Virus record (IMG/VR): IMGVR_UViG_3300025327_000016
Coordinates: 1-64,000 of that record
Strand: one strand, 5' to 3'
Source: a virus
Length of the DNA stretch: 64,000 nt
The notes under the pieces are model-generated. The model did not search any database. It was not told where the DNA came from and worked only from the letters and a program-made list of their open reading frames with translations. Below are positions 1-64,000 of the stretch, in pieces. Every line of letters begins with the position of its first letter. Position 1 is the stretch's first letter. Both the position numbers and the translations under genes were made by a program.

Positions 1-640
1 AGCATTACTAACAGCACGACGAACAGCATTACCAATAGCACCACCAACAGCATCACCAACAGTACTATCAACAACATCACTAACAACATCACTAACAGCA
101 CCACGAACAGCATTATCAACAGCATTACGAACAGCTCTACGAACAGCATCATCAACAGCTATCCCAACAGCATTAAAAACAGCACTACCAACAGCATTAT
201 CAACAGCACTACCAACAGCCCTACCAACAGCATTACCAACAGCATTAAAAACAGCACTACCAACAGCATTATCAACAGCTATCCCAACAGCACTACTAAC
301 AGCATTATCAACAGCATTACCAACAGCATTACCAACAGCATCACCAACAGTACTACTAACAGCATCATCAACAGCTATCCCAACAGCATTACCAACAGCA
401 TTACTAACAGCACGACGAACAGCATTACCAATAGCACCACCAACAGCATCACCAACAGTACTATCAACAACATCACTAACAACATCACTAACAGCACCAC
501 GAACAGCATTATCAACAGCATTATCAACAGCATTACGAACAGCTCTACGAACAGCATTATCAACAGCTATCCCAACAGCACTACTAACAGCATCATCAAC
601 AGCACTACCAACAGCACTACTAACAGCATCATCAACAGCA
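1..640. repeat. 12-bp tandem repeat array with a 396-bp higher-order period
   Basis: About 53 units of the pattern AACAGCATTACC (plus strand) follow one another without a break in phase. Most variation falls in the six bases after AACAGC. The first 120 bases recur at 397-516 without a change that I can find; after that the second copy carries one extra 12-bp unit. This points to recent expansion by slippage or unequal recombination. The array codes for the Ala-Val protein on the minus strand. Confidence 0.9.
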
Positions 641-708
641 CTATAATACACAATACCTAATTCGTCTGTTCCTGAACCCGTAGGCCCCTTATATGGTTCA
701 GATAGCAT
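1..708 (-). CDS. Ala-Val tetrapeptide-repeat protein (partial, runs off window)
   Basis: The minus frame is open for 236 codons from the ATG at 706-708 to the window edge, so the C-terminus is missing. A strong AGGAGG ribosome binding site lies 9 nt upstream. A short unique N-terminus (MLSEPYKGPTGSGTDELG...) is followed by about 53 copies of a four-residue unit, Ala-Val-x-x, where x-x is mostly DN, DD, SS, GN, RR or RN. Each unit is one 12-bp DNA repeat. The plus strand is also open across the array, but it has no start codon or ribosome binding site, and all neighbouring genes are on the minus strand, so I chose minus. I see no catalytic motif. Function unknown; the repeat suggests an elongated or fibrous protein. 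Confidence 0.72.
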   Translation of the reverse strand, partial: MLSEPYKGPTGSGTDELGIVYYSAVDDAVSSAVGSAVDDAVSSAVGIAVDNAVRRAVRNAVDNAVDNAVRGAVSDVVSDVVDSTVGDAVGGAIGNAVRRAVSNAVGNAVGIAVDDAVSSTVGDAVGNAVGNAVDNAVSSAVGIAVDNAVGSAVFNAVGNAVGRAVGSAVDNAVGSAVFNAVGIAVDDAVRRAVRNAVDNAVRGAVSDVVSDVVDSTVGDAVGGAIGNAVRRAVSNA

Positions 709-760
709 AACATTACACCTCCTTAAGATTAAAAGATAACAAAGACTAAAAGATAATAGT

Positions 761-1015
761 TTAACTATAACTTTTAATGCGAGTAATTACATCGAGAATG
801 CCCTCACTATCATGTATATGTTCAAAGATATAACTCTTAACTTCATGAGGTTGTAGCATTTTTAGAATACAATGTTCTGACGGTGATATACCTAGTCTTG
901 CGGCTTCTATTCCATGTGCCCACACTTGAAACCAGAAACGTTTAAACTGTAATCTAAAGTGCATCTCCTCAATACTTTCTCTAGCATATTTTAAGAATTG
1001 ATCATCACTAGCCAT
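761..1015 (-). CDS. Hypothetical protein, 84 aa
   Basis: ATG at 1013-1015 follows an AGAGGTG ribosome binding site. The product is a soluble, probably helical protein with an aromatic-rich centre (FKRFWFQVWAHG) and a region LGISPSEHCILKML. I recognise no family. It is the last complete gene before the repeat protein on the minus strand and lies about 20 nt after the next upstream gene, so it is probably part of the same operon. Confidence 0.7.
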   Translation of the reverse strand: MASDDQFLKYARESIEEMHFRLQFKRFWFQVWAHGIEAARLGISPSEHCILKMLQPHEVKSYIFEHIHDSEGILDVITRIKSYS

Positions 1016-1033
1016 TTATACACCTCTATGTTC

Positions 1034-1321
1034 TTAATTAATCTTCCAATCATGGAAGCCAAGTAAATTCTTGGCTCTATTTAAAAACTCATATTTATTT
1101 TCATCTTCTATCTTTAGATATAGTCCAACAACTAACCAGCATGCCCAATGATGAATATTATTACCAAATTCATCAATAGGTGGCATTTTTTTTACATACT
1201 CAAGAATCTTATAGATATTCGTTTTATCTTTTGCTGGCATCATAAGGCGGTTATATGTATTTATATCATATTGTTGAGCGCCTAGTGCCAATAGAAGAGC
1301 TGTATTGATTTTTAACACCAT
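1034..1321 (-). CDS. Hypothetical protein, 95 aa
   Basis: ATG at 1319-1321 is preceded by GAAAGGAAAAG, a usable ribosome binding site. The protein starts with a short hydrophobic stretch (INTALLLALGAQ), followed by a basic, helical middle and an aromatic patch (HHWACWLVVGLYLKIED). I see no signal cleavage site or known motif. It sits in the minus-strand run of small accessory genes. Confidence 0.65.
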   Translation of the reverse strand: MVLKINTALLLALGAQQYDINTYNRLMMPAKDKTNIYKILEYVKKMPPIDEFGNNIHHWACWLVVGLYLKIEDENKYEFLNRAKNLLGFHDWKIN

Positions 1322-1353
1322 CTTTTCCTTTCATATCCATAGCGTATTGAAAC

Positions 1354-1644
1354 TTACTTACTCTTTCCCTTCCCAAGCTTATGTACTTTCACTTCGAAAT
1401 CTTTATATATTTGAAACTCCAATTGTACACCATTAGCCCATGATGGTTCGTCCTTATTGGGTGCGTTAAAACATAGTTCGGTATTTTTAACACAACTATT
1501 TAATGCACTTAAACCACCAGCAAAGACAGGTGAAAAACTAATATAGAAGTTGGTGGAATATCTGTCTTCTTCTTTGATATTAAACCAACGAAATAGTAGG
1601 GATTGAAGTTCTCCATCATGTAATCTTATATCCGTGTTAATCAC
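1354..1644 (-). CDS. Hypothetical protein, 96 aa
   Basis: GTG start at 1642-1644 with AAAGGGA just upstream. The start overlaps the end of the preceding gene by 8 nt, which suggests translational coupling. The protein contains LLFRWFNIKEEDRYSTNFYISF and ends in a Lys-rich tail (VHKLGKGKSK). No family recognised. The 8-nt ATTGAAAC that touches its stop codon resembles the end of the CRISPR-like repeats further right, but is probably chance. Confidence 0.65.
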   Translation of the reverse strand: MINTDIRLHDGELQSLLFRWFNIKEEDRYSTNFYISFSPVFAGGLSALNSCVKNTELCFNAPNKDEPSWANGVQLEFQIYKDFEVKVHKLGKGKSK

Positions 1645-1918
1645 TTCCCTTTCTATATCTTATTTCACAACATGGGTCGCCTATAGAATAAATATGTTCT
1701 GTAATTTTACATGACTTGCAGCGCCATAATTCATATGTTTTATTATGCTCTAAATCATGAACCTGTGCCAGCTTACGATCAAGTATCCACTGGCTACCTT
1801 CTAGCAATACTAGACCTATATGGTTGCCGTTGGAACATTCTATGGTTAATACTATATGCCCCAACTTAGTATGTTCCATCAGTAATATTGCTTCTGCCTG
1901 TTTATCAGCTGTTAACAT
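1637..1918 (-). CDS. Hypothetical protein with C-terminal cysteine cluster
   Basis: ATG at 1916-1918 with a strong AGGAGG ribosome binding site. The 93-aa protein has a beta-rich first half and a C-terminal half with CKSC and, about 15 residues later, CC (GDPCCEIRYR). This spacing could bind one zinc ion. It lies 3 nt after the zinc-finger-like gene at 1922-2140 and overlaps the next gene by 8 nt. Role unknown; binding to nucleic acid or protein would be the usual guess for such a motif. Confidence 0.7.
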   Translation of the reverse strand: MLTADKQAEAILLMEHTKLGHIVLTIECSNGNHIGLVLLEGSQWILDRKLAQVHDLEHNKTYELWRCKSCKITEHIYSIGDPCCEIRYRKGSD

Positions 1919-1921
1919 GAT

Positions 1922-2140
1922 CTATTCCTCCTTTTTCTCTGCTTTCTCTGCCATATCTGTCTGTCTAGTGGGAGACAGTTGTTTGGCGGTCTCATACCTA
2001 CATTCTTCACAAGCACCTATATCATACTCTCCTTTCAACTTATTATCACACATAATACAAATTCCCTTAAATCCTTCATAACAATCCATACATATATTGT
2101 TAGAAAAAACCTCACCTATCGCGCAAATCTCACAAAGCAT
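1922..2140 (-). CDS. Small zinc-finger protein with four CxxC pairs
   Basis: The 72-aa product contains CEIC at residues 3-6, CMDC near 17-20, CIMC near 28-31 and CEEC near 44-47, followed by a charged tail (AEKAEKKEE). Four CxxC knuckles predict two zinc sites, as in treble-clef or rubredoxin-like folds. The ribosome binding site (GGGTGGTG) overlaps the end of the upstream membrane-protein gene. Such proteins are common in phage accessory arms; the target is unknown. Confidence 0.75.
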   Translation of the reverse strand: MLCEICAIGEVFSNNICMDCYEGFKGICIMCDNKLKGEYDIGACEECRYETAKQLSPTRQTDMAEKAEKKEE

Positions 2141-2143
2141 GTC

Positions 2144-2386
2144 TTATACACCACCCTTTCTTGAAACAGAACCTAATATATTTTGAATCGCTTTATACAT
2201 ACCCGCTATTATCAGTATACCTAGTACTAGAAGTACTAGGTGGGGGCAAATAATCCACCCAAACATAATACATCCCACTATTAACATAAATATTCCTATC
2301 CCTTTCCCAAGAGGATCATCTTTACCTCCTATCTTCAATATCAACCAACCCATCACTACGAATAATAAAGGTACTAACCATTTCAT
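2144..2386 (-). CDS. Small membrane protein, 80 aa
   Basis: ATG at 2384-2386 with a strong AGGAGGTT ribosome binding site. Three hydrophobic segments are visible: residues 3-18, about 31-46 and about 48-65, with a basic loop between the first two (KIGGKDDPLGKG) and a basic C-terminus. It is similar in layout and length to the gene at 5247-5450, so the two are probably paralogues. No holin or known transporter signature is evident. It carries a perfect 9-bp hairpin with a 3-nt loop at 2220-2240. Confidence 0.72.
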   Translation of the reverse strand: MKWLVPLLFVVMGWLILKIGGKDDPLGKGIGIFMLIVGCIMFGWIICPHLVLLVLGILIIAGMYKAIQNILGSVSRKGGV

Positions 2387-2425
2387 GATTTAACCTCCTA
2401 TTCTTCCGTTAACAGCACCATCAAC

Positions 2426-2465
2426 AGTAGAAAAATGAGACCTGATTAATAAGGGATTGAAACTT
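2426..2465 (+). repeat. Solitary CRISPR-repeat-like unit, copy 1
   Basis: A 40-nt sequence ending in AAGGGATTGAAAC plus two bases. It differs from copy 2 (3453-3492) at two positions. The ATTGAAAC end is the classic 3' end (crRNA 5' handle) of many type I and type III CRISPR repeats. There is no array: the next copy is about 1 kb away. It lies in the gap between two minus-strand genes, and its CRISPR-sense strand is the plus strand. A 17-bp fragment of the 12-bp repeat (2411-2427) abuts it. Confidence 0.7.
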
Positions 2466-2468
2466 AAT

Positions 2469-2651
2469 TTATTCATTGATACCCTTCCCTTCTTTTTCAG
2501 AAATGTTTATAGACGAGAGAACTGGAGATATTGAAGAAGATTCAAATACTCTATCAGAGTATTCAAGAGCAATACTTTCTGCAGATGAAAAATTATTTGC
2601 TTTTACCGTAAATGTTACAGGATAAACTATTGTAACTTCATATAAATTCAT
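2469..2651 (-). CDS. Hypothetical protein, 60 aa
   Basis: I place the start at ATG 2649-2651, 4 nt after the stop of the upstream gene, which suggests coupled translation. A longer reading starting at 2852 only shadows the upstream gene in another frame. The product begins MNLYEVTIVYPVTFTVKANN and continues as a short acidic, Ser-rich protein. The first part looks like two or three beta strands. No family recognised. It is one of three genes bracketed by the CRISPR-like repeats. Confidence 0.6.
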   Translation of the reverse strand: MNLYEVTIVYPVTFTVKANNFSSAESIALEYSDRVFESSSISPVLSSINISEKEGKGINE

Positions 2652-2655
2652 TGTT

Positions 2656-2877
2656 TTACCACATATCCTTTCTTTTTGTGCGCTCCTGTTCGAGCGCACC
2701 AACCACCTTATTAAACTTATCTTCGGCTGGAAGCCGAAGATGATCAAACCTTTCCTCCAACATCCCCTGTTCTTCAGGGGATAATACATACCCCTGAGCG
2801 AGCTTCTGATGGAGCTCGTGACGAACGATCTCCTCTTCGGAGACCGTTTCAAAATATCTAATTTTGCTTTTTATCAT
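2656..2877 (-). CDS. Hypothetical helical protein, 73 aa
   Basis: ATG at 2875-2877 is chosen over the in-frame start at 2937 because GGGAGGTGT lies just upstream. The protein is charged and helical (EEEIVRHELHQKLAQGYVL; LEQERTKRKDMW). Its coding DNA contains several perfect hairpins: 2678-2699 (8 bp), 2719-2741 (10 bp, 3-nt loop) and 2762-2782 (8 bp), which begin the hairpin-rich zone. Function unknown. Confidence 0.68.
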   Translation of the reverse strand: MIKSKIRYFETVSEEEIVRHELHQKLAQGYVLSPEEQGMLEERFDHLRLPAEDKFNKVVGALEQERTKRKDMW

Positions 2878-2881
2878 ACTT

Positions 2882-3259
2882 CTACACCTCCCTAAATTGA
2901 ATAAATTTAAAGATGGCGGTCTTTTCGACCGTACCATCCGTCAATATTTTCTCTACCGCCTCGCGGCGGGAGGTAGATACTACTACTTTATACCCTAACT
3001 CTTTACACATATGAGTTAAAGTATAAAATAACGATTGTTCCCCCATTACATGGAGGATTACTTGAGAGGGGGATAACCCCTTAATATCAAGGATCTCTCC
3101 TATCTGATACATCATATCCATAGCTAACTTACTAATCCCCTCCTTGTCTAAGGAGGGGTCAACTTGCGGAAACGGCATATCTAATATATCCCCTTTTACC
3201 CCTTCTCTTTGTTCTATTGACCATTTCCCATATGGGTGGTTGCTGATATTAATAAACAT
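2882..3259 (-). CDS. Small Rossmann-like protein, possible type III CRISPR accessory/ring-nuclease relative
   Basis: ATG at 3257-3259 follows AAAGGAAGTGT; the longer in-frame start at 3376 has no ribosome binding site. The 125-aa protein begins MFINISNHPYGKWSIEQREG, has a DMPFPQVDP segment, then alternating strands and helices with HVMGEQSLFYTLTHMCKELG and VVVSTSRREAVE, ending FKFIQFREV. The fold pattern is Rossmann-like. From memory, this opening and the GE...Y.L...G motif recall small proteins found beside type III CRISPR systems (CARF-type, Csx20-like), but I cannot confirm this. It is the first gene downstream (minus sense) of CRISPR-like copy 2, which makes an anti-CRISPR role worth testing. 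The existence of the gene is firm; the function is a hypothesis. Confidence 0.7.
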   Translation of the reverse strand: MFINISNHPYGKWSIEQREGVKGDILDMPFPQVDPSLDKEGISKLAMDMMYQIGEILDIKGLSPSQVILHVMGEQSLFYTLTHMCKELGYKVVVSTSRREAVEKILTDGTVEKTAIFKFIQFREV

Positions 3260-3452
3260 ATTTACACTTCCTTTCTTTATCCATAATATCCACCTAAACA
3301 ATACAAACTTAGGTGGTCTTACCAAGATACATAACAGGATGCTTGCACACCGTATGCAAAACACCCTGTCATCCACAGACTTATCTTCCCCACGAACAGA
3401 AAAGGGCAGGTGGTAGATATCCTACCCGCCCACTCTCATCTTCCGTAGAAAA
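3260..3452. other. Leader region with hairpins, no gene
   Basis: This stretch upstream (minus sense) of the Rossmann-like gene holds an 8-bp hairpin with an 11-nt loop at 3290-3316, an imperfect hairpin near 3331-3375 (CAGGATGCTTGCA paired with TGCAAAACACCCTG), and a GGGCAGGTGGTAG / CCTACCCGCCC hairpin around 3405-3431. I see no open reading frame with a ribosome binding site. It may be the structured leader of the gene at 2882-3259. Confidence 0.5.
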
Positions 3453-3492
3453 AGTAGAAAAATGAGACCTGATCAGTAAGGGATTGAAACTT
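3453..3492 (+). repeat. Solitary CRISPR-repeat-like unit, copy 2
   Basis: It matches copy 1 at 38 of 40 positions; the only changes are TAA to CAG in the middle (two substitutions). Both copies are preceded by CTTCCGT within 50 nt. On the plus strand the unit is followed by a 12-nt T run (3505-3516), which would suit the end of a short transcript. It lies between the minus-strand terminator at 3519-3550 and the leader of the next gene, so it is not inside a protein gene. Confidence 0.7.
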
Positions 3493-3518
3493 TACGCCTT
3501 CTTTCTTTTTTTTTTTGA

Positions 3519-3550
3519 ATTAAAAAAAGCCGAGGGCTAATGCCCTCGGC
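3519..3550 (-). terminator. Intrinsic terminator, minus strand
   Basis: Perfect 9-bp stem (GCCGAGGGC / GCCCTCGGC, loop of 4) at 3529-3550, followed in the minus direction by seven U residues (the A run at 3522-3528). It lies just after the stop codon of the gene at 3561-3926. Confidence 0.75.
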
Positions 3551-3551
3551 T

Positions 3552-3894
3552 AAATCAAGCCTAGAAACTAGGCTTGATTTTTCCAGGAGCCTTTTTAGGC
3601 TCCTGGAGGAGCTCACTCACGCGAGCTCCTCCGTACCGTCCAAACTGGACGGTGTAGAGTTTGAACTCTTCACCGTCCTTTATTGTAATCCACGGGGACG
3701 GGTTCCCCGTGTCCCTGGGACCAAGTCCGATCCCAGTCCAGACGCACGCATCTGGGCTGAGATCAAAGATCTCAGCCAGCTCTCCTGTAATAATTACAGG
3801 AGAGCTTACGCTCCCTTTCTCAGCATTAAATCTTTCTATTAGCTCGCCCAAAGGGCGAGCCAATAAACCCTTAGCGAGCCCGATAAGGCTCGCT
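3552..3894. repeat. Chain of back-to-back perfect hairpins inside a coding sequence
   Basis: Perfect stems follow each other almost without gaps: 3552-3580 (13 bp, loop AAA), 3583-3606 (10 bp), 3607-3630 (8 bp), 3635-3653 (8 bp), 3691-3711 (8 bp), 3715-3736 (6 bp), 3755-3777 (10 bp, loop AAA), 3778-3806 (29-bp odd palindrome), 3842-3860 (8 bp, loop AAA) and 3873-3894 (8 bp). Together they cover most of the gene at 3561-3926. Both arms of each stem are coding. See findings. Confidence 0.9.
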
Positions 3895-3926
3895 TCTTTT
3901 TTCCCTTTAACTTCTATAAAGCTCAT
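3561..3926 (-). CDS. Hypothetical protein, 121 aa, encoded by hairpin-chain DNA
   Basis: ATG at 3924-3926 has an excellent AAAGGAGGTAAAAAA ribosome binding site. The protein has a plausible soluble composition: a basic N-terminus (VKGKKEASLIGLAKGLL), a middle with PVIITGELAEIFDLSPDACVWTG, and a basic C-terminus (LLQEPKKAPGKIKPSF). The LAEIFDLSPD segment could be a short helix-turn-helix-like element, but this is weak. The gene is bounded by a terminator downstream and a large hairpin upstream. Its DNA is markedly more GC-rich than the structural genes. Confidence 0.68.
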   Translation of the reverse strand: MSFIEVKGKKEASLIGLAKGLLARPLGELIERFNAEKGSVSSPVIITGELAEIFDLSPDACVWTGIGLGPRDTGNPSPWITIKDGEEFKLYTVQFGRYGGARVSELLQEPKKAPGKIKPSF

Positions 3927-3944
3927 TTTTTTACCTCCTTTTGG

Positions 3945-4082
3945 CAGCAGCTAGATGCCTGCTGCCTTGGATATTGTAGGTGCACATGGGGCAGACAAGG
4001 AACTGAATTGTCAAGATACGCTGTTTGTCTTGACAATGTCTGCCCCATGTGCTTTGCTTTTTAAGGCAGCAGGCAGCTGCTG
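3945..4082. promoter_or_regulatory. Large compound inverted repeat in the leader of the 3561-3926 gene
   Basis: Three nested perfect stems share one axis: 13 bp at 3956-3968/4063-4075 (extended by 7 bp at 3945-3951/4076-4082 across a 4-nt bulge), 16 bp at 3982-3997/4037-4052, and 9 bp at 4008-4016/4028-4036. It lies about 20 nt upstream of the ribosome binding site of the gene on the minus strand. It could be a regulatory RNA leader, a protein-binding cruciform or a replication element; the sequence does not decide. Confidence 0.75.
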
Positions 4083-4751
4083 ACTAAAAGAAAGAGGTAA
4101 AGAGATGAGGAGAAGTAAGGGGAAGAAAGAGGCATGAGACAGAGGGAAGCTAAAGAGGGGGGCTCGAGGAGGCGAGTTGATGGTGGCACCTCCCCTCCCT
4201 CTTTTAGGTGTTGTAGCTGGAGAGCAGAGGGGGTTTAGCCCCTCTGGTCGGGACACTATTATTACAACATCAAGGTTAGTGGGGGGGAATAGTATCCTCA
4301 TGTATAGGCTATCAACTTATACTATAAGGTTAAGTTGGATAGGGAAGAGGGGCCGAAGGCCCCTGATGGGAGCACTAAGAGGTTCTTTAAGGGTTATATA
4401 TGAGGCATAAAATAACTCCCTATATAAGCCTTGAAAGAAAACCCTGGATTAAAGCCATTTGTTTTTGAGAGATGAGTACCAATAAGGTGGTTTTTAAGAA
4501 TGGCTCTACCATTGACTTGAGACTACCTCAGCTACAGGGAACGACATCTAAAGGACAGGCAAAAAATGGCTCTGCTACGTGGTCAAAAACTGGCGTGGCT
4601 ATTGGATGTGGTTTTTCAAACGGATGTTGTATTATCAACGTTGGGCGCCGAAGGCGTAGTAGATAAGGGTAGGTTGGAATAGGAATAGACAAGGGGAGCC
4701 GAAGGCTTGAGGTAAGAGGAAGTAGGGAGGGGGGTGCGAAGCACCCCTGTT
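4083..4751. other. Structured, probably non-coding stretch with GAA-loop hairpins
   Basis: From 4083 to about 4180 the plus strand is very purine-rich. Short hairpins with a GAA loop follow at 4348-4364 (7 bp), near 4647 (CGCC-GAA-GGCG), near 4699 (AGCC-GAA-GGCT) and 4731-4747 (7 bp), plus an 8-bp stem at 4225-4246. Two plus-strand ORFs (4177-4410 with GAGGAGG upstream; 4472-4666 with a weak site) are possible, but have unconvincing composition and lack family features. No minus-strand gene with a ribosome binding site was found here. Confidence 0.45.
4472..4666 (+). CDS. Doubtful small ORF, 64 aa
   Basis: ATG at 4472 with a weak GAGAG site 1-2 nt upstream. The N-terminal half (MSTNKVVFKNGSTIDLRLPQ) reads like real coding sequence and vaguely recalls the FKNG...I stretch of the terminase in this window, but the similarity is too short to rely on. 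The C-terminus (VGRRRRSR) comes from one of the GAA-loop hairpins. It is on the opposite strand to the surrounding accessory genes. It may be a gene remnant. Confidence 0.25.
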   Translation: MSTNKVVFKNGSTIDLRLPQLQGTTSKGQAKNGSATWSKTGVAIGCGFSNGCCIINVGRRRRSR

Positions 4752-4797
4752 GGGAGGAAAAAGGGGAGCGGTAGAGCTAAACAAGCCTCTACCGCTC
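4752..4797 (-). terminator. Intrinsic terminator, minus strand
   Basis: Perfect 12-bp stem (4764-4775/4786-4797, loop of 10) followed on the minus strand by CCTTTTT. It lies 7 nt after the stop codon of the small zinc-ribbon gene at 4804-4983. Confidence 0.65.
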
Positions 4798-4803
4798 CGA
4801 AGA

Positions 4804-4983
4804 CTACGAGTAATCCTCGTAGTCGTCTTCCAGGGGGCAGGCTATTACCCACCCCCAATCGTATGCACAATCAACGCATACGCCCATCTCCTGACAAGAT
4901 GTCAGGAGACCTACTTCTCCACATACAGTGCAGAAGTCTATATCATCAACTTCCACCATAGAAGTTGATGATAATATTCTCAT
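4804..4983 (-). CDS. Small zinc-ribbon-like protein, 59 aa
   Basis: ATG at 4981-4983 with a near-perfect AAAGGAGGTGAAAT ribosome binding site. The product has CTVC at residues 18-21, CVDC at about 36-39, further Cys at about 30 and 49, and an acidic tail (LEDDYEDYS). Two CxxC pairs predict a zinc ribbon. The coding DNA is largely hairpin: 4802-4824 (9 bp), 4860-4882 (7 bp), 4887-4909 (9 bp) and 4941-4973 (13 bp). It ends at an intrinsic terminator. Function unknown. Confidence 0.72.
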   Translation of the reverse strand: MRILSSTSMVEVDDIDFCTVCGEVGLLTSCQEMGVCVDCAYDWGWVIACPLEDDYEDYS

Positions 4984-4999
4984 ATTTCACCTCCTTTCT

Positions 5000-5218
5000 T
5001 TAGTTGTTTGTTGAGACGTGACTTAGATACCATATCCAGTCACATCTTATTAGGGCTCCATCATACAATCTGGGCAAATAAAGTGCCCAGATTGCTTTCA
5101 GGATACAACCCTTTATTACTTCAGGGTTGTATCCTAGATCACTAACCCATTCTGGGTTAGTGATAAACATCATTCGTGCGCTGTACTGACAGCGCACGAA
5201 CTTAAACAAGTATTCCAT
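5000..5218 (-). CDS. Hypothetical protein, 72 aa
   Basis: ATG at 5216-5218 with GAAAGGAGGG upstream. The product is a compact aromatic protein (MEYLFKFVRCQYSARMMF; YNPEVIKGCILKAIWALYLPRLYDG). No family recognised. Its coding DNA is made of four large, nearly adjacent perfect hairpins: 5066-5094 (11 bp), 5100-5135 (13 bp), 5138-5164 (12 bp, 3-nt loop) and 5173-5200 (12 bp, 4-nt loop). Each arm encodes a different peptide, so the structure constrains the protein. Confidence 0.7.
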   Translation of the reverse strand: MEYLFKFVRCQYSARMMFITNPEWVSDLGYNPEVIKGCILKAIWALYLPRLYDGALIRCDWIWYLSHVSTNN

Positions 5219-5246
5219 TAATATCCCTCCTTTCTAATCTAGCAAG

Positions 5247-5450
5247 CTACCGCTTGCTGCATATATCAACAACAAACCCTGCTCCTCCTAATAGGAGGAG
5301 TACTACAAGCACTCCTCCCAACCATGGGAGCAGCACACAAGCTGCTCCCACCAACCCCACCCATAAGAGGGTGGTACCAATTAGGTTGTCCTTCTTTCGA
5401 AGGAACCAACCTAGTACTGCTATAAAAATACAAATTAACAACCTTAACAT
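5247..5450 (-). CDS. Small membrane protein, 67 aa, paralogue of the gene at 2144-2386
   Basis: ATG at 5448-5450 with GAGAGGTGAG upstream. Three hydrophobic segments: residues 2-16, about 24-40 and about 43-60, with a short RKKDN loop. The layout GW-basic loop-two close membrane segments matches the protein encoded at 2144-2386. The coding DNA holds hairpins at 5282-5300 (19-bp odd palindrome) and 5325-5350 (10 bp). No enzyme motif. It could act on the membrane during infection, but this is inference. Confidence 0.7.
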   Translation of the reverse strand: MLRLLICIFIAVLGWFLRKKDNLIGTTLLWVGLVGAACVLLPWLGGVLVVLLLLGGAGFVVDICSKR

Positions 5451-5520
5451 ATTTACTCACCTCTCTTTCTCGTGACCATTATTTAACGAGGCGGTCACTA
5501 CCTCGTAAGCTCAGTCCTAA

Positions 5521-5685
5521 CTATCCCTCCTTTCGCGCGATGTACTCATCGTACATCGCGTTGATATCCTCGTCCGTAAGAACGAGGTCTTCCGACCAGG
5601 ACTCATAGTCCTGGTCTACCTGCTGGAGGCAGCCCCAGCAAGGGGCTGCCTCCAGGTACAACTCATCAATCAGGTCCCTGATCAT
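5521..5685 (-). CDS. Small acidic protein, 54 aa
   Basis: ATG at 5683-5685 with AAAGGAGGTGAG upstream; a longer in-frame start at 5832 would only shadow the upstream gene. The product is strongly acidic (SEDLVLTDEDINAMYDEYI), with CWGC near residues 15-18. The start overlaps the stop of the upstream gene as ATGA. Coding hairpins: 5536-5560 (10 bp), 5594-5616 (10 bp, 3-nt loop) and 5623-5655 (14 bp, 5-nt loop). Small acidic phage proteins often bind host proteins or mimic DNA; nothing here proves that. Confidence 0.68.
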   Translation of the reverse strand: MIRDLIDELYLEAAPCWGCLQQVDQDYESWSEDLVLTDEDINAMYDEYIARKEG

Positions 5686-5849
5686 TTGCTCACCTCCTTT
5701 CGAAGGCGAACAGCTTCTGAAAGCTGCTCGCGATGATATCGCGAGCGTAACTCCCAGACATACTCTGGGAGCTTGTCCAAAAGCCCCCAGACTAACTCGG
5801 GTTCCCAACCCGAGTATCTCTTTTCGATCCAACTTTCAAAACTCATCAT
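5682..5849 (-). CDS. Hypothetical protein, 55 aa
   Basis: I choose ATG at 5847-5849 (AGTAGGT upstream) over the in-frame start at 5891. The product is helical and charged (MMSFESWIEKRYSGWEPELVWGLL... ending EAVRLRKEVSK). Its TGA overlaps the ATG of the next gene (ATGA), so the pair is translationally coupled. Coding hairpins include 5726-5746 (9 bp, 3-nt loop), 5751-5771 (8 bp) and 5795-5815 (9 bp, 3-nt loop). No family recognised. Confidence 0.62.
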   Translation of the reverse strand: MMSFESWIEKRYSGWEPELVWGLLDKLPEYVWELRSRYHREQLSEAVRLRKEVSK

Positions 5850-5904
5850 ATAATACCTACTTTCTGCCGCTGTTAAGCGGCGTAATGTCACCCACTTGGT
5901 GGGT

Positions 5905-5946
5905 GCAAAAAAGGGGAAGGGAGAGCTTGTAAGCTCTCCCTTCCCC
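5905..5946 (-). terminator. Intrinsic terminator, minus strand
   Basis: The longest perfect stem in the arm: 16 bp at 5913-5928/5931-5946 with a 2-nt centre, followed on the minus strand by six U residues (A run 5907-5912). It lies just after the stop of the gene at 5957-6193. Confidence 0.8.
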
Positions 5947-5956
5947 CCAACTTACT

Positions 5957-6193
5957 TTACTCAGAGACCTCGGCGTAGAATGCGCCGAGATCCTCCTTCC
6001 CCTTTATTACAACATTAACGCACTGGCCGAGGTTACTGTGAATGTAAAAACTCGTGCATTCAATCTTTTCAGCTGCGCACGCTGCGCAGCTGGACGGGTA
6101 GGCATAGCCTACCCATCCAGTGAACCCCGCGGGCGGGTTCTGACACCATTCCATGATGGCGTCGTAAAGCTCTCTACCTTTACAAATACTCAT
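5957..6193 (-). CDS. Hypothetical protein with cysteine cluster, 78 aa
   Basis: ATG at 6191-6193 with GAAAGGAGTAT upstream. The protein has an N-terminal helix (GRELYDAIMEWCQNPPAG), a central cluster SSCAACAAEKIEC and a C-terminal part VNVVIKGKEDLGAFYAEVSE. Three clustered cysteines plus one at residue 17 could bind a metal. Coding hairpins at 6071-6091 (9 bp, loop CGC) and 6096-6114 (8 bp, 3-nt loop). It ends at a strong terminator. Function unknown. Confidence 0.68.
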   Translation of the reverse strand: MSICKGRELYDAIMEWCQNPPAGFTGWVGYAYPSSCAACAAEKIECTSFYIHSNLGQCVNVVIKGKEDLGAFYAEVSE

Positions 6194-6205
6194 ATTATAC
6201 TCCTT

Positions 6206-6310
6206 TCATCTACAGCCTGCCTCACGGTCAGGTCTTACATAGACCTCATCATCGGTGTCGCAAGCCACCTCCCACCTACACCCCGTGGTTGGGGTTAAGC
6301 CCGCAACCAT
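6206..6310 (-). CDS. Tiny ORF, 34 aa
   Basis: ATG at 6308-6310 begins 3 nt after the stop of the 24-codon ORF upstream, so re-initiation is plausible; its own ribosome binding site is weak. The peptide is MVAGLTPTTGCRWEVACDTD followed by an acidic-to-basic tail ending AGCR. The stop codon precedes the AAAGGAG of the next gene. It fills the gap exactly between two genes, which supports it, but its small size leaves real doubt. Confidence 0.42.
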   Translation of the reverse strand: MVAGLTPTTGCRWEVACDTDDEVYVRPDREAGCR

Positions 6311-6313
6311 AGA

Positions 6314-6388
6314 TTACTCTATGGTTGCGAACTCAGCGTTCAGTATCGCCCAACAATAGGCGACACAAATCCAAAGTTCAAATATCAT
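6314..6388 (-). CDS. Tiny hydrophobic leader ORF, 24 aa
   Basis: ATG at 6386-6388 has one of the best ribosome binding sites in the window (AAAGGAGGTGAAATAT). The peptide MIFELWICVAYCWAILNAEF plus four residues is mostly hydrophobic and could be a single membrane helix or a leader peptide. A perfect 12-bp hairpin (6302-6329, 4-nt loop) covers its stop and the start of the next ORF, which would suit translational control. It appears to be the first gene of this minus-strand operon. Confidence 0.5.
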   Translation of the reverse strand: MIFELWICVAYCWAILNAEFATIE

Positions 6389-6693
6389 ATATTTCACCTC
6401 CTTTCAGCCACATAGTTCACAGGGGGGGGTGGGGCACCAAACGATAAATCCCCTGTGATATTATCTGCATTACCACCCACACACACATACACTCACCCTA
6501 ACGGGGTTACCTGCTCGCACCACAAGCAAATAAATGAGCCTAGAACACATCGTAGGGGAAGGGGTGGGTACTGGAAGCTAGGGGTAATTACCCCTAGCTT
6601 TAAGAAGCCTTCTAAAATTTTTAGTGGAACCTTCTCTTATTTAGCTTTCGCCAGGGCTTTAACAGCTTTTATATCTAACAAGAGGTATATATC
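6389..6693. other. Divergent intergenic region between the minus arm and plus-strand genes
   Basis: About 300 bp without a convincing gene. It contains a 9-bp inverted repeat with a 24-nt loop at 6417-6458 (leader of the minus operon), a possible minus-strand -10 (TAATAT, near 6462-6467) without a clear -35, and a perfect 26-bp palindrome at 6575-6600. The two gene groups diverge from here, so promoters for both strands are expected, but I cannot place them with confidence. Confidence 0.5.
6575..6600. repeat. Perfect 26-bp palindrome
   Basis: AAGCTAGGGGTAA joined to its exact reverse complement, with no loop. The absence of a spacer favours a dimeric protein-binding site over an RNA hairpin. 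It sits in the divergent intergenic region, a natural place for an operator. Confidence 0.7.
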
Positions 6694-6718
6694 ATGAATA
6701 TTCCAAGAAATAGTAACC

Positions 6719-7009
6719 TTGCTTGAAAGATGGTGTTGTTATAACGGACAACTTATTCTCAATGAATCTATTGACGATGGTTTCCCCGAATTAACAAAAG
6801 AGATATGGATGTGCAGAGGAAACATTAGATTAGCTAAGATAGAGTATCCCCCAATATACAACAGGGAAGGTATTGCCTTCCCCCGTAACTTAAGTGGTGA
6901 TCAAATACTGGCTTCGATCCAAAAGGTATATTACCCTAACAAGTTAGGGTGGGGAGATATAACAACTGATGTCCAAGGGAGTACACCTGATGATAGTACC
7001 AAACATTAG
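6719..7009 (+). CDS. Hypothetical protein, 96 aa, start uncertain
   Basis: The open frame starts at TTG 6719 without a ribosome binding site. A good site (AAGAGGT) and ATG at 6694 exist just upstream, but that frame stops after 10 codons; a +1 shift would join it to this ORF. The protein reads plausibly (NESIDDGFPELTKEIWMCRGNI), so the gene may be real with a sequencing error, a programmed shift or decay. No family recognised. Confidence 0.4.
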   Translation: MLERWCCYNGQLILNESIDDGFPELTKEIWMCRGNIRLAKIEYPPIYNREGIAFPRNLSGDQILASIQKVYYPNKLGWGDITTDVQGSTPDDSTKH

Positions 7010-7229
7010 AAGTAATAAATATAATGATTTACCTAATAAGGTATCGCCGTTCCTAACGGCGGTGGATAAGGTATTTATTACCGAAGGTAGATTTGAAGTA
7101 GGTAGCATAAATAATCCTATTAGGCACATCTTTGATACCAGTAATGATGCTGTAGCTTACGCTGAGAAATTTCAACCAGGTACGATGACTATTCTAGATC
7201 GATGGACAAATAGTTCTTGGATAGTATAA
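6990..7229 (+). CDS. Hypothetical protein, 79 aa
   Basis: ATG at 6990 is preceded by AAGGGAG at good spacing and overlaps the end of the previous ORF by 20 nt. The product (MIVPNIRSNKYNDLPNKVSP...AYAEKFQPGTMTILDRWTN) reads as a small soluble alpha/beta protein. No family recognised. It belongs to the short plus-strand group ahead of the structural operon. Confidence 0.5.
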   Translation: MIVPNIRSNKYNDLPNKVSPFLTAVDKVFITEGRFEVGSINNPIRHIFDTSNDAVAYAEKFQPGTMTILDRWTNSSWIV

Positions 7230-7483
7230 CCTATGTATGTATTATCATCTCAGATGGGCCTAAAACACATGAGTTAGAGGTGACAGGTATCTTAGACCAA
7301 CTTGGAGTAACTTCTGCGCTATATGACCAATTAGAGCTGTTTCCTGAGGCATATACAGGAGACCACATCCTAGACGATTCGATGATCGGAAAATGGAAAG
7401 CAGAAAGAGGTATTAGATCTATACCCCTTAAGAAAGGATCTAGCAAACAAACTATTGCAGATAACATTACTGAGTTAAGCTGA
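7217..7483 (+). CDS. Hypothetical protein, 88 aa
   Basis: TTG start at 7217 overlaps the previous gene by 13 nt; no ribosome binding site is visible and the frame has no ATG near the start. The protein contains SDGPKTHELEVTGILDQLGV and ends SSKQTIADNITELS. A second frame that begins right after (AELIRSGKSKVQAVAMDKAG) reads as a natural continuation, so the end may be frameshifted. Confidence 0.42.
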   Translation: MDSITYVCIIISDGPKTHELEVTGILDQLGVTSALYDQLELFPEAYTGDHILDDSMIGKWKAERGIRSIPLKKGSSKQTIADNITELS

Positions 7484-7523
7484 GTTAATTAGATCAGGTA
7501 AAAGCAAAGTTCAAGCGGTAGCC

Positions 7524-7613
7524 ATGGATAAAGCTGGTAAGGGTAATAAGCGTAAGCGGGAAGAACATATTCCTCAAGTTAATACCTCACCCATGGATTT
7601 ATGGCATTCCTGA
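7524..7613 (+). pseudogene. Short basic ORF, possible displaced C-terminus of the preceding gene
   Basis: From ATG 7524 this frame encodes 29 aa (MDKAGKGNKRKREEHIPQVN...). The frame is already open from about 7481 (AELIRSGKSKVQAVAMDKAG). SGKSKxQAVAxxKAGKxxKRK resembles the basic C-terminal segments of some small phage proteins. I read it as the frameshifted end of the ORF at 7217-7483, or an independent short peptide. Confidence 0.35.
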
Positions 7614-7617
7614 TCAC

Positions 7618-7646
7618 TTGACAAAAAGATCAATATATGTTATATA
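7618..7646 (+). promoter_or_regulatory. Sigma70-type promoter for the structural operon
   Basis: TTGACA at 7618-7623 and TATATA at 7641-7646 with a 17-bp spacer. It is the only consensus -35 upstream of the long plus-strand run of virion genes. An 11-bp inverted repeat (7637-7647/7665-7675) covers the -10, which suggests repressor control. Confidence 0.6.
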
Positions 7647-7775
7647 TTAATTCTTTTATATAATATATATAACATCACTGTCAGTAATATTATAATACAG
7701 AGAACTACTAAAAGTAGTTCTCTTATAAGATATTACTGTATGTAATATTACATACAGAGATCTCTGTCAGTAATA
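7637..7775. promoter_or_regulatory. Cluster of palindromes and direct repeats, likely operator or origin
   Basis: Elements in order: inverted repeat 7637-7647/7665-7675; CTGTCAGTAATA at 7678-7689 and again at 7764-7775; perfect hairpin 7700-7722 (10 bp, loop AAA); perfect 22-bp palindrome 7736-7757. The region is AT-rich and has no gene (7614-7875). The layout fits multiple regulator binding sites or a replication start; the sequence alone cannot separate these. Confidence 0.6.
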
Positions 7776-7875
7776 AGCAATCCATTAAGGTTGCGGAAAA
7801 ACCATATACAGTATATAATTAGTTAGCACCTAATAACCTATGGATCTAATGCATCAATTAAACGGAGATATTGTA

Positions 7876-8544
7876 ATGCGAAGAAATTATCGTAAGCCAA
7901 ATATAGAATCATTAGTTAAGAATAATAGGGAGCTTCCAGCTCCTCCTCCTGGATGGAAATTTCCTCGAGAGTGGAATTTAGATCAACGTAAGGTTGATGC
8001 TATAACAGTAGAACTTCAACAACGACGTAGTACTCATGGTATGTTTGCTAATGTACCCATGTTATGTAATGGCGAGCAATGTCCTTTTGCTCTTATATGT
8101 GGTGCGTGGCAGGCACAAGAGGCACACATAGGTGACAGGTGTGTGCCTGAGATAGCATTGGTTATGACCAATACAGATAGGTATCTCCGTGAGTTTGGTA
8201 TAGATCCAAATAAGGACGACCACTTTGCCGACTTCACGTTAGTGAAGGAGTTAGTAGCTATAGAGGTTATGATCGAGCGATGCGAGAAGAGATTATCTCT
8301 TGAATATGAAGTAGTGGATGTTCCTGTTCTAGCTACGAAGAACAGTGAGGTTTACACTAAGAAAGAAGTTAATGCATCACTAGATATTCGCGATAAGCAT
8401 ATGCGCCGTAGACATGAAATCCTTAGGCTATTACAAGCTACGAGAGCTGATAAGAAGCAACTATCAGGTAATACAGGTGCTGAGGTAGCTGATCGGTTGC
8501 TTACCCTTGATGCTGAAGTTACTGATATTCGAAAGGATGATTAG
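7876..8544 (+). CDS. Four-cysteine protein upstream of terminase, possible small terminase
   Basis: I choose ATG 7876 (GGAG 8 nt upstream) over the in-frame ATG at 7840. The 222-aa protein has a motif GMFANVPMLCNGEQCPFALI followed by C...GDRCVPEIAL: four cysteines in the pattern C-x4-CP-x4-C-x13-C, then a charged helical half with KEVNASLDIRDKHMRRRHEILRLL. The cysteine pattern suggests a zinc or iron-sulfur site. I recall similar proteins before the large terminase in other phages, and position makes a small terminase or packaging factor plausible, but there is no direct proof. Confidence 0.65.
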   Translation: MRRNYRKPNIESLVKNNRELPAPPPGWKFPREWNLDQRKVDAITVELQQRRSTHGMFANVPMLCNGEQCPFALICGAWQAQEAHIGDRCVPEIALVMTNTDRYLREFGIDPNKDDHFADFTLVKELVAIEVMIERCEKRLSLEYEVVDVPVLATKNSEVYTKKEVNASLDIRDKHMRRRHEILRLLQATRADKKQLSGNTGAEVADRLLTLDAEVTDIRKDD

Positions 8545-8546
8545 GC

Positions 8547-8963
8547 ATGCCTAATTTTGTTGGTAGTATATGGAATAATATGACGAGATATGCCCCTTCA
8601 GCTTATGCTGCTATCAAACAAGGAGCAGGGATGTTTGGTGCAGGATTTGGTGGTATGAGAAGTGGTTGGGCTGGTTCGCCTAGTCTTATGGGTAATCTTG
8701 CAAGTCCATCTTTTTTAGGTAGAGTTGGTGGTTCAATGAGTGGTTTTGGTGGTGGTATAGCTGAAGCATGGGGTGGGATGTCTACTGCTGGCAAAGTAGC
8801 AGGTGTAGGTATGGGCTTAGGTGGAGGTTGGATGGGAACTAATCTTATTGCTCGAGGATTAGGTGCTACCGTAGGTACCTTAGGAGACTTAGGTGGAGTA
8901 GCTTTTGGTGGTCCCGCAGAGAACTTTCAAAGAGGTAGGTCAAGAGGACCAATAGGATTATAG
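8547..8963 (+). CDS. Gly-rich virion-like protein, 138 aa
   Basis: ATG at 8547, 3 nt after the previous stop, with AAAGGA upstream. The protein is very Gly/Ala-rich with many GxG, GGG and GMG runs (GAGFGGMRSGWAGSP; GVGMGLGGGWMG) and hydrophobic enough to touch membrane. The two following genes have the same character. Such small Gly/Ala-rich proteins near terminase may be minor virion components or membrane-active ejected proteins; this is inference. Confidence 0.65.
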   Translation: MPNFVGSIWNNMTRYAPSAYAAIKQGAGMFGAGFGGMRSGWAGSPSLMGNLASPSFLGRVGGSMSGFGGGIAEAWGGMSTAGKVAGVGMGLGGGWMGTNLIARGLGATVGTLGDLGGVAFGGPAENFQRGRSRGPIGL

Positions 8964-8977
8964 GGCTAAAATAACAA

Positions 8978-9370
8978 ATGCCAAGTTTATTGGGTTCATT
9001 ATTAAAAGGTGTATGGAGCACTACTAAGTTTGGGGCTCGTACAGGATGGGGTATTACTAGGGGTGTAACAGGAGCTGTGTTTAACAGGGGAACCCTACAA
9101 ACAGGTATGGGTTTAGCTCAAGGAGCTTGGAGCTTAGGTAAATTTGCCCATAAGTATCAAGCACCTATTGGTTTTGGAATAGCAGCAGGAGCTTTTGCTT
9201 TTGGTGCTATGAACTATCCTAGTGTGGATCCTAAACAGTACGCCGAGGTGCGAGGACATTCTCCTATGCAACGTTTCCAAGCAAGTGCTCAAGGAGATCT
9301 TGTTTTTGGTTTAAATAAAACACCAGATGTTAATATATCTCCAATGGCGGCTGCTTATATGTTTCTTTAG
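8978..9370 (+). CDS. Gly/Ala-rich protein, 130 aa
   Basis: ATG at 8978; no clear ribosome binding site. The protein opens MPSLLGSLLKGVWSTTKFGA and contains a hydrophobic segment around residues 60-80 (YQAPIGFGIAAGAFAFGAMNY). It ends with PMAAAYMFL. Same style as its two neighbours; perhaps a related minor virion or membrane-associated protein. Confidence 0.6.
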   Translation: MPSLLGSLLKGVWSTTKFGARTGWGITRGVTGAVFNRGTLQTGMGLAQGAWSLGKFAHKYQAPIGFGIAAGAFAFGAMNYPSVDPKQYAEVRGHSPMQRFQASAQGDLVFGLNKTPDVNISPMAAAYMFL

Positions 9371-9394
9371 AAGGTTATTTAGAGGATTCGATCT

Positions 9395-9868
9395 ATGTCT
9401 TTAATTTCAAGTATAGCAAAGCATTTTAAAGCTAAATGGTTGCCAGCAACTGCTGTTGGTATTGGTGGGGTTATGGAGTATCGCTCTCACTTGGGAGAGC
9501 GTGATAAACCCGTTACAGCAGCTCTTAAAACAATAGGTTCCCAAGCCTTATGGTATCTTTACCCAGCCGCTATGACAGCAATTCACGCCGCTCCTTTCTT
9601 ATCAGCTGCAGGCACAGCTATGGAAGCCAACAGGCGACAAGCTGCAGGCACTATGATGTTTGGTGCCCAAACCTTTGGACCTAGAGATGTATTAGATAAT
9701 GCCTATTTGGCTACTAATAGAGCAAGAGCTCTTACAGCTATAAATCAATCTAAGCTAAATGCTCGTAATATTATCGGCCAAGAAGCCGCCCTTATGTCAG
9801 CAAGATATTCAGGAGCAGGTTCTATTGGTGGTGCTGGTTATAATTCTTTTTATGGAGCATCTTATTAA
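9395..9868 (+). CDS. Ala-rich protein, 157 aa
   Basis: ATG at 9395 with AGAGGA upstream. A basic N-terminus (SSIAKHFKAKWLPATAVGIGG) leads into a middle with a hydrophobic stretch (ALWYLYPAAMTAIHAAPFLSAAG) and an Ala/Arg-rich C-terminus. A 7-bp coding hairpin with a 6-nt loop lies near 9482-9501. Probably a minor virion protein like the two genes before it; no recognised family. Confidence 0.6.
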   Translation: MSLISSIAKHFKAKWLPATAVGIGGVMEYRSHLGERDKPVTAALKTIGSQALWYLYPAAMTAIHAAPFLSAAGTAMEANRRQAAGTMMFGAQTFGPRDVLDNAYLATNRARALTAINQSKLNARNIIGQEAALMSARYSGAGSIGGAGYNSFYGASY

Positions 9869-9873
9869 TTTAT

Positions 9874-11589
9874 ATGGGTATAGATATAACTCGTTTTACT
9901 CCAGAACAACGCAGTAGGTATATAGAAGTTCTTAAGACCTTTCCTCTCTTCGCAAAAGAATTTTTCGATAAAACTCTTCGTGATTGGCAACAAACAGTTG
10001 TTGCAACAAATGCTAAACGTTTTGCGTTACGCGTAGCACGTCGTGGTGGTAAAACCGAATTAGTATGTATGATGGTTTTATGGTTATGTTTTACTAATGG
10101 TAAGGTCATAGATCCTACCCGCAAGCAACGATACAAAGTTATTGTGATGGCTCCACTAGAAACCCATCTTAATGATATTTATCAGAATATGCTAACACTC
10201 ATAAATACCTCTAAAGATTTTCAAGAGAGTATAGAGAAGCCCGCTAAAGCACCTGCATTTTTGCGTTTTAAAAACGGTGCTGTTATACAATTCTTAACAG
10301 CAGGTACCAAGTCGGGAATGGCAGCCATGGGTATTCGTGGTAAGTGGGGTGATTTAATATGGGTAGAAGAAGCAGACTATTGTACGGATGATGACATGAC
10401 ATCAGCTTTAGCTATCTTGGGTCAATCAGATGACATTAGGTTTATAATGACATCTACTCCATCAGGTAAAAGAGGTATATACTACGAGACATGTGTTGAT
10501 CCAGAACCCAGAGGCTTCAAATCATTTCACTATAATTGCTGGGAAGCAATACCAGATTGGAATGAAGAACGTGATAGGCAGATACGTATGCTCATTGGGC
10601 CAGTTAGGTATGAACATGAACAACTAGCTGATTTTGGTTCTGAATCATTTGCGGTATTTAAGAAAGAAAAAATAGATACTGCTAAAAATCGCGATACACC
10701 ATGGTATACTCATTCTCCCAAATCTCATCCTAATTATGGGTATCTTATGTCTAAGCTTTATAGCAAAGAACATCCTATCGTAATAGGAGTAGATTGGGAT
10801 AAGTATCATGCTGCTACTCAGATAGTTGTTGTGCAGTTTGAAAGATATGATGATAAAGACTATTATATGCGCGTAATAGCAAGACATGAAATACCAATAG
10901 GAGAATATACCCTACATAACGCTACTAAGAAAATAGTTATGCTTAATGATTTCTATCAACCAGATTATATCTATTGTGATCGTGGTTATGGAGAAGGTCA
11001 GATAGAAAACTTAAAAGTAGTTGGTTTGGAGAATCCAGAAACCAAACTTCACGATAAAGTAATTGGTGTACATTTTGGACAGTCAGTAGATATTCTAGAT
11101 CCGCATACTAGGGTAAGATCATCAACGCCAATCAAACCACTAATGGTAAATAGATTAACTCAGATGTTTGATGACGAAGTACTTATACTAAGTCCTCATG
11201 ATCACTTCATGACCCTAGAGTTAAACGAATATCGAGTTAAGCGTATGAGCCAAAATGGACAACCCATTTTCTCTTCTAAGAACGAACATGCCATAGACGC
11301 TCTTATGTTAGCAGTATATGGTATTACCGAACACTTTTTAAATATGGGCAAGGTAGAATCTTATGCTGAGATGCAGCCTATTAGCAATATCTTAAAGCGC
11401 GTACCTGAAAACAAAACCTCACCATTACAAAAACGCAACACCAATATAGATTATGAGCCCCCTCCGCCTGGGTTTATACCATCCAATCAGTATGGATTGC
11501 GAGGAGGGGGATTCGACAGCTTTAATCCTACAGTATCTAGATTTGGTGGTTCAGGTATAAGACGTAGAAGTTTTACGCGAGGTAGCTAA
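9874..11589 (+). CDS. terL: Terminase large subunit
   Basis: DNA-packaging motor, 571 aa. The ATPase half has the adenine-binding RDWQQ motif, Walker A ARRGGKTE with K60, Walker B LIWVEEAD with E165/E166, and motif III IMTSTPSGKRG. The nuclease half has the three acidic clusters of the RNase H fold: GVDWD (D307), YCDRGYGEG (D369) and HAIDALM (D475). All key residues are present, so it should be active. It cuts and pumps phage DNA into the prohead through the portal encoded downstream. It ends in TAATG overlap with the next gene. Confidence 0.96.
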   Translation: MGIDITRFTPEQRSRYIEVLKTFPLFAKEFFDKTLRDWQQTVVATNAKRFALRVARRGGKTELVCMMVLWLCFTNGKVIDPTRKQRYKVIVMAPLETHLNDIYQNMLTLINTSKDFQESIEKPAKAPAFLRFKNGAVIQFLTAGTKSGMAAMGIRGKWGDLIWVEEADYCTDDDMTSALAILGQSDDIRFIMTSTPSGKRGIYYETCVDPEPRGFKSFHYNCWEAIPDWNEERDRQIRMLIGPVRYEHEQLADFGSESFAVFKKEKIDTAKNRDTPWYTHSPKSHPNYGYLMSKLYSKEHPIVIGVDWDKYHAATQIVVVQFERYDDKDYYMRVIARHEIPIGEYTLHNATKKIVMLNDFYQPDYIYCDRGYGEGQIENLKVVGLENPETKLHDKVIGVHFGQSVDILDPHTRVRSSTPIKPLMVNRLTQMFDDEVLILSPHDHFMTLELNEYRVKRMSQNGQPIFSSKNEHAIDALMLAVYGITEHFLNMGKVESYAEMQPISNILKRVPENKTSPLQKRNTNIDYEPPPPGFIPSNQYGLRGGGFDSFNPTVSRFGGSGIRRRSFTRGS

Positions 11590-12878
11590 TGAATGACTTT
11601 AAGAGTAATGATGAGGAATTATTAGGTTTTGCTCCTGATATTACATATCATCCACCACCAGCTATACGTGACGGTGAAACTTTAGGTGAGCGTGAGCAAG
11701 CAGCAGAATTACCTCTTGTATTTATTCCAACTGTTCAAGAGATTATTTACCTAAAGGATGCTGTTAAGGACACGGCTGGAATCTTAGATGAACAATTGAA
11801 TGATATAGAATTATCTCTTGCTCACTTCTCAATTAATATATCTGAGTTAGATCTTACAGACGAAGATCTAACTTACCTACAAGGAATTAGTTCTCTAACC
11901 ATACAAGACCTAAAGAATTATTATCTTACTAGAACACAACCACTATCTCAAACCATAGTAAATACTTTCCAAAAAGGGGCTTCTGACATTACAGGCAATA
12001 TAGATGCTGAGATATATGCAGATCTATTTGGCATACGAAATATAGAACTATATGTATATGCAAATGCAGTAAGTGGAATCATTACTCTTTTACAAAGCGA
12101 TCTATTAAGCAATACAAATGATTTAGATAGATACCATAGTACTCAATTACCTCCAGGCATAGCCGACTATGTAAACGTAATGCGCGATGGTATGGATAAG
12201 CTAGCTATAGCAATATCTAATTACATAGCCCTTCGTAAGAAGGCGGTAGTAAGACAACAGATTGCTAATATGACTACTCCTATATTACAATCAATTAAAG
12301 ATAGTCCTAAGTCAATCTCAAGTTTTATACAAGGTATTAGTCAACTTATGGGTATAATCACATTAGCTAATGATATTAAGCGCTCAAGTGAACCAATAGG
12401 GGACAGCAATATTCAAAGAGTAGTTGGTACAGTAGGTAATCTAGAGATAGATCCTAAGATGGCTCTCGGGATATCTTTTTTGGGTGATAAGATAAAGAAA
12501 CCTGGCGCATCTTTCTTAACAGACTTATTGAATTTAGCTCCACCTAACCAAGATTTTAATATGATGGCTTCTCAAATTACTTCATCAGCCAGAGTAGTAC
12601 ATCAATACCAAACAGAGAAAATGATAAATATGGCTAGGTTATTTGCTCTTAAAAATCAATTATTTGACAATCGCTATGATTTCCTGCATGATAAGGATAG
12701 TAAAAGATTAATGCATGGAGCTTTAGATTCTATTAATACTAAACTTAAGGGTTTAAAAAATAAAGATTTCAACATGTCTAATACAGTTAAAGACATATTA
12801 TCTTCATTTGGCAATAAGTTATTTGGTGAACAAAAAAGAGTATTTCAGTCTAGTCCTTTTCCACGGCTTATGGATTAA
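11589..12878 (+). CDS. Helical protein of the packaging cluster, 429 aa
   Basis: The ATG overlaps the terminase stop (TAATG), so translation is coupled. The protein is predicted mostly helical, acidic at the N-terminus (EELLGFAPDITYHPPP) and more basic at the C-terminus (DSKRLMHGALDSINTKLKGLKNK). No catalytic motif or known domain. Its place between terminase and the AAA+ gene suggests a head or packaging role. Confidence 0.6.
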   Translation: MNDFKSNDEELLGFAPDITYHPPPAIRDGETLGEREQAAELPLVFIPTVQEIIYLKDAVKDTAGILDEQLNDIELSLAHFSINISELDLTDEDLTYLQGISSLTIQDLKNYYLTRTQPLSQTIVNTFQKGASDITGNIDAEIYADLFGIRNIELYVYANAVSGIITLLQSDLLSNTNDLDRYHSTQLPPGIADYVNVMRDGMDKLAIAISNYIALRKKAVVRQQIANMTTPILQSIKDSPKSISSFIQGISQLMGIITLANDIKRSSEPIGDSNIQRVVGTVGNLEIDPKMALGISFLGDKIKKPGASFLTDLLNLAPPNQDFNMMASQITSSARVVHQYQTEKMINMARLFALKNQLFDNRYDFLHDKDSKRLMHGALDSINTKLKGLKNKDFNMSNTVKDILSSFGNKLFGEQKRVFQSSPFPRLMD

Positions 12879-12909
12879 CTATCTAGAAACTACTTTAAAA
12901 GGAGTTACT

Positions 12910-13956
12910 ATGACAATGTCAGCGCCATCACCTAACTCTCTACCATTCCTAAATACAATTTATGATGCAAATAAATTCTATGGCGACCTAAGAAGCCAAG
13001 TCAATAATCACATATTTGGACAAAACAATGCAATAGATGTTGTTCTACAGACCTTTAAAAGATATTTAGTTGGATTAAACGAACCCAACAAACCCATAGG
13101 TGCTTTTTTATTTGTTGGTCCTACAGGTTCAGGCAAGTCACAAACTGCAAAGGTATTAGCGGAACATGCATTTGGAAAAGAAGGACTTATTAAAATAGAC
13201 TGTTCTGAATATGCTCAAGAATTTATGGCTACTAGATTAATAGGTGCTCCTCCTGGCTATATTGGACACGAAAATGGTTCAGTATTAATACGTATGATGC
13301 AACAACGTAAGGATAAGGGTACTATAATTCTCTTTGATGAAGTAGAAAAAGCACACCCTACTTTCTTTGATTTATTTCTTCAGATACTAGATGAAGCTGT
13401 TCTTACAGATGGTTCGGGCACCCAAGCAGACTTCTCTAAATCAATAATAATTATGACATCCAATATTGGCTCTAAAAACTATAGCAACAATCAAACACTT
13501 GGATTTAGAAACAATAATCGCATAGTTGATATAGAGAAATCAGTTAATAAAGAAATAAAGGCATTACTTAGACCAGAACTAATTAATAGACTAACAGCTA
13601 TGCTTTATTTTAAACCATTAACTGAAGTGGAGATCAAACTTATATTAGGCAAGTATTTTAAAGAACTAAATAAAAAACTTCAACGACTAGAGATTAAACT
13701 AGAACCTAGTGATGAAGTTATAGAACATCTAATTAAAATAGGATTTAATCCAGAATATAATGCAAGAGAATTGTATCGAGTATTTACTAGATACATAATT
13801 AACCCTATGTCAGATATTATTCTGGCTGGAGATCTTAAAAGTGATAGTCTAGTATTAATAAAATTATCACCTTCAACCATAGGATCTTCTCCTAAATTGC
13901 TATTAAAACGGATAGGTTCATACCCATTATTAGATGATGGGGAAGAAGAGGTATAA
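12910..13956 (+). CDS. AAA+ ATPase, ClpA/ClpB C-terminal-module type
   Basis: I place the start at ATG 12910 (AAAGGAG upstream), not the in-frame start inside the previous gene. The 348-aa protein is a single Hsp100-type AAA+ module: HIFGQNNAID entry motif, Walker A GPTGSGKS (K76), pore-loop region APPGYIGHENG, Walker B IILFDEVEK (D143-E144), sensor 1 MTSNIG, arginine finger RPELINRL, and sensor 2 YNARELYR. No N-domain or ClpP-binding loop is evident, so it is more likely an unfoldase or remodeller than a protease partner. Lying between terminase and portal, it may help capsid assembly or act on host proteins. Confidence 0.88.
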   Translation: MTMSAPSPNSLPFLNTIYDANKFYGDLRSQVNNHIFGQNNAIDVVLQTFKRYLVGLNEPNKPIGAFLFVGPTGSGKSQTAKVLAEHAFGKEGLIKIDCSEYAQEFMATRLIGAPPGYIGHENGSVLIRMMQQRKDKGTIILFDEVEKAHPTFFDLFLQILDEAVLTDGSGTQADFSKSIIIMTSNIGSKNYSNNQTLGFRNNNRIVDIEKSVNKEIKALLRPELINRLTAMLYFKPLTEVEIKLILGKYFKELNKKLQRLEIKLEPSDEVIEHLIKIGFNPEYNARELYRVFTRYIINPMSDIILAGDLKSDSLVLIKLSPSTIGSSPKLLLKRIGSYPLLDDGEEEV

Positions 13957-13962
13957 TCTTAC

Positions 13963-16101
13963 ATGGTTCCGAAAATTAAAAACATAAAGGACATTCTTTC
14001 AACCAATTCCAGTACACCATCACAATTAGAACAAGCTTATGCTAATCCAACTGCTTTTTTAGGCGGATTACAGCAAGCCTTCTTTTTAACAGCTAGAGGT
14101 CATGGTACGGGTAAGGGAACACGTACGGTAGTTGATCGCCCATTCTTAGATATGCGTCAGATAATGATGTCATACTATAATGACAGCTATGTCCGCCAGT
14201 CGGTTTCCAAATTTGTTAATCTTATGTTTAAGGCTGGTTGGAGTTTGAAGGGTAAGGATACCAAGATAGTTGACTACTTACGTATAAGATTGATGATGTT
14301 AGCTGATGCCACCAAAGAACCAACAGATATATTCCTACATCGTATAGCTAAAGACGTGGTATTGTATGGTAATGTATTTATAGTTAAACAACGAGCAGAA
14401 TACTCAAGCATGCCTAAGCGCATTCCTATTTCACCAACAAACGATGAGAAGTTTCCAATAGCAGGATATTTCATAGCTCATCCTGCAACAGTAGCTCCTA
14501 TTAAAGATGACCGTGGGAAGATTATATCATATCTTCAAAGTAGACATGGATATCAATTTGGTAGAGTATTAGGGTCAACTAAAGAAAATGTAGCTCACTT
14601 CCATCCTAAGGATGTTATACACATTAAAGCAGATCCAGAAGATGGATTTACATGGGGTAATAGTCATCTCATACCTGTTATGGAAGATATAAAATTACTT
14701 CGTGAAATAGAAGAGAACGTTGCTAGATTGATATATCGTTATACTTATCCATTTACGCAAATCAAAGTGGGACTACCCAATGATCCAACACTATTTGCAT
14801 CTGAAGAAGAAGTACTTGATATGAAGAATCGATTAGATCAAGCTCCATCGGATGCAACATGGGTAACTAATGAGCGCACAGATATTAAGGTAGTTGGAGT
14901 ACAAGGTGAGGCACTAGATGTTGAACCCTACCTAAAATACTTTAGGGAACGGGTCTTCACAGGATTGGGTGTTTCAGGCGTTCAAATGGGCCTAGGAGAA
15001 ACAGTTAATCGTAGTACATCAGATACCCTTACCACAGAAATGCATGATCAGGTAAAGTCATATCAGAAGCTTATAGAGACATATATAACCCACTTCGTAT
15101 TTAGAGAGCTTCTCGAAGAAGGCGGTTATTCTTTCTATGTAGATCCAGTAAATAATATGGTAGCATTATCATTTGAAGAAATAGAGACAGACCTACTTGT
15201 TAAACTCCAAAATCACACAATATATAAATACGAACACGATGCGATAGACGAAGATGAAATGCGCCAAGCTATAGGTATGGATCCAATCAAAGAAGATGAA
15301 AGACATAAGATGCGAACATATAAAGTTAAGATACCTCAGTTGGTTGCAGAGGGACTAGCTAGGTCTGGATATGGCGGAGAAGACATAGAAGCTTCATTAG
15401 TAGTCTTAGGTGATCAACAAATAGGTAAGGCCAAAGCTGGTACGCCAGCTACTAATAATAAAAATCAACCTCAAAATCAACACGGTGTTCGTCTTGGTCC
15501 TAAGATAAAGAAAGAATTAAAAGAAAGTGATACGGTAGATGGATTTGATAGAATCATAGGTGGAATAGAAAAGATATCACAAGAGATGTCTCATAATATA
15601 CGCAATGCAATTACGGTGGGAGCACCCATCACAGCTCATCTATCAGCACACATAAGTAAGGAGAAATTACAAGCTCATATTAAATATTTTGCCAATGAAT
15701 CATTCCATCTAGGATCTCATAGAGATATGTCTACTAAAGAGAGTATGAGGATGAATTCCTACATACGTGATGTTCTTGCTGCATTCTTCGATGAGATTGA
15801 TAGTGCTATTCCAAAACACAGAGGGCTTTCTTCTGAAAGCCTAGATAAGTATATAGATAAACATATACGTATAGAAGCTAAATCTAAGTACTTAATAGAT
15901 ATAGTTAAACGCAGTTACTACTATGGTATAGTGCTTAGATCGCGAGAGTTGGGTTTGAGAATCAATACACTACAAAACAATGAGTGTAGTGTATGTAGTA
16001 CCCTAGCTAATAAGGACTTGACTTTAGTAAGCTATGGTGAATTATTTAATAATTTACCACCGTTTCATCGTGCGTGTAAATGCGCAGTAGAAATTAACTA
16101 A
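13963..16101 (+). CDS. Portal protein with C-terminal MuF-like extension
   Basis: 712 aa. The first about 450 residues have portal hallmarks: FLDMRQIMMSYYNDSYVRQSVSKF, DVVLYGNVFIVK, a FHPKDVIHIKAD strand and SGVQMGLGETVNRST. The portal forms the dodecameric ring through which DNA enters and leaves. The last about 200 residues form a separate helical domain that ends ECSVCSTLANKD...PPFHRACKCAVEIN, the Cys/His pattern seen at the end of MuF (SPP1 gp7-like) minor head proteins. So portal and MuF-like parts appear fused in one chain. Confidence 0.88.
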   Translation: MVPKIKNIKDILSTNSSTPSQLEQAYANPTAFLGGLQQAFFLTARGHGTGKGTRTVVDRPFLDMRQIMMSYYNDSYVRQSVSKFVNLMFKAGWSLKGKDTKIVDYLRIRLMMLADATKEPTDIFLHRIAKDVVLYGNVFIVKQRAEYSSMPKRIPISPTNDEKFPIAGYFIAHPATVAPIKDDRGKIISYLQSRHGYQFGRVLGSTKENVAHFHPKDVIHIKADPEDGFTWGNSHLIPVMEDIKLLREIEENVARLIYRYTYPFTQIKVGLPNDPTLFASEEEVLDMKNRLDQAPSDATWVTNERTDIKVVGVQGEALDVEPYLKYFRERVFTGLGVSGVQMGLGETVNRSTSDTLTTEMHDQVKSYQKLIETYITHFVFRELLEEGGYSFYVDPVNNMVALSFEEIETDLLVKLQNHTIYKYEHDAIDEDEMRQAIGMDPIKEDERHKMRTYKVKIPQLVAEGLARSGYGGEDIEASLVVLGDQQIGKAKAGTPATNNKNQPQNQHGVRLGPKIKKELKESDTVDGFDRIIGGIEKISQEMSHNIRNAITVGAPITAHLSAHISKEKLQAHIKYFANESFHLGSHRDMSTKESMRMNSYIRDVLAAFFDEIDSAIPKHRGLSSESLDKYIDKHIRIEAKSKYLIDIVKRSYYYGIVLRSRELGLRINTLQNNECSVCSTLANKDLTLVSYGELFNNLPPFHRACKCAVEIN

Positions 16102-16113
16102 GAGAGGTCATAT

Positions 16114-17043
16114 ATGAAACATAAGCTATTTCGTATATATGAAAGATTTCAGGTGGCATTACCTGAACGCTATATTAAGATATATGAGGCAACCCAGTCA
16201 TCGTCTATGTTACTAGAAGCTTCAGATGAAGGTTCGCTTGGTGGTATGATGCCAGCAACTTCTAGTATGAAAGGTAGTGAGGGGCTGCGCCCCGAAATAG
16301 AAGCCATTCATAGTGATAAGATTACGCGTAATTATACATACTACCCATTAGAAAAGGTTATGGGAGATAAGAAAAAGAAGAGTGGCTTATACTCAGCTAC
16401 ACATCCCGTACCCAAACCTATTCTTCGTAATCATGATATAGATAGTGAACCTCTTGGTAGAATTGAACAGGCATATATGGGAGATGGAGATAAAAAGGGT
16501 AAGAACGCTCCCATGATGATAGTACCCAGAATTACAGACCCAGGAGCAATACAGAAAATATTAGATGGCCGATACCTGACAGTATCTATTGGTGCAGATA
16601 CGAACGAAGCTAGGTGTTCTATATGTGAAGCCAATATAGCTAGCGATGAAGCTTGTGATCATATGCGTGGTTATTTCTACAATGCAAAAGGCGAAGCCGT
16701 AGGTCCTGACGATCCTCGTGGTAAGATGATGTATAGACGCATAGGCGACTTTTATATAGCAGAAGTTTCATTTGTTAATATACCCAGTGATGACACAGCT
16801 AAAGTGCGTCATCCTAATCTAGATGCTGTAATGAAAGAATATTACAAGGAAGATAGGTTATTGTCATTACGCTTAAGTGAAGCCTATTATAAGGAGGATC
16901 ATCCTATGGAAGCATTAGATAGGTATGTAACATACCTTGGCGATCAAGAAGGTGCGTCTTATTTGTGGAGTGCAGTAAACTTGGAGTTGTTAGATAGAGA
17001 TGATTATGTTGATGCCTCAGACGAATCCGAGGAGGCAGAATAA
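16114..17043 (+). CDS. Prohead protease
   Basis: 309 aa. The pattern PKPILRNHDI (H107), a strand with APMMIVPRITDPGAIQKILDGRY, then YLTVSIGADT (S158) matches the His and Ser of the herpesvirus-like prohead protease fold. It is followed by the cysteine-rich CSICEANIASDEACDHMRG and AEVSFVNIPSD found in this branch of phage proteases. It would cleave the scaffold and capsid N-termini during maturation. Position directly after portal and before the scaffold-like gene is standard. Confidence 0.82.
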   Translation: MKHKLFRIYERFQVALPERYIKIYEATQSSSMLLEASDEGSLGGMMPATSSMKGSEGLRPEIEAIHSDKITRNYTYYPLEKVMGDKKKKSGLYSATHPVPKPILRNHDIDSEPLGRIEQAYMGDGDKKGKNAPMMIVPRITDPGAIQKILDGRYLTVSIGADTNEARCSICEANIASDEACDHMRGYFYNAKGEAVGPDDPRGKMMYRRIGDFYIAEVSFVNIPSDDTAKVRHPNLDAVMKEYYKEDRLLSLRLSEAYYKEDHPMEALDRYVTYLGDQEGASYLWSAVNLELLDRDDYVDASDESEEAE

Positions 17044-17045
17044 TT

Positions 17046-18194
17046 ATGTTATTTACCGAACAGCAACTTATAGAATTATTAGAACGGTTAAGTAATGAGA
17101 CTACAGCAACATTGGTTAGTCTTAAACAAGCTTTAGTTAGTCAATTCCCCAATCTCAATGAGGCCGTATGGGATCGTAAATATATAAACAATTTACCTGA
17201 TGCTGCTTTTGCAGCCATATTACCTGGTGGTAAGAAAGATAAGGAAGGTAAAATGGTTCCTCGCAGCTTACGTAAACTACCCCATCACACAGCAAAAGTA
17301 AGTAGTCCAGATGATAATAGCAGTGTGGATTTACCGCACCTTCGTAATGCGCTTGTCCGCGCTAATCAACCAAAGACAGATTTAGGAGATAAGAAGGGTT
17401 CAGCATTGTCTCATCTTAAGAAACATGCCAAGGCACTTCTATCTTCTTATAAAGAAACTATAGAAAAGAGTGATTTAGAGGTGAAAGAGATAAGTGCAGT
17501 TGTAGCCGATTACATAACAAAAGAAGACATGAAAGCATATAGTGATGCATTAACTTCTATTAGTAAATCAATATGTGCACTTCAAGATGATATTGTAAGT
17601 ATGAAAAAAGAACAAGCTATTGTATCTGAGATAGCTTCTACAGAAAAAACAAAAGAAGAAGTAGTGGTTACTAAGAACAGCGATATTGATAAAACCATAG
17701 AAGATACCAAACAATTTTATAAACAATTAGAATTAGATTTTAGTGAGTTACAGAAAGAAAATCAAGCTCTCATCGAGGAAATAGAGCAGTTAAAAACAGA
17801 ACGTGATGAACTTAAGGCATCTGTTCACCACGGTATAGCCGAGCAAGTTGTAGAACTAAAGCTAGAACTCAACAAGCTATTACCTGAGGAGAGAGAACAA
17901 TCTCTTGAAGAACACCTTACTCGCGAAGCCTCTTCATTAGTAGATGCACTTAATGACTTAAAGAATGAGAAGGCAGAACTTAATAAGAAAGTTGTGCTAC
18001 CAGAGGTTAAGGATCCAACATTAAGCGCAGATACGGATAACGAATTGACAGCTAATGCAATGGCTGCTTCAGAAGCTAAGTTACCAGAACTTAGTGGAGA
18101 TGTACTAGATCGAGCCAAACAGGGTTGTAAGGAAGATCTAGAACAAGTAAAGTGGTTCTTAGGACAATTTGAAAACCGCTCCAAACGTAGCTAG
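17046..18194 (+). CDS. Scaffold-like protein with conserved N-terminal domain
   Basis: 382 aa with GAGGAG upstream. Residues about 45-125 (NNLPDAAFAAILPGGKKD; RSLRKLPHHTAK; VDLPHLRNALVRA; HLKKHAK) match a small conserved domain that occurs in phage prohead protease and scaffold genes. The rest is long coiled coil (residues about 190-310, rich in E, K, L), as expected for an internal scaffold. It sits between protease and capsid genes. Function assigned from layout and structure, not from a catalytic motif. Confidence 0.7.
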   Translation: MLFTEQQLIELLERLSNETTATLVSLKQALVSQFPNLNEAVWDRKYINNLPDAAFAAILPGGKKDKEGKMVPRSLRKLPHHTAKVSSPDDNSSVDLPHLRNALVRANQPKTDLGDKKGSALSHLKKHAKALLSSYKETIEKSDLEVKEISAVVADYITKEDMKAYSDALTSISKSICALQDDIVSMKKEQAIVSEIASTEKTKEEVVVTKNSDIDKTIEDTKQFYKQLELDFSELQKENQALIEEIEQLKTERDELKASVHHGIAEQVVELKLELNKLLPEEREQSLEEHLTREASSLVDALNDLKNEKAELNKKVVLPEVKDPTLSADTDNELTANAMAASEAKLPELSGDVLDRAKQGCKEDLEQVKWFLGQFENRSKRS

Positions 18195-18242
18195 TATGCA
18201 GCAACGAATGTGCCTAGAACAAAATTTTAGGAGGAATAATAA

Positions 18243-19478
18243 ATGGGTTTAATTGGTGGTAATTTTCCAGTAGGGGAAACTTTTCTAAATCCCCGCACAC
18301 AGAACAAATTAGTTATTGGTGAAGGTGTTTCTTTAGGAAGTGGATTCGTAACAGATCCAACATTACCAGTAATATTAGAATTTCCGTTCGCAGGTACTTT
18401 CTTCAGACCTGAGCGTATCGTAATTACAAAGGGTCGCATAGTTGCAGTAAGAGATCCTGGTCCTGTTGCTCCCGATCCTGACACAGGATATCCAAGAACG
18501 GTTGTTACATTAGCTAATGGAGCCAATAAACCATTAGGTATTGCTCAAACCAACTACTTTCAAGTGGTTCCTGGACGGTTCCGTGGGAACTTCCCTTCAA
18601 TACTAAGGAGAGCTCACATTGAAATACCTTACATACCAGATGTTGCTTTAGCATCAGAAATGGCATGGGCATGCGCAACTCGTGAGTCTAGTGCAGATCC
18701 CAACTTAGTACAAGGTGATTGGGTAAAGTCAGATACAGTCGGTCACTTCGTAAAATGGGTATCTGGCGTAGATGCAATAGAACAAAGAATGGGTCAAGTT
18801 ACGGGTTTAGATACACAAAAACCATTGGAAGGTTGGTTGCAATGGGTTATGTGGGAAAGCGTACAGACCATCAACGAAAAGAATGCATTCGATCCATCAA
18901 ACTGGGCTTACAATGTCTACGACATAAACCAACCACTACCGCCTTCACCTGGATTAACAGGATTGCAAGGGCACACAGATCCTTCATATAATACTTATCC
19001 GTTGCCGTTCCCCTTCGATCCTCTCTATGGATTCCCAGAACAGCTTCGTGCTGCAAATGGTATCCCTGGATTAACCGACGGTGTAATGTCTCAGAAAGAA
19101 GTATATGAAGTCGATCTTACTACATCAGTTGGTGTATATCCTGGAGATGGTTTAGCATCAGCAGATAATCTATATGTAGATGGTGGTCTTGGTACGGTTA
19201 AACTTACTCATGATCGTCTTGCTCGTCACCTGGACATTCTTAATCCAATATTAAAGATGTCTGAAATACAAGTATACGAAGACGGTGTACAGTTAAGAGA
19301 AAATGATCGCTATACAGTTCAAAGATATAAAGGTAAAATATTAATTGCTGGTGCTAGTTCCATTAAAACCTACCACGTAAAATATACCTCTCTCAAACAA
19401 GTAGTCGCAGGTATACCTACAAATATAGACTTTAAAGGATCTATTGGTGCAATAAGAATAATAGTAAATGCTCTGTAA
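18243..19478 (+). CDS. Putative capsid decoration or accessory head protein
   Basis: 411 aa, AGGAGG ribosome binding site. It is a beta-rich protein with many Pro/Gly turns; the C-terminus holds a strand-turn-strand unit (IQVYEDGVQLRENDRYTVQR) like those in the tail protein at 57307-61428. It lies between the scaffold-like gene and the major capsid gene and has its own terminator, so it was probably made in quantity with the capsid. Decoration or head-stabilising function is inferred. Confidence 0.55.
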   Translation: MGLIGGNFPVGETFLNPRTQNKLVIGEGVSLGSGFVTDPTLPVILEFPFAGTFFRPERIVITKGRIVAVRDPGPVAPDPDTGYPRTVVTLANGANKPLGIAQTNYFQVVPGRFRGNFPSILRRAHIEIPYIPDVALASEMAWACATRESSADPNLVQGDWVKSDTVGHFVKWVSGVDAIEQRMGQVTGLDTQKPLEGWLQWVMWESVQTINEKNAFDPSNWAYNVYDINQPLPPSPGLTGLQGHTDPSYNTYPLPFPFDPLYGFPEQLRAANGIPGLTDGVMSQKEVYEVDLTTSVGVYPGDGLASADNLYVDGGLGTVKLTHDRLARHLDILNPILKMSEIQVYEDGVQLRENDRYTVQRYKGKILIAGASSIKTYHVKYTSLKQVVAGIPTNIDFKGSIGAIRIIVNAL

Positions 19479-19484
19479 GATAAG

Positions 19485-19517
19485 GAAGAGGCGAGTTAAT
19501 CGCTCGCCTCTTCTTCT
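19485..19517 (+). terminator. Hairpin terminator before the capsid gene
   Basis: Perfect 11-bp stem GAAGAGGCGAG / CTCGCCTCTTC (19485-19495/19503-19513, loop of 7) followed by TTCT. The U run is short, so read-through into the capsid gene is likely. Confidence 0.6.
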
Positions 19518-19560
19518 AAGTTAATACGAGAGCGTCATCTCGAAGGAGGAAGAATAATAG

Positions 19561-20691
19561 ATGTCTAGGATTGATAGTCTAAAACTAGAGGAAAAGTATG
19601 AGATCGTAAAAGCTCACCTCGAAATGCGGTCTCGTAATACTCTTAATCCATCAAGCAGATATACAATAAACGAAGTTTTAACTTCAACTGATGCTGCAGT
19701 AATAGTTCCCAATATAGTTATTGGTGCTATCCGTGAAGCAATGGAACCCCTTTACGTACTCGGGTCTATGCTTCCTGAGATTACATTAGAGAAAGGTGTA
19801 TCTATAGAGTTCCCCTCTATTGGTGTATTACGGGCACATTTTGTAGATGAACTTGGAGAATATAGGCAAGACTATCTTGATATTCAACGTCATCGTCAAA
19901 GTCTCGATGTGAGAGTGCGTAAGTTTGGTCTTATGATTGAACTCTCTGACGAGTTAATTGAAGATGCTCAGTGGGATGTTGTGGGTCTTCATATGAAAGC
20001 TGCAGGTCAAGCTATGGCTCGGTTTAAAGAAGAGTGGTTATTCCACGAATTTAATAAATTCGGTCATGTTGTATTTGACAACAGCTTACCTGGAACGGAT
20101 GCTCATACTACAGGTGTAGGTCCAACAGGTTCACCCAATAATACCTTGAGCCCATTTGATTTTATTGATATGTACTATGCAATGCATGCAAATGGTTTTA
20201 TACCCACCACACTACTTATTCATCCATTAGCATGGTCTGTATTTGCCAAAAACGAAATACTTGGCTCTCTTGGACAGCAAATTGTTCATGTTACACAGAA
20301 TCTTGCTAAGCCCATCAGAGATCTGAAACTACCATCAGTAGGTGCTAACCAGTTACCTACTGCTTTTGCAAGAGCTAATGATGGTGCAGAAGTTATCTCT
20401 AGAAACTTACCATTACCTCTAGAAGTCATCCCTACACCTTTTGCGCCTATCGACCTAATCAATAAAACATTCGATATGTATTTAATTGATCGCAATGCAG
20501 TTGGATGTTGGGTAGTTAAATCCGATATGGAAATTGAAGAATTCAAAGATCCTCGCAAGGATGTTCAGTCTATGCGTATTCGTGAACGGAGAGCTCCTGG
20601 TATATTCAATGAAGGTCGTGCAATATCTGTTGCTAAGAATATATCCCTACAACCTTCTTACAATCCTGCTCTTCTCGTCAAAACGATATAA
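19561..20691 (+). CDS. Major capsid protein
   Basis: 376 aa with a strong AAGGAGG site. It matches HK97-fold capsid proteins of large Gram-positive-type myoviruses: a helical start (RIDSLKLEEKYEIVKAHLEM), DAAVIVPNIVIGAIREAMEPLYVL, FPSIGVLRAHFVDELGEYRQD (E-loop region), a long spine helix (VGLHMKAAGQAMARFKEEWLF) and a C-terminal A domain. It lies between two hairpin terminators, as expected for a highly expressed gene, and directly follows the protease and scaffold genes. Confidence 0.9.
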   Translation: MSRIDSLKLEEKYEIVKAHLEMRSRNTLNPSSRYTINEVLTSTDAAVIVPNIVIGAIREAMEPLYVLGSMLPEITLEKGVSIEFPSIGVLRAHFVDELGEYRQDYLDIQRHRQSLDVRVRKFGLMIELSDELIEDAQWDVVGLHMKAAGQAMARFKEEWLFHEFNKFGHVVFDNSLPGTDAHTTGVGPTGSPNNTLSPFDFIDMYYAMHANGFIPTTLLIHPLAWSVFAKNEILGSLGQQIVHVTQNLAKPIRDLKLPSVGANQLPTAFARANDGAEVISRNLPLPLEVIPTPFAPIDLINKTFDMYLIDRNAVGCWVVKSDMEIEEFKDPRKDVQSMRIRERRAPGIFNEGRAISVAKNISLQPSYNPALLVKTI

Positions 20692-20720
20692 TTAGTTTAA
20701 CAAGTATAATTAAGAAGCAA

Positions 20721-20759
20721 AAGAAGAACAGGGCTGCTCCAGCCCTGTTCTTCTTGTTT
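20721..20759 (+). terminator. Strong intrinsic terminator after the capsid gene
   Basis: Perfect 16-bp stem (20721-20736/20740-20755, loop CTC) followed by GTTTAT. The next gene starts at 20850; the gap holds no other ORF. Confidence 0.8.
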
Positions 20760-20849
20760 ATATCGCTATTATTTCTTAGTAGGAAACAAGATATATGTTA
20801 GCTGGCTGCTACCTAAGTAAATTACAACTTCTTGGAGGATATAATTTTT

Positions 20850-21173
20850 ATGAAGGTAGCACTACATCCATATAATCCGTCAGCAGCTTCTTATTTTGAT
20901 ACATTAACGCAAACAAACCTATCTCTTGGTTCACCTGTATCATCCGATCTTAACGATCAAATGGATTTAAGCGGTATTAAGGTAGCTATAAATACAGGAG
21001 TATTAGTAGTTATTGAAGGTAAAATAGATGGTATTAAACCACCCAATGTAATTCCAACACGCTGCAGGTGGAGTGATGAAGCTAAACAGAAACATGATAT
21101 GGATAAAATTATGAAGAAGTGGAATGATACGATCAGTAGGCTTTCAGCTAAGGCTGAAGCAACAACAGCTTAA
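20850..21173 (+). CDS. Small virion-like protein, 107 aa
   Basis: ATG 20850 is preceded by GGAGG; the in-frame TTG at 20832 lies within that site. Its N-terminal part (YFDTLTQTNLSLGSPVSSDL; VLVVIEGKIDG) aligns with the start of the next protein (YAHYWDPITGTNLSHLNPIS; GIIVKVTGEM), so the two share a domain of about 70 residues. It opens a block of likely surface-exposed virion proteins between capsid and tail. No known family. Confidence 0.62.
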   Translation: MKVALHPYNPSAASYFDTLTQTNLSLGSPVSSDLNDQMDLSGIKVAINTGVLVVIEGKIDGIKPPNVIPTRCRWSDEAKQKHDMDKIMKKWNDTISRLSAKAEATTA

Positions 21174-21190
21174 CTAGGAGGGCAAGCAAT

Positions 21191-21715
21191 ATGCCTCATA
21201 TTCCCTTAACAGTAGCATTAAATGAAGATGCACCTAAGCATATTCGATATGCCCATTATTGGGACCCTATTACAGGGACTAATCTAAGTCATTTAAACCC
21301 CATATCTGGAGATCTACGCGGTAAGGATCTTACCAATATTGCTAAAGCTATCTTAGATGGTATTATTGTCAAGGTTACAGGTGAGATGACATTAGAGTTT
21401 GGTGGAGAAACTAGAGTACGTACAGAGCGTATTATAGATACAGATGTAAATGGTTCTTCATCAGTTCAAAGTGCTGTGGTAAGTGTAGGAGATGTAAACA
21501 AGGTAGTAGGTTATGTAGTAACAACAGGTAACTTTTCTATTCAGTTAGAACTCTCGCCAGATGGCGAGGAATGGTATGTATATGACACAGTAAGTGTTAA
21601 CAATAACAGGGCTATCATAGGTTTTGATATGCCATCTCTTTATATACGAATTACATGCGCTAATGCTGATGTAACAACAAAACACGCATTAGTTACATTA
21701 CACGTAAGGATATAA
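21191..21715 (+). CDS. Putative virion surface protein, 174 aa
   Basis: Strong TAGGAGG site. The N-terminal about 65 residues are paralogous to the previous protein. The C-terminal about 95 residues are beta-rich (VVSVGDVNKVVGYVVTTGNF; LELSPDGEEWYVYDTVSV), a jelly-roll-like style seen in phage head fibres and adhesins. The function is inferred from position and composition. Confidence 0.6.
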   Translation: MPHIPLTVALNEDAPKHIRYAHYWDPITGTNLSHLNPISGDLRGKDLTNIAKAILDGIIVKVTGEMTLEFGGETRVRTERIIDTDVNGSSSVQSAVVSVGDVNKVVGYVVTTGNFSIQLELSPDGEEWYVYDTVSVNNNRAIIGFDMPSLYIRITCANADVTTKHALVTLHVRI

Positions 21716-21731
21716 TAGGAGCGTGAAATAA

Positions 21732-22364
21732 ATGGCTAAAGAAATAACAGTTGGTGGTCAACAAGGCGGAGCCGATAATACCATCACTACTTATCAGGAC
21801 TTAGGTACGTACGTTAGATTAGATAGGATGGAAGCGCTCCTCGGTAAAACTATAGAGGCTGTAGACGCTCTCACCAAACAAACAAGTTATTCTATAGATA
21901 GTATGAAGAGTACTATGATAGATATAGTTAAGAATACATTGCAATCTATGAATATAACTATGGTATCCAAATTAGATGAAATTCATAATTCCCTTGTAGA
22001 CATTGCAGGATCTATGTTTGCTCAAGAACAAGAGATGGTTCATAAATTAAATGCTATGATGGGTTGTCTTACGGCGCTTCAAAGCCTTAGTACTTCCATC
22101 GTTGGTAAGGACAACAAGGATATAATAGTACCATTAACAACGATGGTATCTAAGATAGATTCTATGATGGAGTTACAAAAACAATTAATAGGTGCTACTA
22201 ATCAACTAGCCTCTAATACAGTAACCTCAATTAATTCAGTGGCTAATGTTATTGCTCAGTCGGAAGATAAAGCTGCTACAAGTATGATAACAGAACTTAA
22301 AGCACTGAAGGATACCGTAGTATCTATAAATACTACTATGAAGGAAGCCTACCGTTTAAAATAA
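21732..22364 (+). CDS. Coiled-coil protein, 210 aa, possible fibre or connector
   Basis: AGGAG site upstream. After a short Gly-rich start (GGQQGGADNTITTYQDLG) the protein is almost wholly helical with heptad-like hydrophobic spacing (LDEIHNSLVDIAGSMFAQEQ; LKALKDTVVSINTTMKEAYR). It would form a trimeric or dimeric rod. In the neighbouring block of beta-rich proteins it may be a stalk. Confidence 0.58.
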   Translation: MAKEITVGGQQGGADNTITTYQDLGTYVRLDRMEALLGKTIEAVDALTKQTSYSIDSMKSTMIDIVKNTLQSMNITMVSKLDEIHNSLVDIAGSMFAQEQEMVHKLNAMMGCLTALQSLSTSIVGKDNKDIIVPLTTMVSKIDSMMELQKQLIGATNQLASNTVTSINSVANVIAQSEDKAATSMITELKALKDTVVSINTTMKEAYRLK

Positions 22365-22389
22365 TAATATACAACATAGGATTATTACT

Positions 22390-23274
22390 ATGGCAGATGA
22401 AGAAATAATATTGGGAGGCCAACATCTTGTTGGCCAAGCTTTTTTAAATGACGAACGCGAAGAACTAGTATTTGATGATGATATTAAAACCAAGCTTCAA
22501 ACCATCATAGATCTCTTAGAAGATTTACCTATTAATATTGATTTAGACGAATTAAATATTAATACAGACGAGTTAGAACTTAAGTTAGATGATATCATTG
22601 CCTTATTAACCACAATCAGAAACAATGCTGATGAGGTGGAAGATAAGTTAGACACCATAGATCTAACTCTTACAAATGGTACCGCAGAAGTTAAGATAAC
22701 AAACGGAGTTGATACGGTAGGTATATCAACCATAGGTACAGATAAAGCTCTAAAGGTTGATATCGTAGGCGGAACACTAACAGGTCAAATAGACGAAACA
22801 TCATTTGCAGAAGGCGTAGATGAATTCATACCTATTGGTGGCATACTCAACGATACAATTGCTAGTGATCCTACTGAAGATCAAGCAGCAGCAGCCCGTA
22901 TAACGCCCAAGCGTGCCATACACACTAATCTCAGAGATAATGATGGTAATGAACTAGGCATAGACAGTAATCCTCTTATAGTTAATATAGAGCAAGCGTC
23001 ACCAGGTTTAAGCGGCACTATCCTAACAACAGATATAACCATAGGTATGATTGCGTCTCTTCTTCCCTCATCCGTATTGATTGATAGGAAAACAATAATG
23101 GTACAGAACAAATCTACATCTACGGCTATTTATGTAGGTGGAAGTGGTGTTACTACAACCAACGGATTTAGGATAGGTCCTAGGGATAGCTGGTCAATGG
23201 ATATCGGATCTGCTAGTCTGTATGGTATATCTACTTCTGCTAGCATTCCAGCTGTTATAATGGAAGTTTCTTAG
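22390..23274 (+). CDS. Putative fibre protein with coiled coil and C-terminal beta domain
   Basis: 294 aa. The N-terminal third is acidic helical coil (LQTIIDLLEDLPINIDLDEL; RNNADEVEDKLDTIDLTL). The last about 80 residues (SVLIDRKTIMVQNKSTSTAIYVGGSGVTTTNGFRIGP...ASLYGIS) match the C-terminus of the next protein. This DRK...QN...IYxGGSxVT unit is common in phage surface proteins. An 8-bp coding hairpin with a 3-nt loop is at 22417-22435. Confidence 0.6.
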   Translation: MADEEIILGGQHLVGQAFLNDEREELVFDDDIKTKLQTIIDLLEDLPINIDLDELNINTDELELKLDDIIALLTTIRNNADEVEDKLDTIDLTLTNGTAEVKITNGVDTVGISTIGTDKALKVDIVGGTLTGQIDETSFAEGVDEFIPIGGILNDTIASDPTEDQAAAARITPKRAIHTNLRDNDGNELGIDSNPLIVNIEQASPGLSGTILTTDITIGMIASLLPSSVLIDRKTIMVQNKSTSTAIYVGGSGVTTTNGFRIGPRDSWSMDIGSASLYGISTSASIPAVIMEVS

Positions 23275-23310
23275 TTGTAATTAATGTAGTTATAAGGGAG
23301 ATGATGTGAT

Positions 23311-23718
23311 ATGTCAGGATTTATTACCAATCATGATGTTGAGGTAATAGCAGAGTTACCTGCTGGTAGTCAGATTATAGGTGAGGTTGGACTAGATACT
23401 AGTGCTAATACTATTAAAATAGATCCAGCCAATAACACAGTTACATTTGGTGGATATAGTGGTAGTATGCAGACTACTGCAGTTACGGTTGGAACATCAG
23501 CGGTTGCACTGCCTGCATCTACTTTAACTGATAGAAAAACTATATTCTTACAAAATAACAGTAATACTACCATATATCTTGGTGGTAGTGCGGTTACCAC
23601 TGCCGATGGTATTAAAGTACTTAAGGGAGATTCTTTCTCTATAGATATAGGTAGTGTTGTATTATATGCTATCGCAGGAAGTGCTGGTAATGAAGTCAGA
23701 GTTATGGAAATATCATAA
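23311..23718 (+). CDS. Putative virion surface protein, 135 aa
   Basis: AAGGGAG site upstream. It consists of a short N-terminus plus the same C-terminal domain as the previous protein (TLTDRKTIFLQNNSNTTIYL; SAVTTADGIKVLKGDSFSID; VVLYAIAG). The pair is a clear domain duplication. Likely an exposed capsid or fibre component. Confidence 0.62.
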   Translation: MSGFITNHDVEVIAELPAGSQIIGEVGLDTSANTIKIDPANNTVTFGGYSGSMQTTAVTVGTSAVALPASTLTDRKTIFLQNNSNTTIYLGGSAVTTADGIKVLKGDSFSIDIGSVVLYAIAGSAGNEVRVMEIS

Positions 23719-23738
23719 ACTTAATATTATAGGATAGT

Positions 23739-24920
23739 ATGGGAATAAATTCATTTAATGATGGTGCTGCAGACCAGGGAAGTCCAACTTCCCTGGCTAA
23801 TGCCTGGCCTGTTGTGGTTACAGATGGTACCAATACAGTAGGTGTAACGGACAACAACTTAAATGTTACCTTAGGTAATAATCCCAAGGTTGGCATTACT
23901 GATTATGTATTTAGCTATGATAATATAGTTAGTACATTTGGTGAGATTAAAACAGCTAGCACAATAAAACTAGCGGGTGGTAATTTTTCAGTCACTCCTC
24001 TTGATGTTGGAATATGGTTATCTTCACTGGTTAATGGAGGTTCTCAAACAGTATCAGGTGGTGAGCTTGTTTGTCATACAGGAACTACTGCCAATGGTTC
24101 TGTCTCTATTTATTCGCAAGATATAGGTATTTTTTCCTCTGGTTCAGCTAATATTTATATAGCAGGGGTAAGACTACCAGATATAGGAACAACCAATAAT
24201 AGGCGTAGGTGGGGAGTATTCTCAAGCGATTTAGCCGATGCAGCCTACTATGAGATAAATGGAACAACGGTTAATATTGGCATAAGAAAAGGTAGTTCGG
24301 ATACGGTTGTTAGTAGTTTTAATGGAGGTAATTCTTTTGTATTAGATATTAATTATCACTTATATGAGATATACTATACACAAGGTGCTATAATATTTCT
24401 TCAAGATAAAAAGTTAATACATAAAGTTACTCCTACTACTACTACATTAACCTCAACATTAACGTTTTTAGTTAGGTTTGAAAATACGAATCTTAATTCA
24501 AGTACTATCGATGTTCACCTATATGCTCGTAGTGGTATGATATTACGACTAGGAGCATCCAATGATGCCGATCTTAACACCACTAACTCTCTTCTGACAG
24601 AGGGGATGCTTACTTTTTCTAGTGAGTTCACTTCAGGAGCAGGTGGAATTGTTCCATCTCAAACAATTATAACTCCCACTTCAGGTAAAAAAATTAGTAT
24701 TAAGAACATAGTAATAAATATAGAGTCTAATGGAACGGTAGAAGTAGACTTCTTAACTTCTGCTATAAAAGTATATAGAATATATAGTGGTGGTAATAAT
24801 TTTAATCAGTCTGGCGTTATGCATATTGAGGGTGCTCCAAACGAAGTGCTTTCACTTAGTGCTTACGGTATGGGCGCTAATAAGAAACTGTTTATTCTTG
24901 TAGCTTATGATTTGGAGTAA
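23739..24920 (+). CDS. Beta-rich virion protein, 393 aa, possible receptor or carbohydrate binder
   Basis: AGGATAG upstream. The central about 200 residues (VSIYSQDIGIFSSGSANIYI; NRRRWGVFSSDLADAAYYEI; FVLDINYHLYEIYYTQGAII) read like a concanavalin-type jelly roll, a fold used for sugar binding. The C-terminus is another beta domain (LLTEGMLTFSSEFTSGAGGI). No catalytic residues recognised. A 9-bp coding hairpin lies at 23774-23796. Confidence 0.55.
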   Translation: MGINSFNDGAADQGSPTSLANAWPVVVTDGTNTVGVTDNNLNVTLGNNPKVGITDYVFSYDNIVSTFGEIKTASTIKLAGGNFSVTPLDVGIWLSSLVNGGSQTVSGGELVCHTGTTANGSVSIYSQDIGIFSSGSANIYIAGVRLPDIGTTNNRRRWGVFSSDLADAAYYEINGTTVNIGIRKGSSDTVVSSFNGGNSFVLDINYHLYEIYYTQGAIIFLQDKKLIHKVTPTTTTLTSTLTFLVRFENTNLNSSTIDVHLYARSGMILRLGASNDADLNTTNSLLTEGMLTFSSEFTSGAGGIVPSQTIITPTSGKKISIKNIVINIESNGTVEVDFLTSAIKVYRIYSGGNNFNQSGVMHIEGAPNEVLSLSAYGMGANKKLFILVAYDLE

Positions 24921-24929
24921 TAGAATAAA

Positions 24930-25556
24930 ATGCAGATAAATCATATAACCTATAGTTTATTTAAGGAAATTAATAACTCTCTTAATTTACAAGTAGGTTA
25001 TGTCGAGTATAGTAATTATTACGATATTTGTGTAGTAGATCGTAATAAAGATATTGTTTATTTAACTAGGGCTCTTAAAGATCAGGGTGTTGATAATATA
25101 GATTTTGATACCAATCTAAGGCCATCTGCAACATCCTCTAATATATTAGAGGATTTTATTACTGCTCAATTAGTACTTAATAGACCTTTTTATAGAGATT
25201 TTCCAACAGTTGTTCCTATTTCCGAATTATTTGAAAAAATAGAATTAACTACAGGAGAAATTAGTTTAGAAAGCGGTAAAACTCATCAAATAGATTTCAT
25301 ACCTGATAATGGTGTTAAATGGAATTTACACAGTCTACAACTGAATACAGAGTATAGGGGTAATATTAAATTAATACATGATCCCGTTGGTGATAATATA
25401 TTGATTGTTAAAATATCACATAGTGATGCTGGTTTTACCGAAGCACATATAGATCATGAAATGTTAGGAGACGGTGTAATACCTATTAGAGTAATACTAA
25501 CTTCATTACAAAATAGTAATACATTAAGTGCGTGGATCAGGGGAGTAATCAAATAA
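24930..25556 (+). CDS. Virion protein, first of three with a shared N-terminal domain
   Basis: 208 aa, TTGGAG upstream. Residues 1-75 (ITYSLFKEINNSLNLQVGYV; YDICVVDRNKDIVYLTRALK) align with the N-termini of the next two proteins, including a shared DxxTNLRPSA-type motif. The remainder is beta-rich. It overlaps the next gene (TAATG). Likely part of a multi-copy surface or connector structure. Confidence 0.6.
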   Translation: MQINHITYSLFKEINNSLNLQVGYVEYSNYYDICVVDRNKDIVYLTRALKDQGVDNIDFDTNLRPSATSSNILEDFITAQLVLNRPFYRDFPTVVPISELFEKIELTTGEISLESGKTHQIDFIPDNGVKWNLHSLQLNTEYRGNIKLIHDPVGDNILIVKISHSDAGFTEAHIDHEMLGDGVIPIRVILTSLQNSNTLSAWIRGVIK

Positions 25557-26959
25557 TGATGCAAGAGTTATTTGTAAAATATACGCAACTAAAATACCTA
25601 TCCCTACTTTTAGATCTGAAGATAGGATATATAGATTTAGTTGATACCTATAGTTTAATGGTTGTAGATGTACTATCTAATAATATATATAAAATAAATC
25701 TTACTAAACCCAACAATGGGATTGTCATAGATCAGTTACAATTAGATAGTTATAATGATTTTATTAATAATATACTACCTACGGCTATGTTATGTGAAAG
25801 TATTGATGACTGTATTGCAAATGCGATTTATGATTATCAGTCTTACTCTCACACAGGCATGCTGACTAATATTAATGATATGGTTTCGATTCGAACAAGT
25901 AAAAGAAGAAATGTGGTTTTTCAATTAATACATACCGCATTCACGGGGACAATAATATTTGAAGCTACTGTTGATAATAGTGGGGTGTGGACTCCTATAT
26001 TCGGATATGTGGCTGGTACAGGTCAGTCTTCAACCACATTTATCAATCCAACATCTGGTTCTGTATTTAGATGTACTGTAGCGGGATTTACCCAAGTTAG
26101 GATAAGATTATTAGGTGTGGGGTCTGGCTCTACTAATATTGTCACATCAGTAACCAATGAAACCAGCGGTGTGTTTCTCAATTTTCCATTGCCTATAGGA
26201 AATAACACAATAGGTAGTATTAATCAAGCAGGTACTTGGAATATTACAGACATTACAGGTACGGTGTCTTTGCCTACAGGTGCTTCTACAGAAACAACAT
26301 TGTTGGCAGCCAACAATAATCTCGACGAAATAGCTTTGAATACAGATAAATTGGATGTTGATTTATCAACACGTCTATCAGAAGTGGATTTTGATAATAG
26401 AATTGGTGAGGTTCAATTAAATCCAACAGATTATACTGTATTAGGAAGACTAAAGGATATAGTAGATAGGCTTGGAGATATTACGGTAGTTTCTAGTGGA
26501 GATGTCTGGCAAGTTATGTCTTCGCAATCAAAAGCTTTTATTACAACTACTTCTGTTGTAATTCCAAGCCAAACAGCTCCAATATTTCTATTGAAAAATC
26601 CAAGTACAGATAAGATAATGAGGGTTAAATCTATACATATTACTTCAACAGATGAAGAAAATATTATTTTCATATATAAGAACGGAACTATTACATCCAA
26701 TGGAACATATGTTGCAATTAATAACTTGAAAGATCTTGCTATCTCTTCTAGTATGTTGGTTTATCGTACTCCTACTACTTCTAGTTATGGCACCAAACTA
26801 ATTGAATCAGTCAACTCTGATGAAGAATTTTTTGTATTTAATTTTGAATTAGCCCTATATATAAATCCAGGTGAAAATCTATTGGTAGTTGGTAAAAAAG
26901 GAAATAATTCTAACTCCAATGGAACAGTTACGGTTATGTTTGGTGAGGAGTTATTATGA
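25556..26959 (+). CDS. Virion protein, second of three with the shared N-terminal domain
   Basis: I choose ATG 25556 (AGGGGAG upstream, overlaps the previous stop) over the in-frame GTG at 25532. 467 aa: shared N-terminal domain (VKYTQLKYLSLLLDLKIGYI), two beta-rich domains and a central coil-like linker (LLAANNNLDEIALNTDKLDV). It overlaps the next gene as ATGA. Confidence 0.6.
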   Translation: MMQELFVKYTQLKYLSLLLDLKIGYIDLVDTYSLMVVDVLSNNIYKINLTKPNNGIVIDQLQLDSYNDFINNILPTAMLCESIDDCIANAIYDYQSYSHTGMLTNINDMVSIRTSKRRNVVFQLIHTAFTGTIIFEATVDNSGVWTPIFGYVAGTGQSSTTFINPTSGSVFRCTVAGFTQVRIRLLGVGSGSTNIVTSVTNETSGVFLNFPLPIGNNTIGSINQAGTWNITDITGTVSLPTGASTETTLLAANNNLDEIALNTDKLDVDLSTRLSEVDFDNRIGEVQLNPTDYTVLGRLKDIVDRLGDITVVSSGDVWQVMSSQSKAFITTTSVVIPSQTAPIFLLKNPSTDKIMRVKSIHITSTDEENIIFIYKNGTITSNGTYVAINNLKDLAISSSMLVYRTPTTSSYGTKLIESVNSDEEFFVFNFELALYINPGENLLVVGKKGNNSNSNGTVTVMFGEELL

Positions 26960-27981
26960 AATCATTTGTAGTATCGTATAGTAAATTAAAAACAATAAAG
27001 ACACAGCGCAATTTAAGTTATTGTTATATAGAAGACGGATTAATCTATACTATATTTCTTGTTGATAATCCCAAAGATGTTTACTACTATACTAAGTTAA
27101 TTCAAGATTCCAATACTGACATTGTTGATTTTGAGACTAATATTAAACCAACAGCAATATCATATAATGATTTGCAAGATGGAATTGTTGATCAGTTTAT
27201 AAAATTTAAACCTTTCACAGGGTTGGGATTAATACGAAGCGTAACTGAAAAAACAGATTCAACTAAAGTATATGCTGTTTCACACAATCTAGGAGATAAA
27301 TGCACATGGCACCTTAAGAGCTTACAGATTACTGGAGAAACCCTCATTAATTCAGGTGACAATCTAACATTTACAAGTGCTTACCCATATTGGATAGATA
27401 CCTATAGGGTAACTAGCGATAGTAATTTAGGTAAAAGACCTCAAATATATATAGATGGTGTGCCCCAGATGCAATACAACAGTCAAGATAAGCAAACTAA
27501 TTCTAATCTAACTATTAATTATGAGAACGGATCTGTATTATTTGATACGCCAACTAGTGCAAATATTACTGCTAATTATTGGTATGCTACCACGAGTGAA
27601 TGGGAAATCTCTCCTTCTCCTGGTAAGATGCTTGTTATTGATAAAGTTGAGGGACAATTTAGCAATGACATGCAAGTATTTAATGATATTATTTTATTTG
27701 AAGTTTATGTTGGGCCATATAAAGTTGGAGGACAGAGGTATAAATCCGCGCAGGATATTCATAATTGGGCTAATGCCCCCTCTATTTCTCCTAAGTTTGG
27801 AGAGCTAGTAAGTGATGTCACTGTGTTTCCTTGGAACTATATCTCCACTACCATTCTAAAGTCTTCACTGAATATGAAATTAGTTGTTAGATTGATGGAT
27901 AATCAACCTTTTACATGGCCTACCTATAATAAAAATAATTTTGCTACTGCAACCTTATATATGTTGTCGGAGGATTTATAA
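26956..27981 (+). CDS. Virion protein, third of three with the shared N-terminal domain
   Basis: 341 aa, start overlaps the previous stop. N-terminal domain VSYSKLKTIKTQRNLSYCYI with DFETNIKPTA matches the two genes before it. The middle carries a strand-turn-strand unit (RPQIYIDGVPQMQYNSQDKQ) and the C-terminus is beta-rich with an aromatic patch. Probable adhesion or fibre role, by inference. Confidence 0.6.
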   Translation: MKSFVVSYSKLKTIKTQRNLSYCYIEDGLIYTIFLVDNPKDVYYYTKLIQDSNTDIVDFETNIKPTAISYNDLQDGIVDQFIKFKPFTGLGLIRSVTEKTDSTKVYAVSHNLGDKCTWHLKSLQITGETLINSGDNLTFTSAYPYWIDTYRVTSDSNLGKRPQIYIDGVPQMQYNSQDKQTNSNLTINYENGSVLFDTPTSANITANYWYATTSEWEISPSPGKMLVIDKVEGQFSNDMQVFNDIILFEVYVGPYKVGGQRYKSAQDIHNWANAPSISPKFGELVSDVTVFPWNYISTTILKSSLNMKLVVRLMDNQPFTWPTYNKNNFATATLYMLSEDL

Positions 27982-28073
27982 TTAAAGTGTCATTATGCTT
28001 ATGTGGCTGTGGAAAAAACACAAAAAATAATAATAGATTTTTAAATGAATAAATAACTATGGGAGAAATACAA

Positions 28074-28289
28074 ATGCCTAGAAAAAAGAAGCCTAATAAG
28101 TTCCTTGCAGCAGCTATGGAAGGAATCCTTCCTGATATAGCTCAAATGACCAAGAAAGACAAAGAAGAATACCTTGCTTCTGTACGTCAAGAAGTATTTG
28201 ACTTACTAGCTAAATATGGGGTAGGGATTGCCTTAGATTATTCAATAGGTATTAAGCTTAATACACCGATAGAAGGGAGTATAAATTAA
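28074..28289 (+). CDS. Small basic helical protein, 71 aa
   Basis: ATG 28074 (GGGAGA 7 nt upstream) is preferred over the in-frame ATG 28059. The product begins MPRKKKPNKFLAAAMEGILP and is helical with a Lys-rich stretch (TKKDKEEYLASVRQE). It ends directly before the patatin-like gene and may be co-translated with it. The 77-bp gap before it has no convincing gene. Confidence 0.58.
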   Translation: MPRKKKPNKFLAAAMEGILPDIAQMTKKDKEEYLASVRQEVFDLLAKYGVGIALDYSIGIKLNTPIEGSIN

Positions 28290-29123
28290 TTGGATATCAC
28301 TCTGGTTCTCTCGTCAGGAGGAATTAGAGCCGCAGCACATATCGGTCTACTTACTTATCTCTTAGAACATAATAATATAAATATAAAACACATAGTAGGT
28401 TCCTCTGGTGGTGCAGTAATTGGTGGGTTATATGCATCAGGATTATCACCCGCCGAAATTAAAAAGATATTTCTAGATATTAAGAATCCAGGTTTCTTTA
28501 TAGAATATGATCTATGGTCACTATTTAATGGCACTGGATTGTTTCCTGGTAAGAAGTTACGCAATAAACTTAATCGATTTCTAAAAGACCAATATATGGT
28601 CAATATAAAACAAATAGATTTATCCATAGTTACCACTCATGTTCGTACGGGAGATCCAATACTATTTACAACCAGAAATACTTCCCATGCATATATTAAT
28701 CTAGCAGATCTTATAGCTGCTAGTTCAGCCATACCTGCTATATTCAGGACACGGCCCATTCCTATGTCAGGATATGGTGGTGATCACTTCTATGATGGTG
28801 GTATAGCTGATTGCTTACCCATACACTATTGCTACAACGATCAAGTAGATAGAATATTGGTATCGAATGTTGCTTCTGGTGTAGATGAAGATATTGTTCG
28901 TGGTAAGATAGATGCTATATTTTCTGCTTACGAATCTCTATGGGATAGTCACATTGACAAATCCATATCTGAAGCACAGTATCTTCTAGAAGATAAGCTC
29001 ACACTTCTTACCCCTAAGATGAGGGGTGGCACTATCTTTGATGTTAAGCGTATACCTGAATTTATAGAAGCTGGTTATCAGAATGCCAAAGCTGTGCTAG
29101 AGCCGCTTTTAGCTATTAAGTAA
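28290..29123 (+). CDS. Patatin-like phospholipase
   Basis: 277 aa, TTG start directly after the previous stop, with GGGAG upstream. The patatin fold markers are complete: oxyanion hole LSSGGIRAAAHIGLL, nucleophile motif GSSGG with S39, and the dyad aspartate in YDGGIAD (D169). It resembles bacterial RssA-type hydrolases. The expected reaction is release of fatty acids from phospholipids. No signal peptide. Placed among virion genes, it may be carried by the particle or act on the host membrane late in infection. Confidence 0.88.
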   Translation: MDITLVLSSGGIRAAAHIGLLTYLLEHNNINIKHIVGSSGGAVIGGLYASGLSPAEIKKIFLDIKNPGFFIEYDLWSLFNGTGLFPGKKLRNKLNRFLKDQYMVNIKQIDLSIVTTHVRTGDPILFTTRNTSHAYINLADLIAASSAIPAIFRTRPIPMSGYGGDHFYDGGIADCLPIHYCYNDQVDRILVSNVASGVDEDIVRGKIDAIFSAYESLWDSHIDKSISEAQYLLEDKLTLLTPKMRGGTIFDVKRIPEFIEAGYQNAKAVLEPLLAIK

Positions 29124-29419
29124 GTTGATATAGCTAAGCTAGATAAAGCTTTTTAGGTTCTTTGATGGGGTTAATCGTTGCCATGTAGTAGATGGGTTTA
29201 TTCGTCCACAGGGTCGCTGTGATAACTGGTGGAGTCCATATGGCACAACAGGACGCTAGTCCTATAAAGGAGACGTGAAGGGAAGAATGGAAGAGGGTTT
29301 ATCTTTGCCAAGTGATGGCAACAGTAGGGGTGTATCTAGTGTTAAGGTCAACAACAAAAAGGATAAAAGAAAAATTACAGATAATTTCCTCTTGGTTCGT
29401 AAACCTGGAGAATCAGAAA
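29124..29419. other. Intergenic stretch with no clear gene
   Basis: The region holds stop-rich short frames. A good ribosome binding site (AAAGGAG, about 29267-29272) could start an ORF at GTG 29275 or ATG 29287 that runs to 29715 (about 145 aa, basic, with one hydrophobic segment and a CGC...CLRC cluster), overlapping the membrane-protein frame in another phase. I cannot decide which frame is used. No tRNA pattern found. Confidence 0.4.
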
Positions 29420-29671
29420 ATGTTTTATTGGACAGCAGGATTCTTCTTTCTTCCTTTAGGATACGACTGGATTCAAATGGGATGCTTTATGATAGGCCTG
29501 AGATTGCTTCATCTATCGCCCATGCCCGCGTTTTGGTTTTCAATTGGTTGCTTGTATTGTTTCTCGTTGATTTTCTTCTATCTATATTTTCGCGTAACAA
29601 AGAAAATGAAATCTGTGGATGTAGCAAGAGATATAGTGGAAAACCATGTCTTAGATGTAGAGTTAGATTAA
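29420..29671 (+). CDS. Small membrane protein, holin-like candidate
   Basis: ATG 29420 with GGAG 9 nt upstream; the frame is open further up to 29312. The 83-aa product has two or three hydrophobic segments (FYWTAGFFFLPLGYDWIQMG; PAFWFSIGCLYCFSLIFFYL), a basic junction (FRVTKKMKS) and a short acidic C-terminal tail. Size and topology suit a holin. An overlapping frame (29287-29715) also has a good ribosome binding site, so the assignment is uncertain. Confidence 0.4.
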   Translation: MFYWTAGFFFLPLGYDWIQMGCFMIGLRLLHLSPMPAFWFSIGCLYCFSLIFFYLYFRVTKKMKSVDVARDIVENHVLDVELD

Positions 29672-29746
29672 CTATAAAAGACACAAAAAAACAACTATCT
29701 ACTATATGTTCTTAACGAGCTATAAATTTCTTAAGTAGGAGTTTGA

Positions 29747-31498
29747 GTGGCTGATTTTAGTGAAAGCAATCTAATACAAAAGATAATACCAAAGTCTTTT
29801 AGTGTAGGTGTTGCTCTAGACAGTAAAATAGAAGTTAAGTTCTTTAGAGCAATGGACCAACTAACCTTTGGTGCTTCTACTTTTATAGTAGAAAAAGAAG
29901 GTACAGATATTCGTGTTCCTGGTAGCTTAGCTTACTCTGCTCTAAACAAGACCCTTACCTTTACACCAACAATCAACTTTGACCCAGGTATTACATATCG
30001 TATTACTGTAGTTGGACATAACAAGCCTACAACATCTCCTATAGATGGTATTAAAGACATACTTGGTAATGGTATGATGGGCAATTTCTTTTCAACATTT
30101 ACCACAGATACCTCAGGCATGTTGCCTCAAACAATTCTTCGTTCACCCAGTAATCAAAGCGCCATACAAGTACAACCTACTTTCTCATGGGATGCAATAC
30201 CAGGGGCAGATCACTATGATATAGAAGTATCTCAAACTAATTCATTTGATGTAATTTACTGGCCATTACCTTCAGATACAATCGACAATACTCTAACTAC
30301 GGTAATGCCTGATAGACCTTTTGATGTGGATAAGCAATACTTCTGGCGAGTTAGGGGCGTACGTCCATCAACTCAAAAAGGACACTACAGCGATGTCCAC
30401 ACATTCTATATAGGTGAGATAGATTTAAGTAGTATAGCACTAGAAGATAGTGTTAGCACTTCTGCTGCAATATATGGTGGATTTGCACCTATACAAGTTA
30501 TAGATACTTATCCAAAACCAGATGTATATGATATAGCTCCAGACATAGGAGAGGTATGGATTAAAATAAAAGGCAACTATACCAGTATGTCATTTGATGA
30601 TTCTAATTTTATAGTAGATGGTATTCCTTTTACAGATGAACCTGAAGGTACACCATATTATGGTGGCCTTAGAGACTTTATATTTCCACCTGATATATTT
30701 GAAGTACCTCGTACTCATGTAGATGATGTATCTCCTATAGAAAAAACAGGTATATTAGTCGATCCAGACGCTGTTGTTACAGTTACTTATGATGCCGTTA
30801 AAGATGAAACTACTATTAAAAAAACATTTCCTACTACAGCCTTAAAGATTAATAATAAGATTACGGTTACATTAAAGTTCCCTGATGAAGATTTTGAGTG
30901 GCACTTTACAACTGTGTTGTTTCCATACTACTCCACACCTAGACTGGTGCGTTCAGTAGCTCCTCTTATACTTAGTCATGCTACAGATGAAGACTTGCTT
31001 ATGTTAATTAGACAAAATGGATTCTGGGCACAATTCAATGCTATAGACTATTTAACATATAGACAACAGACATTATCATTCTTTATTTTCCCAGTACCAT
31101 TCTATAACACCATGATATATCAGACATTTGCCCAACCTACGCAATATGCATTTACATACCCAGCTCCTTTTGATTACTTAAATCCTCCATACTATATCAA
31201 AGAATATGTACGCCTTAAGTCTGCTAGAGATGCAATTAATGGTGTGTATTTATACTTATTGCGCACATCAGGAGAAGAAAAACACCTAGGGGATTTAACT
31301 ATTACCGAAGGAAGATTTAGTGGTAGGGATTTCCTAGATATTATTAAACACCTCGATAAACAATTAGCGCAACTTTGGGACAGAATTATGGGTCACACTA
31401 GACGTGGCTACGCTCAACCCGTAGTTGGTTTTAGGGGTGGGTTATTTCCATTTGCTTCGCGTTCTAAATTTGGATCACCTGGTCGTTCTAGATACTAA
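29747..31498 (+). CDS. Virion protein with Ig-like and fibronectin-like domains, 583 aa
   Basis: GTG start with AAGTAGGAG upstream. Residues 10-120 match a bacterial Ig-like domain of the Big_5 kind (PKSFSVGVALDSKIEVKFFR; LTFTPTINFDPGITYRITVV). Residues about 125-225 match a fibronectin III-like domain (LRSPSNQSAIQVQPTFSWDA; PDRPFDVDKQYFWRVRGV). The C-terminus is Phe/Tyr-rich, then basic. Such domains decorate capsids and tails and help surface binding. Confidence 0.68.
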   Translation: MADFSESNLIQKIIPKSFSVGVALDSKIEVKFFRAMDQLTFGASTFIVEKEGTDIRVPGSLAYSALNKTLTFTPTINFDPGITYRITVVGHNKPTTSPIDGIKDILGNGMMGNFFSTFTTDTSGMLPQTILRSPSNQSAIQVQPTFSWDAIPGADHYDIEVSQTNSFDVIYWPLPSDTIDNTLTTVMPDRPFDVDKQYFWRVRGVRPSTQKGHYSDVHTFYIGEIDLSSIALEDSVSTSAAIYGGFAPIQVIDTYPKPDVYDIAPDIGEVWIKIKGNYTSMSFDDSNFIVDGIPFTDEPEGTPYYGGLRDFIFPPDIFEVPRTHVDDVSPIEKTGILVDPDAVVTVTYDAVKDETTIKKTFPTTALKINNKITVTLKFPDEDFEWHFTTVLFPYYSTPRLVRSVAPLILSHATDEDLLMLIRQNGFWAQFNAIDYLTYRQQTLSFFIFPVPFYNTMIYQTFAQPTQYAFTYPAPFDYLNPPYYIKEYVRLKSARDAINGVYLYLLRTSGEEKHLGDLTITEGRFSGRDFLDIIKHLDKQLAQLWDRIMGHTRRGYAQPVVGFRGGLFPFASRSKFGSPGRSRY

Positions 31499-31516
31499 AG
31501 GAGCTTCACTTTATAA

Positions 31517-32155
31517 ATGACATTTAAGCAAACAACCTACTTAGGCAGACAAACCCATACCTTAGGTGATATGGTCAACCAAACATCACTCATACAAGCA
31601 TTTGAAACATCTCGTGGAGGTTTGGGTTTAGATTTACGCCAGAAGATTAATGAAATATTAGATAAGTGGGGACATTACGTTTTAATACGTAGAAATAATA
31701 AGAAGCTCCACTGTGATTGTTTTGATTTCCACACACAAGAAAGTGCAGTTAGAGACTGTGCCATATGTGATGGAGAAGGTTACGTTCCTATAATAGAAAA
31801 GGTTTTAACACGTAGATGGGATGATTCTATGTCCCCAGATACCATAGAGAATCCAGGTAGAATAGCTAAACACGATAAAGTATTCTACTTCAAACACTGG
31901 GTTAATCCAAGTATACAAGACATTATATACGAAGTAACCTGGGTCCCTAGTCCACATAATGGCATACCCAAAAGTATAGTGGAGGTTTACTCAATACACT
32001 ATTCTCATGCTAATCGAGCTGATAATGGGCGTATAGAGTATTATACCTGTGCATGCAAAGAAGAATACCTTAATAGATCAGTACGTAAGATTAACGTACG
32101 TAAGAATAGAAACTTAGTTAATTATACAATCGAGTTTAAAAACAAAGGTAAATAG
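31517..32155 (+). CDS. Neck protein with zinc-ribbon motif, probable head-tail connector
   Basis: 212 aa, AAGGAG site. It has a CDCFD...CAICDGEGYV cysteine pattern at residues about 69-92, typical of a family of phage neck/head-closure proteins that carry a CxC...CxxCxGxG ribbon, then a beta-rich body. Its place directly before the tail-sheath group supports a head-tail junction role. Confidence 0.65.
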   Translation: MTFKQTTYLGRQTHTLGDMVNQTSLIQAFETSRGGLGLDLRQKINEILDKWGHYVLIRRNNKKLHCDCFDFHTQESAVRDCAICDGEGYVPIIEKVLTRRWDDSMSPDTIENPGRIAKHDKVFYFKHWVNPSIQDIIYEVTWVPSPHNGIPKSIVEVYSIHYSHANRADNGRIEYYTCACKEEYLNRSVRKINVRKNRNLVNYTIEFKNKGK

Positions 32156-32157
32156 TT

Positions 32158-33420
32158 ATGCCAGTAAGAGTAGAGTGGATAGCAGATCAGGTTTTAGTTA
32201 GAGACGTTAGTATTGGTCAAACAGTTATGTTCTTGGGGGAACTATCTACTAGTGCAATATCCGATCCTTCAGTAATTGGTTCTATATATATCATAGACAG
32301 CTTAGAACAAGCGGTACGCCTATTTGGTGATAGTGAGCTATCTAAGGCTATTTGTGAAGCAATAGACTATGGTCCAGGACGCATATACGCTATGGGTATA
32401 GATGAAGGCACATTTCATTCAGCCAACTTACCAACACTACTCAATTCATTATTAGACTTTCCTGTGGATATATTGTGTCCCGTACATTGTAATACCGATG
32501 ATAATATTATTAGGTTATTTGCTAACCATAGTTATGTAAAAGAAAACCTAGGGTACATCACATATACTATTATGCAGGCCCCAGATAACACAGGTATATC
32601 TGGTGATTTCCTAATAAGTCCTGGGGGCTTCTTTTTTGGATTAACTGTAGATGATGATGGACCACTAGTTACATTCCCCGTAGTAGATCCTGGTACAGCA
32701 GACTATATAGCGTTTCTAGGAGACCACCGCTCTTCTGTTGTAGTGCCTAAAGTAACCAGACAGAATAATCCAGTGGATCTTACTTTCAGAAATCTTAGTG
32801 TTGCTAATGTATCAGATCAATTAGTAACTAACCTTATATATATAGGCGATGACATATTTGATCCAGCTAAATATGTAATTATGACAGTAGGCAATCTAGT
32901 AATTAATCAGAGTACCGCTGGGCAATACATAAATCACATGGCACACAGCTATGCTGGTCTAGTAGCCTCTTTAACGCCTTCAGTTAGCCCCACAAATAAG
33001 AAGTTACTATCTAAGCCTAAAGAACTACTAAGTGCTATTAATCTATCCACCTTGGCCAACTATGGATACACAGCAACGAAGTGGAGTGCATCTAAGGAAT
33101 CTCTAGTTTACTTAGGAGTTACTGGTACAGAATATGATTATAGGAGTTTTGTTAATCTACGTATTACACAGTATGTTATAAACACAATGAAGTATGCTGT
33201 AGAACCAATGATAGGTGAATTATTGAATACAATTAAATTAAATGAGAAAGTACGCAATACTTTAGAGCGTATTAAATCACTAAAATATATTATTGACTAT
33301 TCTTTTAGAATTGATATAGATAGGTTACGAGGAGAAGCAACCATTATGTTAGATATAGTACCTATATTTGAAGTTACAGCCATACAGGTAGCTCTTAAAC
33401 TATTATTGAGAGTAGCTTAA
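32158..33420 (+). CDS. Tail sheath-like protein, shorter paralogue
   Basis: 420 aa. The N-terminus (QTVMFLGELS) and the C-terminal domain (YDYRSFVNLRITQYVINTMK; EPMIGELLNTIKLNEKVRNT; VPIFEVTAIQVALKL) follow the pattern of contractile tail sheath proteins and of the full-length sheath at 34192-35835. It is shorter by about 130 residues. It may form a specialised ring at the neck or baseplate end of the sheath. Confidence 0.7.
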   Translation: MPVRVEWIADQVLVRDVSIGQTVMFLGELSTSAISDPSVIGSIYIIDSLEQAVRLFGDSELSKAICEAIDYGPGRIYAMGIDEGTFHSANLPTLLNSLLDFPVDILCPVHCNTDDNIIRLFANHSYVKENLGYITYTIMQAPDNTGISGDFLISPGGFFFGLTVDDDGPLVTFPVVDPGTADYIAFLGDHRSSVVVPKVTRQNNPVDLTFRNLSVANVSDQLVTNLIYIGDDIFDPAKYVIMTVGNLVINQSTAGQYINHMAHSYAGLVASLTPSVSPTNKKLLSKPKELLSAINLSTLANYGYTATKWSASKESLVYLGVTGTEYDYRSFVNLRITQYVINTMKYAVEPMIGELLNTIKLNEKVRNTLERIKSLKYIIDYSFRIDIDRLRGEATIMLDIVPIFEVTAIQVALKLLLRVA

Positions 33421-33432
33421 AGGGAGTTATAA

Positions 33433-34155
33433 ATGTCACACGCATCAGAGCAACACTTTTATAAGACATCATCACTACACATAGAAACACGTCCTCCCCT
33501 ACAGAGGTCGCAAGATCGTACTGCTGCTGATTTCACAGGTCTACTAGATCTACTTGCTAAGATAATTGCCATAGATTTTGAAGACCTACAGAAGCCAGTG
33601 ACTTTTACAGAAAGCGATCCAAAAGATAATAACGCAAAAGATATACCACTACCTATTATTACAATGAAACTAATTAAGGAAGTACCACATGATGGCTCAG
33701 GACGTAAGGATTTGAAGCCACGCATACGTGAAATTGTTCCTGATCCCAACTCCAAAGATGATTGGATTCAGGTATGGGGTCAATGGAAGCAAGCTATTAT
33801 AGAGTTTAGGGTGCATGCTGACACGAATAGGGAATCAAACCTATTGGTTAAGCGATTTAAAGAGTTTATGATTATATATCAAGGTATGATTATGGCTCAC
33901 GGCGTGCAGCAAATGATATTTCTTTCACAAGAGTCTGATGAAACAGTTAGGCGCAGTGAAGGAGCATCAGAAATACATGTGCGTCCAGTACAATATATGA
34001 TAGTGTTTGATGAACTAGTTCCGCAATCTGTAGCCAGATTGCGTGAAGTAATTATAAAAACAGGTATATCGGATAAATTGGGAGGAACAGAGAACGAGAC
34101 TATCTTAACCGATATAGGTGGTATAGATAGATCGCCAATTGTGCCTGCACCATAA
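33433..34155 (+). CDS. Probable tail terminator / tail completion protein
   Basis: 240 aa, AAAGGGAG site. The stretch WIQVWGQWKQAIIEFRVHAD...NLLVKRFKEFM..Y..MIMAHGVQQMIFL has the strand-helix layout of phage tail terminator proteins that cap the tube before joining the head. The acidic and Pro-rich ends look flexible. It sits between the two sheath-like genes. Assignment by fold pattern and position. Confidence 0.55.
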   Translation: MSHASEQHFYKTSSLHIETRPPLQRSQDRTAADFTGLLDLLAKIIAIDFEDLQKPVTFTESDPKDNNAKDIPLPIITMKLIKEVPHDGSGRKDLKPRIREIVPDPNSKDDWIQVWGQWKQAIIEFRVHADTNRESNLLVKRFKEFMIIYQGMIMAHGVQQMIFLSQESDETVRRSEGASEIHVRPVQYMIVFDELVPQSVARLREVIIKTGISDKLGGTENETILTDIGGIDRSPIVPAP

Positions 34156-34191
34156 GTTAATAAGAAATAATAAGAAGGAGGAAGTCGGTAA

Positions 34192-35835
34192 ATGGCTAAC
34201 CCAGATATCTTTCCAAACCTACCAGGGTTTGTTGCCGAAGTAAATGACGGTGGTCTTAAATTAATTCCACCGCCTTCAACACTAACACAGGCTGTTGTAT
34301 TAATTGGAACATCAGAGGATGGACCGTTACTTACTCCAGTTAGATTAACTAGCTTAGAGTTTGGAGACCAGGTTTTTGGTTTACCAAGAACTACAATGAC
34401 CAAGCGCGAAAAATCAAAAGCCCTTACACTCCATATGAATGAAACCTATATGGCTGGTTGTACGGATATTTGGCTTATGCGTGCTACAGGAACATTCGCT
34501 GAACTTACACTTGCTTCATCTACTATTGGTAATCCAACACCATTACTTGCTCAATCAGTATATCCTGGTGAAAGATACAATACAATAGAAGTAGAGGTAA
34601 CTGCTACACAATTAAAGATTACACCGTTTAAGAAATTAGTAGTTGGTGGCGTATTAACCTTCGTGTTAGATGCTGCCAATACACAAACGTTTACTTTATC
34701 TGATTATGTTTACTGGTCAGATCTTACAGACGCTGTAGACAGAAAAGCATTTTTAGCCAAAGCACGTTTAATCGCTACTAACCCTGGCGAAACCATTATT
34801 TCTGCCCCATTAGATATTATGGCATCAACAGTACTATCAGGTGGTTCTAACCAATTAGATGTTACAGATGTAGATTACAGAGATGCTTTAGTTCAAGCCT
34901 ATAAGAACTTAGAAGACTTTGCAGATGTTGATTACGTAGTGCCTCTTGGTGCATATGTAGGTCCAAGTGCTAATGGTGACGATCTTAGAAACGCAAGGAA
35001 TCTTGCTCTCTTCTGCTTCAGAGCTAGTGGACGAAACAATGAATTAATGGGTGCACTATCTATGGACCCGCTAGAGAACCCTACTCTTCAACGTATCACA
35101 GATAGAGCAGATTTACTATCAACATTAGATTTTAATATGGATGCTACGGATGATTATACTACAACAGCTACTCCAACTCCATCTGAACTTCTAGATCCAG
35201 AATCAGGCAATACATTTCATATGGGGTTCTACATAAGCTTACTTGAAGGAAGACAATCATACAGACTGCGTAATTTTGGAGAAACACTATCTACATCAGA
35301 AGCTGCATATGCAGGATTACTTGCTAGTATGTTGCTAAGTAGTGGTTCCACACGAAAACCTATTCGGAACTCTCGTGGATTACACTTTCACTATGGAGCA
35401 CATAATGCCAATAAGATAGCAACAGCTCGTATAGTTACATTCCAGAGTACGTCAGGTAATCCTTCTGTTGTAGATGGCGTAACATATGGACTGTGGGATC
35501 CTACAGGTGTAGGTTTTACTTCCGACTACCATAATGCTTCTACTCTACGTATTACACAAGTTACAGTTGGTATGGTAAGGCGTGTATGCGAACCATTTAT
35601 TGGCGAAGTATTTAATAATATACAAAAGAATGCAATGGCAACAAATATAGAAGGGGTTTTAAACTCCCTGAAAGACGCTGGTGTATTAGAGGATTTCGAG
35701 TTTGAAATCATACAATCCATTAATGATAAGATTCTAGGACAATGTTTTATCGACCTTATCTTAGTACCAGCGCTTGAACTTAAGAAAATACGCGCAAGAG
35801 TATCCTTAAGACCAGTAATCGTTAGACAATCGTAA
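34192..35835 (+). CDS. Tail sheath protein
   Basis: 547 aa, AAGGAGGAAG site. It has the usual sheath elements: N-terminal FPNLPGFVAEVNDGGLKLIP, the inserted protrusion domain in the middle, and the conserved C-terminal domain (ASTLRITQVTVGMVRRVCEP; FNNIQKNAMATNIEGVLNSL; IDLILVPALELKKIRARVSL) that links sheath subunits. It contracts around the tube during infection, which defines this phage as a myovirus. Confidence 0.92.
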   Translation: MANPDIFPNLPGFVAEVNDGGLKLIPPPSTLTQAVVLIGTSEDGPLLTPVRLTSLEFGDQVFGLPRTTMTKREKSKALTLHMNETYMAGCTDIWLMRATGTFAELTLASSTIGNPTPLLAQSVYPGERYNTIEVEVTATQLKITPFKKLVVGGVLTFVLDAANTQTFTLSDYVYWSDLTDAVDRKAFLAKARLIATNPGETIISAPLDIMASTVLSGGSNQLDVTDVDYRDALVQAYKNLEDFADVDYVVPLGAYVGPSANGDDLRNARNLALFCFRASGRNNELMGALSMDPLENPTLQRITDRADLLSTLDFNMDATDDYTTTATPTPSELLDPESGNTFHMGFYISLLEGRQSYRLRNFGETLSTSEAAYAGLLASMLLSSGSTRKPIRNSRGLHFHYGAHNANKIATARIVTFQSTSGNPSVVDGVTYGLWDPTGVGFTSDYHNASTLRITQVTVGMVRRVCEPFIGEVFNNIQKNAMATNIEGVLNSLKDAGVLEDFEFEIIQSINDKILGQCFIDLILVPALELKKIRARVSLRPVIVRQS

Positions 35836-35850
35836 GAGGAGGAGTAGTCA

Positions 35851-36639
35851 ATGGCAAACATTGCGTTACAAGATGCGGCTACTGGTACCTATACATCATA
35901 TTCGGGTGCTGATGCAGTAGCTTCGTTTAATGGTGTGGTTATAGCTAATTTACAAAGCGTAACGGTTTCTACTAACCGTGAAAAGGGACCAGTATTCGTT
36001 ATGGGTTCACCAGATCCAGTTTCCTTCACAAGAGGTAAGCGTGGAATAGCTGGAACATTAGTATTTGTTACATTTGATAGGGATGCATTAATGAGTGAGG
36101 TACTTGGTGCTATAGATAAAGATCTTGTACCTGGATTTACAGCAGCTGGTAATATAGCTGCATATACCTCACTACGCAACAATGTTCCTGAGTTTAATAG
36201 AATATATAGTATAGATGATTATACTCGTGTTAACCAGCAAGCAGCTAATGCTCAGAAGGATTTTGTTGGAAATCCATTTGTTCAACTAGAGTATAACTAC
36301 GCCGACCAATTACCTCCGCTTGATATTACCATTACTTTTGCTAATGAATATGGTGCGGCTTCTTATATGACAATATATAAGATGGAAATCTTAAATAATG
36401 GCACAGGTATATCTATCGACGATCTTCAAATCAATCAAGCATACACATATGTTGCTCGTGGTATTGATCGAATGAGACCTGGGTTTAAAACAGCTGGTAA
36501 GGGTAGGGTTGGTAATCTTATCGAAGTCCATGGTGCTAAACAACCTAGCGGTATTGATATGCTCAATAACCTAACCCATTCAAGACTTCCCTTAACTTCA
36601 CCTCAGTCATCTCAGTTCAGTAATAATAGCCTCGGATAA
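35851..36639 (+). CDS. Tail tube protein candidate
   Basis: 262 aa with AGAGGAGGAG upstream. Beta-rich, with SGADAVASFNGVVIANLQSV at the start, a GTLVFVTFDRDAL strand pair and a PPLDITITFANEYG...SIDDLQINQAYTYVARGI C-terminal unit shared with the next two proteins. Direct placement after the sheath gene and an own terminator suggest this copy is the main tube subunit. Confidence 0.75.
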   Translation: MANIALQDAATGTYTSYSGADAVASFNGVVIANLQSVTVSTNREKGPVFVMGSPDPVSFTRGKRGIAGTLVFVTFDRDALMSEVLGAIDKDLVPGFTAAGNIAAYTSLRNNVPEFNRIYSIDDYTRVNQQAANAQKDFVGNPFVQLEYNYADQLPPLDITITFANEYGAASYMTIYKMEILNNGTGISIDDLQINQAYTYVARGIDRMRPGFKTAGKGRVGNLIEVHGAKQPSGIDMLNNLTHSRLPLTSPQSSQFSNNSLG

Positions 36640-36659
36640 TAGGTAATATAAATTACAGG

Positions 36660-36692
36660 GAAGGAGCGGGATATTATCCCGCTCCTTCTATT
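36660..36692 (+). terminator. Intrinsic terminator after the tube gene
   Basis: Perfect 13-bp stem (36660-36672/36676-36688, loop ATT) followed by TATT. The gap 36640-36777 has no gene. Confidence 0.8.
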
Positions 36693-36777
36693 ATACTACT
36701 TAGATAAGTAGTATAGTGCACACCTAAGAACTTATTAGCTAAGCCTAGCTAAGTAACTATTCCCCTAAGGAGCTTAT

Positions 36778-37461
36778 ATGGCAAGTGGTTCTCTTAGCCA
36801 ACAAACCAGATTCTATAACAGTAAAGATGCTATGTATAAGGCTATTGGCAATTACTCGTCTTTTGCTGGTGTTGATATGGTGGCATCTATTACTATTCCT
36901 CTACGTAGTCAGGAATTAGAAATTAAAGGTATTCCTGCTGGTAAGGCTAGTGGAAAGACCTATATCATAGGTAATCTACAAACACTATCTATTTCTACAC
37001 ATACAGATAAGATACCTGTTCGCGCATTAGGCTTTAGAAGTCCAAAGGGATTTACTAGTGGGCATCGCACCTACGCAGGCACGTTAATTTTTGCCGTATT
37101 TGATAAATATGCTCTGCATGATATTCGTCAAGAATTACTTAATATGTGGAATACAAAGTCGGTTTATTATCCTAAAAGTGTAATTACACCACCTAATTAT
37201 CTTATGGCAGATTCACTACCCCCATTTGATATTACCATGACAGTAGCTAATGAATACGGGCAGATGTGTACGGCTACGATTAAGGGTATTACAATAGTAG
37301 ATGATGGCATGACAATATCCATAGATGATTTAATGACAGAGCAAACTATGACCTACCAGGCACTTGCATATAAACCACTTATACCCATATATATTAATCC
37401 AGGCAATACTATATTTACAGATAAAACAGTCGATATACCTAGCACGGGTGGTATAGCCTAA
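36778..37461 (+). CDS. Tube-like protein, second paralogue
   Basis: 227 aa, TAAGGAG site. It shares GTLIFAVFDKYAL, PPFDITMTVANEYGQMCTAT and SIDDLMTEQTMTYQALAYKP with the gene at 35851-36639. It may form a special disc at one end of the tube. It overlaps the next gene (TAATG). Confidence 0.65.
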   Translation: MASGSLSQQTRFYNSKDAMYKAIGNYSSFAGVDMVASITIPLRSQELEIKGIPAGKASGKTYIIGNLQTLSISTHTDKIPVRALGFRSPKGFTSGHRTYAGTLIFAVFDKYALHDIRQELLNMWNTKSVYYPKSVITPPNYLMADSLPPFDITMTVANEYGQMCTATIKGITIVDDGMTISIDDLMTEQTMTYQALAYKPLIPIYINPGNTIFTDKTVDIPSTGGIA

Positions 37462-38255
37462 TGGCTATCGAATATAATCCCATACCCATAAGTAGAGCAT
37501 ATCCCGCTCAGTATTTCTCAGGTGCGGATGTAGCTATCTTCCTTAACGATCAATGGGTAAGTGATGTGGTTAACTTACAATTTTCACTAGAAGAACAGCT
37601 ACAACCAATCTATGGACATGCGGATTATATAGCGAATAGAATCATACGCGGTACTAGATTGGTGCGTGGTACGTTTCACATCAATTTAAGAGGAGCACTA
37701 TACTTACATGAATATCTTTATAACTACGGTAAGAGCTTCCCAGAACCATCTAGTTATATTAATGATCTAGGTAATGATTTAACCAGCATAGCAAATGAAT
37801 CCACCAACATATATGATTTAAACACTAGTGCTAGTAGTGCTTTTGATGGACCAGTAGATGTAGACTTCCAAGACTTCTTAGATAGACAACGCGGAAGATA
37901 TTGGTCGGTATCTCAAGGTTCAACTACTAACTTACAACAATTTGCAAGACAAACACCCTACTTCCAAGATATTCAAGAAGACGATCCCAAATCCATACAA
38001 TTTCCACCACTACATATTTTTATTACATATGGATATAGGGAAGATACTAGTAATCTACATAATGATATCAATAACAGATTTGCCGATGTTAGATCAATAG
38101 ACTATATCTATCCTATGTCAGTACAGCAAGTTACTGACATAACAGGACAACCTATTATGGAACAATTTACTTTTCTTGCTAAAGATATTAATCTGCGAGC
38201 TCGTATACCTGATGAGCGTAAGCGACAGAATAATATTTCCTTCCCCGAACCATAA
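37461..38255 (+). CDS. Tube-like protein, third paralogue
   Basis: 264 aa, coupled to the previous gene. It keeps the tube layout (FSGADVAIFLNDQWVSDVVN; RGTRLVRGTFHINLRGA; FPPLHIFITYGYRED; MEQFTFLAKDINLRAR) with an acidic insert near the middle. Likely a tube-end or baseplate-tube adaptor. Confidence 0.62.
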   Translation: MAIEYNPIPISRAYPAQYFSGADVAIFLNDQWVSDVVNLQFSLEEQLQPIYGHADYIANRIIRGTRLVRGTFHINLRGALYLHEYLYNYGKSFPEPSSYINDLGNDLTSIANESTNIYDLNTSASSAFDGPVDVDFQDFLDRQRGRYWSVSQGSTTNLQQFARQTPYFQDIQEDDPKSIQFPPLHIFITYGYREDTSNLHNDINNRFADVRSIDYIYPMSVQQVTDITGQPIMEQFTFLAKDINLRARIPDERKRQNNISFPEP

Positions 38256-38290
38256 CTATATATTTGCATAATATTCTTTAGTAATGCTAT

Positions 38291-38332
38291 AATAAGATAG
38301 GCAAAGCCTATTAGAATCTTATTTGTTTTAAA
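38291..38332 (+). terminator. Likely terminator after the tube-like genes
   Basis: Two-part stem (ATAAGAT / ATCTTAT outside, TAGGC / GCCTA inside) followed by TTTGTTTT. It lies between the tube-like and chaperone-like genes. Confidence 0.55.
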
Positions 38333-38343
38333 AGGAGAATCAT

Positions 38344-38745
38344 ATGTCAGAAGATACTACTGTAATAGAGCAGGTTCCTCAAGTTGTTCCAGAACCTAAG
38401 AAGTATTACAATGAAGCTGGACAGGAGGTTTTGTTTCCAGGAGGTCCAACTATTGCTCAGAGAGATTATTGGAAACAAGTACATACTAATATCTATGCTA
38501 CGGATTTTATGGATGAGGTTATAATCTGGCGTGGTATTAACCGAGCTGAATATAAGAGATTGTTTAGTGAGAATTCTGGGACAGATGAATTATTATTTGA
38601 AGAGATATTGACTTCAAAAGTGATTTTATGGCCAGCTATTACTCAAACAGATCTAATTGGTAAAAAAGCAGGTATACCTGGTACGATAGTTAAACAATTA
38701 CTAGAGGTCTCAGGTTTTAATGCGCCACCCCCAATCCCACTTTAA
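38344..38745 (+). CDS. Tail assembly chaperone-like protein, first copy
   Basis: 133 aa, AAAGGAG site. Pattern IYATDFMDEVIIWRGINRAE...ILTSKVILWP...GIPGTIVKQLLEVSGF fits the small helical chaperone that precedes long tail genes in phages. The next protein repeats this pattern, so the two are paralogues. In most phages the second product is made by ribosomal frameshifting; here the two are separate genes. Confidence 0.62.
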   Translation: MSEDTTVIEQVPQVVPEPKKYYNEAGQEVLFPGGPTIAQRDYWKQVHTNIYATDFMDEVIIWRGINRAEYKRLFSENSGTDELLFEEILTSKVILWPAITQTDLIGKKAGIPGTIVKQLLEVSGFNAPPPIPL

Positions 38746-38767
38746 TACTTAATTAAAATAATATGTA

Positions 38768-39373
38768 ATGATTACTCCCGAACAGATCCTTAATTGGAAA
38801 CTTGAATATAGAGGGATCTACCAAGTTAAAATTCTACAATGGAATTTTATTTTTAGATCTCTTAAGCTATTTGAGCAACAAGCTCTTATGGGATTTACTA
38901 ATGAGTGTGAACGAGAAGAGTTACTATGTAAGTTATGTATTTTATACCCAAAAGATATAGATTTACTAGAGCTTCCTATGGGAGTTGCTTCAGGGTTATC
39001 AGAAGCAATACTTACAGCATCAGGATGGGGACCTAAAGCAACTAGTTTGCTTTGTGCCTATAGAGATGAGCTAGAAGCTAACGGTTCATTTCAAGATAAG
39101 ATAGAAGCTATAGTTGCTAGATACTTTGTAATGCCATTGTGGGAAATAAAAAAGATGTCTATGCAAGAGCTATTATATCATTATAGCCGTGCAGAGTGGA
39201 TGCATGAGAACCTAGTGCTCAATCCAGTACAACTCAAACCCCCTCCAACAGCTGAAGATATATATCGTAGACGAATCAGATCTGAAGTCAATAATCCATC
39301 ACCTCGCAGTAGAGATCAGGAACGCGAAGCAATCATCCAAAAGATGTTTGGAGCTAACAACATAGGGCCATGA
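38768..39373 (+). CDS. Tail assembly chaperone-like protein, second copy
   Basis: 201 aa. Its N-terminal half (IYQVKILQWNFIFRSLKLFE; ILYPKDIDLLELPMGVASGL; SEAILTASGW) aligns with the previous protein. An added C-terminal part (residues about 95-201, basic) has no match in the first copy. No ribosome binding site is visible, so translation may depend on the upstream gene. It overlaps the next gene by 4 nt (ATGA). Confidence 0.6.
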   Translation: MITPEQILNWKLEYRGIYQVKILQWNFIFRSLKLFEQQALMGFTNECEREELLCKLCILYPKDIDLLELPMGVASGLSEAILTASGWGPKATSLLCAYRDELEANGSFQDKIEAIVARYFVMPLWEIKKMSMQELLYHYSRAEWMHENLVLNPVQLKPPPTAEDIYRRRIRSEVNNPSPRSRDQEREAIIQKMFGANNIGP

Positions 39374-42300
39374 CCATGTTTAAAGAATATGGGGTCTATC
39401 GAGACCCAGATGCAGAAGAGCGCAGAAGCGCTCTTCTTAAATGGAGTATGGGTGGGCTCCTCCTAGCAGGAGGAGCTGCTTTATTGTTGCGGGGAAGATC
39501 AGCTGCAGTAACTAAGCAATTTACTACTGAGATCTTGGAGCAAGGTGGCAAACTACGATATGGTCCTTCAACTAGGGCTGCTACCGAGGCTATCAGACGC
39601 GGTATACAAGAAGCATCTGAGCGTCCACTGAGTCTTCTTGAATCTCTAAGATATCAAGCACTCAAACATCCATTTATTCAAAAAGCTACAACTGTTCTAG
39701 AGGAAACATGGCCAGGACATATCCTATCTGGTATGGTTGGCTTGCGTCATGCAGTACAGGAAGCACAAACTCCCTTTGTAGTTAATCTTAGTAAGGCAGT
39801 AAGACATCCTTCTCTCCGCTTCTTAAGTAAAAATGTAGACGAAGAACTTATCTATATTAGGGGTGCTATATATGGTACTCGTAGCAAAGAGGTTCTTGGT
39901 AAGGGCTTTAAACTAACTCGTGGTGGTTTCGTAGGTGCAACATCTACTGAGGAACAATTTACTGGCACCTATTCTAAAGAATTTAGTGTTCTATTTAGTC
40001 AGGCTGTACCTGAATTATCTGATTTTACTTTCCAACAACAAGTTAAACAACATGGATTCTGGAAGAATCTAATACATGGGACGGATTATTTTGAACGTTC
40101 TAAGATTAATCAATGGTCAACTATACGTGAACGCTTCACTGGTCAACAGTCCATCTGGGAAGATGTAAGAGGATTAGGTAAAGAGCTATGGAAAGCTAGA
40201 GCATACCCAGGGGAAGTTAGTGATATATCCTTAGGCTTTATGCGTACGGCCATAAAGCTAAATGAACAAGTACGCCAAGCCCTTCCGTTTGGTAAGTACC
40301 TAGCTTTAGGCGAAGGAGCAATGTCTTCGCCTGCTGACTTTGTACTTAATGTAGTATTTGGCCGCGTTGCTCCTCTAGCTCTAGGAGCATTTTATCTAAA
40401 CTATTTAAACACTAAATCTAGAGATGTATTTGGTACGTCTCCATATGATGTATTAGCAGAAGGATATAAGCATGCTAATTTAGGATTAGCATGGCTCAAG
40501 GACATTACAGGAATAACCCCCTTTGTTAAACGCTTACATTCTATTGCTCCAGAATTAACATCTCTTGTAGCACATCCATTTGTAGATCAACCCGTAGGCT
40601 TAAGCAGGGATGAACTAGAAGAGTATTACGAGAAAGGTAGGGAACCTGTACGTAAGGGTAGATGGTGGGCAGCTATGTCGCCTGAGCTCTTCAGAGGTGG
40701 GAGAATAGAATCATATCAATCTCCATGGGTACGTAGAGCTCATGAACATCCAAGAGAGGCTTTCTTCCCTCCTAGTGAATATTATAAATATGCCAGTCTA
40801 CCAACATTAGAAAATTTAGGAATACCACTACCTCATTATCTAGATCCTTATCACTGGGAAAAGAAGTTTTATGAATCTAGACCCACACCTCTTACTGCTC
40901 CATTAGTAGAATCAACAGCTTTCTATGGACCAATAGTTAATGCTACCATAGGACAACTTATTAAACCCGTACGTCCTATGCATGTTAATGAACTTAAGGA
41001 GTATTTTAATACCCTTGCGGAACAAAACGAAACTACTCGTAAGGTTAGGGATGAGGACTTATATGGGTATGTAACCCCTGGTGGTCAGGTACAAGTTACA
41101 CAATTACAACCAACACCTACGGGAGCAGGTCCAACAAAACCCATACCTACAACAAGCGGACACGTCACAGATCAATTAGCTGACATCAATCTAAATATAC
41201 GTCAAGCTGGTGCAAGAGCAGTGGCACCCATACCCGAACAACAAGGAACTACTCCTAGATATGTATCCAGAGAACGTGTTTTAGATGCTCTAGCGCAAGC
41301 TAATGAAGGCACACGTTCAGGTAGGGTATTAGATGAGGGAGTACTTGAGAACCTAAGACCCCTATCTGAAGTCACAGATATTAATCAATTAACACCAGAT
41401 ATTATAGATCAACTAATTCATCCCGCAGGGATAGGTGTACAGTTTGCTAGAGAACAGGAGTCTATAGCGGATATATTTGGTCTTCGTGGATACATAGGTA
41501 AGACCTTAGTTGGCAATAAGACATTAGAGCAATATAGATTGGCTCAACCAGAATACACTTCATTAGAGCGTTATCTTTATCGAGATCTAAACATAGGTGG
41601 TTTCTCTCCTGATTTACCTGTAATGGGAGAGCTTTCTGAAATATTTAGACGAGCACTTAGTAGGCGAGGATATGAAGAACGTGCCAAGGAAATTAATCCA
41701 CTACTAAATACACAACCAAGCTGGCTACCTGGAACTGGTAGTATTGAGCCAGATTACTTTATCAACTTCCATCGAGCGGATCCTTATTCAGCCCTGCCAA
41801 GGGGTGAGGCTAGGTTACCTGGACCAGGATATGCTTCTATCCATGGATTGCCTCAAGATATATCAATGGAACAATATCCTCTTATGGATAGGTTAGAGAT
41901 ATTAGCTGATGTTGCTCCATATTCTAAAACATTTAAGTCATATTTAGATTATGCTACGCATGTATTAGAACCAACAGGATTACAAGGACAAGATAGAATA
42001 AACATAGAGAATGCAAGAACTAGGATAGCTGCTATACGTAAAGAAGTTGCAAAACGTAAGAAGCGTTATAATTTTGCACCATATAGATTTAGGTATGCTG
42101 GTGATGTTGAAGAACATACATTAACTGTTAAATCGATTATAGATTCACAAACAATACTTACAGAAGAATTAGCTAATCCCATTAGATTAGCGGGAATACG
42201 TGCGGCTATAGGTAAGGACAAGGAAGGATTACAGGCGTTAGAGATTACTCAACAGTTTGCTCCAATAGGCGGTAAGATAAAAGTAATACTTAATAAAGAT

Positions 42301-43947
42301 CCGCTTATTCAAGTAGCAGACGATACACTACAAACTATGCATGCTGTTGTATTTGACGAGCAAGGTAGAAAATTACAGCAAGCCCTATTGGATGCAGGAG
42401 TAGCTAAGGAGAAGGTAACCGACTACTCACCAACAGGCATACAAGCCAGATTTAGTGGAATGGAAATAGGTCTAGGTAAATCACTTGAGTGGTTTTCGCA
42501 TATGACCATACCCATACCAATTGTGGGTACAATTAAGCAAAAATTTCTACAGACAGATTCAGCGCTAGAATACTATAGAAGACGAATGGTATATGGTGCT
42601 AACTTCTATAACTGGACAAATCCATTAGGTATTATAGGTCAAGCAATACAAGGCTGGGCAGCAGAAAGTCCTATACATGGATTAATAGGCGGAGCTACTT
42701 TGGGTTTATTCTTAGGACGTACAGGTCCCGTTGCTGCCAAGTACTTGGAGCAAAGAACGCTCTCTACATTAGAGCGGTGGTATGTACGCATGGGTAGGTC
42801 TAAGGGTGTATTAGGTGCTATCGGAGGTATAGCTGGGTTATCGTATAGCTTATATCTTAAGGCTACTCACGCCATACCTGGTAAACTACAACATAGAAGA
42901 GATACGGAAGAATACTTTGATATACTTAGATATATGAAATATCAGAGATTATATGGAGCTGCCATAAGTAATATTAAAGATACCACAGGAATAGATGTAG
43001 ATAGATTACTTAACTTATTAGAAGGACAGGGTGAAGCTCGTAAGAATGAGCAACGTAGACTAACCTCTCATAAACGACATTTTCTTAGGCGTGGACTCCA
43101 TGGTTCTCATCTATTAGAGCTTCTTAAAACAGAACGAGAACTTCAACAACTAACAGCTAAGTCAGAAAAAACTAAAGAAGATAAACATCATATTAAACAG
43201 TTGCGGAAAATCCGCAAGCGTATAGCCAGTAAAGATAAGCACTTGAGAGAACACATATCACGTAAATACACTAAACGCTTAGGCGATCTTAGTAAAGAAA
43301 CACAAGTTATACCTCTAACAGAAGAGATAGCTAGAGCGATACAGTATAGAGATCTAGCTAAGACAACTCTATATGGTGTAGATCCTCATGGCGCAATGCT
43401 GGATATATTTAGAGCTATTCCTTCTCGTGAACGAGAGTTCATGGTTGAATTCATGAAAGCTCCTCCCAAGGAACGGTCAGAAATACTCAACTTAGTACCT
43501 CACAATATGCGACGAGTACTTGAGGCTAAGTGGAGGATGCCCATAGAGGATCGCCCAGATTTAGAAGAGTACTTCAAAAATCATTTTCTACCTCCCCCAG
43601 ACTGGCATGGTTGGAGTCCTGATGCTAATCTAGAAGACTATAAGATAAAGGTTATGAAGAATGAAGGATTAGATATGGCAGAGATGGGATATTATGGTCC
43701 TCGTGTAGAAGCAGCAGAGCGACAAGGCGTACTTGATATACAACCCTTTGTTCCTAGAGACGGCGGACATTTAAAAGATTACTTACATCACATACTTGGA
43801 GGGCAGGGTTTAGAAAATCTATTTATTACCGTAGAAGATACACCCAGTGAAAATCCAGATATACAAATAGATATGAGAGTTAAGCACGAACGAGAAGATC
43901 AAATACGTGAGTTCATCCGCAAAGATGGACATATGTTACTTAGGTAG
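39370..43947 (+). CDS. Giant virion protein 1 (tape-measure-like), with possible SNase-like domain
   Basis: 1525 aa, starting ATGACCATG. Hydrophobic segments occur near residues 27-46, 330-345, 1098-1118 and 1145-1165, and long helical stretches lie between, as in tape measure proteins. Residues about 905-1015 (LTVKSIIDSQTIL..IRLAGIRA..VVFDEQGRKLQQALLDAGVA) resemble the staphylococcal nuclease fold; the arginine of RLAGI is present, but the acidic PE after it and the second acidic residue are not, so activity is doubtful. Three hairpins at the 5' end (39392-39476) repeat the left-arm signature. Role: tail length, DNA passage or both. Confidence 0.65.
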   Translation: MTMFKEYGVYRDPDAEERRSALLKWSMGGLLLAGGAALLLRGRSAAVTKQFTTEILEQGGKLRYGPSTRAATEAIRRGIQEASERPLSLLESLRYQALKHPFIQKATTVLEETWPGHILSGMVGLRHAVQEAQTPFVVNLSKAVRHPSLRFLSKNVDEELIYIRGAIYGTRSKEVLGKGFKLTRGGFVGATSTEEQFTGTYSKEFSVLFSQAVPELSDFTFQQQVKQHGFWKNLIHGTDYFERSKINQWSTIRERFTGQQSIWEDVRGLGKELWKARAYPGEVSDISLGFMRTAIKLNEQVRQALPFGKYLALGEGAMSSPADFVLNVVFGRVAPLALGAFYLNYLNTKSRDVFGTSPYDVLAEGYKHANLGLAWLKDITGITPFVKRLHSIAPELTSLVAHPFVDQPVGLSRDELEEYYEKGREPVRKGRWWAAMSPELFRGGRIESYQSPWVRRAHEHPREAFFPPSEYYKYASLPTLENLGIPLPHYLDPYHWEKKFYESRPTPLTAPLVESTAFYGPIVNATIGQLIKPVRPMHVNELKEYFNTLAEQNETTRKVRDEDLYGYVTPGGQVQVTQLQPTPTGAGPTKPIPTTSGHVTDQLADINLNIRQAGARAVAPIPEQQGTTPRYVSRERVLDALAQANEGTRSGRVLDEGVLENLRPLSEVTDINQLTPDIIDQLIHPAGIGVQFAREQESIADIFGLRGYIGKTLVGNKTLEQYRLAQPEYTSLERYLYRDLNIGGFSPDLPVMGELSEIFRRALSRRGYEERAKEINPLLNTQPSWLPGTGSIEPDYFINFHRADPYSALPRGEARLPGPGYASIHGLPQDISMEQYPLMDRLEILADVAPYSKTFKSYLDYATHVLEPTGLQGQDRINIENARTRIAAIRKEVAKRKKRYNFAPYRFRYAGDVEEHTLTVKSIIDSQTILTEELANPIRLAGIRAAIGKDKEGLQALEITQQFAPIGGKIKVILNKDPLIQVADDTLQTMHAVVFDEQGRKLQQALLDAGVAKEKVTDYSPTGIQARFSGMEIGLGKSLEWFSHMTIPIPIVGTIKQKFLQTDSALEYYRRRMVYGANFYNWTNPLGIIGQAIQGWAAESPIHGLIGGATLGLFLGRTGPVAAKYLEQRTLSTLERWYVRMGRSKGVLGAIGGIAGLSYSLYLKATHAIPGKLQHRRDTEEYFDILRYMKYQRLYGAAISNIKDTTGIDVDRLLNLLEGQGEARKNEQRRLTSHKRHFLRRGLHGSHLLELLKTERELQQLTAKSEKTKEDKHHIKQLRKIRKRIASKDKHLREHISRKYTKRLGDLSKETQVIPLTEEIARAIQYRDLAKTTLYGVDPHGAMLDIFRAIPSREREFMVEFMKAPPKERSEILNLVPHNMRRVLEAKWRMPIEDRPDLEEYFKNHFLPPPDWHGWSPDANLEDYKIKVMKNEGLDMAEMGYYGPRVEAAERQGVLDIQPFVPRDGGHLKDYLHHILGGQGLENLFITVEDTPSENPDIQIDMRVKHEREDQIREFIRKDGHMLLR

Positions 43948-43963
43948 GAGTTAGTTAAATAAA

Positions 43964-46900
43964 ATGGCATTTGGACCCTTTCCAATTAATCACGGAGAAG
44001 AGAGCGCAAGAGAATCTCTTCACATAGCTAGGTCAGTTAGTAATCCTGCGTGGAGCGAGCATCTTCACAACCAAACCACTAGATCTAGTAATCTTATACT
44101 AGATCCATTTACAGGAGAGAATATTCTTATTGCTCCTCTTACTAATCAGACCTACACAACACACAAAGAAATCCAACGAGCACTATCTACCTCATTAAGC
44201 ACACCATCCTATTTTGGACAGTATCTCCATACACCACATAATGTAAGCATTAGATCTAAGATCAGTAAAATGATTAGTTTGGGTCATATAGGTGGTACAG
44301 GTGGTCCACAATTACCAACTATTAGATTTACCGCTTCTGCTTATCACGAAGGATTAACTGGTCTTCCTGTAAAGACATCACTACCAACTATTATACCTCC
44401 TTCTGGTTCTTGGCAAACACAGCTAGAAAACATGACTAGAACTGAAAAATGGAAGCTATGGCAAGACGTAACAGGTGCAATGCCTAGTGGAGGATATACA
44501 CTAGATCAAATTAAACAACTTCAGGCAAATCTTTTTCACCGAGAATTATCTGTTCAGGAATTCTTGCAAGCATATCAACAAATAGAAAAGACATCTACCA
44601 AAGATGTAGTCATAAAAACTAAGCAATTACTTAAGGCTTCTTTTGGTGCTAATATATCCTTACCTAATACTATCAAAGATATATATACTATGGAACAACA
44701 TATCTTTGAGAAAATCTTACCCTCTTTTGGAGAAGAAGTACAGGAAACTCTTAAGGGGTACCGTACAGTAGTGACTGGTTCTAGTAAGGCGCGTATGGCC
44801 TGGGAGATACACGAGCGTCCTCTTAAGATGATGGGTTCGTGGTTAGCTCAGTTTACATCTTCTCCTAAGGTAGATCGTAACTTATTGGCTCAAACAAGTA
44901 ATATAATAGAAGCTGGTGCAAAAAGAGATTTAACACAAGAATTGGCTTCTGCTAATGTGATGTCTCGTGAAAAGATGGAGGCAATGGATGTCTTACGACC
45001 CCTTTCTCAACGAGAAAGGGAAATACAATCTGGTATGGGAACAGTTTTTCAGTTTAGTCCTAAGTCCATATCTCCTCTTGCAGAAACAGCCCTACCCACA
45101 CAACTATCAGAAGCTGATGTATTTGGAACAGCATTCGAGTCCTACATGCGTCAGACACACCCACAAGCAATATATTCCTATCAGAAATTTAGACACTCTG
45201 AAGACATATTAAAACTAGTTAAGGGTCATACTGCTGAGGTTGCGGAGTTTGATGAATTTCGTAAAGTAATACAGAAAATTGCAACTCGTGCTGCTACGCA
45301 AGCACCAGGATATAGATCTAAAGCATATCTCAAGCTAGCAAAATCTACTACATTAGATTTTGCTCAACAAATGGCAGCATGGCAGGATTATATAAGATCT
45401 GGTATGTCAGAAATAGAAACAGTATCTGAGTTTGGTGCTAAAGCATCGCAAGCATCTAAAGAGTTAGCCAACATAGAGCAACTAATACAACAACATCGCG
45501 AAGCTGGTGAGCTATATGGCACACCTAAAATGCAAGCTCTTTTTGAACAGCGTGAAGATATAGCTAAGCAATTTGTAGGGCATGAGAGAATATTAGCTAG
45601 TGGTAAATCACCCAAAGACATTGTAAATTTACCCAGTCAACCTACAAACCCTCTTGAATCCTATGCTAAACCTTTTGTTGGGCCAATGCCTCAACAAGTA
45701 TTACAGCCTAAGTCAGTTCAATACAAGCGTATTACTACAGCTAAGGGGTTACAAGAATTCCTTAAGAGTCTACCATCATCTGGTCATATTGCATTAGATA
45801 CAGAAACAACAGCATTTTCTGAAGCAATAGAGAGAGTTAGATTGCTTCAGCTTTCAGCTGAGGGCGGACCTGTTGGTATTGTAGATCTCCTTAAACTACC
45901 TAAAAAGGGTAGATCTATTTTAACTGAGTTCCTCGCTAGTTCTAGACCTAAAATAATACAAAATGCTCCATTTGATATCAAAGCTTTATTAGGCGAAGGA
46001 TATAAAATCGGTGGGCAGATATACGATCCTATGGTGGCAGAGCAGGTTCTTAGTCAAACTAAGTATGGTAAATCTAACCTAGGATATCTTGCGTCTAAAT
46101 ATTTAAACATTTCCTTGCCTAAAGAAGCACAAAAATCTAAGTGGGGTGGTAGGCTATCAAAACAACGATACCAGTATGCAGCCAGAGACGTAGCCGTACT
46201 ACATGATATAATGAGTGCTCAGTCTGCAGCATTTGAACAGGTGGGTATAGAGCAATACAATATAGCTGCGAAGCAGATGACTAGTATACAGCAAAGAGCT
46301 AGAGAAAAGTTTATTACAACAACACATCTAAAATCTACAATAAAATCCACAACACCAATAATACCAACACCAACAGTAGCACCATCAGCACGACGAACAG
46401 CACCATCAACAGCATTACCAACAGCATTATCAACAGCACTACGAACAGCATTACCAACAGCACCATCAACAGCACCAATAATACCAACAACACCAATAAC
46501 AACAACACCAATAACAGCAATACCAACAGGTCCTCAAGCTACTGCAATACCTTCACCGTCTAGAGCCCAGAATATTATGGACGTTCTTACGAGTGAGCCA
46601 GGTCGTAGAAAGATCTTATCGGCAGGTGCTTCACTTGAAGCAGGTCCATGGGCAGCCATACCTGAGAAGTCTGCAGAACTTATGCGCCAGAATCAAGAGA
46701 AGCTATATGCTCTTAGTCGTGGAGTAGGATACTATGCTAAAGTAAAACCCCTTGGGGAAACTGGAGGTATGCATGAGTTAATCCTACAGTCTATGGAAAC
46801 CCACGGAGCTAAGTTTAAAATGGTAGGTACAGCAGAAGAGCTAAATGAGAAACTGCGTTCTGCTCAAGCCCAGGCATTTGTAGAAGGTATAGCTCCTGAA

Positions 46901-47692
46901 TCAGCTATAGAAGAAGTTAAAGCAAAAACTATTATTAGTGAAGCAGATTTATGGAGACGTAGATTAGATAGAGGTATTCAGCATGGCGCAGAACAAGGTG
47001 TAATAGAAAGCCACTATCAACAAACAAGTTCTCTAATAGGTAATCTAACAGAACAATACGCTCATCTACCTATGTCAGAAAGATTACGCCAGATACGTTC
47101 TGGAGCTAAGCTACAAGATCTTATGGGTAGCTTCACTGCTGCAGCTGATATCACAGAAGAAGTTGCTGGTAGTGTAGGGGCTCATGCAGCCTCTGGAGTA
47201 GCTGAGGCTGCTGAAACAATTCGTCCTAAGCCAGGAAAAGCTATTGATATGATAGAGAATGCTTTTATGCGCTTACCTCGTTCCGCGCGATGGGGATTAG
47301 GTGGTTTAGCTACAGCTGTCGTAGGTGCGGGATTACTTTCTTCTTCACTACAACTAGGTCAACGTGAACTCAAACCAGATATGATAGCACCTGGTCCAGA
47401 CATGACACCTATGCCCGATGGTTCTTACACACCTCCAGCTAGTCCATCAGTAGGTGGCACAACACGTATTATGGATGAGACAGTACCAGGTAAGGGAGGT
47501 AATGCGTATAAAGTGCGCATTAGGGCCCGCGACAGAGGAGATATAGACCCCGATCAACTACATCAATTGGTTGGTCAATCACTATCTCAAGTTCAAATGC
47601 CAACCAATATTCATATCACATCACAAGATCACCGCAAGAAAATCAAAGAAACAGTTGAAGATGAATTACTACATCTACTTCATAAAAGGTAA
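43964..47692 (+). CDS. Giant virion protein 2 with DEDDy 3'-5' exonuclease domain
   Basis: 1242 aa. Residues about 590-765 form a complete DnaQ/RNase D-type domain: Exo I ALDTETT (D612, E614), Exo II QNAPFDIKAL (D671), Exo III YAARDVAVL (Y738, D742). All metal ligands and the tyrosine are present, so it is predicted to degrade DNA or RNA from the 3' end. The flanks are helical. A Thr-Ala-Leu-Pro low-complexity linker (residues about 796-855) follows, then a region with one hydrophobic segment near 1107-1125. Surrounded only by tail genes, so the enzyme is probably part of the particle. Confidence 0.8.
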   Translation: MAFGPFPINHGEESARESLHIARSVSNPAWSEHLHNQTTRSSNLILDPFTGENILIAPLTNQTYTTHKEIQRALSTSLSTPSYFGQYLHTPHNVSIRSKISKMISLGHIGGTGGPQLPTIRFTASAYHEGLTGLPVKTSLPTIIPPSGSWQTQLENMTRTEKWKLWQDVTGAMPSGGYTLDQIKQLQANLFHRELSVQEFLQAYQQIEKTSTKDVVIKTKQLLKASFGANISLPNTIKDIYTMEQHIFEKILPSFGEEVQETLKGYRTVVTGSSKARMAWEIHERPLKMMGSWLAQFTSSPKVDRNLLAQTSNIIEAGAKRDLTQELASANVMSREKMEAMDVLRPLSQREREIQSGMGTVFQFSPKSISPLAETALPTQLSEADVFGTAFESYMRQTHPQAIYSYQKFRHSEDILKLVKGHTAEVAEFDEFRKVIQKIATRAATQAPGYRSKAYLKLAKSTTLDFAQQMAAWQDYIRSGMSEIETVSEFGAKASQASKELANIEQLIQQHREAGELYGTPKMQALFEQREDIAKQFVGHERILASGKSPKDIVNLPSQPTNPLESYAKPFVGPMPQQVLQPKSVQYKRITTAKGLQEFLKSLPSSGHIALDTETTAFSEAIERVRLLQLSAEGGPVGIVDLLKLPKKGRSILTEFLASSRPKIIQNAPFDIKALLGEGYKIGGQIYDPMVAEQVLSQTKYGKSNLGYLASKYLNISLPKEAQKSKWGGRLSKQRYQYAARDVAVLHDIMSAQSAAFEQVGIEQYNIAAKQMTSIQQRAREKFITTTHLKSTIKSTTPIIPTPTVAPSARRTAPSTALPTALSTALRTALPTAPSTAPIIPTTPITTTPITAIPTGPQATAIPSPSRAQNIMDVLTSEPGRRKILSAGASLEAGPWAAIPEKSAELMRQNQEKLYALSRGVGYYAKVKPLGETGGMHELILQSMETHGAKFKMVGTAEELNEKLRSAQAQAFVEGIAPESAIEEVKAKTIISEADLWRRRLDRGIQHGAEQGVIESHYQQTSSLIGNLTEQYAHLPMSERLRQIRSGAKLQDLMGSFTAAADITEEVAGSVGAHAASGVAEAAETIRPKPGKAIDMIENAFMRLPRSARWGLGGLATAVVGAGLLSSSLQLGQRELKPDMIAPGPDMTPMPDGSYTPPASPSVGGTTRIMDETVPGKGGNAYKVRIRARDRGDIDPDQLHQLVGQSLSQVQMPTNIHITSQDHRKKIKETVEDELLHLLHKR
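46384..46475 (+). repeat. 12-bp repeat, same DNA unit as positions 1-640
   Basis: Units such as ACAGCATTACCA and ACAGCATTATCA follow in phase, with weaker copies out to about 46530. Here the plus strand is coding and the unit is read Thr-Ala-Leu-Pro. At 1-640 the same DNA strand is the template and the unit is read Ala-Val-x-x. Confidence 0.85.
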
Positions 47693-47694
47693 AT

Positions 47695-50600
47695 ATGTCT
47701 AGAGATACTAATCCTAACGAAGCATCTAAATTACTTACCAGTCAAGATCGTAAGGATCTTCTTAAGATAATTGATAGTGGTAATGCTCTTATTACTATCC
47801 TTCCAGAACTTAGAAAACAAAATCCCAATCAAGAACTGGTTCGCAAAGCACGACAATATGTATCTGATATAGTTGATGGCGAAAGCAACTTATCTCTTAC
47901 TCGCGATCAATTCTTCTCCCCAGTTATATTACCCCTCTTTAGACAAGAAGCTATGGGTGCTGTGGGCTTTGTGAGTAAGTTAGTAGCCATGCCTGATAAT
48001 GGTATTTCTACTGTTCAAAGTGCAATAACTAATGCAGAGAGACTTGGTGGTAAATTAATAGTTGCAGAAGCCAATCGAGAGTTTCGCCAAGAAGGTAAGG
48101 AAACATTAGGATTAAATATAGGTGGTTTTAGTGGAAATTACGAAGCTCTCTTTGAAAACAATGACTTTCCTGAGGCATTTGATTTTCCTGATAGAGAGGA
48201 CCTACTGGGTGATCCTACTTATTTTAGATTAGGAGATAGTATATTTCATATACCACCAGAGAATATATCTGTCAATAAAGTATTTCAAACAACGGCTCTT
48301 AGTACGATTCGTACGCCTGGTGCACAACAACACTTTGCTGGTAGATCTGATATTCGCATAGAGATAGAATTAACTTTTTCTAACCTTAATGAGATATTTG
48401 GTAATGCAAGTAATGTTAAAAAGATTAAAAGAGATAGTGGTGAAGAAGTAGTATTCGGAGATCCTAATTGTTTAGCTTCATTAGTAGCTCAATTCAGACA
48501 GACACCCTTCTTACCAGTGCTCAATAGTAAGCTAACCATAGATTATGAAATAGATGCCATTACATTAATGAGTATGCAAATAGGCACCGTACCTGGATTA
48601 CCTCAAGCATTAAAGGTGCGTTTATCTATGCTTGCTTTTAACTATAAAGTATATATGCCTCACGTACATTTTTTTACAGATGCATTTATATGGCCTGTAT
48701 TTAGATGGCACTGGACAAACTATCACAAATCTATTACAGCTAATCTAATTAAACATACCATAGATCCAGAAAGCAATGCATTTAAACATACACCACTAGG
48801 TACAAATCCCAATAATGCCAAATTAACTTCTTATTGGGACGATATAGCTAGTGGAGCAGAATTGCTTAAGTCACAGTGGAATAGTGAGATATCCTTTAGT
48901 CTAGTTGCAGAAGAGGCATTAGAGCAACGTAAGCGCATAGGTGCATTACTTCGTGTACAAGAACTATCCCGTGCTAGAGAACAAGTCGCAGATCTAGAAG
49001 ATGCACTAAAGAAATTAAGAACTCAATGGATAGAAAATGGTATCTCAGATCATCTCTTAACCTTAAATACACAAGAACCTATTATTATCACGCAGATGAG
49101 CGTAACAATGGAAAATCAGATTACTCTTATGCGTATGCACGATCAAGAGATTGCCCCTCACCAATTTATGGGTTCACAAGAAGATAGAATAGTTGTTACC
49201 TTAATTGCTAATAATGACAATAATCTCATAACAGACTTAGTAAACTTATTTAAGAATGCTCAGAAATATGCTAGAGAATATCGCTTTGAAATAAACGATG
49301 GTTTTATGACCATAGATCATCCTATCTTAAAGTTATTAGGTATCAGATATGTAGTACCACAAGTCATCCTTATGGATGACGTACAGGGTTTCCCTGGCTG
49401 GCGTCAGATTACTATGAGTTTCGCTTCTTTCAATCGCGCCGAAAGAGCATTTAAAGATGTTAAACACGTATTTCAAAGCGACTTCTTTGCATCAGATGAA
49501 TTTAAGAAGTACTTAGAAAACAATACCAATGTTGAAAGTGCTGGTCGTAGTATAGATAAAGAATTAATAGAGATGGCTTTAGAGAGTATGCAAACCTTGC
49601 AACTCTATCCAGATCTTCAATTACCTACTTTTAAAGAATTTAGTCAGGGATTACTTGATATCATCAAACTAGTTCCTGAGTTTACAGAACAACGAGCTAT
49701 CTTAGTTAGACATATTAAAGAAAATAATGGTTTGTATGTTGATCCTGATTTCTATATGGCATGGCCACTATCTCAGGATAAAACTACATGGGTAGGATTA
49801 CTTCAAGCACACATATTAGATGCTCTCAATGATGCTGAGATCGATGGTTTAGAAATGACCTATGCTTCTAACTTCTCGGTTAATCCTGATGGTACAAACG
49901 ATAGGATGACAGCAAAAGCTATAGGTAGGCAGAAATACGGGAGTATAATTACTCATCCGCATCATGATGGTTTACCTATGAATGAAATGGTTAACTCCAT
50001 TATAGATACAACATCAATAGGAGTTAGTGAGAATGCTAGGCTAGTTCAAGAGACAGATGCTGAAGCTCGTAAGATACTAGAAGAAGCAAAAGCAAATGCA
50101 ACCACTAAAGAAGAGCGAGAGCGTATAGATAAATTTGAGCAGCATATATTTAATGCTAGGGCAGATGATCTTAAAGCTAAACTAGATGAAATAGAAAGAT
50201 TTAATTCAGCAGCTTTAGGGCCACAACCAGTACCTCAAAGTATAACAGGTAAAATAGAAACATCTTTAGGTTTACCAGCATCAACTAAACCAACTCCTAT
50301 TACACTAGTAGCTATAGAATCTAAAACCAATAATATATCTATACCATCAAGAGCTATAGATACTTATGCTAACAATTCGGTGCAAGATGAATTACAAATG
50401 TCAAAAATAAAAGATACTATTGTTTCTGCTGCTAAAGAAAATAATATAGATCCAGTTGTACTAACAGAATTATTTAGAACAGAGAGTAATTTTCAGGCTC
50501 ATGCTAAGAGCCCAACTGGATATGTGGGTATGGGTCAGCTAGGACCTGCCGCTGCATGTGATGCATCTAGAGCTCTAGGTGGTTTTCTTGGAGCTGAGGA

Positions 50601-53600
50601 GAAGGCTGCTTGTGATCCCAATATAATTAATACATTTAGTAATACGGGGAAAATCAACAACCAGCGATTACTTAATAAGCTTTACGATCCAGAAATCAAT
50701 ATACGCCTATCGGCTAAGTATTTAGGATTACAACTTAAAGCAACTAAGGGAGACTATCAGCAAGCTCTTGCTGCATATAACGATGGTCTAGGTAACGTAC
50801 TATCAGGAGCAGCATTTAAAAAACCTACAGTTCAAGCATATATTAATAATATTCTTGGTGCATCAGGTAAATTTAAGGCCAATGCTCAGTTAACTGGTGG
50901 TGTGCAAACAAAGAGTGGTACACATGGAGATAATAATTCCGCTCAGATGAAAATAGAAATACCCAACAGATCTGTTAGACAGATATTAGCAGAGACAGAT
51001 ACAGAATCCAATACAGTAAATGATGTTATAGCTGCAACAGCCCCTGTTCCTAGATATAAACCTGGTAAGTCAGATAGAGCTGCTTACCATGATTTATTAA
51101 CCTATGATCAAACAGGAAGATTGGTATTAGCATTCCCTACATATGTTCTTCAGTTACTCGATGAAGGACCAATGATATGGTGGTTTAAATGCATACCTAT
51201 CTTTGCTAGCCTAAATTCTCTTATGGATGCTACGGTCCGTATGGATCGTCGAGAACCAGTGCATATAGCTACATTCACATTTGCTAATGCATACCACAGT
51301 ATGGTACAGGGTGGATGGCAAGATCTAGGTGCTGATTACGGTAGACATGTTCTTCAAACCACTAATGCTGGAGCAAACAATAATGCATTAGGTGGATTCC
51401 CTGCTATGATAGGTGATTACTTTGCATGGTTGGGCGCTTCATATCTAGCTTATCTTATTCCTAATAGAGAGATAATAGAATACATAAATGAACAGCGCAC
51501 GCGCCAGTGGGAGCAAACAGCAATACGCCCAGGTATACGCATACATTTTAGATTGGGATATGGTTCCAATGGATTGCGGTTGCCCGTTGTGTTTAATGGA
51601 ACGGTAGTAGCTACAGAGGTAGGAGAAGTAGTAGAGGTTATAGCCGAAGGTGATGGTAGAGAATTAATGAATATATTCCCCGTTGCTAAGCCTAATGCCA
51701 AAATTAAAGACATACAGCTATATGAACATAGAGATCTCATGGTTAATATGATGATGCCCTATGGAGCAGCTAGTGCTGAAGATGAAAGTGACATGGCTGA
51801 AACTCTTATGGGAGATTTCTGGGTACACTTAAAAGACGCACTCAGCAAATCAACAGCTGGTCAATCAATGTCCCTAATAGGGAAGGGCTGGAAAGTTGTA
51901 CATTTCGGTAGGCCCGTATATCCAGAACCAATAATGAATGCCATGAAAGCTCAAGTAAATAGCAATAAACGATTTTTAGTGCAATCCATGCAAGAAACAC
52001 TAGAAAGAATAAATGCTAAAGGAATACCATTACCAGATCAACTAATATTAGCAAGTGTAGCTATTAACTTTGATAATTTAACTTTTTTCGGAAGGACAAC
52101 TATGGATTTAATAGAACCCCTAAGGGGTTTCTACTTAGCATCCACAGATCCTAAAGCCTTTTATGGTGAAATAGGCGAGAATATATATTCACCAGCTGAT
52201 GTAGCCAGATTAGCTAAGAAGGAAGATACACCTACACAGGAGGACTTCCTTCGTTCAGGTGGCCATAAACTTAATATGTTTATATTCAATAAGAACCCAT
52301 GGGATGTTATGACCCTGTGTATGCAAACAAGCCCCAACTTTTACTTACAAGTACGTCCATTTGAATATAGATCAACCCTTTTCTTTGGAGAAGGATACTA
52401 TGACTTTAGGTATGCATATCATAGAGTTAGCTCTAAGGACATACAAAATAATAAAGAACACAATATAAATGTAACCCAAACATCTACTAGTCAAGTAGGT
52501 GTTAAAGATATTCAAAGAATTAAAGATTTAACTCGGACCATCCTCAATTCACTACGTATGATTCAATCCACTCAAAACATACTTATTTCAGATGTTGCAA
52601 TGACATTACTTGCTAATGATATTATCCTAAAGGAAGTAGAATTACAACAATTAACAAATCAAAAATATAAACCCATATTTAACGGTAATATTGATCATCC
52701 CAATACAGATGAAGTCCGTGCACAACTAGAAAAAGTATTAATGGAGCAATCACTTATAGCTCGCGGTAGAGAGCTTAACCAAACACTAGCTCAGAATGCT
52801 CAAACTGCTCCAGGAAGCACAACTGTATCTAATACCGACCCTAATCCTGCTTACATCAATGACCCTCGTTTTGGGCTACCTGTAGCATATAAAATCAAAA
52901 CCTTTTCTCAAGCTCATATATTTACCTCGGGTAATATTATAGCTAATGACATACAAGTTAATAATGATCTTGTTTATACAGATATGCACGCTGTATGGTA
53001 TGTATCTGACAGTGAACCTAAAATAGAACCTCAAGTAATAGATAGCGCCATCTTCCCTCAATATCGCAAGAACCAAGTAGTTGATACTAGATTCTTAGCT
53101 ACTAAGTTTAGTGACCCTTGGGATCATGCTGGATTTGGTATACCTAATTTGTTTTTAAACTTTCTTACAGCTGGTATATGGGGTGGAATTAAAGATTTAA
53201 TTAACAATACCATTAATGGTTGGCCACTCAGTTCTGCACATAGACAAGCTATCAAGATAACTAGATCATTACTTCGTGATTCTGCAAGAGAGATGTATCA
53301 AGGAAGCCTATTAGTTATGGGTACACCGTGGGCGTTCCCATGTGATAAATTCTACTTAGCCGATTCATATGTAGAGATGAATGGTGTTGCTGATATAAAA
53401 GCAGTTACTCACCACTTTGGATTTGATACGGGATTTGTTACAGATATTACGCCTGATATAGCCTGTGCTGTAAAAGGTGATAGGTTATGGGCTAACTATT
53501 TAGTGGGCATAGCAGCCATAGGTGCTACTGTTGTTGTAAGAAATGCGGTTACTACATGGTTAGCACATAGTGCTGCTAAACTCAAAAATACCTTATTGAA

Positions 53601-54807
53601 GGCAGGCAATACATTAAATAAAACAAAACAACTATTCCAAACTGCTAACTCAGCTCAAGCAACAGCCATTGTTGACGGTTTTGAAAATCCTACTACATCT
53701 ACCTTATCTAAAGGCAAAGATCTTATTAATAAATTTTCTAAATCTGGCGGCGATGCCCTAAATAAAATCAAAGGCATGATACACATTATTGCTAGAGCCA
53801 AGCGTCTAAATACACTTGGTAAGATGATCAAAGCTGGTAAGACAACAACTAGTGCGGGCAAAAACATTATACAGCTAATTAAAGCAGGCAGTGTGGTTCT
53901 TAAGGCTACGGCAGTAGGTGAAGCAGCTACGGGTGTTGGTGCTCCTGTGGCAGCTGTACAATTCGCAGTATCTCTAGTACTAGATATACTAGTATGGCTA
54001 GTAGTTGATCGTATATTCTTATCAATAGAATACTGGCAATCTAGTAAATATTCACTTATTATAGCACCTCTTAACTTTAGAGGTAGAGAATATACTGCAG
54101 GTATAGCAGGTCATAGACAGGGTACCGTAGTTACCCTTGGTGGAGATGATATACCTAATGCATCTAGTGATGACTTTACTCAACAAATAAAACAAATAAG
54201 AGAAGCTGGTAAGCAAGCTGAGGATGAGTATAAGGGTAAACAACCCAATACCAATAATGAGGAGTTGGCTCCTCAGGGTGCGCGAGGAGGTACTAAATCA
54301 TTGCCTCCATCTACATCTAAACAACCCGCTGATACGTCTAAACCCGTACCCGTTAAGTCTGGTCAGTATGTGCGTCCAGGCAATGGACCCACCACTAGCT
54401 CCTTCGGTGTTAACCGAGGAGATCATATTCATCAAGGCATAGACATAGGTGTTCCTGAGGGCTCAGCTATACGTGCAATTTCAGATGGATATGTAGAAGC
54501 CCTAGGTACTCAGATAGGTTCTAGTGGTAGGGGATATGGAAACTGGTTAGCTATTAATCATGATGATGGCACTGCTGCTGGATATGCTCACTTACAGAAC
54601 TACGAATTTGATCCAACCACTATGGCTCGCATTAGACGCGGTGAAAAAGTACGTATTATCAAAGGACAAGTAGTAGCTCGCTCAGGGGTATCAGGAGCAC
54701 CTGGTCAACCACATCTTCATTTTGAAGCCGCATTAGGACCAAACAAAGTATTAAGTGGACTTAGTGGAGATACCGTAGATCCGTGTAGTACTTTTGGAAT
54801 ATGTTAG
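47695..54807 (+). CDS. Giant tail-tip/hub protein with lytic transglycosylase and M23 peptidase
   Basis: 2370 aa. The N-terminal about 600 residues look hub-like and beta-rich. Residues about 905-1065 are a lytic transglycosylase (SLT) domain: LFRTESNF with catalytic E930, GYVGMGQLGP and ALAAYNDGLGNV. The C-terminus (about 2230-2365) is an M23 metallopeptidase: HQGIDIG (H2246, D2250) and PHLHFE (H2340, H2342), the zinc ligands. Between them are further beta regions and hydrophobic helices near 1940-1965 and 2080-2110. The two enzymes cut glycan strands and peptide bridges, so the tail can pierce the cell wall. Confidence 0.88.
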   Translation: MSRDTNPNEASKLLTSQDRKDLLKIIDSGNALITILPELRKQNPNQELVRKARQYVSDIVDGESNLSLTRDQFFSPVILPLFRQEAMGAVGFVSKLVAMPDNGISTVQSAITNAERLGGKLIVAEANREFRQEGKETLGLNIGGFSGNYEALFENNDFPEAFDFPDREDLLGDPTYFRLGDSIFHIPPENISVNKVFQTTALSTIRTPGAQQHFAGRSDIRIEIELTFSNLNEIFGNASNVKKIKRDSGEEVVFGDPNCLASLVAQFRQTPFLPVLNSKLTIDYEIDAITLMSMQIGTVPGLPQALKVRLSMLAFNYKVYMPHVHFFTDAFIWPVFRWHWTNYHKSITANLIKHTIDPESNAFKHTPLGTNPNNAKLTSYWDDIASGAELLKSQWNSEISFSLVAEEALEQRKRIGALLRVQELSRAREQVADLEDALKKLRTQWIENGISDHLLTLNTQEPIIITQMSVTMENQITLMRMHDQEIAPHQFMGSQEDRIVVTLIANNDNNLITDLVNLFKNAQKYAREYRFEINDGFMTIDHPILKLLGIRYVVPQVILMDDVQGFPGWRQITMSFASFNRAERAFKDVKHVFQSDFFASDEFKKYLENNTNVESAGRSIDKELIEMALESMQTLQLYPDLQLPTFKEFSQGLLDIIKLVPEFTEQRAILVRHIKENNGLYVDPDFYMAWPLSQDKTTWVGLLQAHILDALNDAEIDGLEMTYASNFSVNPDGTNDRMTAKAIGRQKYGSIITHPHHDGLPMNEMVNSIIDTTSIGVSENARLVQETDAEARKILEEAKANATTKEERERIDKFEQHIFNARADDLKAKLDEIERFNSAALGPQPVPQSITGKIETSLGLPASTKPTPITLVAIESKTNNISIPSRAIDTYANNSVQDELQMSKIKDTIVSAAKENNIDPVVLTELFRTESNFQAHAKSPTGYVGMGQLGPAAACDASRALGGFLGAEEKAACDPNIINTFSNTGKINNQRLLNKLYDPEINIRLSAKYLGLQLKATKGDYQQALAAYNDGLGNVLSGAAFKKPTVQAYINNILGASGKFKANAQLTGGVQTKSGTHGDNNSAQMKIEIPNRSVRQILAETDTESNTVNDVIAATAPVPRYKPGKSDRAAYHDLLTYDQTGRLVLAFPTYVLQLLDEGPMIWWFKCIPIFASLNSLMDATVRMDRREPVHIATFTFANAYHSMVQGGWQDLGADYGRHVLQTTNAGANNNALGGFPAMIGDYFAWLGASYLAYLIPNREIIEYINEQRTRQWEQTAIRPGIRIHFRLGYGSNGLRLPVVFNGTVVATEVGEVVEVIAEGDGRELMNIFPVAKPNAKIKDIQLYEHRDLMVNMMMPYGAASAEDESDMAETLMGDFWVHLKDALSKSTAGQSMSLIGKGWKVVHFGRPVYPEPIMNAMKAQVNSNKRFLVQSMQETLERINAKGIPLPDQLILASVAINFDNLTFFGRTTMDLIEPLRGFYLASTDPKAFYGEIGENIYSPADVARLAKKEDTPTQEDFLRSGGHKLNMFIFNKNPWDVMTLCMQTSPNFYLQVRPFEYRSTLFFGEGYYDFRYAYHRVSSKDIQNNKEHNINVTQTSTSQVGVKDIQRIKDLTRTILNSLRMIQSTQNILISDVAMTLLANDIILKEVELQQLTNQKYKPIFNGNIDHPNTDEVRAQLEKVLMEQSLIARGRELNQTLAQNAQTAPGSTTVSNTDPNPAYINDPRFGLPVAYKIKTFSQAHIFTSGNIIANDIQVNNDLVYTDMHAVWYVSDSEPKIEPQVIDSAIFPQYRKNQVVDTRFLATKFSDPWDHAGFGIPNLFLNFLTAGIWGGIKDLINNTINGWPLSSAHRQAIKITRSLLRDSAREMYQGSLLVMGTPWAFPCDKFYLADSYVEMNGVADIKAVTHHFGFDTGFVTDITPDIACAVKGDRLWANYLVGIAAIGATVVVRNAVTTWLAHSAAKLKNTLLKAGNTLNKTKQLFQTANSAQATAIVDGFENPTTSTLSKGKDLINKFSKSGGDALNKIKGMIHIIARAKRLNTLGKMIKAGKTTTSAGKNIIQLIKAGSVVLKATAVGEAATGVGAPVAAVQFAVSLVLDILVWLVVDRIFLSIEYWQSSKYSLIIAPLNFRGREYTAGIAGHRQGTVVTLGGDDIPNASSDDFTQQIKQIREAGKQAEDEYKGKQPNTNNEELAPQGARGGTKSLPPSTSKQPADTSKPVPVKSGQYVRPGNGPTTSSFGVNRGDHIHQGIDIGVPEGSAIRAISDGYVEALGTQIGSSGRGYGNWLAINHDDGTAAGYAHLQNYEFDPTTMARIRRGEKVRIIKGQVVARSGVSGAPGQPHLHFEAALGPNKVLSGLSGDTVDPCSTFGIC

Positions 54808-54824
54808 TTGTTTAATATTAATTT

Positions 54825-55214
54825 ATGAATAAAATACAGCAAGCCCTAAACTCATTAATATCAGAACAGATTACTAATAAACCACCTACTACTGTTGGTT
54901 ATATAACATCAAAGTATACCAACGGCTACTTTATGGTTAAATACAGAATTCCAGGTTCTGCCATAGAACATGAATCACCATTACCATATACGGTCTTTGA
55001 CCGCGGTATGATGCATAAGTTGCCAACTATAGGTACACCTGTTACAATTACATTTGAGGGTGGTAATGCGACAGCAGCTAGAATTACATCTATTAACCTA
55101 CCACATAAGATGTTACCAGAGAATCCAGTAAACGCCCAGCAGAAAGCTCATGGCGCAGTTACTGAACCACTTATAGACATAGCTGGAGGCAGTAATCTAA
55201 ATGGCGGATTCTAA
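54825..55214 (+). CDS. Baseplate spike/hub OB-fold-like protein, 129 aa
   Basis: A small beta protein (PTTVGYITSKYTNGYFMVKY; PTIGTPVTITFEGGNATAAR) of the OB-fold style found in baseplate hub and spike bases. No ribosome binding site is visible. It overlaps the next gene by 14 nt. Assignment by position and beta pattern. Confidence 0.5.
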   Translation: MNKIQQALNSLISEQITNKPPTTVGYITSKYTNGYFMVKYRIPGSAIEHESPLPYTVFDRGMMHKLPTIGTPVTITFEGGNATAARITSINLPHKMLPENPVNAQQKAHGAVTEPLIDIAGGSNLNGGF

Positions 55215-56037
55215 AGCTACTCAAAGCCTACAGGAAGAACAACAACAGTTAGCTCAAGACAAAGCTCGCATTACTAATGTTTTAGATCAGATATCTAAAT
55301 CTGAAGGATTAGATTACGAAAAGAAACTTGCTCTTGAAAAGCTATGGTACGTCAATAGTACTGATCCATCTGAGATTGAACAATTTAACAGAGATGATGT
55401 TGGTGTACTTGATGAAGACAGTGGCTCCGTCTTTAGACTCCATCAGCATGCAAACAAAAAGTCTATTGCTGATATATATGTGGATCCAGTTACTGGTATT
55501 AAGGTTGACAGCAAACGACCCACATCTCTACTAGAGATGGCAGATTTAGGTATACATCTGCATCATAAGTTCCATTTAATTACAGATCCCAAGGGTTTCC
55601 TGTGGAACTTTAAATATGTTAATCCAGCTATCGCAACAGAGAGTCCTAGTGGTGGACCATTTAAGTTCTTGGACGCAGCTCCTCAGTTTGTACAAAATAT
55701 GCAGTCCATGTTTAATGGCTCAGGAGCATTTGAAAAAATACTTGGTATTAAGTTACCTTTCCCTGGATTTAATGTAAACAGTATTGTTCCTTTTATAGGA
55801 GGAGGGACAACTAATCTCTTCTCTAGTAGCTTAATGAAATCATTGAGTAATGTCTTACCCACTAACATCCTGGGTAGCTTTGGTGGTCTAATGAAGGCTA
55901 ACCCCCTATCTAATATTACTAATACTCTACAACAATCATTAGGTAGTTTAGGTAAGATAGGCATCCCTGGTATAGGTGGTGGAGGAATTCCCCTTCCAAG
56001 TATACCCTTTAATCCGTTGAAAATATTCGGTAAATAA
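55201..56037 (+). CDS. Baseplate protein, 278 aa
   Basis: N-terminal helical coil (LQEEQQQLAQDKARITNVLD), a middle beta region with HLHHKFHLITDPKGFLW, and a Gly/Pro/Ile-rich C-terminus (GIPGIGGGGIPLPSIPFNPL). The C-terminal tail could be a membrane-seeking or needle-like spike element. No family recognised; baseplate role by position. Confidence 0.52.
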   Translation: MADSKATQSLQEEQQQLAQDKARITNVLDQISKSEGLDYEKKLALEKLWYVNSTDPSEIEQFNRDDVGVLDEDSGSVFRLHQHANKKSIADIYVDPVTGIKVDSKRPTSLLEMADLGIHLHHKFHLITDPKGFLWNFKYVNPAIATESPSGGPFKFLDAAPQFVQNMQSMFNGSGAFEKILGIKLPFPGFNVNSIVPFIGGGTTNLFSSSLMKSLSNVLPTNILGSFGGLMKANPLSNITNTLQQSLGSLGKIGIPGIGGGGIPLPSIPFNPLKIFGK

Positions 56038-56060
56038 GCTATTATTTATGGAGAACTCCG

Positions 56061-56486
56061 ATGATAAATGTCCAAGACCTACTTCTAACAGATGACTTTG
56101 ACTTTGTTGTTCAGGATGGTGACTTTGTTCTTGCCCCTCCTGAAGCAGCTCTCAAACAAAACATGACCCTTCGTGCTTTAGCTAATAAGGGTGATTATAA
56201 ATTTTATCCTACGCTAGGTTCTAATTTAGAAAGTCTTATGGGCAAACACAATAGTGCTGAGACGGGTATGGAAGGAGTAGAACTCCTTACCCAAGCAATG
56301 TCATTTGATAATCTAGTTAATCCATCTGATTTACGTATCGAACCAGTACCTCTAACACCCAATACATTAGCATTTTATTTACTAACTAGTGTATCAGATC
56401 TATTTGAAAATACAGTAACAGTAGTAGCTGTTGTTGATCTTAATACAGGTATAAGCTTTAAGCCAGTGGGAGAGGACGTAGTCTAA
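56061..56486 (+). CDS. Baseplate wedge protein, gp25/W-like
   Basis: 141 aa with GGAG upstream. The layout FDFVVQDGDFVLAPPEAALKQNMTLRAL and YPTLGSNLESLMGK matches the small lysozyme-like wedge family (T4 gp25, P2 W). It joins the wedge complex to the sheath. It overlaps the baseplate J gene by 1 nt, the usual pairing. Confidence 0.82.
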   Translation: MINVQDLLLTDDFDFVVQDGDFVLAPPEAALKQNMTLRALANKGDYKFYPTLGSNLESLMGKHNSAETGMEGVELLTQAMSFDNLVNPSDLRIEPVPLTPNTLAFYLLTSVSDLFENTVTVVAVVDLNTGISFKPVGEDVV

Positions 56487-57298
56487 TGGCTATAATCAGA
56501 AGAAGCGTAGAAGAATTAGATGCTAATGCAATAGCTCGCATAATCGCAAACACTGATCTACAGAAAATAAATACACGAGGTACATTTGTTAGAGAGATAC
56601 TTCGCAGTATTAATACTACTCTTGGACAACTATATACAGATTTTGATATAGGCTTAGCACAAAGTCTAATATCTAGAGCTGAGGGTGTATTCTTAGATGG
56701 TCTAGGTGACTTATTTGCTATCAAGCGTATGCCTAACGAGCGTGATGATAACTTCAGATTTAGAATTACCAACCAAGTACTTGAACTCGCTGATACTAAT
56801 GCTACAGCCATAAGATTACAAATACTTGTTTTGGATAATATCAGAGATGCTATCGTAAGAGATTTCACATTTGGTATTGGAAGCTTTCAGGTATTTGTGC
56901 TGCCAGAAACAGGTCCATTATCTGATATGGAACTAGCCAATACTCAACAGGTTATAGATGAACATAAGGCTCTTGGTGTATATGGCATAGCTACTAAGCC
57001 CATAGAGATGGCAGTAGACATTAACCTACAAGTATTGTTTAGAAAAGACACTAATCTTGCAAGTAGACCAGCATTAAGAGAAGCTGTTAAATTAAATATT
57101 ATTAATTACATAGATACACTATCTCTTGGCGATACAATTATTTTTGATCAGCTTATTAGTATTTCACTCAATACTTCTTCTGATATTCTAGATATTAATA
57201 TAACAGAGATGCGTATTAACGAAGACCTGGTTTTATTTAGAGATTACATCCCTAATGAGGATGAACTTTTAATACCTGGGACTATTAACGTAACTTAA
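56486..57298 (+). CDS. Baseplate J-like protein
   Basis: 270 aa. It begins IIRRSVEELDANAIARIIAN, then helix AEGVFLDGLGDLFAIKR and MPNERDDNFRFRITNQV, and a C-terminal ferredoxin-like part (KPIEMAVDINLQVLFRKDT), all features of the J/gp6-type wedge family. It connects the wedge with tail fibres. Confidence 0.85.
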   Translation: MAIIRRSVEELDANAIARIIANTDLQKINTRGTFVREILRSINTTLGQLYTDFDIGLAQSLISRAEGVFLDGLGDLFAIKRMPNERDDNFRFRITNQVLELADTNATAIRLQILVLDNIRDAIVRDFTFGIGSFQVFVLPETGPLSDMELANTQQVIDEHKALGVYGIATKPIEMAVDINLQVLFRKDTNLASRPALREAVKLNIINYIDTLSLGDTIIFDQLISISLNTSSDILDINITEMRINEDLVLFRDYIPNEDELLIPGTINVT

Positions 57299-57306
57299 GG
57301 GAACGT

Positions 57307-60300
57307 ATGCCTCATAACATTCGCACATTATCATCTACAGAATATCCTGTATCTAAGGAACTCCAGGCACTTATTGGCGCCTTACCTGCATTTACGGCAG
57401 CGCGTAAGAACTTTCCCTTTACTGATATAATTATTCCTTCAACAATTACGTCCAATGCAATTAAACTTGTAAATGCTATAGCTCTCACTCAAGAAGAGTT
57501 AAGACAAGATATTAAGGAGATCGTACGTAATCCATATATTAGATTTCCCAATTACACAAATACATCTTTAGACATTATATATAGTGTAATTATTGCAGCC
57601 ACACTCAGTATTACTACATTAACTGGTAATACAGATACAATTGATATAGATGTAGTAGATCGGTTCCACGATTTTATCTACGGTAAAGCAAGCATACAAA
57701 CTTTTACATCTCCTGGCACAGCTACTTTAATTCTTGACAGACAAATAGGCATAGATATACTAACAGATAATCTTCTAGTAGAGTGGGTATCATTTAACGA
57801 CATATATCTCTCCTCGTCGCAATACACAATTAGTAATATATTAACTGGCGGCAAGTATCGTGGTAGAATAGTTATTACGGACGGCTCTATTCCGTTAGAC
57901 CAGGAATTTAAAGTTCATTACACCACATACGATATCGCGTTCAAGCAAGAGGTATTTGGAGCCAGTAGTTTACAACTAGTATTTCGTAAGTCATACACTG
58001 ATATTAAGATAAATTCTATATCATATAAGCCAGTAAGACATCATATCTTCAACGAATATGATGAAATAGGATTACTATTAAGCGAACCTCGTGTTAGTGG
58101 AGAGACTAACGAACAATATCAAAAGCGATTAAGCGATGCTTATTTATTTAATCGTAATGCTACGGAAGCTGGCTTAAGGCATGCATTAGCTAACTCTCTA
58201 TTCCTAATACATCATACGGAGTGGCCTAACACTCAAGACTCAATTACTATAAATCATCCATATGAGCATCCAATCTATATTAACTTTACACCAATAGAAG
58301 TGTTTAAATATCTTACTGTTCAAGATATATCTTCAGGTGGAGTATTAAATCCAGACAACTCCATAACGTGGATAGTCCCATTAGTGCCAGCCTCACACAC
58401 TCCAGTGGAGTTAAATTTTAATATAGAGTATAGCGGAGAAACACCACTTCATACTAGCTATATACCTATCTCTATGAATAAGATGATAAACATAGCTTAT
58501 ATTACGCCAGTTGATGTGCCTATTAGAATACTACCAACACAAAACATATTTAGAACTAATAACAATTACATACAGGGAACACTTCGTGTCTTTGTAGATG
58601 GTATTGAGGTAAATACTGTTGAATTAGGATATAACACATTTGAATTAAATAACGATTTAGATGAAGATCAAATAATATCTTGCACATATATATCTGCCAA
58701 TGATAGATTAATGGTAGATTTAGATGAGCGGCATTGTAATATTGCTTTATTAACTAAGCCTATAATATCTACTCGTGCAGATATTTATGTAAATACTACG
58801 TATCCTCAATTAGATCTCGAACATAAACTCGCGTTTAATCCAAATGAATTACGTCTAGATCATATAGCAAAAACAACCATAAGCCTTCTTAATCTGGGAC
58901 GAGTAGACGCTACTAATGTAGCCGTAACAGTACATCTATGGGATCCAATAGAAGTTACTACAACCTCTACTTCAGCTAATGAATGTTCTATTACACCAAC
59001 ATGCCCAACCAGTATTACCCTTACAGATAACCTACAACTACGAGATAGAGAAATACGCTATATTAGTTGTGAAGATATAACAGTACATGATTTCTCAGAT
59101 CAAGATTACTATAAGTCAACACTATTAAATGCAGATGGGACTACTACTCGTGAGCTTAGGGGCTTTGCTCATGAACTAACACAGGCTTCCCCATTAATAT
59201 GGGGACAGGTTATATGGGATAAGAGCTACTGGGGTTCACTTAAAGAGCGAGTACAAACAATAGGTTTTACTCCAAATGCAATAGATCCTGATTTATCCAG
59301 CTTTCCAATAGATAATCTACTTATACCATTGTTGTTTACAGCAACCGTTGAGGATATAGTTGTATTGCCAGAATCCATAGGCGACTTTCTTATTAGTCCC
59401 GATGGTTCTTTTTGGGAAGTGGTAGTGGATAATGACGGCGCACTAGGTTTAGAACTCGCTGATACAAGTGTTGTAATACCTCCGTCTCCACCAGTAGGTC
59501 CTATTAATATCTTTAAGTATTTAGATATAGGTCGTAAGAGGGATTTTCATAGTGGTGTAGGTGACTTTGATGATTTATTAGTTAGTGTCGATCAACTACT
59601 CAAAAAAAGACATCTAGACGAATTCCCCACAGACATAGTTAAAGATATTGCTTATCACGTAGATTACACAGACTACCTAGCTAAATGGTGGGTAATGCTT
59701 AATCGTGGGTGGTACTACATCAATGATCAGAAGTCTTATATGTTTGCAGAACCCAATACCCTCACGTTTGAAAACATAGATAGTTTTACTATCTCTACCA
59801 AGGACTTACAGGATAACTTTCCAGTATTGGTATCATTAGTAGATATAGACACAAGCGGCAATACCATTAAAACACCTCTACGTCAAGTTAATTTTTGTGA
59901 TGAGAACTATAATCCAACACTATGGTTTACAGAAGAGATATGTGGCAATGGCAGAGATAATCAATTGTATTTATCGTTCACCGATATAGAAGCTCTTACA
60001 CTGGATGGTGTAAATACATCGGCAATAGATAATATAATTACCTTAGATAGCTATGAATGTATACCGACATCAGCTTGTTTTACGGCTAACTATCGATTAA
60101 GGGATAGTTATATTGTAAATTATGAATCAGGCTTAGTTAATTTAAGTCAGTCCTATTCAAGGATTGAAGTTACTCATGAAACATCGGATGGATTACACAA
60201 TACTAATCTAGCACTAAACCCTCTGTTTAATCCACACACTAATGGATTTGTTTATCTTACAGACGAAGATGCTATACCAACTAAATTAACCTGTAGGGTT

Positions 60301-61428
60301 AGTCCTAATTCATTTAGAACAAACGTAAGGCAAGTTGCGATAGTTACAGTAGAACTACTTGATGTTAATGGGACACCAATACCTAATGCGGTAGTTAACT
60401 TTAGACGCACGAGAAGTAGAGTATTAGAAACTATAGTTGGACTACCTACCCCAGTTACATCACCCAGCCCAATTAAAGTAGTATCAGATAATTTACTTAG
60501 TGATCCAACCAATAAGAAACTTAAACTCTTTCACCCATATGAATTGGGTACTGATACATTATTTGTATGGGTTAATGGCCAACTACAAATCATTAATAGA
60601 GATTATACTGAATTAGATATTAACACTATAGAATTTACTAATCTATTAAATGCAGGAGATTGGATCTATACAAGAATACGCCTTGATGATGTTAAGCGTG
60701 AGAAACACACAGTAGTGGGTGGACAGACAGAAATATTCCTATCTAATACATTTGAATTAGATACATGGAAATTAATGGTGTATGTTAACGGACAACTGCA
60801 GCGTTTAAATGCCGACTATGTAGAAGTTGATAACACAACTGTTATGTTTAATTACGAACTTAATGAAGATGATACAATAGAAACACATATAGTTTCTGAT
60901 ACGATATATGACAGTACTTATATCTATGCGGCAAATCAACAAATAGTTAATGTAACTCCATTTGTTCCTGGTAAGGGGTTGCTTATGGTATATGTTAACG
61001 GACAGCTTCAAAGATTAAATAAGGATTATATTGAAGCAAACACATCATCTATTAAGTTTAATTATAAATTGAACATTAGTGATTGGGTGTTTGTTAGGCA
61101 ATATGTACCTGCCGTGGATAGTCCAGAGGTTGGTAATCCTATTGATCCAGATAGACAACTTATTACAATAGATGAAGTTAATGATACGGCCACAGATGAA
61201 TATGGTAGGGCTTATTGGTATATGGATATATACGAGAACACCTATGGTATTATGCCAATAGAAGTTAATGTAACAACATATAACCCAGACTTCACCGTAG
61301 GTTATACCTTTAATTGTGGTTTAGCTATAGAGATATATGAACCCTCTATGACATTTCTGTCATTGCCTGTATACGCCCCAGACAGCGCTATAGATACAGC
61401 AGGAGGTCGGTACCTGAAATATGAATAA
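57307..61428 (+). CDS. Giant baseplate/fibre-attachment protein with VNGQLQ repeats
   Basis: 1373 aa, AAGGGAAC upstream. The first about 350 residues look like a baseplate wedge partner (IPSTITSNAIKLVNAIALTQ; EPRVSGETNEQYQKRLSDAY). The C-terminal third has at least three copies of a strand-turn-strand unit (VWVNGQLQIINRDYTELD; VYVNGQLQRLNADYVEVD; VYVNGQLQRLNKDYIEAN) and Ig-like stretches. A cysteine-bearing middle (SANECSITPTCPTSI) may hold disulfides or metal. Likely the base on which fibres are fixed. Confidence 0.68.
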   Translation: MPHNIRTLSSTEYPVSKELQALIGALPAFTAARKNFPFTDIIIPSTITSNAIKLVNAIALTQEELRQDIKEIVRNPYIRFPNYTNTSLDIIYSVIIAATLSITTLTGNTDTIDIDVVDRFHDFIYGKASIQTFTSPGTATLILDRQIGIDILTDNLLVEWVSFNDIYLSSSQYTISNILTGGKYRGRIVITDGSIPLDQEFKVHYTTYDIAFKQEVFGASSLQLVFRKSYTDIKINSISYKPVRHHIFNEYDEIGLLLSEPRVSGETNEQYQKRLSDAYLFNRNATEAGLRHALANSLFLIHHTEWPNTQDSITINHPYEHPIYINFTPIEVFKYLTVQDISSGGVLNPDNSITWIVPLVPASHTPVELNFNIEYSGETPLHTSYIPISMNKMINIAYITPVDVPIRILPTQNIFRTNNNYIQGTLRVFVDGIEVNTVELGYNTFELNNDLDEDQIISCTYISANDRLMVDLDERHCNIALLTKPIISTRADIYVNTTYPQLDLEHKLAFNPNELRLDHIAKTTISLLNLGRVDATNVAVTVHLWDPIEVTTTSTSANECSITPTCPTSITLTDNLQLRDREIRYISCEDITVHDFSDQDYYKSTLLNADGTTTRELRGFAHELTQASPLIWGQVIWDKSYWGSLKERVQTIGFTPNAIDPDLSSFPIDNLLIPLLFTATVEDIVVLPESIGDFLISPDGSFWEVVVDNDGALGLELADTSVVIPPSPPVGPINIFKYLDIGRKRDFHSGVGDFDDLLVSVDQLLKKRHLDEFPTDIVKDIAYHVDYTDYLAKWWVMLNRGWYYINDQKSYMFAEPNTLTFENIDSFTISTKDLQDNFPVLVSLVDIDTSGNTIKTPLRQVNFCDENYNPTLWFTEEICGNGRDNQLYLSFTDIEALTLDGVNTSAIDNIITLDSYECIPTSACFTANYRLRDSYIVNYESGLVNLSQSYSRIEVTHETSDGLHNTNLALNPLFNPHTNGFVYLTDEDAIPTKLTCRVSPNSFRTNVRQVAIVTVELLDVNGTPIPNAVVNFRRTRSRVLETIVGLPTPVTSPSPIKVVSDNLLSDPTNKKLKLFHPYELGTDTLFVWVNGQLQIINRDYTELDINTIEFTNLLNAGDWIYTRIRLDDVKREKHTVVGGQTEIFLSNTFELDTWKLMVYVNGQLQRLNADYVEVDNTTVMFNYELNEDDTIETHIVSDTIYDSTYIYAANQQIVNVTPFVPGKGLLMVYVNGQLQRLNKDYIEANTSSIKFNYKLNISDWVFVRQYVPAVDSPEVGNPIDPDRQLITIDEVNDTATDEYGRAYWYMDIYENTYGIMPIEVNVTTYNPDFTVGYTFNCGLAIEIYEPSMTFLSLPVYAPDSAIDTAGGRYLKYE

Positions 61429-61627
61429 ACACTCATGTAAGCTAACAGCAGAACAAATTAAATCAATAATAATAGAATATAATTCTGGCATGGCATCAAC
61501 AAAGTTAGCATTGAAATATTTAGTTGATAAGTCTACTATACTGCGTTTACTTAGAAGATATAATATTACTCGTAGAGATAAATCAACAGCACGTAGAGAA
61601 ATAGATGAATGCATATTTAAGTCTTGA
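61421..61627 (+). CDS. Small helix-turn-helix protein
   Basis: 68 aa, overlapping the previous gene by 8 nt. Residues 7-50 (KLTAEQIKSIIIEYNSGMAS; KLALKYLVDKSTILRLLRR) form a helix-turn-helix of the recombinase/Hin kind. It should bind DNA. There is no catalytic domain. Its place inside a tail cluster is unusual; it could be a regulator, or the remains of a mobile element. Confidence 0.65.
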   Translation: MNKHSCKLTAEQIKSIIIEYNSGMASTKLALKYLVDKSTILRLLRRYNITRRDKSTARREIDECIFKS

Positions 61628-61706
61628 GAGTGAGTTCTATAATCCAAGCTAAGTAATTCGGACTATAGCTAGCTATTATTATACATAGAATTAAGGAGAC
61701 ATAGTT

Positions 61707-62243
61707 ATGCCGTTACCTCCATGGAATCACCCATCACCCAATCCAGTCGTTAATGATGAGACCATCATACGTGGTCGTCATATGAATGATATACGCGGTG
61801 CTGTAGATGATACACGTGCCAATGCTTTAGCACCTATTGATATGAACGATACAGGTGAGAGGCGCAATGATAGGGTTGTAGCAAAGTATGCTTTTAATGC
61901 TGATTTAGCTGAGTGCTCCAACAAACTAAAAGATGAATCTGATGTTTGTAAAACATGGGCTGAACTTAAAGCAGAGCTCATCAAACAAGTATCCCACATG
62001 GATGTGCAATCACCACCTATGAATGGTGCTCCATTAGTTGGGGGAGTACATGAATTGCAGGTAACATATAGTTTTGGTTTTACAATTACACATGCTTATA
62101 TAGCCTTACGTGGTGCCGATCCTTGTGCTACAAGGTCGGTACAAACTATAAGTTGGTCTGGTAGTGATGTTACGGTAAAGTATGAACAAGCTGGTACTTG
62201 TGCAAATGATGGTGTTGATGCGGTAGTAGTAGCATTTGGTTAA
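61707..62243 (+). CDS. Putative tail fibre protein, 178 aa
   Basis: AAGGAGACAT upstream. The N-terminus (PPWNHPSPNPVVNDETIIRG; HMNDIRGAVDD) resembles the attachment ends of fibres. The C-terminal beta domain (GAPLVGGVHELQVTYSFGFT; QTISWSGSDVTVKYEQAGT) has two cysteines. Fibre role by position. Confidence 0.55.
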   Translation: MPLPPWNHPSPNPVVNDETIIRGRHMNDIRGAVDDTRANALAPIDMNDTGERRNDRVVAKYAFNADLAECSNKLKDESDVCKTWAELKAELIKQVSHMDVQSPPMNGAPLVGGVHELQVTYSFGFTITHAYIALRGADPCATRSVQTISWSGSDVTVKYEQAGTCANDGVDAVVVAFG

Positions 62244-62254
62244 GGAGATATTAC

Positions 62255-62485
62255 ATGAGTATTCCAATTTATATTATATGTAGTGGTAATACAGTATGGG
62301 GACTATCACCTAGGCGCATGCCAGATCCTATGACTCGTATAGAAGTAGAACTATATATAGAACAATTTAATATACCAGACAACAATATCATACCTGTTAC
62401 AGATAGTGATATGTTTAGGGTTATGAATGCTTACAGAGATAAAACATTAATTATTTCTAATGGAACATATCGTATAGGAGCTTAA
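62255..62485 (+). CDS. Small protein of the fibre region, 76 aa
   Basis: AAGGAG site. An alpha/beta protein (IPIYIICSGNTVWGLSPRRM; NIIPVTDSDMFRVMNAYRDK). No family recognised. It may be a fibre-assembly chaperone or an accessory subunit; inference only. Confidence 0.55.
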   Translation: MSIPIYIICSGNTVWGLSPRRMPDPMTRIEVELYIEQFNIPDNNIIPVTDSDMFRVMNAYRDKTLIISNGTYRIGA

Positions 62486-62486
62486 T

Positions 62487-63365
62487 ATGTCAACTTCTAA
62501 TTATCCTGATAATATAGATCCTGGCTTTATAGCGCGTCAAGATGATATCGACAAGGTGATGGCAGATCATGTTAATCACCTAGAGGATGCTCTTCTTAAG
62601 ATACAAAAGACATTAGGCGTTCGTCCTATGGATCAGAACCCTACTGCGGTATGTGTAGAACAAATTAGTCCACGCACAGTAAAGAAGCGAATAGATAAGT
62701 TAGAAGAAGAATTATGTAGACTTTACAATGATCTACTTAGTAGAATCCCAGTTGGTGGTCCTGGGCCAGGTGGCACAGGCGTAACACAAATCGTAGCTGG
62801 TACCAATATTACAATTAACCCAACTGCTGGTACTGGTATAGTTACTATCAACTCTACAGCTACTGTAAATCCTGGTGTTACAGCAATATCTACAGGCGGC
62901 AATGGATTACGAGCCAATGGTGATGTAGTACTTGCGAGTGGTAATGTTGTGATGAGTTTAATAAGTGGACACACCACCAACAACTCTGGTGCTGACGTAG
63001 ATAAATTAGATGGCAAGCATTTGTCTGAAATCATGGCAGATGTTGTAGGTTTAATACCTGCGCCTGATGCTCTTAAATTTACATCTGGTTCATATGCAGG
63101 AAATAACGTATACCCTAGAACTATTAGTTTATCATTTACACCTAAATTAGTTGCAATTTTTAATAATGCAGGATCTAGAAGTCATGATATGGTATTTATA
63201 ACAGATTCACCATCAGGGTTTGCTATTGAAGGCACTACACATAGCACGTCCAGTGATCTAACTCTAACTACCAATGGGTTTACGCTTTCTGATTTTACAA
63301 CCTTTCAATACCCTCAGATTCTCAATAACTTTAGCAATACCTACTATTACCTCGCATTAGGTTAA
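62487..63365 (+). CDS. Tail fibre protein, 292 aa
   Basis: TAGGAG site. Residues 10-90 form a coiled-coil attachment part (MADHVNHLEDALLKIQKTLG; VKKRIDKLEEELCRLYNDLL). A Gly/Pro hinge and a typical fibre repeat region follow (VAGTNITINPTAGTGIVTIN). The C-terminus is a beta tip (TISLSFTPKLVAIFNNAGSR). It probably trimerises and touches the host surface. Confidence 0.72.
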   Translation: MSTSNYPDNIDPGFIARQDDIDKVMADHVNHLEDALLKIQKTLGVRPMDQNPTAVCVEQISPRTVKKRIDKLEEELCRLYNDLLSRIPVGGPGPGGTGVTQIVAGTNITINPTAGTGIVTINSTATVNPGVTAISTGGNGLRANGDVVLASGNVVMSLISGHTTNNSGADVDKLDGKHLSEIMADVVGLIPAPDALKFTSGSYAGNNVYPRTISLSFTPKLVAIFNNAGSRSHDMVFITDSPSGFAIEGTTHSTSSDLTLTTNGFTLSDFTTFQYPQILNNFSNTYYYLALG

Positions 63366-63374
63366 TATTAAAAT

Positions 63375-64000
63375 ATGGGAAACTCCTATGATATCGCAAG
63401 ATACGGCCTAGATGTTTATGGCGCACGCACACTAGGTGTGCGTGCTAAGTTTGGTAATATTTCTCCTATCAATGCAGTTAATTTAGCTTACATATCTATT
63501 CCTCCTATTCTTCCATCCTCAGTAGAAGTACTTGATCTATTACGTGCTGATGAGAAAAATAACTATGGATATGAAAACATCAATCTTGAAGTGATAGATG
63601 GCATATTATCTACACCATTAGGTGGAGAAGTAATATTCAAATCAGAAAACATACTAGTTACAAATATATTTCATCAAAGTGGATTACCTCTTTATTATAA
63701 ATATAAAACCAGACAACTAGTTCAGGTTAATAGTGAAGAAGATTTTTTTAAGCAACATCCCGCATCTGTTGTGATGGAGGGTGGGGATCCATTACCACCT
63801 GGATACTTATACAAATTCACCTTAGAACCATTAGTATCTATCCCTGAGGCACCTAATTTAATGCAACCAGTTGTTTATACAAACTTTACAGGTAGTGAAG
63901 GTACCAGATTTAAGGTGCGTTATAATCCATGGGATAGTATTAAGAACAAGCCTAAGTTTGGATATGAAGAATTACTTAATGTTAGGCCATCTTTCTTTAT
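63375..64000 (+). CDS. Virion protein of the fibre region (partial, runs off window)
   Basis: ATG at 63375, 9 nt after the previous gene; the frame is open for 208 codons to the window end. It begins MGNSYDIARYGLDVYGARTL and is beta-rich with many aromatic residues. A perfect 10-bp coding hairpin with a TAG loop is at 63423-63445. Likely fibre or baseplate related. Confidence 0.65.
   Translation, partial: MGNSYDIARYGLDVYGARTLGVRAKFGNISPINAVNLAYISIPPILPSSVEVLDLLRADEKNNYGYENINLEVIDGILSTPLGGEVIFKSENILVTNIFHQSGLPLYYKYKTRQLVQVNSEEDFFKQHPASVVMEGGDPLPPGYLYKFTLEPLVSIPEAPNLMQPVVYTNFTGSEGTRFKVRYNPWDSIKNKPKFGYEELLNVRPSFF

Follow-up and report, generated by a model that had tools for sequence, protein, structure and literature searches.

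Why should a run of small phage genes be written as chains of perfect short hairpins, with both arms of the stems encoding protein? The question arose from an original prediction made on a 64,000-nucleotide viral stretch (positions 1 to 64,000 of IMG/VR record IMGVR_UViG_3300025327_000016, hereafter the window), which claimed more than 30 such stems near its left end, most of them inside genes.

A dense hairpin island in a leftward gene cluster

We counted perfect stems of at least 8 bp with loops of 3-12 and found 40 between 2641 and 6420 (10.6/kb), where mononucleotide shuffles give 0.4. The hairpin chain is thus real and far above chance, and the four stems originally offered as examples all lie where they were placed, in a 72-codon minus-strand ORF (Table 1). 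Most of the stems are indeed coding, with 29 of the 40 inside ORFs, although three others between the genes are probably ordinary intrinsic terminators. The remaining 167 kb of the same ~175 kb phage carries 0.74 stems per kb, and 1.13 Mb from 77 other, partly redundant phage contigs carries 0.30 per kb; for stems of at least 10 bp the corresponding densities are 5.8 (island), 0.21 and 0.034 per kb. The densest 2 kb of the island hold 18 stems of at least 9 bp; no 2 kb in the rest of the phage, or in the other phage loci examined, hold more than four. The claim that this density is special to the region holds with one qualification: long stems are mildly in excess throughout this phage, where those of 10 bp or more are about 6 times as dense as in other phages (4 times in coding DNA). 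Same-strand genes at 761-2654 fold normally (z -2.3 to +1.2), so the feature begins at about 2.65 kb.

The stems are 8-16 bp long, all differ in sequence, rarely have loops shorter than 3, and in a search within the record match solely their own reverse complement. Their excess is restricted to loops of 0-12 (40 vs 0.7 after shuffling); arm distances of 13-200 yielded 14 stems vs 8 in shuffles, no comparable excess, and direct repeats in the island showed none. Stem arms have 61% GC and loops 37%, and the stems show no preference for a codon phase (13:8:10). Three other assemblies (L008, L010 and L011) are the same phage (99.98%), which confirms the sequence but provides no independent evidence. 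Between the genes, the inner stem-loop (4007-4037) of a nested inverted repeat occurs again some 180 bp beyond the window's left edge.

Table 1. Hairpin-rich ORFs and neighbouring elements, with folding z against synonymous codon shuffles.
Feature	Position	Strand	Folding z	Stems and remarks
10-bp stem in ORF 2144-2386	2219..2241	-		just outside the island
ORF, 73 aa	2656..2877	-	-6.3	2678-2699, 2719-2741, 2762-2782; no known family
ORF, 125 aa	2882..3259	-	-4.0	3137-3158, plus G-U stems
Probable intrinsic terminator	3528..3551	-		10-bp stem then T6; closes leftward unit
ORF, 121 aa	3561..3926	-	-10	3582-3607, 3605-3632, 3635-3653, 3691-3711, 3755-3777, 3778-3806, 3842-3860, 3873-3894; ~54% of length in hairpins
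Nested long inverted repeat	3943..4085			between genes
Probable terminator	4765..4798	-		12-bp stem then CCTTTTT
ORF, 59 aa	4804..4983	-	-6.9	4887-4909, 4941-4973; CxxC motifs
ORF, 72 codons	5000..5218	-	-7.6	5066-5094 (11 bp, loop 7), 5100-5135 (13 bp, loop 10), 5138-5164 (12 bp, loop 3), 5173-5200 (12 bp, loop 4); ~73% of length in hairpins
ORF, 67 aa	5247..5450	-	-6.4	5282-5300, 5294-5318, 5325-5350; hydrophobic; possible distant paralogue of ORF 2144-2386
ORF, 54 aa	5521..5685	-	-3.9	5536-5560, 5594-5616, 5623-5655 (14 bp)
ORF, 55 aa	5682..5849	-	-7.3	5726-5746, 5751-5771, 5795-5815
Probable terminator	5913..5946	-		16-bp stem then T6
ORF, 78 aa	5957..6193	-	-5.7	6070-6092, 6096-6114
ORF, 24 codons	6314..6388	-		strong ribosome-binding site; stop codon in loop of 12-bp stem 6302-6329

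Folding of the messages and a second phage

The stem excess depends on the actual order of codons. Synonymous codon shuffling of the nine leftward ORFs at 2656-6193 left about 2.2 of their 29 stems (2.0 of 25 with two ORFs omitted that were out of frame in that shuffle), and the codon-shuffle control on which the original prediction had staked its claim did not refute it. With correct frames, all nine ORFs had a folding z of -3.9 to -10, whereas 213 control genes had a mean z of -0.4 to -0.9, with three below -4. Folding energy in the island is lower than in either synonymous or composition-matched shuffles, and such values are confined to this cluster and a similar one in a second phage, the mean z elsewhere in the phages again being -0.4 to -0.9. 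Outside the arms the ORFs retain a codon-position signal (GC at position 2 of 0.30 vs 0.46 and 0.48), and at seven of eight starts the ribosome-binding region is less paired than the ORF body.

The second cluster lies in a distantly related phage contig of 261 kb and was located through a DUF4326 homologue, not through its hairpins. It holds 30 coding stems vs 2.1 expected, distributed over DUF1848, DprA, NADAR, macro and DUF4326 genes, and z falls below -4 in 14 of its 15 genes. Its existence suggests that some phages are under selection to keep certain messages tightly folded. Residues encoded by its arms are at least as conserved as the rest in DprA (0.55 vs 0.35), DUF1848 (0.61 vs 0.48) and DUF4326 (0.67 vs 0.53), and less conserved in NADAR (0.17 vs 0.29); in the first three both arms encode conserved protein, which is not the case for NADAR or for the DUF4326 of the window phage.

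Searches for further relatives of the island ORFs in Pfam, PHROGs, tblastn and viral-contig scans matched the same phage alone, and no diverged homologue of the window island turned up in these protein and contig searches. Neither island matched GenBank phages at the DNA level, and no island was seen in Moorella phage MTATph1 and Bacillus phage KLEB27-3, of which 89 and 117 kb were covered. Against Rfam, no structured-RNA family scored above the cut-offs; the matches below them include two CRISPR-repeat-like elements, and a host search by CRISPR-like repeat returned two single matches.

Strand comparisons support, but do not prove, the sense RNA as the selected molecule. In the second phage the sense-antisense energy difference is -430 vs -281 +/- 25 after shuffling (z -5.9), a value less extreme than it appears, since control sets scatter from -2.5 to +1.8. 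For the window island the difference (-127 vs -113 +/- 14, z -1.0) is no larger than in shuffles, and both strands are nearly equally over-stable, as expected of a DNA-level process. At looser settings, non-Watson-Crick positions on the mRNA are G-U rather than A-C by 9-10 to 1 in the window stems and by 22-27 to 8-9 in those of the second phage, a bias with a pooled p of 0.002-0.05 by setting and single-set p values of 0.02-0.26 that are likewise setting-dependent.

Origin of the stems and competing explanations

We favor, with a probability of about 0.5, selection on the transcripts of a leftward accessory operon to form chains of short local hairpins, with the proteins kept intact. Folding would be selected codon by codon across the island transcripts, with ribosome-binding sites mostly left open while the ORFs fold, and the folded message could be shielded from single-strand-specific RNases or RNA-guided cleavage; at least some of the long perfect stems may first have arisen by fold-back template switching and then been retained. 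Rather doubtful, in our estimation, is the more far-reaching proposal that some large phages hairpin-code a defined host-takeover or anti-defence operon as RNA armour against RNA-guided cleavage or defence RNases, in which case the mRNA would expose little single-stranded target.

The original prediction had also offered a palindrome-generating copying process, and template switching is a plausible source of some long perfect stems. As the whole explanation it is credible but less probable: the phage or host replisome would fold back on the nascent strand and copy arm from arm, making and re-perfecting palindromes at a hot spot to which the operon would contribute nothing beyond tolerating or attracting it, perhaps by being strongly transcribed. 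The mechanism is known to produce hairpins and multi-residue gene changes (PMC8794818, PMC8604942), and it would account for the restriction of the excess to loops up to 12, the over-stability of both strands in the window island and the mild enrichment of the whole phage. Watson-Crick perfection of the arms also fits copying better than selection on RNA. Two polarised cases point the same way. For the stem at 2219..2241, a paralogue encoded at another site of the phage shares the left arm (plus: mRNA 5' arm) exactly, the other arm being block-changed; in the DUF4326 of the window phage, the right arm encodes the conserved SEV[V/I]A and the left arm encodes ATTS where the family has KDGT, at the same length. 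There is no indel at the stem in the paralogue comparison or, against most homologues, in DUF4326. The DUF4326 stem replaced conserved residues, which again fits copying better than selection on RNA, and homologues of this gene lack it, so that a conserved protein without its stem, the finding named in advance as contrary to the original prediction, does occur between families. These two cases, judged without a DNA-level outgroup, are the support for an ancestral arm, a pattern absent in three of the four second-phage families; in a 75% relative (L012), whose sequence ends before the island, stems are sparse in the shared genes, and none is a clear polarised case. Against copying as the sole cause stand the arms themselves, whose 61% GC is uniform along the stem where the likely source DNA has 37-42%, the sense-strand excess and G-U bias, the fact that three of the four second-phage families carry their arms on conserved residues, and the sharp restriction to one operon. 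Loss of SbcCD was considered as a cause: BLAST found no match in the window phage, but an SbcC-like match is present in the second, so such a loss is not explanatory.

Two further explanations appear improbable to us. A chain of palindromes might serve as a cruciform or single-stranded DNA landmark for replication, packaging or protein binding, and the island does have a strand switch beside it, with GC skew reaching its minimum there, at about 6-8 kb; the stem sequences, however, are all different, loops shorter than 3 are rare, stems are scattered through the ORFs, and the second island contains other genes. Equally far-fetched would be structured non-coding RNAs with incidental ORFs, for which the strong folding and the non-coding-looking intergenic stretch at 4090-4760 (z -7.6, plus strand) would speak, but which sit badly with tandem ORFs bearing AGGAGG-type sites, the codon-position signal, CxxC and hydrophobic-segment features, and known protein families in the second island.

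Relation to known systems and meaning

Several known systems share part of this pattern. Mitochondrial genes of Nematomorpha carry dense, lineage-specific perfect inverted repeats with both arms coding, for which the authors favor a maintenance quirk over function (PMC6649704); those repeats reach 284 bp and occupy conserved respiratory genes, whereas the island stems are 8-16 bp, lie in one phage operon and show signs of sense-RNA selection. The genome-scale ordered RNA structure (GORS) of RNA viruses (for example PMC3695492, PMC7642675) likewise involves coding-sequence RNA folding in excess of shuffled controls, but in those animal viruses it extends along the entire RNA genome, unlike the long perfect local hairpins here, which occupy a single accessory operon in a dsDNA phage. 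Template switching, for which PMC7202029 cites phage T4 and yeast as the earliest sources, leaves hairpins (PMC8794818; in coding genes, PMC8604942) with perfect reverse-complement arms and amino-acid block changes from single events, which our two cases resemble, although they are reported as scattered events and not as chains that fill large parts of several adjoining genes. Rickettsia palindromic elements, as cited in PMC6649704, also lie within reading frames but form families of repeated insertions, whereas each island stem is unique and no insertion was seen in the phage genes that could be aligned.

The locus shows that protein-coding DNA can carry dense local structure across whole small genes, and that a DNA virus can limit such structure to a single operon. 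If the messages are protected from nucleases or RNA-targeting immunity, this would be a protein-free counter-defence detectable by a simple codon-shuffle scan; if the stems are a by-product of fold-back copying, such phages would be natural mutators in which palindrome-making could be studied directly. On either reading, the origin and persistence of coding hairpins become testable.

Stem density and folding of the accessory operon

The phage is known from a virus record of 99.8 kb, whose initial 64 kb form the window, and from two longer assemblies that take it further in both directions, to about 175 kb. Its terminase, portal, head and tail-sheath genes, together with portal homology to Moorella phage MTATph1 (32%), place it among large contractile-tailed phages, and its replication genes include PolIII-alpha fragment, UvrD, RecA, Rad52-like and UDG proteins.

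With stems required to be perfect, 8 bp or longer and closed by 3-12 nt loops, we counted 40 in a leftward accessory operon (hereafter the island), or 10.6 per kb, compared with 0.74 in the remaining phage, 0.30 in 77 further phage contigs (partly redundant; 1.13 Mb together) and 0.4 stems in all in mononucleotide shuffles. For stems of at least 10 bp, the respective densities per kb were 5.8, 0.21 and 0.034. The original prediction of chained perfect hairpins, whose four quoted stems proved exact, is borne out. The excess was confined to loops of up to 12 nt; more distant inverted repeats were ordinary, and direct repeats showed no excess in the island. Permuting synonymous codons within each gene, which leaves protein and codon usage unchanged, did not reproduce the stems (29 coding stems observed, about 2.2 in shuffles), and the prediction thus withstood this control. 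Under the same shuffles, local folding z (negative when more stable than shuffles) was -3.9 to -10 in 9/9 island ORFs, compared with a mean of -0.4 to -0.9 in 213 control genes from elsewhere in this phage, the second phage described below and others, three of which fell below -4.

The island is tiled by nine leftward ORFs (54-125 codons) plus one of 24, nearly all with a good ribosome-binding site; hairpins, with G-U pairs allowed, occupy 28 to 73% of the length of these ten. Outside the arms a coding codon-position signal is retained (GC 0.46, 0.30, 0.48), and profile and relative searches returned no family match for any ORF. The island edge is sharp, since the adjoining same-strand genes directly downstream fold normally. 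Three intergenic stems look like terminators, and the apparently non-coding stretch may be a structured RNA gene. The TTGTCAAGATACGYTGTTTGTCTTGACAA stem-loop was absent from the viral contigs searched, except assemblies of this phage.

Coordinates of features in the window, in other assemblies of the phage (L013, L017, L018, L020) and on the second phage (G004)
Feature	Location	Observation
Hairpin island	window 2641-6420	
Folded segment, minus strand	window 4800-5700	z -26.8 as RNA (dinucleotide shuffles)
Downstream genes	window 761-2654	normal folding
ORF with one-arm change	window 2144-2386	
Its paralogue	L017 15171-15395	
Apparently non-coding stretch	window 4090-4760	several C-GAA-G capped hairpins; z -7.6 (plus strand) vs -4.2
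Stem-loop TTGTCAAGATACGYTGTTTGTCTTGACAA	window 4007-4037; L020 898-934	loop conserved
Solitary CRISPR-repeat-like elements ATGAGACCTGATYARTAAGGGATTGAAAC	window 2430-2463, 3457-3490	
Perfect 17-bp and 19-bp stems	L018 12920-12958, 16609-16654	within small reading frames, distant from island
Degenerate 12-bp unit AACAGCATTACC	window 1-640, 46345-46529; L013 14525-14832	arrays, at least three places in phage
Second island	G004 74-83 kb	
Leader, eight copies	G004 74.9-82.5 kb	~100 nt, three hairpins

A second island on a distantly related phage

A DUF4326 gene bearing a 14-bp stem lies ~3 kb left of the window, and a search for its relatives returned eleven other loci (some redundant). One was hairpin-rich, on the 261 kb contig IMGVR_UViG_3300033153_013547 (G004), a phage therefore picked by homology and not by hairpin content. 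Its core genes are distantly related to ours (major head protein 35%, portal 26%, terminase 24-29%). The second island is a leftward operon of DUF1848, DprA-like, NADAR, macro-domain and DUF4326 genes with GC of 0.46-0.55, whereas the phage is AT-rich; it holds 30 coding stems vs 2.1 expected, with z < -4 in 14/15 genes. A hairpin leader precedes the ribosome-binding site of small genes, and its pairs changed on both sides in 3/25 cases. A third contig, IMGVR_UViG_3300050821_003171, carries a moderate number of stems, 17-bp and 15-bp ones among them.

Origin and possible role of the stems

Two stems look, from sequence comparison, like products of fold-back template switching. ORF 2144-2386 shares one arm unaltered with its paralogue and carries a block change in the other; the DUF4326 gene retains SEV(I/V)A of the family in its right arm and reads ATTS instead of KDGT, at unchanged length, in its left, and the 14-bp stem was not present in the homologues compared. 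Template switching can produce a hairpin through a single event (PMC8794818) and can alter several residues within genes at once (PMC8604942), and the mild stem enrichment across the whole phage genome also fits. Fold-back copying is therefore a likely supply of long perfect stems.

That the stems pile up in one operon is likelier due to selection on RNA, which is compatible with such copying. For the second island, folding energies favour the sense over the antisense strand by more than in shuffled controls (difference -430 vs -281 ± 25 shuffled, with control sets scattering from -2.5 to +1.8 sd), and arm residues are conserved like the rest of the protein in 3/4 families. Mismatch-tolerant stems on the mRNA favoured G-U over A-C at looser settings, the ratios being 9-10 to 1 for the window island and 22-27 to 8-9 for its counterpart (pooled p 0.002-0.05, varying by setting). 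GC was 61% in arms vs 37% in loops in the window island, a contrast weak in the second (0.53 vs 0.48). Against an RNA level, the window island lacks the sense excess (-127 vs -113 ± 14).

Dense coding palindromes are known from Nematomorpha mitochondria, with function left open and a maintenance quirk favoured (PMC6649704), and RNA viruses show excess folding across entire genomes, termed GORS (PMC3695492, PMC7642675); a limited literature search turned up no earlier description of such islands of hairpins within an operon of a dsDNA phage. The CRISPR-repeat-like elements score under the Rfam cut-off for CRISPR-DR8 and resemble lone repeats that have been described as RNA anti-CRISPRs (PMC10651486); searching with the repeat gave two single matches and no host array. 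These elements, which adjoin the window island, and the second island's NADAR and macro-domain genes are only suggestive of a protective role, in which folding, judged by what such structure would do, would guard mRNAs of early or anti-defence genes against RNA-guided cleavage or RNases that attack single strands.

Follow-up and report, generated by a model that had tools for sequence, protein, structure and literature searches.

A Csx20-family protein bracketed by two solitary CRISPR-like repeats: a probable anti-CRISPR locus in a contractile-tailed phage

For the Csx20 family, ring-nuclease activity against cyclic tetra-adenylate (cA4) has been proven by experiment, and a similarity between Csx20 and Crn1 has been published (PMC12409355). 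The same study found Csx20 in four of 28,114 phage genomes, where it was presumed to act as an anti-CRISPR; a phage-borne Csx20 is therefore not new by itself. AcrIII-1 (viral Crn2, DUF1874) is likewise a viral ring nuclease that removes cA4, but belongs to a different protein family. Solitary CRISPR repeats, for their part, can serve as RNA anti-CRISPRs (Racrs), and racr genes cluster with acr genes: RacrIC1, for example, lies beside AcrIC5 (PMC10651486).

The phage locus described here has features of all of these. With the Csx20 proteins of type III loci the phage copy shares full-length homology, invariant residues, size and a CARF-like fold; it differs from them in having no cas genes nearby and in its hairpin-dense coding sequence. 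Compared with the earlier phage cases (reported as counts), the present locus adds two solitary CRISPR repeats. As with the Racrs, single CRISPR-like repeats stand next to a candidate phage anti-CRISPR gene, although here, unlike RacrIC1, the partner is a predicted ring nuclease. We consider it likely (a probability of roughly 80%) that the phage uses a Csx20-family ring nuclease as an anti-CRISPR, the flanking repeats probably forming a second layer.

The window (the whole stretch analysed, 64,000 nucleotides) covers positions 1 to 64,000 of an IMG/VR virus record of 99,839 bases, IMGVR_UViG_3300025327_000016. Three more virus contigs carry this stretch at 99.9% DNA identity and, because one of them is 161 kb long and holds the same virus, the phage genome exceeds 160 kb. 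Family libraries were run on selected genes of the record. PHROGs models match a tail sheath and baseplate proteins as well as a terminase, a portal and a major head protein, the set of a contractile-tailed phage. Its terminase is closest to that of Moorella phage MTATph1 (36% identity); neither tblastn nor megablast revealed close relatives among sequenced phages, and a tblastn search of 50,697 phage records with the phage Csx20 gave no match. Nothing cas-like was recognised among the listed genes of the 99.8-kb record and a 10-kb left extension. A viral gene with no cas genes nearby is one mark of an anti-CRISPR ring nuclease, and this is the arrangement seen here, as judged by the phage structural genes and the gene lists. 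The left end of the window (1-708, minus frame) encodes a low-complexity protein of NAV-x-x repeats (AVDNAVRNAVGNAV...); such proteins recur at L008:3200-6041, where a longer open reading frame of the phage's left extension (L008:4764-6041) also contains the repeats.

The features of the locus are collected in Table 1. A sequence-only reading had proposed a 125-aa minus-strand gene at the position of csx20, and the gene is real: its ATG start (3257-3259) is preceded by a ribosome-binding site, and the frame runs without internal stops to give the product MFINISNHPYGKWSIEQ...HVMGEQSLFYTL...FIQFREV. A longer frame of 164 aa differs only by a GTG start further upstream. The positions also bear out the claim that csx20 is the first minus-strand gene past repeat 2. 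The products of the two small genes on either side of csx20 matched no Pfam or PADLOC family.

Table 1. Positions of the features of the csx20 locus in the window.
Feature	Position	Strand	Description	Basis
csx20, predicted cA4 ring nuclease	2882..3259	-	125 aa	PADLOC and NCBIfam profiles, residues, AF2 model, fold matches
Ribosome-binding site of csx20	3265..3274	-	AAAGGAAGTG	Read from sequence
Solitary repeat 1	2427..2463	+	37 nt, GTAGAAAAATGAGACCTGATTAATAAGGGATTGAAAC; closes 3′ with ATTGAAAC, like crRNA 5′ handles	Repeat search
Solitary repeat 2	3454..3490	+	37 nt; differs from repeat 1 within three central bases only (CAG for TAA)	
Cassette of small genes	2656..6330	-	Coding sequences dense with perfect hairpins	Stem density and synonymous-shuffle folding
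Small gene after csx20	2656..2877	-	73 aa, no family, hairpin-rich	Synonymous-shuffle MFE z -4.5
Small gene upstream of csx20	3561..3926	-	121 aa, without a family; coding sequence holds 7 perfect hairpins	z -7.9
Intrinsic terminator of gene 3561-3926	3528..3551	-	Between that gene and repeat 2 plus csx20	

The 125-aa protein is a member of the Csx20 family. The PADLOC Csx20 model (PDLC01397) covers residues 1-124 with E=1.8e-22, and the NCBIfam Csx20 model matches the C-terminal half (residues 65-124, E=4.3e-10) with a score of 40, below its curated cut-off of 70. Conservation was scored on an alignment of 91 Csx20 sequences: all 11 invariant residues (N4, N7, H8, Q17, F30, P31, G73, E74, R99, F117 and R123) are retained by the phage protein, as are W13, D27, H70, T96, K113 and F119, which are near-invariant (≥95%). 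The family pattern N-x2-NH, W, Q, D, FP, H-x2-GE, T-x2-R, K, F-x-F, FR is present; the phage copy deviates at the C-terminal tyrosine, replaced by valine, with most other near-invariant positions retained. The sequence-only reading had pointed to a likeness to small proteins near type III CRISPR loci that are proposed to bind or cut cyclic oligoadenylates, and this proved correct.

The AlphaFold (AF2) model, with a mean pLDDT of 97.5 and values above 90 at 125/125 residues, has a CARF-like fold related to Crn1. The top Foldseek matches in the PDB are Csm6, the Crn1 protein Sso2081 and cA4-bound Cam1, followed by SAVED receptors. Each of these matches is weak by itself (best E=3e-3; Sso2081, ranked second, has probability 0.97 and a weak E-value of 4.8e-3), but most of the top matches are cyclic-oligonucleotide proteins and the ranking agrees with the published likeness of Csx20 to Crn1.

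Relatives of the phage protein, to which it is about 32-42% identical, mostly belong to CRISPR loci. A tblastn search gave four plasmid relatives; the three examined in context all occupy CRISPR loci that include type III genes, near csx2/Csm6 and Cmr genes, and two of the three directly adjoin csx2. The four-sequence alignment, used as a query, recovered 259 relatives in genome contigs. Among the best 80 of these, 66 loci have CRISPR genes within flanks of ~10 kb, a lower bound given that flanking genes were called by tblastn with few reference proteins; type III core genes were recognised in 9 of the 80.

The same query identified seven further IMG/VR contigs encoding Csx20. No cas genes were detected in their flanks by tblastn with the reference proteins, and several hold phage genes (terminase, head maturation protease, RecT, ParB/methyltransferase). 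In a phylogenetic tree the phage Csx20 groups with the viral L100 copy (support 100/85); both have long branches and, because that of the phage protein is so long (1.88), its placement is unsure. One viral contig, L094, contains two csx20 genes (6001-6363 and 10188-10538), each with a tRNA gene nearby; only the first copy is hairpin-rich.

csx20 is bracketed by the two solitary repeats. These are the only copies in the whole 99.8-kb record: both are intergenic, neither has spacer-repeat neighbours and there is no array. Dinucleotide shuffles gave 0 matches to the repeat in 100, and the Rfam family CRISPR-DR8 matches both copies (E=5.6e-4 for repeat 1), below its gathering score. A genuine array of 15 repeats with the unit GTTTGAAACGAGACCTGATTAAGAAGGGATTAAGAC is present on a Methylocaldum szegediense plasmid (NZ_OX458334.1; L106, about 9702-10710). 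The solitary repeat is identical to this unit at 27/36 bases, a level reached by 0/2000 shuffles; none of the repeats compared attains the 90% identity rule of SRUFinder. The predicted stem is the same in both solitary repeats and in the array repeat, and arrays next to cellular csx20 genes have comparable ends (AAGG-ATT-A-AC). No cas genes are annotated on the Methylocaldum plasmid, so its array has no assigned CRISPR type. On the strength of the shared bases, the common predicted stem and the similar ends of the arrays beside csx20, the two repeats are very probably CRISPR-repeat mimics.

Cas6 processing leaves a repeat-derived 5′ handle on the crRNA, and transcription of the plus strand would yield a crRNA-like 5′ handle from the 3′ end of the solitary repeats (ATTGAAAC). 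The repeats run antisense to the csx20 gene cluster; no convincing promoter for them was seen at the locus. Neither an exact search of the genome contigs nor a loose search of 398 sampled genomes of one phylum returned a close repeat by which the host could be identified. Comparison of the phage with 769 spacer segments yielded nothing convincing, the first ten matches listed being 14-18 nt, at chance level. A T-tract at 3516-3523, just downstream of repeat 2, is the sole assembly difference for this virus in the stretches compared.

A two-layer anti-CRISPR reading of csx20 and the repeat mimics is, at the level of sequence comparison, well supported, because the repeat core matches that of a genuine array in both bases and predicted fold. 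On infection, a type III complex of the host would recognise phage RNA and its Cas10 would make cA4. The phage protein, which from modelling of the family is probably a dimer, would bind cA4 in its CARF-like pocket and, by analogy with the family (PMC12409355), open the ring to linear products; with cA4 removed, effectors of the Csm6/Csx1 type would stay inactive. Repeat RNAs, if expressed, may be taken by host Cas6/Cas7 as false crRNA repeats, as suggested by the Racrs (PMC10651486). We infer that this Csx20 copy is active, that the repeats are expressed and that the two parts are used together. The anti-CRISPRs known to act on type III immunity would thereby gain a locus that pairs a ring nuclease with a repeat mimic, and the viral Csx20 proteins provide a set for testing.

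Other explanations for the phage Csx20 are less probable. It could be a cyclic oligoadenylate sponge that lacks useful turnover, as is Csx15, a small CARF/SAVED-like protein that sequesters cA4 well and cleaves it very slowly (PMC13148439). The divergence of the phage protein, evident in its long branch, is consistent with such a role; nonetheless, it has every invariant Csx20 residue, the Csx20 tested was an active cA4 nuclease (PMC12409355) and Csx15 itself was not found in phages (PMC13148439), making a sponge unlikely. A still smaller chance attaches to the protein being a regulator of the phage's own CRISPR or cyclic-nucleotide signalling system and not an anti-CRISPR. Large phages can carry CRISPR systems, and cellular Csx20 copies do belong to defence loci, but the lack of any recognised cas-like gene in the gene lists of the record and its left extension, together with the presence of the repeats as single copies, makes this very improbable, with some room left for a distant system elsewhere in the >160-kb genome. 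Searches of Pfam and PHROGs with the phage Csx20 matched no model, as would be expected if this were a common Rossmann-like phage protein with no tie to cyclic oligoadenylates, its resemblance to Csx20 being chance; such a view is already contradicted by the full-length Csx20 match, the conserved motif set and the CRISPR setting of the relatives, and we regard it as scarcely tenable.

The repeats invite a more serious doubt: they might be remnants of a CRISPR array, or sites of spacer integration, leaving csx20 to act alone. Their antisense orientation and the want of a convincing promoter would fit this. On the other hand, a decaying array or integration site does not readily account for two near-identical copies that differ in the loop only, with no spacer-repeat neighbours and no third copy in the contig. 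Both copies are also predicted to fold like a real repeat, and they lie <1 kb from a probable anti-CRISPR gene, an arrangement enriched for Racrs (PMC10651486). We therefore view the remnant explanation as the less likely of the two, and prefer to see the repeats as a probable RNA layer alongside the Csx20 ring nuclease.

The coding sequences of the cassette are unusually rich in perfect hairpins, which follow one another back to back. Stems of ≥10 bp occur at 4.9 per kb in 2400-6500, compared with 0.18 per kb across the remaining contig. Folding was assessed against synonymous shuffles, which preserve the protein and codon counts and do not preserve dinucleotides across codons: cassette genes fold at z about -4 to -8 (csx20 about -4), sampled genes outside it at about +1 to -4, mostly -3 or weaker. 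Viral csx20 genes share the trait, with z of -2.7 to -7.2 in 8/9 copies, the exception being the second copy of L094 (-0.08), whereas the non-viral copies, 80 on genome contigs and three on plasmids, have a mean z of -0.8 (sd 1.3). The difference between the first eight viral copies and the 83 non-viral copies has a Mann-Whitney p of 4e-6, with rows treated as independent of relatedness. On the viral csx20 contigs z averages about -1 for most core genes, though one terminase has -3.2, and reaches -2 to -11 in small neighbouring accessory genes; the trait thus belongs to accessory cassettes and extends beyond csx20. In MTATph1, the nearest cultivated relative by terminase, the hairpin cassette is absent from the part read (85-176.6 kb).

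That viral csx20 genes are hairpin-dense, unlike most cellular ones, raises the question of whether phages shape their mRNAs against RNA-targeting immunity. In vitro, type III-B complexes are activated less by structured target RNA (PMC8682760), so that a shielding role for the hairpins can be tested. Synonymous codons might write counter-defence mRNAs as chains of hairpins, a third, cis-acting layer of the locus: type III CRISPR would be hindered in reading the phage mRNAs and RNases activated by cyclic oligoadenylates in cutting them, and such shielding would bridge the time until the ring nuclease is made. We hold this idea to be speculative and rather improbable. Selection has a fair rival as the source of the hairpins in template-switch mutation of rapidly changing genes. 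On whether the hairpins arise at the DNA or the RNA level the signs diverge: the strand asymmetry of folding is weak (z of -5.5 sense and -5.2 antisense, p=0.13), yet G-U mismatches are 10 times as frequent as A-C mismatches within coding sequences. A search of IMG/VR for diverged homologues of two genes of the cassette, as material for an analysis of covariation, gave none. Of the hairpins in the csx20 genes of L098 and L099 only a minority is shared, and compensatory changes between the two are no more frequent than in slid controls, one clearly compensated stem being the exception. In an incomplete coverage of the literature we found no description of hairpin-rich coding regions in phages.

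The most structured non-viral csx20 copies are those of L069 and L028, neither of which had a cas match nearby in the tblastn comparison with the reference proteins. The L069 contig is hairpin-dense and may be a mobile element. It also encodes a small protein (10124-10486, opening MVFVFNHTTNQQRTEEE) that has no match in PADLOC or PHROG and recalls small ring-nuclease-like proteins. In L028, csx20 adjoins genes whose products resemble, by eye, type III RAMP proteins.
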